In this document: one piece after another, positions 1-34,082 of the stretch
Position numbering within the stretch: the stretch's first letter is position 1
Layout of the letters: the number at the start of each line of letters is the position of its first letter
DNA from: an uncultured Muribaculaceae bacterium
Lineage (GTDB): Bacteria; Bacteroidota; Bacteroidia; Bacteroidales; Muribaculaceae
Length of the DNA stretch: 34,082 nucleotides
Assembly: GCA_947628285.1 (NCBI GenBank)
Contig: CANQZK010000004.1
Location: forward strand, 1-34,082
Direction: 5' to 3'
Notes under the pieces: generated by a model
What the model was told of the DNA's origin: nothing
Seen by the model: only the letters and a program-made list of their open reading frames with translations
Database searches by the model: none
Made by a program: the position numbers and the translations under genes

Positions 1-252
1 TGCTGATAGCCGCCCTGGCCGCGCTGCTGGTAGCCGCCCTGACCGCGCTGCTGATAGCCGCCCTGGCCGCGCTGCTGGTAGCCGCCCTGACCGCGCTGCT
101 GATAGCCGCCCTGGCCGCGCTGCCGGTAGCCGCCCTGACCGCGCTGCTGATAGCCGCCCTGGCCGCGCTGCTGGTAGCCGCCCTGACCGCGCTGCTGATA
201 GCCGCCTTGGCCACGCTGCTGATAGCCTCCCTGCTGGTAGCCTCCCTGACGG
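1..252 (-). repeat. 24-bp tandem repeat (QRGQGGYQ) with 48-bp higher-order A/B alternation
   Basis: Consecutive 24-mers tgctgatagccgccctggccgcgc and tgctggtagccgccctgaccgcgc alternate through 1-192, followed by degenerate copies. Confidence 0.95.
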
Positions 253-422
253 GGCTGATAATGACGACGTTCGCCGCCTTCGGCACTGTCGTCGCGACGA
301 CTGTAATTTACGCGTTCAAAACGCTGACGCTCGCCGCCTTCAGTCTCGGGGGCGGGAGCTGACGCACCAATACGAGGGCGTTTGGCCTTCTTCTCTTCGT
401 TGGGAATGTTACTGCTATCCAT
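1..422 (-). CDS. N-terminal part of a protein with a low-complexity G/Q/R/Y repeat region, truncated by the window edge; possibly an rRNA pseudouridine synthase (RluB/RsuA type) with a disordered N-terminal extension
   Basis: Reverse strand reads ATG at 422: MDSSNIPNEEKKAKRPRIGASAPAPETEGGERQRFERVNYSRRDDSAEGGERRHYQPRQGGYQQGGYQQRGQGGYQQRGQ..., open to the window edge. Family guess rests on recall that Bacteroidales pseudouridine synthases often carry such N-terminal extensions; the catalytic domain is outside the window. Confidence 0.6.
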   Translation of the reverse strand, partial: MDSSNIPNEEKKAKRPRIGASAPAPETEGGERQRFERVNYSRRDDSAEGGERRHYQPRQGGYQQGGYQQRGQGGYQQRGQGGYQQRGQGGYQQRGQGGYRQRGQGGYQQRGQGGYQQRGQGGYQQRGQGGYQQRGQGGYQ

Positions 423-555
423 TTCTAAAAGTGTTTTTTCGTAGTCGGTAACTGAAATAGTTTTCTGCCTCTCGGCACTTCTCTCTTTATTTGAAAATTA
501 TCTAATGTAATAAATGACCATTGATTTGTCGAAACCTTTCTGCTGTTTCAGGCTG

Positions 556-563
556 CAAAGGTA
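556..563 (-). promoter_or_regulatory. Candidate Bacteroidetes -7 box (TACCTTTG on minus strand) for the gene starting at 422
   Basis: Plus-strand CAAAGGTA matches the reverse complement of TAnnTTTG. Confidence 0.45.
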
Positions 564-671
564 CATTTAAATCGACATAAATCCAATATTCTGACCCTAA
601 ATAAACGCCACCGCCGGGCACCCTGTTTGTTAAATAACGTTAATTACGGGCACCGTAAGCCGTTCGGGCTG

Positions 672-679
672 TAACTTTG
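672..679 (+). promoter_or_regulatory. Candidate -7 box TAACTTTG 7 nt before the ATG of the RNA methyltransferase
   Basis: TAACTTTG at 672-679, ATG at 687. Confidence 0.45.
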
Positions 680-686
680 CGCCGCA

Positions 687-1490
687 ATGAGACTGATTGA
701 GATTGAATCGCCGCAGCAAAGCGGCCCCGACATATTCTGCCGCCTCACGGAGGCGCAGCTGCGCAACCGGCTCGACCCGGCCAACGCCCTGTTCATAGCC
801 GAGAGCCCCAAGGTAATCAATGTGGCCCTGGATGCCGGCTACCGGCCCGTGTCGCTGCTGTGTGAGCGCCGCCACATCACCGGCGACGCCGCTGCAATCA
901 TAGCCCGCTGCCCGGCGGATATGCCCGTCTACACGGGCAGCCGCGAGGTGCTGGGCTCGCTGACGGGCTACACGCTGACACGCGGCGTGCTCTGCGCCAT
1001 GCACCGCCCGGAGCCGCGTCTGGTGGCCGAGGTCTGCGCCGGCGCCCGCCGCGTGGCCGTAATCGACGGCGTGGTCGACACCACCAACATCGGCGCCATA
1101 TTCCGCTCGGCCGCCGCGCTGGGCATCGACGCCGTAGTGCTCACGCCCACGTCGTGCGATCCCTTCAACCGCCGCTCCGTGCGCGTCTCCATGGGCTCGG
1201 TGTTCCTGATACCCTGGACATGGGATACGCCCGACCTGGACGGCCTGCGCGAGCTGGGATTCAAGGTGGCCGCCATGGCCCTGACCGACGCGTCCGTGCC
1301 CATCGACGACCCGCGCCCGGCAGCCGAGCCGCGCCTGGCCATCCGTCTGGGCACCGAGGGCGACGGCCTGGCGCCTCGCGCCATCGGGCAGGCCGACTGG
1401 GTGGTGCGCATACCCATGGCCCGGGGCGTCGACTCGCTCAACGTGGCCGCGGCCTCGGCCGTAGCCTTCTGGCAGCTCCGCAGCCGCTGA
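687..1490 (+). CDS. TrmH/SpoU-family RNA methyltransferase
   Basis: 267 aa; VAVIDGVVDTTNIGAIFRSAAALGIDAVVLTP, SVRVSMGSVFLIPW and RLGTEGDGL resemble SPOUT/SpoU motifs. Confidence 0.9.
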   Translation: MRLIEIESPQQSGPDIFCRLTEAQLRNRLDPANALFIAESPKVINVALDAGYRPVSLLCERRHITGDAAAIIARCPADMPVYTGSREVLGSLTGYTLTRGVLCAMHRPEPRLVAEVCAGARRVAVIDGVVDTTNIGAIFRSAAALGIDAVVLTPTSCDPFNRRSVRVSMGSVFLIPWTWDTPDLDGLRELGFKVAAMALTDASVPIDDPRPAAEPRLAIRLGTEGDGLAPRAIGQADWVVRIPMARGVDSLNVAAASAVAFWQLRSR

Positions 1491-1506
1491 GGGGGCCCGA
1501 ATTTAT

Positions 1507-1548
1507 TCCGTTTTATTCCAACCTTTGTCCGTTTTAGTCCAACATTCG
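1507..1548. repeat. 21-bp direct repeat (two copies, 18/21 identical) upstream of etfB
   Basis: TCCGTTTTATTCCAACCTTTG / TCCGTTTTAGTCCAACATTCG in tandem. Confidence 0.8.
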
Positions 1549-1590
1549 CACTTTTTAAGGTGAATAATTGGCTAAGACGTGAGTTTTTAT

Positions 1591-1598
1591 TACCTTTG
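1591..1598 (+). promoter_or_regulatory. Candidate -7 box TACCTTTG for the etfBA-acd operon
   Basis: TACCTTTG about 80 nt upstream of the etfB ATG. Confidence 0.55.
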
Positions 1599-1678
1599 CA
1601 ACTCATCATGCACCTGCAGTGCGTGTTCCGATTCTTGCAATTGAAAAGAAATACAATAACTTAACAAGTTAAAAAATT

Positions 1679-2551
1679 ATGAGTTTAAACATCATTGTGC
1701 TTGCCAAGCAGGTGCCCGACACCCGCAACGTAGGCAAAGATGCTATGAAAGCCGACGGTACCATCAACCGCGCTGCTCTACCGGCGATTTTTAACCCCGA
1801 AGACCTCAACGCCCTCGAGCAGGCACTCCGTCTGAAAGACGCACACCCCGGCTCGACCATCACAGTGCTGACAATGGGCCTGCCAAAGGCCGCCGAAGTA
1901 GTGCGCGAAGCCATCTTCCGCGGCGCCGACCGCGGCATCGTCCTGACCGACCGTCCCCTGGGCGGCGCCGACACCCTGGCCACCTCCTACTCCCTGGCCC
2001 AGACCATCCGCACCATCGGCAATTACGACATCATCCTGGGCGGCCGCCAGGCCATCGACGGCGACACCGCACAGGTAGGTCCCCAGATTGCAGAGAAGCT
2101 CGGCCTGCCCCAGGTGACATACGCCGAGGAAATCGTCGGCATCGAGAACGGCCACATCACCGTTAAGCGCCGTCTGGAGCACGGCATCGAGACCGTCAAG
2201 TCTCCCCTGCCCTGCGTGGTGACCGTCAACGGCTCGGCCCCCGAGTGCCGTCCCCGCAACGCCAAGCGCCTGATGAAATACAAATACGCCGTATCGCCCT
2301 CCGAGAAGACCGCTCTAACCCCTGAGATGCAGGCATTCGTGGACGCCCGCCCCTACCTGCAGATTGAAGAGTGGGGCTGCGAGAAAATCCAGGCCGACCC
2401 CGAGCAGATCGGTTTCCCCGGCTCGCCCACAAAGGTCAAATCAGTTGAGAACGTCGTATTCACCGCCAAGGACGCCCGCCGCGTAGAGAACACCGACGCC
2501 GAACTGGAGGCCCTCATCCAAGAACTCATTACCAACCACACCATCGGCTGA
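1679..2551 (+). CDS. etfB: Electron transfer flavoprotein subunit beta
   Basis: 290 aa; IIVLAKQVPDT..., GGRQAIDGDTAQVGPQIAE; directly upstream of etfA. Confidence 0.95.
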   Translation: MSLNIIVLAKQVPDTRNVGKDAMKADGTINRAALPAIFNPEDLNALEQALRLKDAHPGSTITVLTMGLPKAAEVVREAIFRGADRGIVLTDRPLGGADTLATSYSLAQTIRTIGNYDIILGGRQAIDGDTAQVGPQIAEKLGLPQVTYAEEIVGIENGHITVKRRLEHGIETVKSPLPCVVTVNGSAPECRPRNAKRLMKYKYAVSPSEKTALTPEMQAFVDARPYLQIEEWGCEKIQADPEQIGFPGSPTKVKSVENVVFTAKDARRVENTDAELEALIQELITNHTIG

Positions 2552-2576
2552 CAAGTAGCCGCATAATTATACGAAA

Positions 2577-3605
2577 ATGGCAGACAATAACAACCTTATA
2601 GTATATTGCGAGCTCGACGAAGGCCGCGTGGCCGATGTCAGCCTCGAACTCCTCACCAAGGGCCGCAAGCTGGCCGACCGCCTGGGCGTCAAGCTCGAAG
2701 CCCTGGCCGTGGGACACAACCTGGACGGCATCGAAGACCAAATCTTCACCTACGGCGCCGACACCGTCTACAAAGTGGACGACGCCCGCCTCTACCCCTA
2801 CACCTCCAACCCCCACGCCGCCGTGCTGATCAACCTGTTCAAGGAAATCAAGCCCCAGATAGCCCTGATGGGCGCCACCTGCATCGGCCGCGACCTCGGT
2901 CCCCGCGTATCCAGCGCCCTGCACAGCGGTCTGACAGCCGACTGCACATCGCTTGAAATCGGCGACCACACCGACGCCAAGACCAAGAAGGAATACCACG
3001 ACCTGCTCTACCAGATCCGACCCGCATTCGGCGGCAACATCGTGGCCACCATCGTCAACCCCGAGTGCCGTCCCCAGATGGCCACCGTACGCGAAGGCGT
3101 CATGAAGAAAGAGGTGCTCGACCCCGCCCACAAGGGCACAGTCGTCAACCTGGACGCCGCCAAATACGTCAGCGACGAGGACTTCGCCGTTGAAATCATC
3201 GACCGCCAGATAGCCAAATCAAAGGTCAACATCAAGGGCGCTTCCATCGTTGTTGCCGGCGGTTACGGCGTAGGCTCCAAGGAGAACTTCCAGCTGCTGT
3301 TCGACCTTGCCGCCACCCTGGGAGCCGAAGTAGGCGCATCGCGTGCCGCAGTCGACGCCGGATTCATCGAACACGAGCGTCAGATCGGCCAGACCGGTGT
3401 CACCGTGCGTCCCAAGCTCTACATTGCCTGCGGCATCTCCGGCCAGATCCAGCACATCGCCGGCATGCAGGAGAGCTCCATCATCATCTCAATCAACAAC
3501 GACCCCAACGCACCCATCAACGCCATCGCCGACTATGTAATCACCGGCAACATCGAGGAAGTGGTGCCCAAACTCATCAAATATTACAAAAAGAACAGCA
3601 AATAA
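2577..3605 (+). CDS. etfA: Electron transfer flavoprotein subunit alpha
   Basis: 342 aa; C-terminal FAD-binding region GASRAAVDAGFIEHERQIGQTGVTVRPKLYIACGISGQIQHIAG. Confidence 0.95.
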   Translation: MADNNNLIVYCELDEGRVADVSLELLTKGRKLADRLGVKLEALAVGHNLDGIEDQIFTYGADTVYKVDDARLYPYTSNPHAAVLINLFKEIKPQIALMGATCIGRDLGPRVSSALHSGLTADCTSLEIGDHTDAKTKKEYHDLLYQIRPAFGGNIVATIVNPECRPQMATVREGVMKKEVLDPAHKGTVVNLDAAKYVSDEDFAVEIIDRQIAKSKVNIKGASIVVAGGYGVGSKENFQLLFDLAATLGAEVGASRAAVDAGFIEHERQIGQTGVTVRPKLYIACGISGQIQHIAGMQESSIIISINNDPNAPINAIADYVITGNIEEVVPKLIKYYKKNSK

Positions 3606-3608
3606 GCC

Positions 3609-5311
3609 ATGGCTAACTTTTATACCGACAACCCCGACCTGCGCCACCACCTCAATCACCCGCTGATGCGGCGCATCGTCGAGCTGCGCGAACGCAACTT
3701 CACCGAAGCCGAAAAATTCGACTACGCTCCCCTCAACTTCGACGACGCCATGGACAACTACGAGCGCGTGCTCGACGTCGTAGGCGAAATCTGCGGCGAC
3801 ATCATCGGCCCCAACGCCGAGGCTGTCGACCACCAGGGCGCTTCATGCTCCGGCGGCCGCGCACACTATGCCGACGCTACCGTCACCAACCTTGAAGCCT
3901 GCCGCCAGGCCGGCCTGATGGGCATGTCCATGCCCCGTCGTTTCGGCGGTCTCAACTTCCCCATCACCCCCTACATCATGGCCGCCGACATCGTCAGCCG
4001 CGCCGACACCGGTTTCGAGAACCTTTGGGGCCTGCAGGACTGCGCCGAGACTCTCTATGAGTTCGGCGACGAGGACCAGAAGAGCCGCTACATCCCCGCG
4101 TATGCCAGGGCGAAACCATGTCGATGGACCTCACCGAGCCCGACGCCGGCTCAGACCTCCAGGCCGTCATGCTCAAGGCCACCCAGAAGGAGGACGGCAC
4201 ATGGGTGCTTAACGGCGTGAAGCGCTTCATCACCAACGGCGACAGCGACATCCACCTGGTGCTGGCCCGTTCCGAGGAAGGCACACGCGACGGCCGCGGC
4301 CTGTCCATGTTCATCTATGATAAGCGCAACGGCGGTGTCAACGTGCGCCGCATCGAGAACAAGATGGGCATCAAAGGCTCGCCCACATGCGAACTTGTCT
4401 ACAAGGACGCTCCCGCCGAGCTCTGCGGCAGCCGCCGCATGGGCCTCATCAAATACGTCATGGCTCTGATGAACGGCGCCCGTCTGGGCATCGCCGCCCA
4501 GAGCGTAGGCGTCAGCGAGCTGGCTTACCGCGAGGCCCTGGCCTACGCCAAGGACCGCCGCCAGTTCGGCAAGCCCATCATCGAGTTCCCCGCCGTGGCT
4601 GAGATGATTGCCGTCATGAAGGCAAAACTCGACGCCTCACGCTCACTGCTCTACGAATGTGCCCGCTACGTGGACATGTACAAGATTCTGGACGACATCA
4701 GCCACGAACGCGCCCTCACCTCCGAGGAGAAGCAGGAACGCAAGCACTACAACCGTCTGGCCGACGCCCTCACGCCCATGGCCAAGGGTCTGGGCAGCGA
4801 GTACTGCAACCAGAACGCCTATGACTGCATCCAGGTGCACGGCGGCTCAGGCTTCATGAAGGACTACGCCTGCGAGCGCATCTACCGCGACGCCCGCATC
4901 ACCTCCATCTACGAAGGCACCACCCAGCTGCAGGTAGTGGCAGCCATCCGCCACGTGACCACCGGCACCTACAAGGCCCTCATCGACACCTATGCCGCCG
5001 AGGAAGTTCGTCCCGAACTGGCCGATATCAAGGAACGTCTTGCCGTCCTGACCGGCATGTACACCGCCGCTGTGGAGCACGTTGAAGCATCCGACAACCA
5101 GGCTTACAAGGACTTCATGGCCCGCCGTCTGGTGGAAATGGCCGGCAACATCGTCATGGGCTACCTGCTGATGCTCGACGCCAACCGCAACGAGTCGTTC
5201 ACCGCATCGGCCAACGTATACATCAACCTGGCCGCCGCCGAGGTGACCCGCCACTCCGAATTCATCAACACATTCGACCCCGCTCAGCTCAGCTACTACA
5301 TGGCTCACTAA
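3609..5311 (+). CDS. Acyl-CoA dehydrogenase, split into two overlapping ORFs (3609-4220 and 4118-5311) by an apparent one-base deletion near 4094-4099
   Basis: N-terminal ORF (frame of 3609) and C-terminal ORF (frame of 4118, MSMDLTEPDAGSD..., KDRRQFGKPI, QVHGGSGFMKDYACERIYRDARITSIYEGTTQLQ) are two halves of one acyl-CoA dehydrogenase; adding one C to CCCC at 4094-4097 restores ...SRYIPRVCQGETMSMDLTEPDAGSD. Confidence 0.88.
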
Positions 5312-5329
5312 GCCGGTAACCATCATACG

Positions 5330-5366
5330 GGCGGTCGCCGCGACATCTCAGCGGCGGCCGCCTTTT
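5330..5366 (+). terminator. Rho-independent terminator after the acyl-CoA dehydrogenase
   Basis: GGCGGTCGCCGC - 9-nt loop - GCGGCGGCCGCC (one G-U pair) followed by TTTT. Confidence 0.8.
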
Positions 5367-5396
5367 CATTTAATCTGTCAAACCTTAAACATACAC

Positions 5397-7025
5397 ATGA
5401 AACAACTCGCAACCTGCCTTGTGGCACTCACAATGGCCTCCGGCGCCGCCGCACAGCGCACGGCCGATTATCACGTGGTGCCCCTGCCCTCCTCCATTCA
5501 GCCCGATGAGGCCACGGCACCCTTTGCGCTCACATCCGATGTCGTAATCGTCACCGACACCGCCGACAAAGCCATGGCCACAAACGCCCGCCTGCTGACA
5601 GAATACCTCCGCGACCTCACCGGCCTGCAGCTCGACGTCCGCCCCGAGGCCACATCCGCCCCGGCCATCCGTCTGAACTCCGGCGCAGTCCTTTCCGGCC
5701 CCGAAGCCTACCGTCTGAGCGTAGGCCCGCAGGCCGTCAGCATTGACGGCGCCACACCGGCCGGCGTATTCTACGGCATACAGACGCTGCGCAAGTCCAT
5801 CCCCGCCGGGGGCACCGACGCCGTCAGCCTGCCCGCCGTCACCGTCACTGACTCGCCCCGCTTCGCCTATCGCGGCGCCCATCTGGACGTGGCACGCCAC
5901 TTCTTCACGGCCGACTCAGTCAAGCGCTTCATCGACATGATGGCTCTGCACAACATCAACCACTTCCACTGGCACATAACCGACGACCAGGGCTGGCGCG
6001 TGGAAATCAAGAGCCGCCCCCAGCTGACCGTCCGCGGCTCCGTGCGCCCGCAGACCGTCGTAGGCCCCAACACCGGCACATACGACGGCATCCCCCACGG
6101 CGGCTTCTACACACAGGACCAGGTACGCGACATTATCAGCTATGCCGCTGACCGCCACATAACCGTCATACCCGAGATAGACATGCCCGGACACATGCAG
6201 GCCGCGCTGGCCGCCTACTCCGAGCTGGGCTGCACCGGAGGCCCCTATGAGGTATGGCAGCGCTGGGGCATATCCGACGATGTGCTCTGCGCCGGCAACG
6301 ACAGCGTATACGCCTTCATTGACGACGTCCTGACCGAAATCACCGAGCTTTTCCCCTCGAAATACGTCCACATCGGCGGCGACGAGTGTCCCAAGACACG
6401 CTGGAAGGAGTGCCCCAAGTGTCAGCAGCGCATTGCCGAGTTGGGCCTGAAGGACGACGAGCATTTCACCGCCGAGCAGAAACTGCAGAGCCACGTCATG
6501 GCCCATGCCACTCAATTCCTTGCCTCCAAAGGCCGCCGCACCATAGGCTGGGACGAAATCCTGGAAGGCAACGTGGCTCCCGGCTCCATAATCATGTCGT
6601 GGCGCGGCGTGAAGGGCGGACGCCAGGCCGCACTGGCCGGACATGATGCCATCATGACGCCCTGCACCCACCTGTACTTTGACTTCTATCAGTTCAAGGA
6701 CCACGAGGGCGAACCCCTTGCCGCCTCATGGAGCCATCCCGTAGAACTTGTCGACGTATACGGCTACGAACCCGTGCCGGACGACCTCACACCCGAGCAG
6801 GCACGCCACATCATCGGCGTCCAGGCCAATCTCTGGGCCGAGTACATCCCCACCTTCAGCCACGCCGAATACATGGAGCTGCCCCGCATGGGCGCCCTGG
6901 CCGAGGTGCAGTGGTGCGCCGGTCCCAAGGACTTCGACGGCTTCAAGGCCCGTCTGCGCCGTCTGGCCAAGCACTACGGCCTGGCCGGATACAACTACTG
7001 CCGCCGCGCCGTGCCGCAGGACTGA
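5397..7025 (+). CDS. Secreted beta-N-acetylhexosaminidase, GH20
   Basis: 542 aa; signal peptide MKQLATCLVALTMASGAAA; HWHITDDQGWRVEIKSRPQLT, PEIDMPGHMQAALAAY, HIGGDECPKTRW (catalytic D-E). Confidence 0.93.
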   Translation: MKQLATCLVALTMASGAAAQRTADYHVVPLPSSIQPDEATAPFALTSDVVIVTDTADKAMATNARLLTEYLRDLTGLQLDVRPEATSAPAIRLNSGAVLSGPEAYRLSVGPQAVSIDGATPAGVFYGIQTLRKSIPAGGTDAVSLPAVTVTDSPRFAYRGAHLDVARHFFTADSVKRFIDMMALHNINHFHWHITDDQGWRVEIKSRPQLTVRGSVRPQTVVGPNTGTYDGIPHGGFYTQDQVRDIISYAADRHITVIPEIDMPGHMQAALAAYSELGCTGGPYEVWQRWGISDDVLCAGNDSVYAFIDDVLTEITELFPSKYVHIGGDECPKTRWKECPKCQQRIAELGLKDDEHFTAEQKLQSHVMAHATQFLASKGRRTIGWDEILEGNVAPGSIIMSWRGVKGGRQAALAGHDAIMTPCTHLYFDFYQFKDHEGEPLAASWSHPVELVDVYGYEPVPDDLTPEQARHIIGVQANLWAEYIPTFSHAEYMELPRMGALAEVQWCAGPKDFDGFKARLRRLAKHYGLAGYNYCRRAVPQD

Positions 7026-7083
7026 GAAATTTTTGCACCGGGGCCGTGTCACATCGCCGCGCGTGATTCGTAATTATAAATGT

Positions 7084-7551
7084 ATGGACCACGATTCGTT
7101 CACAACGGCATTCATGGCGGCCAGGCTCAAGCTCCGGTCATATGCCTCGCACATACTCAGCAGCACCGACGAGGCCGACGACGCCCTGCAGGACACCTTC
7201 GTGCGCCTGTGGCAGAGCAGTCGCGAGGCCACGCCGGGCTCGCTGAGCGTGATTCTGCGCAATCTGTGCATCGACCGTCTGCGCCACCGCCGCTTCGGCT
7301 CGTCCGAGCCCGTGCCCGAACAGCATTACGAATCGGAGAGCCGCTACATGGCACGCGAATCCCTGGAGCAGGTGATGGACTTCATTGACAACCGCCTCAG
7401 CCGGCAGAACGCCCGGGTATTCAAGATGTACGTCATCGAACAGCTTGATTACGCCGAGATATCCCGCCGCTGCGACATAAGCGTCGAAGCCGCCCGCGCC
7501 ATCGTGTCGCGCACCCGCAAATTACTCAGAAAACGTTTTTACGACAATTGA
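7084..7551 (+). CDS. RNA polymerase sigma-70 factor, ECF subfamily
   Basis: Start taken as MDHDSFTTAF at 7084; DEADDALQDTFVRLW region 2 and ARVFKMYVIEQLDYAEISRRCDISVEAARAIVSRTRKLLRK region 4. Confidence 0.88.
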   Translation: MDHDSFTTAFMAARLKLRSYASHILSSTDEADDALQDTFVRLWQSSREATPGSLSVILRNLCIDRLRHRRFGSSEPVPEQHYESESRYMARESLEQVMDFIDNRLSRQNARVFKMYVIEQLDYAEISRRCDISVEAARAIVSRTRKLLRKRFYDN

Positions 7552-7553
7552 AT

Positions 7554-8078
7554 ATGATTATGAAACCCAACGCATTGCAACAACATGACATAGAGCTGCT
7601 GGCCGAGGCATGGTTCGAGGGCCGCCTTGACCGCGATGAGGAAGCCGCTCTGAGGCAGATCGTAGCCGGATACCGTGGCAAAAGCGAAATCATAGAGCAG
7701 CTGCGCGGTGTCATGGGTTTCGAATGTGCCATGCGGCGCGGTGAACGTCCCGCCCGCCGCTCCCCGCGCCGCTACATCCTCTCGGCCGCGGCATCGCTGG
7801 CCGCGTTGCTGGCCATCGGCGCTGTGGTGCTGTGGCGCACCAACACGGCCCGGCCCGATTCCGACATCAGCGTCTACCGTCAGGGCCGGCCGGTGACCGA
7901 CCGGAACATGGCCCGACGCATAGCCATGCGCGATATGTCGCAGTCACGCCAGTTCATCCGCGAGATGACCAACATGGCCAATACCGAACTTGACCGCACA
8001 TACGCCATCATCAGCGAAACCTCAGCCGACCTGCCCGCCGAACTCCGCCCCCGGTTTGAACACCCGCAAAACAAATAG
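7554..8078 (+). CDS. Single-pass membrane protein, candidate anti-sigma factor or regulator of the adjacent ECF sigma
   Basis: 3 nt after the sigma gene stop; one TM segment YILSAAASLAALLAIGAVVLW; no obvious ZAS HxxxCxxC motif. Confidence 0.6.
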   Translation: MIMKPNALQQHDIELLAEAWFEGRLDRDEEAALRQIVAGYRGKSEIIEQLRGVMGFECAMRRGERPARRSPRRYILSAAASLAALLAIGAVVLWRTNTARPDSDISVYRQGRPVTDRNMARRIAMRDMSQSRQFIREMTNMANTELDRTYAIISETSADLPAELRPRFEHPQNK

Positions 8079-8081
8079 TCT

Positions 8082-8468
8082 ATGAAAAAGATACTTCTGA
8101 CCCTTGCGGCCCTGACCATCTGCGCCGCAGCGCACGCGCGCATCCCCAATCTGTCCGTCGAACAATTCTTCACCGACGAATACCGCGACATGCCCAACGT
8201 GGAAATGACCCGCATCAGCACCGACGATACATGGTACCGACGCATCCAGGTGGAGAACAACAACGCACTGGCCAAGAAAATCCAGCAGGCCATTGACCGC
8301 GACCGCGCCCATGCCACGTCCGTCACCGAACGCTACAACACCGACGAGACGCGTGTCATATTGGTAATCAAAAGCAACCACGGCGACGTCACCGTAGGCT
8401 ATACTCTGGACAAGGAAGACAACGACGTATCCCTGTTCATATCCGGCAAGCCCGCCGCATTCAAATAA
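8082..8468 (+). CDS. Small secreted hypothetical protein
   Basis: 128 aa with signal peptide MKKILLTLAALTICAAAHA; immediately downstream of the candidate anti-sigma gene. Confidence 0.75.
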   Translation: MKKILLTLAALTICAAAHARIPNLSVEQFFTDEYRDMPNVEMTRISTDDTWYRRIQVENNNALAKKIQQAIDRDRAHATSVTERYNTDETRVILVIKSNHGDVTVGYTLDKEDNDVSLFISGKPAAFK

Positions 8469-8484
8469 TTATTTCTACAAGTCC

Positions 8485-9051
8485 TCAGCCCTCCGACAGG
8501 GATTCCTCCAGTCGGCGGGCAAGACGCATATTCTTCAGGCAGCGCGGTATGCTGACCGACAGGCCCACGGCCAGGCCTATGATGCCGGCGAATATCAGCC
8601 CGGGCTCATTCCGGTCGGCTATGAAGAAGAACAGCGAGGCCAACAGGGCGGCGCCGCAGGCTATGCCCATGATGCGTATGCGCGTCTGCCACAGACGGAT
8701 GTTGACGGCACGGCGCACGGCGTCGGCCACAGGCATGCTTATCAGGTCGGCCTCACGTATATAATTGACCAGAAAGGCGTTGGCCACCATCATCAGGATG
8801 CCGAACAGGCCGTAAAGAATGGCAAACCACAGCGGACATTCCAGCACGTAGTAGAGCGTGGGAGCCAGCACGGGCAGCACCAGACCCAGTATCACGTACT
8901 TGCGCAACCGTTTGGCCAGACGCTGCTGCGTAGTGCTTACGCGCCGGCGGGTCAGTTCGTCGGTAATGCGGCGGTTGGCATCGTCCAGGCGTTGGCCGCC
9001 AACGGACAGCCGCCGCCATTGTTCTTTAAGTTGGTCAAGGTTATCAGTCAT
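8485..9051 (-). CDS. Multi-pass membrane protein, candidate regulator of the second ECF sigma
   Basis: 188 aa; cytosolic-looking charged N-terminus and about four hydrophobic segments; 12 nt downstream of the sigma gene at 9064-9564. Confidence 0.7.
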   Translation of the reverse strand: MTDNLDQLKEQWRRLSVGGQRLDDANRRITDELTRRRVSTTQQRLAKRLRKYVILGLVLPVLAPTLYYVLECPLWFAILYGLFGILMMVANAFLVNYIREADLISMPVADAVRRAVNIRLWQTRIRIMGIACGAALLASLFFFIADRNEPGLIFAGIIGLAVGLSVSIPRCLKNMRLARRLEESLSEG

Positions 9052-9063
9052 GGTAAGGTAGTT

Positions 9064-9564
9064 CTATTGGTTGGCTAATCGCGACAGTTTGACGCGTATG
9101 CGGTGCATGCGCGTGGCAACGTTCGCCTTGGTCAGGCCCATTACGGCCGAAATCTCCTCGTAGCTTTTCTCGTCCAGCCAGAGGGCCACGATGGCCTTCT
9201 CCACCGGTTCAAGCTTGGCAATGAGCCGGTACAGCTCGCGGTACTGTCCGGCGGTGTCGGCCGATGTATCGGCCGGGTCGACGGTGGCGTCGATGGGCAC
9301 CGTATTCTCGGTGAACCGCCGGTTGCGCCGGTGCCAGGTTATGCAGGTATTGATGGCCACACGGTAGACCCACGTCGAAATCTTGGCCTCGCCGCGGTAT
9401 GACTCCATGCCGGCCCACAGGTTGACGAGCACCTCCTGATAGAGGTCGTCGAAGGGCGATGACTGCGACGAATACAGCGAGCACACCTTGGCGATCACAT
9501 CCTTATATTGGTCTATTATGGATGTGAACCGTTGCGTGGCCGGGTTTTCATTCGTTTTTGTCAT
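9064..9564 (-). CDS. RNA polymerase sigma-70 factor, ECF subfamily
   Basis: 166 aa; FDDLYQEVLVNLWAGMESYRGEAKISTWVYRVAINTCITWHRR and LEPVEKAIVALWLDEKSYEEISAVMGLTKANVATRMHRIRVKL. Confidence 0.92.
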   Translation of the reverse strand: MTKTNENPATQRFTSIIDQYKDVIAKVCSLYSSQSSPFDDLYQEVLVNLWAGMESYRGEAKISTWVYRVAINTCITWHRRNRRFTENTVPIDATVDPADTSADTAGQYRELYRLIAKLEPVEKAIVALWLDEKSYEEISAVMGLTKANVATRMHRIRVKLSRLANQ

Positions 9565-9648
9565 CGTACATATGACGCGAAAATATTAAAAAAATTACAC
9601 TTCAACGAAAAAAAATCATCTTACGCGCCATAATTCAATTATTATTCA

Positions 9649-9656
9649 TACATTTG
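9649..9656 (+). promoter_or_regulatory. Candidate -7 box TACATTTG for the lplA-gcv operon
   Basis: TACATTTG 22 nt before the lplA ATG at 9679. Confidence 0.5.
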
Positions 9657-9678
9657 CCATAGACTAACCCGCACTGCC

Positions 9679-10686
9679 ATGAAAGCTATCAAACTGCCCG
9701 TGCCGCACCGCCTCCCGCTGCCATACTATCTGGCCGCCGAGGAATGGGCCGCGACCTGTCTCGAACCCGATCCGGACGGATATTTCTTTGCCTGGCAGGT
9801 TCACCCGACTGTCATCTGCGGCCGGCATCAGGTCATGCCGCTTGAAGTCGACCTTGACTATGCCTCCGCCCGCGGCATAGACGTGTGGCGGCGCAAGAGC
9901 GGCGGCGGGTGCGTCTATGCCGACGATCACAACGTCATGTTCTCGCTCATCACCTCGCGCGCGGACGTTGGCGGCGGCTTCGCCCACTACACCTCGCGCA
10001 TATGCTCCATGCTACACGCGCTGGGCATGGAGGCCGAGCCCACCGGACGCAACGACATTGCCATCCGGGGCCGGAAGGTGGCCGGCAACGCCTTCTACCG
10101 CATGCCCCGCGCGTCAATCGTGCACGGCACCATGCTTTATGACGCCGACCCGGACACGATGTCGCGCGTGCTGACCCCGGCCCGCGCCAAACTGCTGTCA
10201 AACGGCGTCCGGTCCGTGCCGGCGCGCATCACCACACTGCGCCGCGAGGGCATGACCCTGGGCTGCGACGAGTTTGTGGAACGCGCCACCGCACTGATTT
10301 GCGACGGCCCGGCCATAACCGTCGATGCCGAACAGGACCGCCGCATCCGCGAGATTATGCTGACTTATACCGACCCCGCCTTCCTGCGCCGCGACGAGCG
10401 GTCCTCGCTGCCCCTGACGCGCACCGAGCGCATTGAGGGCGTCGGCTCCGTGACCGTTGGCCTGAAGCTGGATGCCCGGGGCTGCATAGAGCGCCTGGAG
10501 CTGAGCGGCGACTTCTTTGCCGAGGGCGACAGCGCCGACCGGGCAGCCGAGGCCCTGCGCGGCGTCCGCGCCGACCGGCAGTCCGTGGCCGCACGTCTGG
10601 ACGACATCTTCGGCACCCGCATGCCCGTGGCCGGACTGGACACAGCCCGCCTTGTTGAATTGATTACCAATACCTCTAATATCTGA
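9679..10686 (+). CDS. lplA: Lipoate-protein ligase
   Basis: 335 aa; RRKSGGGCVYADDHNVMFSLI, GRNDIAIRGRKVAGNAFYRM, HGTMLYD; first gene of the glycine cleavage operon. Confidence 0.9.
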   Translation: MKAIKLPVPHRLPLPYYLAAEEWAATCLEPDPDGYFFAWQVHPTVICGRHQVMPLEVDLDYASARGIDVWRRKSGGGCVYADDHNVMFSLITSRADVGGGFAHYTSRICSMLHALGMEAEPTGRNDIAIRGRKVAGNAFYRMPRASIVHGTMLYDADPDTMSRVLTPARAKLLSNGVRSVPARITTLRREGMTLGCDEFVERATALICDGPAITVDAEQDRRIREIMLTYTDPAFLRRDERSSLPLTRTERIEGVGSVTVGLKLDARGCIERLELSGDFFAEGDSADRAAEALRGVRADRQSVAARLDDIFGTRMPVAGLDTARLVELITNTSNI

Positions 10687-10689
10687 AAA

Positions 10690-11781
10690 ATGAAAACTAC
10701 CTGCCTGCATTCACAACACACCGCCATGGGAGCGCTGATGAGCCCCTTCGGCGGTTTCGACATGCCCATCAGCTACCGCGGCATCGAGGAAGAACACCGC
10801 GCCGTCCGCTCGGCCGTGGGCGTGTTCGATGTATCGCACATGGGCGAGGTCCGCATCTACGGTCCTCAGGCCCTTGAACTGGTCAACCACATCTTCACCG
10901 GCTCACTCACCGAAGTAGCCCCCGGCAAAGTCGTTTACGGCATGATGCTGAACGAGAACGGCGGCGTCGTGGACGACCTGCTGGTGTACAAACGCTCCGA
11001 CACGGACTTCTTCCTGGTCATCAACGCCTCCAACATTGACAAGGACGTGGCCTGGATGCATCTGCAGGCCGAGCGCTTCCCGCAGGCCACCGTCGACGAC
11101 CAGAGCGAGCACTGGGCCGAACTGGCAATCCAGGGTCCCGAGGCCGAACGCACCATGCAGGACGTACTGGGCATTGACTGCTCGGACCTCACCTTCTATA
11201 CATTCAAGGAATTCAAGGCCGCCGACGGCAGCGACTGCGTGGTGAGCCGCACCGGCTACACCGGCGAGGACGGATTCGAATACTACGCCCCCGCCCACCT
11301 CATCGTCGAGGCATGGGAACGCCTGATGAAAGCCGGCGTGGAGCCCTGCGGCCTGGGTTGTCGCGACACACTGCGCTTCGAGGCCGGCCTGCCCCTGTAC
11401 GGCGACGAGCTGACCGACGAAATCACCCCGCTGGAAGCCGGCCTGGGCATGTTCGCCAAGGTGGACAAGCCCGCATTCATGGGCCGCGACGCCCTGGTGC
11501 GCCAGAAGGAGCAGGGCCTGACCCGCAAGACCGTCGGCCTGGAGATTGAAGGCCGCGCCATAGCCCGCCACGGCTATCCCGTGCTGGACGCCGAGGGCAA
11601 CCAGGTGGGCACCGTCACCACCGGCTACCACTCCATCACGCTGGACAAGAACCTGGCAATGGCACTGGTGGACGCACATTGCGCCGCCCTTGGCACACCC
11701 CTGCAGGTGCAGGTCCGCCGCAAGACCTTCCCCGCCGTCGTGGTCAAAAAACGCTTCTACACCCCCAACTATAAAAAATAA
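10690..11781 (+). CDS. gcvT: Glycine cleavage system T protein (aminomethyltransferase)
   Basis: 363 aa; FGGFDMPISYRGIEEEHRAVRSAVGVFDVSHMGEVRIYG, SRTGYTGEDGFEYY, CGLGCRDTLRFEAGLPLYG. Confidence 0.97.
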   Translation: MKTTCLHSQHTAMGALMSPFGGFDMPISYRGIEEEHRAVRSAVGVFDVSHMGEVRIYGPQALELVNHIFTGSLTEVAPGKVVYGMMLNENGGVVDDLLVYKRSDTDFFLVINASNIDKDVAWMHLQAERFPQATVDDQSEHWAELAIQGPEAERTMQDVLGIDCSDLTFYTFKEFKAADGSDCVVSRTGYTGEDGFEYYAPAHLIVEAWERLMKAGVEPCGLGCRDTLRFEAGLPLYGDELTDEITPLEAGLGMFAKVDKPAFMGRDALVRQKEQGLTRKTVGLEIEGRAIARHGYPVLDAEGNQVGTVTTGYHSITLDKNLAMALVDAHCAALGTPLQVQVRRKTFPAVVVKKRFYTPNYKK

Positions 11782-11802
11782 CCCTTAAAACTATAAAAAG
11801 TC

Positions 11803-12174
11803 ATGATTTACTACCTTCCCACACACGAATACGCCCGCGTAGAGGGCAACACAGCATACATCGGCATCTCCAAATACGCCGCCGAGCAGCTCGGCAACGT
11901 CGTTTACGTGGACATGCCCGAGATGGACGACGACGTTAACGCCGGCGAGGAATTCGGCGCCATCGAGTCCGTCAAGGCAGCCAGCGACCTGTTCTCGCCC
12001 GTCAGCGGTGCCGTCATCGAAATCAACGAGGAACTCATCGACAACCCCCGTCTGATCAACGAAGACCCCGAGACACATTGGATCATCAAGGTGGAGATGA
12101 ACAACACCGCCGAACTGGAAGGCCTGCTCACCCCCGAGGCATACGCCCAAGTGTGCGCCAACGAAAAACACTGA
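11803..12174 (+). CDS. gcvH: Glycine cleavage system H protein
   Basis: 123 aa; lipoylation region GAIESVKAASDLFSPVSG. Confidence 0.97.
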   Translation: MIYYLPTHEYARVEGNTAYIGISKYAAEQLGNVVYVDMPEMDDDVNAGEEFGAIESVKAASDLFSPVSGAVIEINEELIDNPRLINEDPETHWIIKVEMNNTAELEGLLTPEAYAQVCANEKH

Positions 12175-12180
12175 CACACC

Positions 12181-13515
12181 ATGTCACAGCACCGTTACCT
12201 GCCGCACACCCCGGCACAGATCGACGAGATGCTCCGCGCCTGCGGAGCCTCGTCGCTCGACGACCTCTATGCCGACGTCGACCCCTCGCTGCGGCTCAAG
12301 GGCCGCTACGCCCTGCCCGACGCGCTCAGCGAGGTTGAGGTCCGCCGCGGTTTCGACGCCCTCAACGCTCAGAACACTGTCCTGACATGCTTTGCCGGCT
12401 GTGGCGCCTATGACCACTACACCCCCGCCGCCATCCAGGCTGTGATGCAGCGCTCCGAATACCTCACCGCCTACACCCCCTACCAGCCCGAAATTTCCCA
12501 GGGCACGCTCCAGTATATATTTGAGTATCAGAGCATGATGTGTGAGCTTACGCGCATGGACGTGAGCAACGCCTCCATGTACGACGGCGCCACAGCCACC
12601 GCCGAGGCCATGCTGATGGCCGTCAACGCTTCCCGCAAAAAACGCCGCGTACTCATCTCCGCCACCGTCGACCCCAAGACTGCCGCCGTGGTCAATACCT
12701 ATGCCCGCTATCACCGCATAGCCGTCGAGGTTATCCCGGCCCGTGACGGCGTCACCGACCGCCGCGAGCTGGAGCTGATGCTCGGCGCCGGCGACGTTGC
12801 CGGCGTCATCGTGGCCACGCCCAACTACCGAGGCATCCTTGAGGACCTCAGCGGCTGGGCCGACCTCATCCACGCCGCCAAGGCGCTGCTGATCATCAAC
12901 AGCCACGCCCTGACCCTGGCCTGGGCCCGTCCGCAGGGCGAATGGGGCGCCGACATAGCCGTGGGCGACGCACAGTCGCTGGGCATGCCGCTGAACTTCG
13001 GCGGTCCCTACCTGGGCTACATGTGCACCACCAAGGCGCTGATGCGCAAGATGCCCGGCCGCATTGTGGGCGCCACAACCGACGCCCTGGGCCAGCGCAC
13101 CTTCGTGCTCACCCTGCAGGCCCGCGAGCAGCACATCCGCCGCGAGAAGGCCACATCCAACATATGCTCCAACCAGGGCATCATGACGCTCCACGCCGGC
13201 GCGTTCATGGCACTGTACGGCGCCGAAGGCCTGCGCGAGCTCAACCGCCTCTCGGCCAACGCCGCACACTTCCTGGCCCGCGAGCTGGAAGCAACCGGCA
13301 AGATGCGCCTGACCTACCCGGACAAACCGTTCATCAACGAGTTTGCCATGACCATGGCCGACGGCTACACCACCGGCGCCCTGCTGCAGGCCCTGCGCGA
13401 ACAGGGTATCCTGGGCGGCGTGGCCGTGGACGATACGGAAATCATCATCGCCGTCACCGAGAAACGCACCCCCGTGGAAATCGACCAATACATACAGACC
13501 GTCATAAATCTCTGA
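12181..13515 (+). CDS. gcvPA: Glycine dehydrogenase (decarboxylating) subunit 1
   Basis: 444 aa; YTPYQPEISQGTLQYIFEYQSMMCELTRMDVSNASMYDGATATAEAMLM, TSNICSNQ. Confidence 0.97.
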   Translation: MSQHRYLPHTPAQIDEMLRACGASSLDDLYADVDPSLRLKGRYALPDALSEVEVRRGFDALNAQNTVLTCFAGCGAYDHYTPAAIQAVMQRSEYLTAYTPYQPEISQGTLQYIFEYQSMMCELTRMDVSNASMYDGATATAEAMLMAVNASRKKRRVLISATVDPKTAAVVNTYARYHRIAVEVIPARDGVTDRRELELMLGAGDVAGVIVATPNYRGILEDLSGWADLIHAAKALLIINSHALTLAWARPQGEWGADIAVGDAQSLGMPLNFGGPYLGYMCTTKALMRKMPGRIVGATTDALGQRTFVLTLQAREQHIRREKATSNICSNQGIMTLHAGAFMALYGAEGLRELNRLSANAAHFLARELEATGKMRLTYPDKPFINEFAMTMADGYTTGALLQALREQGILGGVAVDDTEIIIAVTEKRTPVEIDQYIQTVINL

Positions 13516-13518
13516 GCC

Positions 13519-14973
13519 ATGAACCGCAAACTATACGACAAACTGATATTCGACCTGTCATGTCCCGGACGCCGCGGCTACGACATGCCGCGCCGCCTCT
13601 ACGACGACATTGAACTGCCCGATGCGGTGCTCAGACAGCAGGCTCCCGCCCTGCCCGAGGTTGACGAGCCCACCCTGGTGCGCCACTATACCAACCAGTC
13701 GACCAACAACTTCGGCGTCGACACGGGCTTCTATCCCCTGGGTTCATGTACCATGAAGTACAACCCCAAAATCAACGAATCGCTGGGCGCCGACCCCGTC
13801 ATCGCCGCGCTGCACCCCGCCCAGCCCGCATCTACGGTCCAGGGCGCCCTCAAGCTCTACCGCATGCTGGAGAACATGCTCAGCGAGATAGGCGGCATGG
13901 CCGAGTTCACACTCAACCCCTTTGCCGGCGCTCACGGCGAGCTCACCGGCCTGATGGTCATCCACGCCTACCACGACAGCCGCGGCGACTCGGCCCGCAC
14001 CCGCGTAATCGTGCCCGACTCGGCCCACGGCACCAACCCCGCATCGGCCATGATAGCCGGCTACGAAGTGATCGAGGTCAAGAGCCTGGCCGACGGCACC
14101 GTGGATGTCGACGACCTCCGCTCCAAGCTGGATGAGACCGTGGCCGCCGTCATGATGACCAACCCCAACACCACCGGCATGTTCGAGAAGAACATCCCCG
14201 CCATAGCCGACGCCGTGCACGCCGCCGGCGCCCTGCTCTACTACGACGGCGCCAACCTCAACCCCATGTTGGGCGTTGCCCGTCCCGGCGACATGGGCTT
14301 CGACGTGATGCACATCAACCTGCACAAGACCTTCTCGACGCCTCACGGCGGCGGCGGTCCCGGCGCAGGCCCCGTTGGCGTCCGCAAGGGTCTGGAGGAA
14401 TTCCTGCCCTCGCCCCGCATACGTCGCCGCGGCGACGGCTCGCTCTACGTCGAGCAGACTTCGGACACCGCCCTGGGCCGCGTGTCATCGTGGTTCGGCA
14501 ACTACACCGTCTTCATCAAGGCCTTCGCCTACATCCTAGCAATGGGCGCCGACGGCCTGGCAATGGCCGGCAAGCTGGCCACGCTCAACGCCAACTATGT
14601 CATGAACGCCCTCAAGGACGTGTACCTGCTGCCCGTGCCCGGCCCGTGCAAGCACGAATTCGTGTTCGACGGCCTGGCCGACAAGTCGACCGGCGTCACC
14701 ACGCTCAACGTGGCCAAGCGCCTGCTGGACCTCGGCTTCCACGCCCCCACCATCTACTTCCCGCTGCTGTTCCATGAGTCGCTCATGATTGAGCCCACCG
14801 AGAGCGAGAGCCGCGAGACCCTGGACGTATTCATCGCCGCCATGCGTCAGATTGCACGCGAAGCCGCCGAGACACCTGACCTTGTCAAGTCAGCCCCCCA
14901 CGACACCCCCGCTGTGCACCCCGACGACACCGAGGCAGCCCTGCATCCCAAGGTGAAATTCTCCGACTTATGA
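13519..14973 (+). CDS. gcvPB: Glycine dehydrogenase (decarboxylating) subunit 2
   Basis: 484 aa; YPLGSCTMKYNPK, PDSAHGTNPASA, DVMHINLHKTFSTPHGGGGPGAGPVGV (PLP lysine region). Confidence 0.97.
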   Translation: MNRKLYDKLIFDLSCPGRRGYDMPRRLYDDIELPDAVLRQQAPALPEVDEPTLVRHYTNQSTNNFGVDTGFYPLGSCTMKYNPKINESLGADPVIAALHPAQPASTVQGALKLYRMLENMLSEIGGMAEFTLNPFAGAHGELTGLMVIHAYHDSRGDSARTRVIVPDSAHGTNPASAMIAGYEVIEVKSLADGTVDVDDLRSKLDETVAAVMMTNPNTTGMFEKNIPAIADAVHAAGALLYYDGANLNPMLGVARPGDMGFDVMHINLHKTFSTPHGGGGPGAGPVGVRKGLEEFLPSPRIRRRGDGSLYVEQTSDTALGRVSSWFGNYTVFIKAFAYILAMGADGLAMAGKLATLNANYVMNALKDVYLLPVPGPCKHEFVFDGLADKSTGVTTLNVAKRLLDLGFHAPTIYFPLLFHESLMIEPTESESRETLDVFIAAMRQIAREAAETPDLVKSAPHDTPAVHPDDTEAALHPKVKFSDL

Positions 14974-16283
14974 AAGCCGCATTCGGCACCATCATAATCG
15001 GCGCCGGCCCGGGCGGATATCCGCTCGCGGCCGCGCTCGCCGCGGCGGGCGAGAACGTTGCCGTCATAGAGCGCTCGCACCCCGGCGGCACATGCCTCAA
15101 CCGCGGATGCATCCCCACCAAGTGCCTGGCCGCATCGGCCGAGCGCGCCCTGGAGTGCGCCGGAGCTGCGGACTTCGGCATTCACACCGGCCCGGTGAGC
15201 GTTGACTATCCCGCCGTGGCCGCACGCATGAACGCCGTGGTGGCCGAACTCCGCTCCCAGGTACTGGCCGTGCTGGGCCGCTGCACCGTCATCGAGGGCG
15301 AGGCCCGGCTGCTGCCCGGAATGGAAGTAGCCGTGGGCGAGGACGTATACGCAGCCCCGCGCCGCATAGTCATCGCCACCGGCTCGCAGCCCGCCCGCCT
15401 GCCCGTCGAGGGCGCCGACCTGGCTCTGACCAGCGACGATGTCCTGGCCCTGGAACAGCTGCCGCAGAGCGCCGTGATTATCGGCGGCGGCGTCATAGGC
15501 ATGGAATTCGCATCCATCATGGCCGCCCTGGGCTCGGAAGTCAGCGTGATTGAATACTGCAAGGAAATTCTGCCGCCCTTCGACCCCGAAATTGCCAAGC
15601 GCCTGCGCCAGAAACTCACGCGCCGGGGCATCGACATCATGACCGGAGCCGGAGTGACCCGCCTGGAGCGCAATGCCGACGGCGGCGGCGTCACCGTGCA
15701 CTTCGCCGACAAGCGCGGCGAACGTCAGATGCAGGCCGACTGCGCCGTCATGGCCGTGGGACGTCGCCCCGTCGTTCCTGCCGGAGTGGCCGAAGCCGGT
15801 GTCAACCTCACCGACCGCGGATTCATAGCCGTAGACAGCCTGATGCGCACCTCCGCGCCCGGCATCTACGCCATAGGCGACGTCAACGGCCTGTGCCAGT
15901 TGGCCCACGCCGCATCCGCCCAGGCCAACGTAGTCCTGACCGGCGAAGCCGACATCTTCAACGCCGCCGCCACACCCGCCGTAGTCTTCACCGTGCCTGA
16001 AGTAGCCGCCGTAGGGCCGCTGACGTTCGCTGACCGCGCCGTCGACGTCATCCGTCGCAACTACGCCTCCAACGGCAAAGCCCTGGCCATGGGCGCCGAT
16101 GGCGTGCTCAAGCTCACCGTCGACCGTGAGACCCGCGCCCTGCTGGCCGCCACCGCCATTGGCCCCCACGCCGCCGACCTCATAGCCGAAGCCACCATCC
16201 TCATAAAAGAAGGCACCCCCCTGGAGCAGATCCCCCGCCGCTACACCCACGTCCACCCCACCCTCTCCGAGCTGTTCGTTTAG
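14970..16283 (+). CDS. lpdA: Dihydrolipoyl dehydrogenase
   Basis: 437 aa; GAGPGGYPLA, GGTCLNRGCIPTKCL redox site, VIIGGGVIGMEFAS, YTHVHPTLSEL; 4-bp overlap with gcvPB. Confidence 0.93.
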   Translation: MKAAFGTIIIGAGPGGYPLAAALAAAGENVAVIERSHPGGTCLNRGCIPTKCLAASAERALECAGAADFGIHTGPVSVDYPAVAARMNAVVAELRSQVLAVLGRCTVIEGEARLLPGMEVAVGEDVYAAPRRIVIATGSQPARLPVEGADLALTSDDVLALEQLPQSAVIIGGGVIGMEFASIMAALGSEVSVIEYCKEILPPFDPEIAKRLRQKLTRRGIDIMTGAGVTRLERNADGGGVTVHFADKRGERQMQADCAVMAVGRRPVVPAGVAEAGVNLTDRGFIAVDSLMRTSAPGIYAIGDVNGLCQLAHAASAQANVVLTGEADIFNAAATPAVVFTVPEVAAVGPLTFADRAVDVIRRNYASNGKALAMGADGVLKLTVDRETRALLAATAIGPHAADLIAEATILIKEGTPLEQIPRRYTHVHPTLSELFV

Positions 16284-16288
16284 GATTT

Positions 16289-16379
16289 GTAGGGACGCGA
16301 TTAATCGCGTCCACGTAGATAGTTGATTACCTGATGGTTAAGCCGCTATCAACGTGGACGCGATTAATCGCGTCCCTAC
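16289..16379. repeat. Nested inverted repeat: two head-to-head copies of GTAGGGACGCGATTAATCGCGTCCACGT(A/T)GATAG
   Basis: Arms 16289-16322 and 16346-16379 (34 bp, one mismatch, 23-nt spacer); each contains the perfect 20-bp palindrome GGACGCGATTAATCGCGTCC (16293-16312, 16356-16375). Confidence 0.97.
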
Positions 16380-16409
16380 TTTTTACGGAAATTTAATAGT
16401 TTTGCTACC

Positions 16410-18824
16410 TCAGCAATTCTGCGGGTCGAAATTAGTCCAGTCTGTTGTATCTGAGGTGCCGCGATTAAGGTCTATTTTTTCAGGAGGATACAGCCAATTG
16501 CCGAATTCGTCCTTTATAATGATGCCTCCGCGAAGCCGCTTGTCACGGTTTTCCGGAAGTTGCATATATTCCCACAGCGCATTATGCTTGTATGGTGCCT
16601 CCGGGTCGCTCCTTTTCGTTTTCGTATCGAAAAGGAAAATATCACCGCTCTTCATACGTATGATAAAATCGACATAGAACAAGTCTTTTTCGCCGATAGA
16701 ATTGGTATAACCGATGGCATAATGGGCCTTGCCGTGGTCGCCATTCTTATACCACCATTCTATCACATTGCTGTTACTGTCCAGGAAGTCGGCAAAGCTA
16801 TGCTCCGGCGTAGAGGAATTCGGACCGCTGTACTCCATAAACGGCAGTAATGCGTGATACGCTATTTCAGGTCGTTTGGTATGGTTGTCAATGGTATAGG
16901 AGCGTTCAGCCGGCACCACCCATTCAAAATGCCTGAAAGCGCGACGCTTGGCCGCAGCCTTACGTCTGCGCAATATCTCGGTATACTTTTGAATGGCTTT
17001 ATAAATAAGCCTTTCGAACTTAGGGCGGTTATTATGCTCATTATCATTGAAGAGTATTATCTTCATGGCATCATACTCAAATACCTCAAAAAGTTCTTCC
17101 ATCACCTCCTTGACAGCGCCGGCAAGCGTCTTGACGCTCTGTTGCTCATAGTCATTGCCCAGCAACCGTTTGCACAGTGCAAGGAACATAGCCGTGATAT
17201 CGGCCACATTATTTACATATGTCGCCTTGCTTTTAATAAGTTTGGAACCAACCTCGCCGGTCATTTCAAGGTCACGGACAATGTCCGTCCCGATGCATTT
17301 TACATCAAAACGTATGTTTTGTATAGTTTTTGCCTTCTGAAGGTTGTGATAAGCCTCGTTAGTGGCGCCTGCGCCTGCGCCTGCGCCTGCCGGTATGCCG
17401 TCGCCGTCGCCGTCGCCGTCGCCGAAAAGGTCATCCTCCGTAAAGAACGATGAGCCACCACCCTCAAGCTTCCATTCAAGCATAAATGTCTTTATGAGAA
17501 TCTCCTTGAAGTCAGTGCCGAGGCGGTTTCGGTCGGCCGACAGTCGGTCGCGGTATTCGGAATCAAGGACAATATTCGTAATCCCCTCGCGTCGTACAGC
17601 CCTGACGTTTGTGGCTAAGTAATCCATATCGTCCTTTACGATCTCGATTATATCTTTCGAGAGGTTTGTATATACATATCCTTGATTGAGCCGCTGGTCG
17701 GTATAATAATCCTGTTCCGGCATTCTGAGTATGCGCCCCACAGTCTGCGCCGAAAATTTGAAGCTCTCAACCTTGCGGAAGATGAGAAGCACCGCTGCAC
17801 GCGGACAATCCCAACCCAGAGCAATAGCCTGCTTGAAAAGCAGCACCTCGGTGGGGTCGTTGGGGCGGTCGATGAGTTCCATGTTGTCGGTCTTTTCGCC
17901 TGACAGCCAAATTGCGAGTTTGCCGTTGGCGGTGTTTATACCATAGGCATCCAGCGTGGCTATAACCTCATCCCTGACTTTTGTATCGTCGGCCGTGAGC
18001 TTTTCGCTGTCGTCGTTAGGGAGCTGTATAAGCAAAAGCGGATTGACATCGGAGCCCTCGGCACGGTAGAGACCGGCAAGTTCTTCACGCTTCTGCAACG
18101 CTAACCATATGAGGTGCTGATTGAGCGAGCCGTGCGGGGCGTTGAAATTCAGTGCCGGATTAAGGACAATGTTTTCCTTAATCATTCTTTCCTCAATCAC
18201 ATCAGTGCGTTGTACAGTAACCCATTCGGCATCATTTCGCGGGTCAGGAGTAGCCGACATGCGTATCTCCACTTTGGGCTGAATGGTGGCAAGAACCTTC
18301 TCTGATTTCTTTGCCATTTTACTTCCGAATTGATGCTCCTCGTCTATCACCAGCACGATGGGAATACCGTTATCGTCCTGCGTGCGGCGGGTAATGTCAT
18401 AGAGCGATGCCGAGTTTTCCGTTTCGCGCACCAACAGGTTATTATCCTTGTTTACACTCTCCCAATTCACAAAGAGAATTTCGCCGGGGCGGATATAGCC
18501 GTCGGCCGAGTGGTCCAGTTCATCGAAGATAACAGGTCGCAGAGCACAGTTTTCGGTAAAATAGTTTTTCATCTTGAAGTAGCTCTGCTCATGCAGCTTG
18601 TTCGGGGCAATCCATATATAGGCAACCTCTGTAAACGGTGCATCGGGGCGCTCGGTCAGTTCCTGATTGAGCCGCATAAGCATTTCGGATGCCATCACGG
18701 TTTTGCCCGAGCCTGTGGGAGCTCTGAAAACCAATGTGTGGCGGTTCCCGCGCCGGCCCAACAGGTCAATCGTCTTGTTAACAAGTTCGTTAACGGCTTT
18801 CTGCTGGTATCGTAATTGTTTCAT
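16410..18824 (-). CDS. res: Type III restriction endonuclease, Res subunit (SF2 helicase plus nuclease)
   Basis: 804 aa; TLVFRAPTGSGKT Walker A, DEEHQ motif II, QTVGRILRMPEQ motif VI, C-terminal YVDFIIRMKSGDIFLFDTKT (PD-(D/E)xK-like); 4-bp overlap with mod. Confidence 0.92.
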   Translation of the reverse strand: MKQLRYQQKAVNELVNKTIDLLGRRGNRHTLVFRAPTGSGKTVMASEMLMRLNQELTERPDAPFTEVAYIWIAPNKLHEQSYFKMKNYFTENCALRPVIFDELDHSADGYIRPGEILFVNWESVNKDNNLLVRETENSASLYDITRRTQDDNGIPIVLVIDEEHQFGSKMAKKSEKVLATIQPKVEIRMSATPDPRNDAEWVTVQRTDVIEERMIKENIVLNPALNFNAPHGSLNQHLIWLALQKREELAGLYRAEGSDVNPLLLIQLPNDDSEKLTADDTKVRDEVIATLDAYGINTANGKLAIWLSGEKTDNMELIDRPNDPTEVLLFKQAIALGWDCPRAAVLLIFRKVESFKFSAQTVGRILRMPEQDYYTDQRLNQGYVYTNLSKDIIEIVKDDMDYLATNVRAVRREGITNIVLDSEYRDRLSADRNRLGTDFKEILIKTFMLEWKLEGGGSSFFTEDDLFGDGDGDGDGIPAGAGAGAGATNEAYHNLQKAKTIQNIRFDVKCIGTDIVRDLEMTGEVGSKLIKSKATYVNNVADITAMFLALCKRLLGNDYEQQSVKTLAGAVKEVMEELFEVFEYDAMKIILFNDNEHNNRPKFERLIYKAIQKYTEILRRRKAAAKRRAFRHFEWVVPAERSYTIDNHTKRPEIAYHALLPFMEYSGPNSSTPEHSFADFLDSNSNVIEWWYKNGDHGKAHYAIGYTNSIGEKDLFYVDFIIRMKSGDIFLFDTKTKRSDPEAPYKHNALWEYMQLPENRDKRLRGGIIIKDEFGNWLYPPEKIDLNRGTSDTTDWTNFDPQNC
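17365..17424 (-). repeat. Two adjacent in-frame hexanucleotide microsatellites in res, encoding GDGDGDGDG and AGAGAGAG
   Basis: (gcgcct)x4 plus partial at 17365-17391, then (gccgtc)x4 plus partial at 17397-17424. Confidence 0.95.
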
Positions 18825-20677
18825 TGTGCACCTCCTTCCGGCTCTGCGGCGAACAGTCCGCCCATCTGAATATCATCCGTTTCTGTGTTTTCTTCCACAA
18901 TGTCGTCGGCAAGGAACTTAGGCTTTTGCCGGGGCAGCACTTTACGGTAAGCATCGTAGATGGCCTGCGGCAGGGCGCATAGCGTCACGCGGTCGGGCAC
19001 CTCGGCAAATTCATCATCATAAGCATAGCTTCCGTGCGAAAAAACATACACCTTGATTTTCTCGCCCTCCTTCGGCATTGTCTTGATAATATCGGCTATG
19101 AACGGTATAGCCCTTTCGTCATAAATGACCAGCATACGCCGGCCGCCATGCTCAAAGTATCGGGCATACGTCGGGTTCAACTTGCGGCCACCGAACAGAG
19201 CCTCGGTATACAGATCGTTCTTTATGCAGAGCAACCCCGTTGAAGCCTGAACCAGCCGACGCATATTCTTGACTGTGCGCTCGCGCGACAAAAATTCCGT
19301 GCGATAGTAGCGGAGATTGTTGTCATGCAGACCCTCTACAAATTCACCGTTCGGCTTGGTATAGCCAAGGATAACGCGCTTGTTGCGCTCATAGGTCACA
19401 TCCTCGCAAATATTCTTTTCGTTGTTGGTGCAAAGAATGCAAGTGCGCTTGCCCCCATCATCGGCATTAAGCTGCATCACCGCATGAAGCGTAGTGCCCG
19501 ACCCGGCGAAGAAGTCGAGGACTGTTTTACTTGGGATAAAGTTAATTAAAAATTGAACAAGAGGCGATGGTTTTGGATTATTGAAAACTTTTTCGTGGAA
19601 GATGCCGGCGTTAAGTTCGGTATTCGCGAACAAGCCATCTTTAACAATATCACCAGGAAGTATTTTAGTAGGTCTGTTTACCGATTCTTTTGTCTTTAGG
19701 TAATAAGGTACAAACGATTCGGATTTGACCCAAATTTCAGTTCCAGCAGCAAGTTCCTCCCGTATCTTTTTATCAGTAGCCCAATAGGAATGACCTTTGA
19801 GTATAACGGGAGTTATGAAAAAGCCATTTTCAGCAGTTGCATCTGCCATAAGTTCCCATTGCGGATTTCTGCCGTTTTCTTTAAGACCAGCACTGTAAGT
19901 GCCATCAGGCAGTGAAGTTCGCACTGAATTTGCGGGAAACGTTATCGTTTTAATCTTTTCTTTTGCCTTTGTCAAAGAAGGCATTCCTGATGTAGCAGAA
20001 ACGACTCCCCTAAATTCTTTTATTGCCTTTGCATCACGAGCAACACACAAAACAAATTCAGCGTTGCGTCGTAAAATTGGAGAGCTATTGTCCGGCCGAT
20101 TCGTACTCACCCAAATATATGTTTCAATATAATTAGGCTCGAGGAAAATTTCTTTGCAGAGATTTACTAACTGCGACATTTCATGGTCGCCTATAGAAAT
20201 GAACATGAGACCTGACTTTGAAAGAAGTTGTTTGGCTATTTTGAGACGTTTAGCCATAAAAGAAAGCCAAAGAGAATGTTTATAATCGTCATCTGCTCCC
20301 ACAAATGAATCGTTATAAACAAAACCGCCATCTCTATCAGTATTTCCAGTATTGTACGGAGGGTCGATGTAGATAACATCAATCTTACCGGCGTGGGTGT
20401 ATGACAGCTCTGTAAGCGCGGCGAGGTTATCACCTTCGATAATTATATGATTGGGCGCATAGGGATTGTCCGAGATTATCGGGTGGACTTTCGCGTCGTT
20501 GCGCTCCACAAGGATAGGCAGTTCCTCGCGAAGGCGCTCCTCGATGTCTTCGGGTTTGTCTTCCCATACAAGACCGTACTTTTTGTGGCCGCGGATGAGC
20601 TGGAGCAACGCGGCTTTTTCCTCGCTGCTCAAACCGTCCAGGTCCTGTATTTTTCGGGCAAGTTCTGTCTTGTTCAT
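18821..20677 (-). CDS. mod: Type III DNA methyltransferase, Mod subunit (N6-adenine); the ORF extends to 20701
   Basis: DVIYIDPPYNTGN catalytic motif and VLDFFAGSGTTLHAVMQLN AdoMet motif (beta-class order); likely start MNKTELARK at 20677. Confidence 0.92.
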   Translation of the reverse strand: MNKTELARKIQDLDGLSSEEKAALLQLIRGHKKYGLVWEDKPEDIEERLREELPILVERNDAKVHPIISDNPYAPNHIIIEGDNLAALTELSYTHAGKIDVIYIDPPYNTGNTDRDGGFVYNDSFVGADDDYKHSLWLSFMAKRLKIAKQLLSKSGLMFISIGDHEMSQLVNLCKEIFLEPNYIETYIWVSTNRPDNSSPILRRNAEFVLCVARDAKAIKEFRGVVSATSGMPSLTKAKEKIKTITFPANSVRTSLPDGTYSAGLKENGRNPQWELMADATAENGFFITPVILKGHSYWATDKKIREELAAGTEIWVKSESFVPYYLKTKESVNRPTKILPGDIVKDGLFANTELNAGIFHEKVFNNPKPSPLVQFLINFIPSKTVLDFFAGSGTTLHAVMQLNADDGGKRTCILCTNNEKNICEDVTYERNKRVILGYTKPNGEFVEGLHDNNLRYYRTEFLSRERTVKNMRRLVQASTGLLCIKNDLYTEALFGGRKLNPTYARYFEHGGRRMLVIYDERAIPFIADIIKTMPKEGEKIKVYVFSHGSYAYDDEFAEVPDRVTLCALPQAIYDAYRKVLPRQKPKFLADDIVEENTETDDIQMGGLFAAEPEGGAQ

Positions 20678-20809
20678 CACGACAGATTGAATTGTCGCCA
20701 ATACCCAACTGCGACGTGGTTACACAAAAAGGCGCGGGTATCATACCGTTGCTATCTTTCAATCAAGGCATCGCCAAACGCCTTTGCAGTAAGAAAACAA
20801 CGCAGATAC

Positions 20810-21031
20810 TCACGCCGTTATGTAATACCCCAAACCCACTCCATGCCCTAAAGGCATAGAATGAGCCCGGATAGGTATATACATACCCGTGAGCGTCCAC
20901 TTTGCAATATTCTTGACTGCTGAAAAATTTGGCGATTTTTGATTGACAAGAATAAAGCGCGAGTAAACGCCTTTTATTTCATTTGCCTCCCGCCTCGCTT
21001 CCTCGCTTGGAAGACGCCCGGCGTGAGTCAT
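20810..21031 (-). CDS. Small ORF of uncertain coding status in the leader upstream of mod
   Basis: MTHAGRLPSEEARREANEIKGVYSRFILVNQKSPNFSAVKNIAKWTLTGMYIPIRAHSMPLGHGVGLGYYITA; ATG just downstream of a TACTTTTG box. Confidence 0.25.
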   Translation of the reverse strand: MTHAGRLPSEEARREANEIKGVYSRFILVNQKSPNFSAVKNIAKWTLTGMYIPIRAHSMPLGHGVGLGYYITA

Positions 21032-21034
21032 GGG

Positions 21035-21042
21035 CAAAAGTA
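21035..21042 (-). promoter_or_regulatory. Candidate -7 box TACTTTTG (minus) for the RM operon
   Basis: Plus-strand CAAAAGTA; first good TAnnTTTG match upstream of mod. Confidence 0.4.
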
Positions 21043-21135
21043 CGTAATTTTCTGAAATTACGCCCCAAATAGTCCGCTAAATTTTTCAGTAAACCCGATA
21101 AAAGGTTCAAATCGCCGCTCCGCGGCTTTATAATA

Positions 21136-21160
21136 GTAGGGGCGCACGGCCCGTGCGCCC
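21136..21160. repeat. GTAGGGGCGCACGGCCCGTGCGCCC palindromic intergenic element
   Basis: GGGCGCACGG (21140-21149), central C, CCGTGCGCCC (21151-21160); shares the GTAGGGRCGC leader with 16289-16379. Confidence 0.9.
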
Positions 21161-21236
21161 GCGTCGCGACATACGCTTAGTTGTCACGTTATGAACCTAT
21201 TGCAACGCGGATACACGAGCGTGCATCCATACGATT

Positions 21237-23213
21237 TTATCGCAGGCGGGATTTGAGTTCGAGGCCCAGGGCGGTCTTGGCCTCGATGTGGTGCATGACC
21301 ATGGTGACGAAGGGGTCCTTCTCGAATTCGCCGCGGACGTTCTCGAAATCGAGCCGGGTGCGGCCGTCGCTGCCGTCCACGCCGAATCCGATGCGCGAGA
21401 TGGCCGAGAATTCCTTGCGGGCGTCGTCGTAGACCATGCGGTCCAGCGTGACGACGCTCTCGGTCCAGCGGTCGACGATGGCGCGGATGTCGTCTGCGGT
21501 GAGGCTGTCCAGGGGCTTGTGGTACCAGCGGGTGAAGTTGTCGGCCACCCAGGTCCATTCCATGTCGTAATAGTCGGTGTGGAGTTGGCGCAGGCGGCTG
21601 TCAACTTCATCGAGCGATGTGACGGCGCCGCTGCCGATGTCGGCGGTGAGACGCTTGATCTCGCTCTTGGGGGCGAGCAGGCCGCAGATGTCCACCCACT
21701 CGCCGGCGCCGGCCTCGGCGGTGGGACGCAGACGGCGGCGGATGTCCTCGTCGTCCTGCAGGGGTGCGCCCTCGAGGCGTTTTATGACGGAGTTGCCCAT
21801 GAATTTGTCGATGGCCAGGGAGTAGTACATCTTGCCCTTGTCCAGCGCGCGGGCGGTCAGCGACAGGCCCTGATAGGAGTAGACCTCGCTGGTGGGGCCG
21901 CCGGTGAGGCGCAGTGTCTCAAGGAGTTCGGCGCCGTCCATCATCTTGGACACGGTGTAGGGGCTGAGCAGGTTGAAGTTGATGAGGTCCAGCTTGCGTG
22001 CGGCGGTGCGGCGGTCGCGCTTGGGCCATTTCATGGCGTCGCGGATTGTGCCCACGCTCTTGAGGTTGACGCCGGGCACCAGATGGAAGCGGCCGCCTTT
22101 CTCGATGAGGTAGGAGAAGGGCAGGCGCGATGTGTCCGGATGGCACACCAGGCGGCCCATCACCAGCGAGAAGGCGCCGATGCGGGCGGGCCAGAGGATG
22201 TAGCTGTCGGATGTGGTCTTGGAGCCGCGCTCTACGACGCCCTGATGGATGGGCCCGAGCTTGTACATGTGGTTGCTCTGGTTGGAACCCGAGCCGGCGT
22301 TGAGGAATGAGAACATGCCGGCGATGAGCAGGCTGGACTTGTGCATCGTCACTGTGTAGGGACCGCCGAACACGGCAGCGGCCTCGCCGTTCTCGCAGAT
22401 GCAATTGGCAAAGAAAAGTGAATCATGGGCCGAGAACAGGCGTGTCAGCTGTGTGCCCTGGCCTATGAAGGCGTGGGCAGCCACGGCGCCCTCGTCCATA
22501 GTGGAGCCGGCGGCCATAATGAAGTCCTTGGCCAGGACGTTGGCGCCTACGAATATGGGTGCCTCGGGCTCGGACATGAGGGAGCCGTTGGTCAGACGCG
22601 AGGCGCCGTCAATGACGGCACAGGGGCCGATGTATACGTTGTTGATGCTGCCTACATTAATTATACGCGCGCCCGAGCACACGCGCCCGCGAGTGCTGCG
22701 GCGGGCGTCGACGTAGCGTCTTATCATGCCGTGCAGGCCCTGCATCAGTGCGGTGTCGTGGCGGTACATGGCTATCAGGTAGGCCACCTGGGCCGAGAGG
22801 GTATCGTAGATGGGCACCTCGCGGCCGCCGGTCTCGTTGAGCACCGACACCTCGACGCCGTTGCCGAAGGCGCTCTCGCCGTTCATGGCTATGCGGCCGG
22901 CGTTCTCAATGAGCACGTCGTCCTCTATGTCATAGTCCACGATGTAGTTGGTCACCTTGTTGATGAGCACGTCGTTGCCCACGGTGCAGTTGTGAATCAG
23001 CGCGTTGTAGATGCCGCTGCGCAGGGGGATGCAACCGGAGCGGATAAAGACCTTGTCGGTGGTGCCCAGGCGAACATTGCCCGAAAATGTGACGTTTTTA
23101 TAATTAGATGTAACAAAAGGATCGGCCACACGGACCAGCGACCAGTCGCCGGCAGTGCAGCCCTGCGATTCGAGCGCGGCTATCTCGGCCGCGTTTAATT
23201 CACGGTAAGTCAT
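21237..23213 (-). CDS. DUF4954-like protein, left-handed beta-helix / hexapeptide-repeat type
   Basis: 658 aa; GCIPLRSGIYNALIHNCTVGNDVLINKVTNYIVDYDIEDDVLIENAG and GSINNVYIGPCAVIDGASRLTNGSL repeats; matches my recollection of the Bacteroidetes DUF4954 family. Confidence 0.8.
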   Translation of the reverse strand: MTYRELNAAEIAALESQGCTAGDWSLVRVADPFVTSNYKNVTFSGNVRLGTTDKVFIRSGCIPLRSGIYNALIHNCTVGNDVLINKVTNYIVDYDIEDDVLIENAGRIAMNGESAFGNGVEVSVLNETGGREVPIYDTLSAQVAYLIAMYRHDTALMQGLHGMIRRYVDARRSTRGRVCSGARIINVGSINNVYIGPCAVIDGASRLTNGSLMSEPEAPIFVGANVLAKDFIMAAGSTMDEGAVAAHAFIGQGTQLTRLFSAHDSLFFANCICENGEAAAVFGGPYTVTMHKSSLLIAGMFSFLNAGSGSNQSNHMYKLGPIHQGVVERGSKTTSDSYILWPARIGAFSLVMGRLVCHPDTSRLPFSYLIEKGGRFHLVPGVNLKSVGTIRDAMKWPKRDRRTAARKLDLINFNLLSPYTVSKMMDGAELLETLRLTGGPTSEVYSYQGLSLTARALDKGKMYYSLAIDKFMGNSVIKRLEGAPLQDDEDIRRRLRPTAEAGAGEWVDICGLLAPKSEIKRLTADIGSGAVTSLDEVDSRLRQLHTDYYDMEWTWVADNFTRWYHKPLDSLTADDIRAIVDRWTESVVTLDRMVYDDARKEFSAISRIGFGVDGSDGRTRLDFENVRGEFEKDPFVTMVMHHIEAKTALGLELKSRLR

Positions 23214-23246
23214 AAGTTACTTGGAGCATAATATTTTTTGGACGCG

Positions 23247-23254
23247 CAAATTTA
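23247..23254 (-). promoter_or_regulatory. Candidate -7 box TAAATTTG (minus) for the DUF4954-like gene
   Basis: Plus-strand CAAATTTA; ATG at 23213. Confidence 0.4.
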
Positions 23255-23268
23255 CGGATTTTTTTTCG

Positions 23269-23276
23269 TACCTTTG
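23269..23276 (+). promoter_or_regulatory. Candidate -7 box TACCTTTG for lepA
   Basis: TACCTTTG 19 nt before the lepA ATG at 23296. Confidence 0.6.
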
Positions 23277-23295
23277 CACAATATTTCCGTAGAGA

Positions 23296-25086
23296 ATGAA
23301 GAATATCCGAAATTTTTGCATCATAGCACACATCGATCACGGCAAATCGACCCTGGCCGACCGCCTGCTTGAATACACAAATACCGTCACGGGCAAGGAT
23401 ATGGAGGCACAGGTCCTTGACGACATGGACCTTGAACGCGAACGAGGCATCACCATCAAGAGCCACGCCATACAGATGGACTACACCCTGGACGGCGAGA
23501 AGTACGTTCTCAACCTTATCGACACTCCGGGACACGTCGACTTCTCATACGAGGTTTCGCGCTCCATCGCAGCGTGCGAGGGCGCCCTGCTGGTGGTCGA
23601 CGCCACCCAGGGCATACAGGCGCAGACCATCTCCAACCTGTACATGGCCATTGACAACAACCTGGAAATCATCCCCGTACTGAACAAGTGCGACCTTGAC
23701 TCGGCCAACCCCGAAGAGGTTGAGGACCAGATTATCGAGCTGTTGGGCTGCAAGCGCGAGGAGATAATCCGCGCCAGCGGCAAGACCGGCATGGGCGTGC
23801 CCGACATCCTGCAGGCCATCGTGGAGCGCGTTCCCGCCCCGCAGGGCGACCCCTCGGCCCCGCTCCAGGCGCTGATCTTCGACTCGGTATTCAACCCCTT
23901 CCGCGGCATCATAGCCTACTTCAAGATTGAAAACGGCACCATACATGACGGCGACTTTGTGAAATTCGTCGCCACCGGCAAGGAATATCATGCCGACGAG
24001 ATTGGCGTGCTGAAGATGGACCTCTCGCCCCGCAAGGAACTCTCGGCCGGCAACGTAGGCTACATCATATCAGGCATCAAGACATCACGCGAGGTCAAGG
24101 TGGGCGATACCATCACCCACGTGGACCGTCCCTGCGCCGAGGCCATCAACGGCTTCCAGGAGGTCAAGCCCATGGTCTTCGCCGGCGTCTACCCCATCGA
24201 GACGGAGGATTTCGAAAACCTGCGCACCTCGCTTGAAAAACTGCAGCTCAACGACGCCTCGCTGACGTTCACCCCGGAATCATCCGTGGCACTGGGCTTC
24301 GGCTTCCGCTGCGGTTTCCTGGGCCTGCTGCACATGGAGATTATCCAGGAGCGCCTGGGACGCGAATTCGACATGGACGTCATCACCACCGTGCCCAACG
24401 TCTCCTACCGCGTATACGACAAAAAAGGCAACATGACCGAGGTGCACAACCCCTCCGGCCTGCCCGACATCACCCTTATAGACCACATCGAGGAGCCCTA
24501 TATCCGCGCCTCCGTCATCACCACGCCCGAGTTCATCGGCCCCATCATGACGCTGTGCCTGGGCAAGCGCGGCGAGCTGGTGCGCCAGGAGTACATCTCC
24601 GGCGGCCACCGCATGGAGCTGACCTTCGATATGCCTCTGGGCGAGATAGTTATCGACTTCTACGATAAGCTCAAGAGCATCTCCAAGGGCTACGCATCCT
24701 TTGACTACCACCTCAACGGCTTCCGCGAGTCCAAGCTGGTCAAGCTGGACATCCTGCTCAACGGCGAGAGCGTAGACGCCCTGTCCACCCTGACGCATAC
24801 CGACAACGCCGTGGGATTCGGCCGCCGCATGTGCGAGAAACTCAAGGAGTTGATTCCGCGCCAGCAGTTCGACATAGCCATCCAGGCCGCAATAGGCGCC
24901 AAAATCATTGCCCGCGAGACCATCAAGGCTGTGCGTAAGGACGTGACCGCCAAGTGTTACGGCGGCGACATCTCCCGTAAACGCAAGCTGCTGGAAAAGC
25001 AGAAAAAGGGCAAGAAACGCATGAAGCAGATCGGCTCCGTCGAAGTGCCCCAGAAAGCCTTCCTGGCCGTATTAAAACTTGACTGA
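23296..25086 (+). CDS. lepA: Elongation factor 4 (LepA GTPase)
   Basis: 596 aa; [47 protein letters not shown]-terminal [33 protein letters not shown]. Confidence 0.98.
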
Positions 25087-25092
25087 CAACTA

Positions 25093-25119
25093 AACACCCC
25101 GAGTCCTCGGGGTGTTTTT
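25093..25119 (+). terminator. Rho-independent terminator after lepA
   Basis: AACACCCCGAG-TC-CTCGGGGTGTT followed by a T run. Confidence 0.9.
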
Positions 25120-25131
25120 AAGTATATGGAA

Positions 25132-25145
25132 GGGTGTGCACACCC
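25132..25145. promoter_or_regulatory. Perfect 14-bp palindrome GGGTGTGCACACCC upstream of nhaA (possible operator)
   Basis: Exact inverted repeat 41 bp before the nhaA ATG at 25187. Confidence 0.5.
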
Positions 25146-25186
25146 GTACTTCTTTCTGCGCCCCGGCGCATCAATTACATATAACT

Positions 25187-26599
25187 ATGAACGAAAACCT
25201 TCAGAATCAACCCGCGCCCGACTCAACAGCGGGCTTCCCGGCCATATTCTATGCGGCCCGCCAGGCCATACGCCGTCACGCATCGGGCGGTAACGTGCTG
25301 ATAGCCGCCACAGTACTGGCGCTTGTCGTAGCGAATATCCCGGCAATCAACAGCTATTACTTCGACTTCTGGCAGCAGGAAGTGCGCCTGCAAGTGGGCG
25401 ATTTCAACGTGTTCAGCCACTCCGGCCACGCCATGAACCTGCTTGGTTTCATCAACGACGCCCTTATGGCCATATTCTTCTTCAGCATCGGCCTGGAAAT
25501 CAAGCGTGAAATACTGGTGGGCGAACTTGCCTCCTTCCGTCAGGCGCTGCTGCCCATCGTAGCCGCCGTGGGCGGCATGGTGGTACCCGTGGCCATATTC
25601 ATGTGGATGAGCGCCGGCACCGACTACGCCGGCGGCGCCGCCATACCCATGGCAACCGATATCGCCTTCTCACTGGGCGTACTGGCCATGCTGGGCAAGC
25701 GCGTGCCCCTGTCGCTCAAGATTTTCCTGACCACCCTGGCCGTTGTCGACGACATCGGCGGCATCATAGTCATCGCCGCCTTCTACTCAACCGACATCGA
25801 GCTCTACATGCTCGTCTACGGCCTTGTGGGCCTGGGACTGCTCATGCTCGGCTCCGTCATGTCCATCCAGAGCAAGATATTCTACCTGGGCATCGGCGGC
25901 GTAGTGTGGTTCCTGTTCCTCAACTCCGGCATACACCCCACCATCGCCGGCGTGCTTGTGGCCTTCTGCATCCCCGCCAAACCGGTGTTCAACCCCCGCA
26001 AATACATCAAGATGATACGCAGCGCCGTGGGCAAACTGCGCAACGAGGACGACGAGACCCTCAACGCCCGCACCATCCTCAGCAAAGAACAGCTCAACTA
26101 CCTCAAACAGATTGAGCACGCGTCGGATAAAGTCATCTCGCCTCTGCAGGAACTCGAAGACTCGCTGCATCCCATTGTCAACTACCTGATTGTGCCCCTG
26201 TTCGCCTTTGCCAACGCCGGCATCTTTCTGCTGGACACCGACCCGCTGTCGGCCGTCGAAGGCATATCGCTGGCCATCATCTGCGGCCTGATCATCGGCA
26301 AATTCGCCGGCATTCTGGCCTTCTCGTGGCTGACCGTCAAATTCAAATGGGCGCCCATGCCCGCGCATGCCAACTGGCACATGATGGCCGCCGTAGCCAT
26401 GCTGGGCGGTATCGGCTTCACCGTGTCGCTGTTCATCGCCACGCTGACCTTCGGCGGCGGTGACGCGCATCAGATCGACCTGCTCAACCACGCCAAATTA
26501 GGCATCGTCCTGGGCTCGCTGCTGTCCGGCATCCTGGGCTTCATCTGCCTCCACGCTGTCCTGCCCCACACCGCCGCCCCCGACACCGACGACGACTGA
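25187..26599 (+). CDS. nhaA: Na+/H+ antiporter NhaA
   Basis: Start taken as MNENLQNQ at 25187; FFFSIGLEIKREILVGEL, PMATDIAFSLGVLAMLGKRVPLSLKIFLTTLAVVDDIGGI. Confidence 0.96.
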   Translation: MNENLQNQPAPDSTAGFPAIFYAARQAIRRHASGGNVLIAATVLALVVANIPAINSYYFDFWQQEVRLQVGDFNVFSHSGHAMNLLGFINDALMAIFFFSIGLEIKREILVGELASFRQALLPIVAAVGGMVVPVAIFMWMSAGTDYAGGAAIPMATDIAFSLGVLAMLGKRVPLSLKIFLTTLAVVDDIGGIIVIAAFYSTDIELYMLVYGLVGLGLLMLGSVMSIQSKIFYLGIGGVVWFLFLNSGIHPTIAGVLVAFCIPAKPVFNPRKYIKMIRSAVGKLRNEDDETLNARTILSKEQLNYLKQIEHASDKVISPLQELEDSLHPIVNYLIVPLFAFANAGIFLLDTDPLSAVEGISLAIICGLIIGKFAGILAFSWLTVKFKWAPMPAHANWHMMAAVAMLGGIGFTVSLFIATLTFGGGDAHQIDLLNHAKLGIVLGSLLSGILGFICLHAVLPHTAAPDTDDD

Positions 26600-26605
26600 T
26601 TTTTC

Positions 26606-26694
26606 AGACAGAAAGACATATTTCCGACAGGAAATTTCAAACATAAAGACATAAAGACAAAAAGACATAATTTTGTTTTTATGTCTTTCTGTCT
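26606..26694. terminator. Probable bidirectional terminator between convergent nhaA and ribD
   Basis: AGACAGAAAGACATA (26606-26620) pairs with TATGTCTTTCTGTCT (26680-26694); T-rich/A-rich flanks; internal AAAGACATAA copies allow alternative hairpins. Confidence 0.6.
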
Positions 26695-26701
26695 AAAAAT
26701 G

Positions 26702-27703
26702 TCAGAATATCTGTCGGCCGGAGGCGGGGTAGTAGAGGAGGCGGTTGGGGCCGATGTGGACGGTGCGGGCGGGGAGGCCTTGAATGACCGGGGCGGGGAC
26801 TACTCCATGCGAACCCAGGCGGCATGGGGCTACCTCGACTCTGACTTGGTCGTAAAGCCCGGCGTCTATGAAGGACTGAAGTACCTGCCGGCCGCCTTCG
26901 ACAAGCACGGATGTGATGCCGCGGCCATATAGGCTGTGCATGGCGCTGTGCAGGTCGGGATAGTCGCTGAGGATTATCGGGGGGAGCTCGGTGGTGATGT
27001 CGCCGGGGCGCAGGCGGCCGCGGCGATCCAGGATAACGGGCTGAGGGTTGCGCAGACCGTTGAGCCGGACGTTGAGCCGGGGCTTGTCGGCGAGCACTGT
27101 CCCCGACCCTACCAGGATGGCGTCGTGCTCGGCCCGCAGGCGGTGGGTCATCAGCGTGGTGACGGGCGTGGAGAAGCGGCAGGCCTTGCCGTCAGGGCGG
27201 TCGGAGTCGATGAATCCGTCGGCCGACTGTGCCCACTTCAGCGTTATGTAGGGGCGTTGCTGTTCATGGGCGGTCATGAAGACGGCGTTGAGGCGGCGCG
27301 ACTCGTCAGCCAACACGCCCTGCACGACCTCAATACCGGCGTTGCGCAGCATGGCTATGCCTCGGCCGGAGACCTCGGGGAAGGGGTCGGCGGCGCCGAC
27401 AACCACGCGCGGTATGCCGCAGTCTATGATGAGTTTGGCGCACGGCGGGGTCTTGCCGTAGTGGCTGCACGGTTCCAGGGTGACGTACATGGTGCTGTCG
27501 CGCAGCAGCGAGCGGTCGGCCACGGATGCCACGGCATTGACCTCGGCATGGCCGCTGCCGCACTTGCGGTGATAGCCCTCGCCTATGATGCGGCCGTCAG
27601 GGCCGACGATGACCGCGCCCACCATGGGATTGGGCGACGTATTGCCGCGCCCGCGGGCTGCCAGCTCCAGGGCGCGGCGCATGTAGCGCTCGTCGTACTG
27701 CAT
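26702..27703 (-). CDS. ribD: Bifunctional riboflavin deaminase/reductase
   Basis: 333 aa; TSPNPMVGAVIVGPDGRIIGEGYH, GHAEVNAV, YVTLEPCSHYGKTPPCAKLI, LKWAQSADGFI. Confidence 0.96.
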   Translation of the reverse strand: MQYDERYMRRALELAARGRGNTSPNPMVGAVIVGPDGRIIGEGYHRKCGSGHAEVNAVASVADRSLLRDSTMYVTLEPCSHYGKTPPCAKLIIDCGIPRVVVGAADPFPEVSGRGIAMLRNAGIEVVQGVLADESRRLNAVFMTAHEQQRPYITLKWAQSADGFIDSDRPDGKACRFSTPVTTLMTHRLRAEHDAILVGSGTVLADKPRLNVRLNGLRNPQPVILDRRGRLRPGDITTELPPIILSDYPDLHSAMHSLYGRGITSVLVEGGRQVLQSFIDAGLYDQVRVEVAPCRLGSHGVVPAPVIQGLPARTVHIGPNRLLYYPASGRQIF

Positions 27704-28566
27704 CAGAGCTGCGAGTATGCGGGTGAGAAGGTATCGCCCTGCGTGGGGTCGCCGGTGCGGATGCCCTTGGTCAGCCAGGCCATGCGTTGCGACGAGCGGC
27801 CGTGGTTGAACGTCTCGGGCTGTTCGCGGCCGGTGGCCTTGCGCTGCAGATAATCGTCGCCGATTTTTGAGGCGGCGTTGATGGCGTTCTCCACGTCGCC
27901 GGGCTCGATTGAACTGAACAGGGCGTTGTCGCGGTTGGCCCAGACGCCGGCCAGGAAGTCGGCCTGGAGTTCAAGGCGCACGCTTATCTGATTGGCCTCG
28001 GTCTGGCTTACGCGGTTCATCTGTTCGTGGGCCTGTGTGAGCGTTCCCAACAGGTACTGTACATGGTGGCCCACCTCGTGGGCTATGACGTAGGCGTAGG
28101 CAAAGTCGCCGCCGGCACCTATCTGCGACTGCATCTGCTTGAAGAAGTCAAGGTCGATGTACACCGTCTGGTCGGCCGAGCAGTAGAACGGTCCGGTCTG
28201 CGATGTGGCGTGGCCGCAGCCGCTCTGCACGGCGCCGCTGAAGAGCACCAGCTTGGGGCACTCATATTCGCCCCAGCCCTGTTTGCGGAATTCCTGTGTC
28301 CAGACGTCCTCGGTGCCGGCCAGAACCTTTGAGGCGAGGTCGGCCAGGCGCTCGTCCTCGGCGTCGGGTTTGTACTCGGTCTGTGTTGTCAGTTGTCCGG
28401 AACCCATCACGTTGCTGAGCACATCGCCCAGGTTGCCGCCCGAGAGGAGCGTCACCACACCTACCAGGATAACGCCGATGATGCCACCGCCGATACCCAG
28501 TTTTCGCCCCGATATGCCGCGGCGGTCATTCACGTTGTTGCTTTTGCGTCGTCCGTCAAGTCTCAT
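27703..28566 (-). CDS. ypfJ: Neutral zinc metallopeptidase, YpfJ-like
   Basis: 287 aa; AYVIAHEVGHHVQYLLG zinc motif, N-terminal TM, LELQADFLAGVWA. Confidence 0.9.
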   Translation of the reverse strand: MRLDGRRKSNNVNDRRGISGRKLGIGGGIIGVILVGVVTLLSGGNLGDVLSNVMGSGQLTTQTEYKPDAEDERLADLASKVLAGTEDVWTQEFRKQGWGEYECPKLVLFSGAVQSGCGHATSQTGPFYCSADQTVYIDLDFFKQMQSQIGAGGDFAYAYVIAHEVGHHVQYLLGTLTQAHEQMNRVSQTEANQISVRLELQADFLAGVWANRDNALFSSIEPGDVENAINAASKIGDDYLQRKATGREQPETFNHGRSSQRMAWLTKGIRTGDPTQGDTFSPAYSQL

Positions 28567-28577
28567 ATTTTTGTGTT

Positions 28578-29156
28578 TTAAAGTTTTATACCGGCAAAGC
28601 CCATGAAGGCCATAGCCAACATGCCTGCCACAATCAGAGCGATGGGCACTCCGCGCATGGGTCGGGGCACATCAGTCATGGCCAACTGGGTGCGTATGCC
28701 GGCGAAGATGACCAGCGCCAGCAGGAAGCCGAGCGCCGTGGCCACGGCATAAACTATGGAGGTCACGAAGTCCATGCTCTGTTGGGCTACTATAATAGCA
28801 ACGCCCAAGACGGCACAATTGGTTGTTATCAACGGCAAAAAAACGCCTAAAGATGCATAAAGTGCCGGCGAAATCTTGCGGATGACTATTTCAAGCATCT
28901 GCACCACCACGGCAATGACCAGAATGAACAGGATTGTCTGGATGTAAGCCAGGCCCAGAGGCTCGAGCAGCAGGTGCTGCAGCACCCAGGTGACGGCGGT
29001 GGCGATGGCCATGACAAAGGTGACGGCGGCGCCCATGCCCACGGCGGAGTCGAGGTTCTTGGACACGCCTATGAACGGGCATATGCCCAGGAACTGCGCG
29101 AAGACGATGTTGTTGACGAATATCGCCGTTATGATGATGGCAAGGAAGGTGAGCAT
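28578..29156 (-). CDS. rnfA: Electron transport complex subunit RnfA
   Basis: 192 aa; NNIVFAQFLGICPFIGVSKNLDSAVGMG. Confidence 0.96.
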   Translation of the reverse strand: MLTFLAIIITAIFVNNIVFAQFLGICPFIGVSKNLDSAVGMGAAVTFVMAIATAVTWVLQHLLLEPLGLAYIQTILFILVIAVVVQMLEIVIRKISPALYASLGVFLPLITTNCAVLGVAIIVAQQSMDFVTSIVYAVATALGFLLALVIFAGIRTQLAMTDVPRPMRGVPIALIVAGMLAMAFMGFAGIKL

Positions 29157-29163
29157 AATGTGG

Positions 29164-29751
29164 TCAGGCCTTGTTGGTTAAACGATTGAACGCCGCGATG
29201 ATGAATCCCAGGGCGATGAATGCGCCTGGGGCGAGCACGAACACCAGCGGTGCGTATGAATCCGGGTAGACGCGCAGTCCGAAGACTGCGCCGGCGCCGA
29301 GCAGCTCGCGCACGCTGCCTATAATGGTCAGCGCGGCGGTGAAGCCCAGACCGATGCCCACGCCGTCAAGTGCCGAGGCGAGGACGCCGTTCTTCGACGC
29401 GAAACTTTCGGCACGGCCCAGCAGGATGCAGTTGACCACGATGAGCGGAATGAAGATGCCAAGGGCGGCATAGAGCCCCGGCAGCCAGGCCTGCATGACC
29501 ATCTGCAGCACGGTGACGAAGGTGGCTATCACCACTATGAACACGGGGATGCGCACGGCGTCAGGCACAACGCTTTTCAGGGCCGAGATGACCGTGTTGG
29601 AACAGATGAGCACAAACAGTGTGGCCAGGCCCATGGACATACCCGTCAGGGCCGACGAGGTGGTGCCCAAGGTGGGGCACATGCCCAGGATGAGCACAAA
29701 GGTGGGATTCTGCCGGATGATGCCGTTGACAATTATCGATAATGGCTTCAT
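29164..29751 (-). CDS. rnfE: Electron transport complex subunit RnfE
   Basis: 195 aa; NPTFVLILGMCPTLGTTSSALTG, NCILLGRAESFASKNGVLASALDGVGIGLGF. Confidence 0.96.
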   Translation of the reverse strand: MKPLSIIVNGIIRQNPTFVLILGMCPTLGTTSSALTGMSMGLATLFVLICSNTVISALKSVVPDAVRIPVFIVVIATFVTVLQMVMQAWLPGLYAALGIFIPLIVVNCILLGRAESFASKNGVLASALDGVGIGLGFTAALTIIGSVRELLGAGAVFGLRVYPDSYAPLVFVLAPGAFIALGFIIAAFNRLTNKA

Positions 29752-30317
29752 GATGCGGTGTTGTCTTGTTTGGAGAATTTCAGAAAGGCGGCGCGGGCGC
29801 GATTGACGGCGCCTAAGAAGGCTCTGGAGGTGATTGTGGCGGCTGTGATGCCGTCAATGTTGCCGCCGTCCTTGGTCACGGTCAGCTCGTCGCGGCTGCC
29901 AATGACGGAGTGCCGGCCCTCGGGGTCGCGGAACCACTCGGCGGCCTTGTCGCCCAGACCGGGCGTCTCGGTGGATTCCAGTATGGAATAGTCTGTCAGG
30001 CCACCCTCGGCGTCGAAGCCCACCATGATGGTGAGCGGGCCGGAGAAGCCCTCGTTGGTCGTCACGAGCACGGCGGCGCCGGTCAGGCGGCCGTCCACGC
30101 GGCCGGGGTAGATGCGGCAGCCGTCCACGGTCAAGGTGTCGGCCATGGGATTGTTGGCGAATCGGGGCATGACGGTGGCCACGGCCTCTGTCTCGGCCAT
30201 GGAGGCGTTGAGGGCTATACGGTCGGCAGTCAGAGAGTTGACAGCCGCCAACAGGCCGGCCACGGCTATGCTGACGCAGCCAAGCGACAGCACCATGTTG
30301 CGCAGCGAGGATTTCAT
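29748..30317 (-). CDS. rnfG: Electron transport complex subunit RnfG (FMN-binding)
   Basis: Start taken as MKSSLRNMVLSL at 30317; TETPGLGDKAAEWF and DGITAATITSRAF flavinylation-type region. Confidence 0.93.
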   Translation of the reverse strand: MKSSLRNMVLSLGCVSIAVAGLLAAVNSLTADRIALNASMAETEAVATVMPRFANNPMADTLTVDGCRIYPGRVDGRLTGAAVLVTTNEGFSGPLTIMVGFDAEGGLTDYSILESTETPGLGDKAAEWFRDPEGRHSVIGSRDELTVTKDGGNIDGITAATITSRAFLGAVNRARAAFLKFSKQDNTAS

Positions 30318-31282
30318 ACGGCGTCCTCCTTCTGCAGTTTGCCGAACCGCACGGGGCGGCACCAGCGGTTGATGAGCGGGGTCAGGCCGTTGCCTAAGAG
30401 GATGGCGAACGACATGCCCTCGGGGTAAGCGCCCCACTGGCGGATGACCACCGTCACCACGCCTATGAGCACGCCGTAGATGAGCATGCCGCGGCGCGTC
30501 ATGGGCGATGTCACATAGTCAGTGGCCATGAAGATGGCGCCCAGCAGCAGCCCGCCGCCCAACAGGTTGGGCACCACGCGGGCACCGACAAGCAGGTCGA
30601 GCGCGGCCACGGTGGCGATGATGGCCACGGGTATGTGCCAGCTTATGACCCTGACTGCCAACAGGTAGACAAAGCCGATGAGCAGGGCCAGGGCGCTGAC
30701 CTCGCCAAGCGAACCGCCTATCGAGCCCATGAACATCTCGCCGGGGGTGCAGAACATGCTGAAGTCATCGGCCGCGCCGAATTTCTTGAGGGCTTCCAGC
30801 GGGGTTGCGCCGGTGAGTCCGTCGGCCACGGCTTCGAATCCGCTGCCGGGCACGGGCCAGACCGTCATCAGCGCCGGGAACGAGATAAGCAGGAACACGC
30901 GGGCGGCGATGGCCGGATTGAATATGTTGCAGCCCAGGCCGCCGAAGGCCATCTTGGCCACGCCTATGGCGAACAGGGCACCGACAAGGACCGTCCACCA
31001 TGGCAGACCGGCCGGCACGTTCAGGGTCAGGAGCAGGCCGGTGAGCGCGGCGGCTATCAGCGAGGGCCGCTCGGCCCGGCGTCGGCCCAGCACGAAGCGT
31101 GCAATAAGGTATTCAAATGCCACACAGGCTGTTACGGACACCAACATGACACCTATGGCGGGCAGGCCGAAGAACCAGGCCGCGGCGAAGGCGGCCGGCA
31201 GCAGGGCAATGATGACGTGCATCATGGCGCCGGCGGCGGTGCGGCGCGTGTGTATGTGAGGCGATGGCGAGAATATTATCAT
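30314..31282 (-). CDS. rnfD: Electron transport complex subunit RnfD
   Basis: 322 aa; SPSPHIHTRRTAAGAMMHVIIALLPA, DGLTGATPLEALKK, FMATDYVTSPMTRRGMLIYG. Confidence 0.95.
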   Translation of the reverse strand: MIIFSPSPHIHTRRTAAGAMMHVIIALLPAAFAAAWFFGLPAIGVMLVSVTACVAFEYLIARFVLGRRRAERPSLIAAALTGLLLTLNVPAGLPWWTVLVGALFAIGVAKMAFGGLGCNIFNPAIAARVFLLISFPALMTVWPVPGSGFEAVADGLTGATPLEALKKFGAADDFSMFCTPGEMFMGSIGGSLGEVSALALLIGFVYLLAVRVISWHIPVAIIATVAALDLLVGARVVPNLLGGGLLLGAIFMATDYVTSPMTRRGMLIYGVLIGVVTVVIRQWGAYPEGMSFAILLGNGLTPLINRWCRPVRFGKLQKEDAV

Positions 31283-31288
31283 GGCAGG

Positions 31289-32620
31289 TCACTTATTCAA
31301 GGTTTTGACGGCACTCTTGGCCGTGCGGATGTAGTCGAGCAGCGGGCGGGAGCTGGGACAGATGTAGGAGCATGAGCCACATTCGATGCAGTCAAGCACG
31401 CGAGCCTCCGCGGCTTCGGGCCACATGCGCAGGCGTCCGCAGGTGGACAGCAGATAGGGTTCCAAACCCATGGGACAGGCCTCCACGCAGCGTGCGCAGC
31501 GAATGCACGGGTCGGGGGTAAGGCGCCGCGTTTCGCCGGCTGCGAGCACCAGCAGGCCCGAGGTAGCCTTGGTGACGGGTGCCTGAAGATTGACGGCTGA
31601 GCTGCCCATCATCGGGCCGCCGACCACCACCTTGACATCGTCGGGAACGGAGCCCAAGACATCGCTGATGGAGGTACCCACGGCCACAAGGAAGTTGCCG
31701 CGCACGGGGGCGGCGCCAGTCACGGTTATGACACGCTCGATGAGCGGACGGCCGCACAGCACGGCGGCGTAGACGGCAAAGGCAGTGGCCACGTTGTTGA
31801 CCACCGCGCCGACATCGGAGGGCAGACCGCCCGAGGGGATGCGGCGCCCGGTGACGGCCTCGACAAGCTGTTTCTCGCCACCCTGGGGGTATTTGGTCTT
31901 AAGCACTGCGATTGATATGGGCCAGGCGGGGTCCAGGGCGCGGCGCAGGGCCGCGATGGCCTCGGGCTTGTTGTCCTCGATGCCAATGACGGCGCGGCGG
32001 GCGCCGCAGGCCGACATCATCAGCTCGATGCCCTCGGCAATGCGCGGGGCATAGCCGCGTATCAGGGCGTCGTCGCAAGTCAGGTAGGGCTCGCACTCGC
32101 AGGCGTTGATTATCAGCAGTTCAGGCTCGTGCCCGGCCTTGGGCGAGAGCTTGACGGTGGAGGGGAATGCGGCGCCGCCCAGACCCACGATGCCGCTGTC
32201 GGCTATGATGCGGCGCAGCTCCTCGGGGGTGTGGCGCTCGCTCAGGGTGCGGTCGGTGGGGCGGGTGTCGAATTCTATCTGGGCCTTGCGCATGACGTCG
32301 TCGGCGCGGTGGGCCTCCTCATCGGCCTCGATTTCGATGGCCGGGATGCTGTAGCCCGCGGCGTTCATAATCGGCCCTATGGCCTTGACACGCCCGGAGA
32401 TGGATGCGTGGACGGGCGCCGAGACGAATCCGTCGGCCCGGGCCACCATCTGGCCGCGCACCACCGTGTCGCCCACCTTGACGCAGGGCACGGCCGGCCG
32501 GCCAATGTGCTGCTGCAGCGGAAGTTGCACGCGGCGGGGCAGGTCAAGCACCGTCACGGGCATGCCGGCGGTCAATTTGTTCTGCGGCGGATGTATGCCG
32601 CCTATTCTGAAGGTCTTCAT
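31289..32620 (-). CDS. rnfC: Electron transport complex subunit RnfC
   Basis: Start taken as MKTFRIGGIHPPQNK at 32620; GGAAFPSTVKLSP, KYPQGGEKQL, two ferredoxin cysteine clusters CIRCARCVEACP and CIECGSCSYICP. Confidence 0.95.
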   Translation of the reverse strand: MKTFRIGGIHPPQNKLTAGMPVTVLDLPRRVQLPLQQHIGRPAVPCVKVGDTVVRGQMVARADGFVSAPVHASISGRVKAIGPIMNAAGYSIPAIEIEADEEAHRADDVMRKAQIEFDTRPTDRTLSERHTPEELRRIIADSGIVGLGGAAFPSTVKLSPKAGHEPELLIINACECEPYLTCDDALIRGYAPRIAEGIELMMSACGARRAVIGIEDNKPEAIAALRRALDPAWPISIAVLKTKYPQGGEKQLVEAVTGRRIPSGGLPSDVGAVVNNVATAFAVYAAVLCGRPLIERVITVTGAAPVRGNFLVAVGTSISDVLGSVPDDVKVVVGGPMMGSSAVNLQAPVTKATSGLLVLAAGETRRLTPDPCIRCARCVEACPMGLEPYLLSTCGRLRMWPEAAEARVLDCIECGSCSYICPSSRPLLDYIRTAKSAVKTLNK

Positions 32621-33465
32621 TCGGTTGGCGATTGAGTGGTGGGCCGGCGGGGCGGCAGTGTGGAGTGAATTGCGCCGGTGGGACACACGGCTATGCACTT
32701 ACCGCACGAACGGCATTTTTCAAAATCGATGTAGGCCAGGTTGTCGGCCACGGTGATGGCGTCGAAGGGGCATTCGCGGGCGCATTTGCCGCAGCCTATG
32801 CATGCGTTGGCGCATATTTTCCGGGCCACGGCGCCACGGTCGCGCGACGAGCAGGCCACCCACACGCGGCGGTCGCGCGGGCCCTTGTAGCGCAGCTCAA
32901 GCAGGTGGCGCGGGCAGGCCTTGACGCACTGTCCGCAGGCGGTGCAGGCGTCGGGGTCGACAACGGGCAGGCCCGTGGCGGCGTCCATGCTCAGCGCCCC
33001 GAAGGCGCATACGTCCACGCAGTCGCCGCAGCCCAGGCAGCCGAATGCACAGCCGCGCGAACCCACGGCCACGGCGTTCATCACCGCGCATGAGTGCGCT
33101 CCGTCATACTCGTAGCGCTGCGGGCGGGCGTCGCACGTGCCGTTGCAGCGCAACACCGCCACCATGGGGCGTCCGGCCTCGACGTCGACGCCTAAGATGG
33201 CCGCTATCTTCTGCATGACCTCGTCGCCGCCCACGGGGCAGTAGATTCCCTGCAGGTTGCCACGCTTGACGCAGGTCTCGGCCAGGTCGCGACAACCGCG
33301 CAGCCCGCAGCCGCCGCAGTTGGCGCCCGGCAGCTGCGTGGTGATGCGGCCCACGCGCGGGTCCTCGTTGATGCGGAACCGCCTCGACACAAAGTACAGC
33401 ATCACGACGCCGACAAGGCCCGTAACACCGAGAATGATGACTGGAGTGAGCAAACTTGAAGTCAT
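32617..33465 (-). CDS. rnfB: Electron transport complex subunit RnfB
   Basis: Start taken as MTSSLLTPVIILG at 33465; LPGANCGGCGLRGCRDLAE and multiple [4Fe-4S] CxxCxxCxxxCP motifs. Confidence 0.93.
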   Translation of the reverse strand: MTSSLLTPVIILGVTGLVGVVMLYFVSRRFRINEDPRVGRITTQLPGANCGGCGLRGCRDLAETCVKRGNLQGIYCPVGGDEVMQKIAAILGVDVEAGRPMVAVLRCNGTCDARPQRYEYDGAHSCAVMNAVAVGSRGCAFGCLGCGDCVDVCAFGALSMDAATGLPVVDPDACTACGQCVKACPRHLLELRYKGPRDRRVWVACSSRDRGAVARKICANACIGCGKCARECPFDAITVADNLAYIDFEKCRSCGKCIAVCPTGAIHSTLPPRRPTTQSPTE

Positions 33466-33467
33466 GT

Positions 33468-33920
33468 CTATGTTCCGGTTTGAGTGGAAGTTCCTATAAT
33501 AGTCCATCTGACGCTGCGGTCAATGCGCCGGCGCAACAGATAGAGCACCGTCCCGGTCAGCAGCAGCGCGCCGAATCCGGCGGCGGCGGCCCACGGCTGC
33601 GACAGCCCGGCGCGGACAGCCGCGGCGGCGCCCGCAATCATGGCCAGGACGGGCAGAATCATAAGCAGAAACAGAGCCAGCCGGCCCGTGGAGGAGGCGG
33701 TCACGACATCGACACGGTCGCCGGGCATGACGGTCACGCCCGCGCGGATTTCGGCACGGAAAGGCACCGCCGCAGACTCGCCGCCGCGCCGACAGGCAGC
33801 CGCGAGCGAGCACGTGCCGCATCGCGCCGCATCGTCCGATGCGGCGTCAAGATGTACAATGGCGTGCGAGGCTGATTCGACCGACTCCACAAGCGCCCGA
33901 TGTGTGACTGTGACCGACAT
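33468..33920 (-). CDS. RseC/MucC family protein
   Basis: 150 aa; CGTCSLAAACR cysteine motif, PGDRVDV, two TM segments; immediately upstream of rnfB. Confidence 0.85.
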   Translation of the reverse strand: MSVTVTHRALVESVESASHAIVHLDAASDDAARCGTCSLAAACRRGGESAAVPFRAEIRAGVTVMPGDRVDVVTASSTGRLALFLLMILPVLAMIAGAAAAVRAGLSQPWAAAAGFGALLLTGTVLYLLRRRIDRSVRWTIIGTSTQTGT

Positions 33921-33947
33921 TTCGCTGACTCAAAAACAATCTGTATG

Positions 33948-33955
33948 CAAAGTTA
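33948..33955 (-). promoter_or_regulatory. Candidate -7 box TAACTTTG (minus) for the rseC-rnf unit
   Basis: Plus-strand CAAAGTTA 28 nt upstream of the rseC ATG at 33920. Confidence 0.55.
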
Positions 33956-34046
33956 AACAATTTTTCAGTACGATTTCCGAAAATAAAAAAATTCACCCTT
34001 TTGGCCAATAACGTGAGTTCGGGATAATAAAAACCCTAAAAAAGTT

Positions 34047-34080
34047 GAATCGGCAGCTTGAAAAAGTTGCCGATTCTTTT
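34047..34080. terminator. Strong hairpin with GAAA loop and flanking T runs
   Basis: GAATCGGCAGCTT-GAAA-AAGTTGCCGATTC then TTTT; also a T run on the opposite strand. Confidence 0.75.
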
Positions 34081-34082
34081 GG

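Follow-up and report, generated by a model that had tools for sequence, protein, structure and literature searches.

Does a palindrome at each edge of a restriction cassette mark the place where that cassette entered a genome, or is it there for other reasons? The question is raised by a stretch of 34,082 nucleotides from an uncultured Muribaculaceae bacterium (GenBank assembly GCA_947628285.1, contig CANQZK010000004.1), here called the window, in which a type III restriction-modification (RM) pair, mod-res (16410-20701, minus strand), stands between lpdA and a DUF4954 gene. A first-pass annotation suggested that the palindromes beside this pair may have served as boundaries for insertion or recombination of the cassette.

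The left core neighbour is the last gene of the gcv (glycine-cleavage) cluster, an lpdA-like dihydrolipoyl dehydrogenase gene (14970..16283, plus strand; Pfam and NCBIfam matches), and the order gcvPB-lpdA is conserved in the genus. The right core neighbour is a DUF4954/DUF6819 gene (21237..23213, minus strand; Pfam DUF4954, 3.7e-203), and the 3' ends of the two genes point at each other across the cassette gap. Within the gap, mod (18821..20701, minus strand; likely start at the ATG at 20677) encodes a type III DNA methyltransferase, identified by Pfam N6_N4_Mtase (5.9e-30), by its motifs and by alignment with six relatives. Its DPPY motif (residue 113) precedes FAGSG (residue 398), which is the beta order. 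The type III restriction subunit of 804 aa is encoded by res (16410..18824, minus strand), identified by Pfam ResIII (1.4e-15), motifs and alignment; it has the Walker A motif APTGSGKT and a DEEH box of the DExH type. The Pfam domains of Res are all helicase-type (ResIII, DEAD, AAA), and a D...DTK-like stretch can be made out by eye near the C-terminus. At 17365-17424, res also carries in-frame hexanucleotide arrays (GCGCCT, 4.3 copies, and GCCGTC, 4.7 copies) that encode a GDGDGDGDG...AGAGAGA linker not present in relatives; a change in array length would preserve the frame.

The first-pass annotation described the pair as lower in GC and different in codon usage from its neighbours, and every measure of composition agrees. 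The cassette has 41-53% GC against 56-69% in its surroundings, GC3 is 0.48 in mod and 0.575 in res against 0.80-0.86 in 13 neighbouring genes, and the codon-bias distance is 0.59-0.76 for mod and res against 0.13-0.27 for the same 13 genes. Given such foreign GC3 and codon bias, the pair was most likely acquired horizontally.

The palindromes at the two edges, a left inverted pair and a right element, are as real as that annotation had said. Both are REPINs of the GTAG super-family, that is, inverted pairs of GTAG-headed REPs, and they display the defining marks of such elements (PMC3116915, PMC3733652), with a GTAG tetranucleotide leading into an imperfect palindrome and an inverted hairpin doublet. 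The left REPIN (16289..16379) is intact and occupies the gap in which lpdA and res converge. Its REP, GTAGGGACGCGATTAATCGCGTCC, stands at 16289-16312 on the plus strand with an inverted copy at 16356-16379 on the minus strand, and its 41-nt arms (16289-16329 and 16339-16379) are 90% complementary. The predicted RNA fold reaches -68 kcal/mol (z -13), and a terminator-like site at 16356-16375 is followed by T-rich DNA. The right REPIN (21136..21232) is decayed: the REP GTAGGGGCGCACGGCCCGTGCGCCC at 21136-21160 on the plus strand has a degenerate inverted partner at about 21209-21232, an arm overlooked in the first pass that became visible when five complete REPINs from this genome were aligned with it. 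The pattern GTAGGGRCGCN{2,14}GCGYCC occurs three times in the window against none in 100 shuffles, and a search of mod and res themselves for a decayed REP found none. The window holds two further repeats: a 24/48-bp tandem repeat of about 10 copies at 1-281, which extends past the window start, and an AT-rich inverted and tandem repeat of ACATAAAG units at 26601-26699, in the convergent nhaA/ribD gap, which is unlike the REPs.

Are these REPINs, then, special to the cassette? The same pattern has 15 strict copies across the genome, against 0 for a backward-pattern control; these REPs have several cores, with GTAGGGRCGC common to all. Relatives have up to 75 copies, and 31 of 49 genomes of the genus have REPs sharing GTAGGGRCGC, with cores that are typically species-specific. 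Nine or ten of the 12 REP sites of the own genome lie away from RM genes. The idea of special cassette boundaries finds no support: the REPINs are dispersed, mostly without a defence gene nearby, and stand 4-5 bp past core-gene stop codons. We also looked for the site in relatives, as the annotation had advised. The lpdA/DUF4954 adjacency is absent from 80 DUF4954 loci (with 10-kb flanks where available) and from 30 lpdA loci, and hence no empty site, and no alternative cassette, can be seen; the closest lpdA among the relatives' genomes compared is only 59% identical.

Two broader roles for REPs were tried and rejected. They are no general markers of low-GC islands (mean gene GC 0.553 near REPs and 0.562 far from them), and a general link to defence islands is unsupported: the 117 REP-flanking genes include at most 3 of any other defence family. 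A PADLOC scan of 117 flanking and 117 more distant proteins, which excluded nearly all known RM sites and so tests other systems only, showed nothing consistent.

How far can ordinary REP behaviour account for the window? A gap just past the stop codon of a gene is a usual location for a REP. Each window REPIN keeps a distance of 4-5 bp to the stop codon of its core neighbour (4 bp in the case of the DUF4954 gene), and taken alone this placement may be quite ordinary, being also what normal REP behaviour would give. One could go further and propose that REPs and acquired cassettes simply settle in the same 3' gaps, convergent gaps in particular, that REPs in RM proteins are hits in dispensable genes, and that there is no mechanistic linkage at all. 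We regard this as possible but somewhat doubtful. It agrees with the position of both REPINs, with the terminator that the left one could provide, and with REP sites across the genus, where convergent gaps are enriched and divergent gaps depleted (29 convergent, 12 divergent and 77 unidirectional against 37, 53 and 141; P 0.006). Tolerance of insertions, together with the preference of both REPs and cassettes for 3' gaps, accounts for part of the window picture and perhaps for the whole.

What such a coincidence leaves unexplained is the enrichment of REPs at RM genes. The positions of DNA methyltransferase genes in the genus were compared with 310 listed REPs and one in G033. Nine of 59 RM methyltransferases have a REP within 1.5 kb where 0.65 are expected (P 1e-8), and 7 of 56 against 0.59 (P 1.5e-6) when the own genome, the source of the idea, is left out; these P values presuppose that placement is uniform and that the genes are independent, and are a guide only, the RM counts are small, the RM genes mutually homologous and the genomes draft MAGs. 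A stricter count omits the G033 case, because it surfaced when HsdM was retrieved as an orthologue and not from the position lists; this gives 8 of 56 against 0.65 and, also without the own genome, 6 of 53 against 0.59 (P 2e-5). The excess persists at 3 kb and, before the G033 case was added, at 5 kb. The argument is borne by the controls, which are flat: Wzx flippase genes, which are accessory as RM genes are, show 2 cases against 1.46 expected, and core GTPase genes 1 against 2.05. Genus-wide, the palindromes are thus associated non-randomly with RM genes, while most copies are not near any of them. The own genome contributes two cases, the window (C4) and a second RM locus at a contig end (G000:C45; L211:10-3021), where an HsdM-like gene and hsdS have 36-37% GC and a REPIN lies 237 bp from the hsdM start.

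REPs also lie within restriction genes. Five RM genes carry one in frame: mod in G065:C3 and G069:C25, hsdM in G016:C27 and G033:C13, and hsdR in G018:C8. Alignment with orthologues that have no REP places the insertions in linkers, and the protein domains are still recognisable; that the reading frames stay open is something that hits in dispensable genes would not explain. In Mod of G065 and G069 the REP is in the same linker, just ahead of D(T/I)GFRVLKLDSSNMEDVFY. The HsdM genes of G016 and G033 are each 27 nt longer, at the same codon, than those of the REP-less G035 and G064 (DIIARFRTL-VGTHGSCVQ in G016, DIIARFHAH-VGTHPGASE in G033). Each of the two proteins is nearer to a REP-less protein than to the other, and the insertions are independent. 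Palindromes at one codon in independent lineages show that mobile DNA lengthens defence enzymes and leaves their frames intact. Beyond RM and RAYT genes, the 211 distinct REPs examined gave only three hosts supported by Pfam (a Mur ligase, DUF5715 and a pseudouridine synthase), a tally that favours RM genes, since every known RM-near site was examined and other sites only in part. These three are putative hosts, and several further REPs in ORFs that lack Pfam support were not scored as coding. A different insert, of about 25 residues in frame (ASHDSGCTRASRKQASASHSLARNV), is found in Mod of G065:C11 (L207:8723-10750); it is unlike the REPs and has no second copy in the loci examined.

The RAYT-like transposase genes of the genus are of two main kinds. 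The first has NHxH, WQ and YIxNN motifs and, in six genomes (G065, G035, G010, G021, G026 and, as a fragment, G016), REPs within or adjoining the gene. Such insertions inside the gene are typical of tnpAREP subclass 2.4 (PMC6006769), and genes with both features occur here in relatives only. In two RAYT genes the middle is enlarged by repeats (L236:2016-2750 and L255:2709-3491), which in L236 are REP-encoded peptides (RAQNIAEMPSHG units). The second kind is class-1-like and carries no REPs. To it belongs the own genome's full Y1 gene, on C6, which was rejected as the cognate RAYT on both counts. In the own assembly, which is 90% complete, no subclass-2.4 RAYT was found, and the RAYT profile gives one weak truncated match on C1. 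RAYTs can vanish while REPs remain (PMC3733652). Viral contigs hold almost no RAYT of the subclass-2.4 kind.

This RAYT, too, is found near RM genes (2 of 14 against 0.08 expected, P 0.0025), and in this genus both REPs and the subclass-2.4-like RAYT are linked to RM loci beyond chance. In G032 (C51, L406) the order is hsdM-DUF1016-hsdS-RAYT-hsdR, and the ends of the RAYT gene overlap hsdS and hsdR. In G065 (C3) the RAYT lies 27 bp upstream of mod in a locus RAYT-mod-zeta-like-res, which contains all six REPs of that genome. In G016 (C275) a RAYT fragment precedes mod; it is part of a chimeric frame (L199:2007-2327), directly upstream of mod, in which a REP marks the junction between a helicase-like start and the C-terminus of a RAYT. 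The chimera is either a REP-mediated deletion or a misassembly, the contig being a 3.1-kb piece of a MAG.

The arrangement also occurs outside the phylum. A tblastn search of plasmids with the G032 RAYT gave four matches, three of them with no RM genes near. The other is in Monoglobus pectinilyticus (Clostridia), on a 518-kb replicon (NZ_OY725736.1), in the order mod-RAYT-mod-REP pair-res. In this restriction locus the RAYT gene, which holds an in-frame REP, GTAGGGGCGGATTCCATATCCGCCC, has a methyltransferase gene on either side and shares 8 bp with the second of them. Between that second mod and a res-like helicase gene stand two copies of this REP in inverted orientation. A RAYT inside two RM operons and this Clostridial one is the third thing that coincidence at tolerant sites leaves unexplained.

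The reading that we favour, with moderate confidence, is that the REP/RAYT elements themselves are of a known kind and that their linkage to RM loci, apparently not reported before, probably comes from hitchhiking. REPs and RAYT may travel or persist together with RM genes. RM loci are transferred frequently and are resistant to loss, and could for that reason be a principal means for RAYT and REPs to enter a genome and to persist in it. The single-strand activity of RAYT would copy the REPs, which would at first build up within and beside the RM genes and later scatter, surviving where they land in tolerant linkers or 3' gaps. In the window, hitchhiking as we infer it would be seen only as an outcome, and the linkage itself is an association whose causal direction could run either way.

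A stronger form of this idea is a composite unit, in which the RM operon carries a single-copy RAYT between genomes and guards it against deletion, because loss of an RM system can kill the cell, and the RM locus is the source from which REPs spread into the new genome. We think this unlikely. Were it true, it would answer the question, posed in 2011, of what prevents the loss of RAYTs.

More improbable still is the exchange suggested in the first pass, in which homologous or RAYT-driven recombination between REPs would insert and swap RM cassettes. Repeats at both cassette edges are what it would predict, and the chimeric frame of G016, joined at a REP, is one weak hint, if not an assembly error. 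With their different cores and spacers, the REPINs of the window share little homology and are neither a duplicated junction nor the two ends of one element, and the site is kept in no relative. Least probable of all is a regulatory role, in which RAYT-bound hairpins in RM transcripts or genes would tune or attenuate the methyltransferase and nuclease: in its favour are stable hairpins at RM ends and the gene overlaps, which suggest that RAYT is translationally coupled to hsdS and hsdR and, in Monoglobus, to mod, but REP positions vary among edge, linker and operon gap.

How does hitchhiking compare with what is known? By its genes the window pair looks like an ordinary member of the type III RM systems; like EcoP1I-type systems it has, in a single operon, a Mod with the order DPPY...FxGxG and, after it, a ResIII helicase subunit. 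The REPINs and RAYTs of Pseudomonas (Bertels and Rainey 2011, PMC3116915) likewise have inverted REP doublets, a GTAG head, species-specific families and a RAYT with adjoining REPs. A passage of that study describes the doublets as randomly distributed over extragenic space, whereas in these Bacteroidales REPs and RAYTs lie in and beside RM genes. To explain how single-copy RAYTs are preserved, the same study names an addiction system and a host function as candidates; a reproducible linkage to mobile, addictive RM loci would give a testable answer on RAYT survival and REP entry.

Subclass 2.4 of TnpAREP (PMC6006769) shares the signature motifs, the occurrence in Bacteroidetes and the REPs inside the tnpAREP gene; the difference is the linkage to RM operons, and the paper nowhere uses the word "restriction". 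Palindromes that sit in frame within protein genes have been described before, both as intragenic GTAG/CGTC REPs and as Rickettsia palindromic elements (PMC3733652); relatives sometimes share the insertion site, as in recB of Xanthomonas. Many of those elements are in replication and repair genes, and the word "restriction" is absent from that paper also. Identity with the Rickettsia elements is ruled out by the tag, CGTC there and GTAG here. No link of REPs or RAYTs to restriction genes was found in the literature searched, which was covered in part. Intragenic REPs, like REPs, REPINs and RAYTs in general, are known already, and the linkage of such elements to RM loci is apparently the new part.
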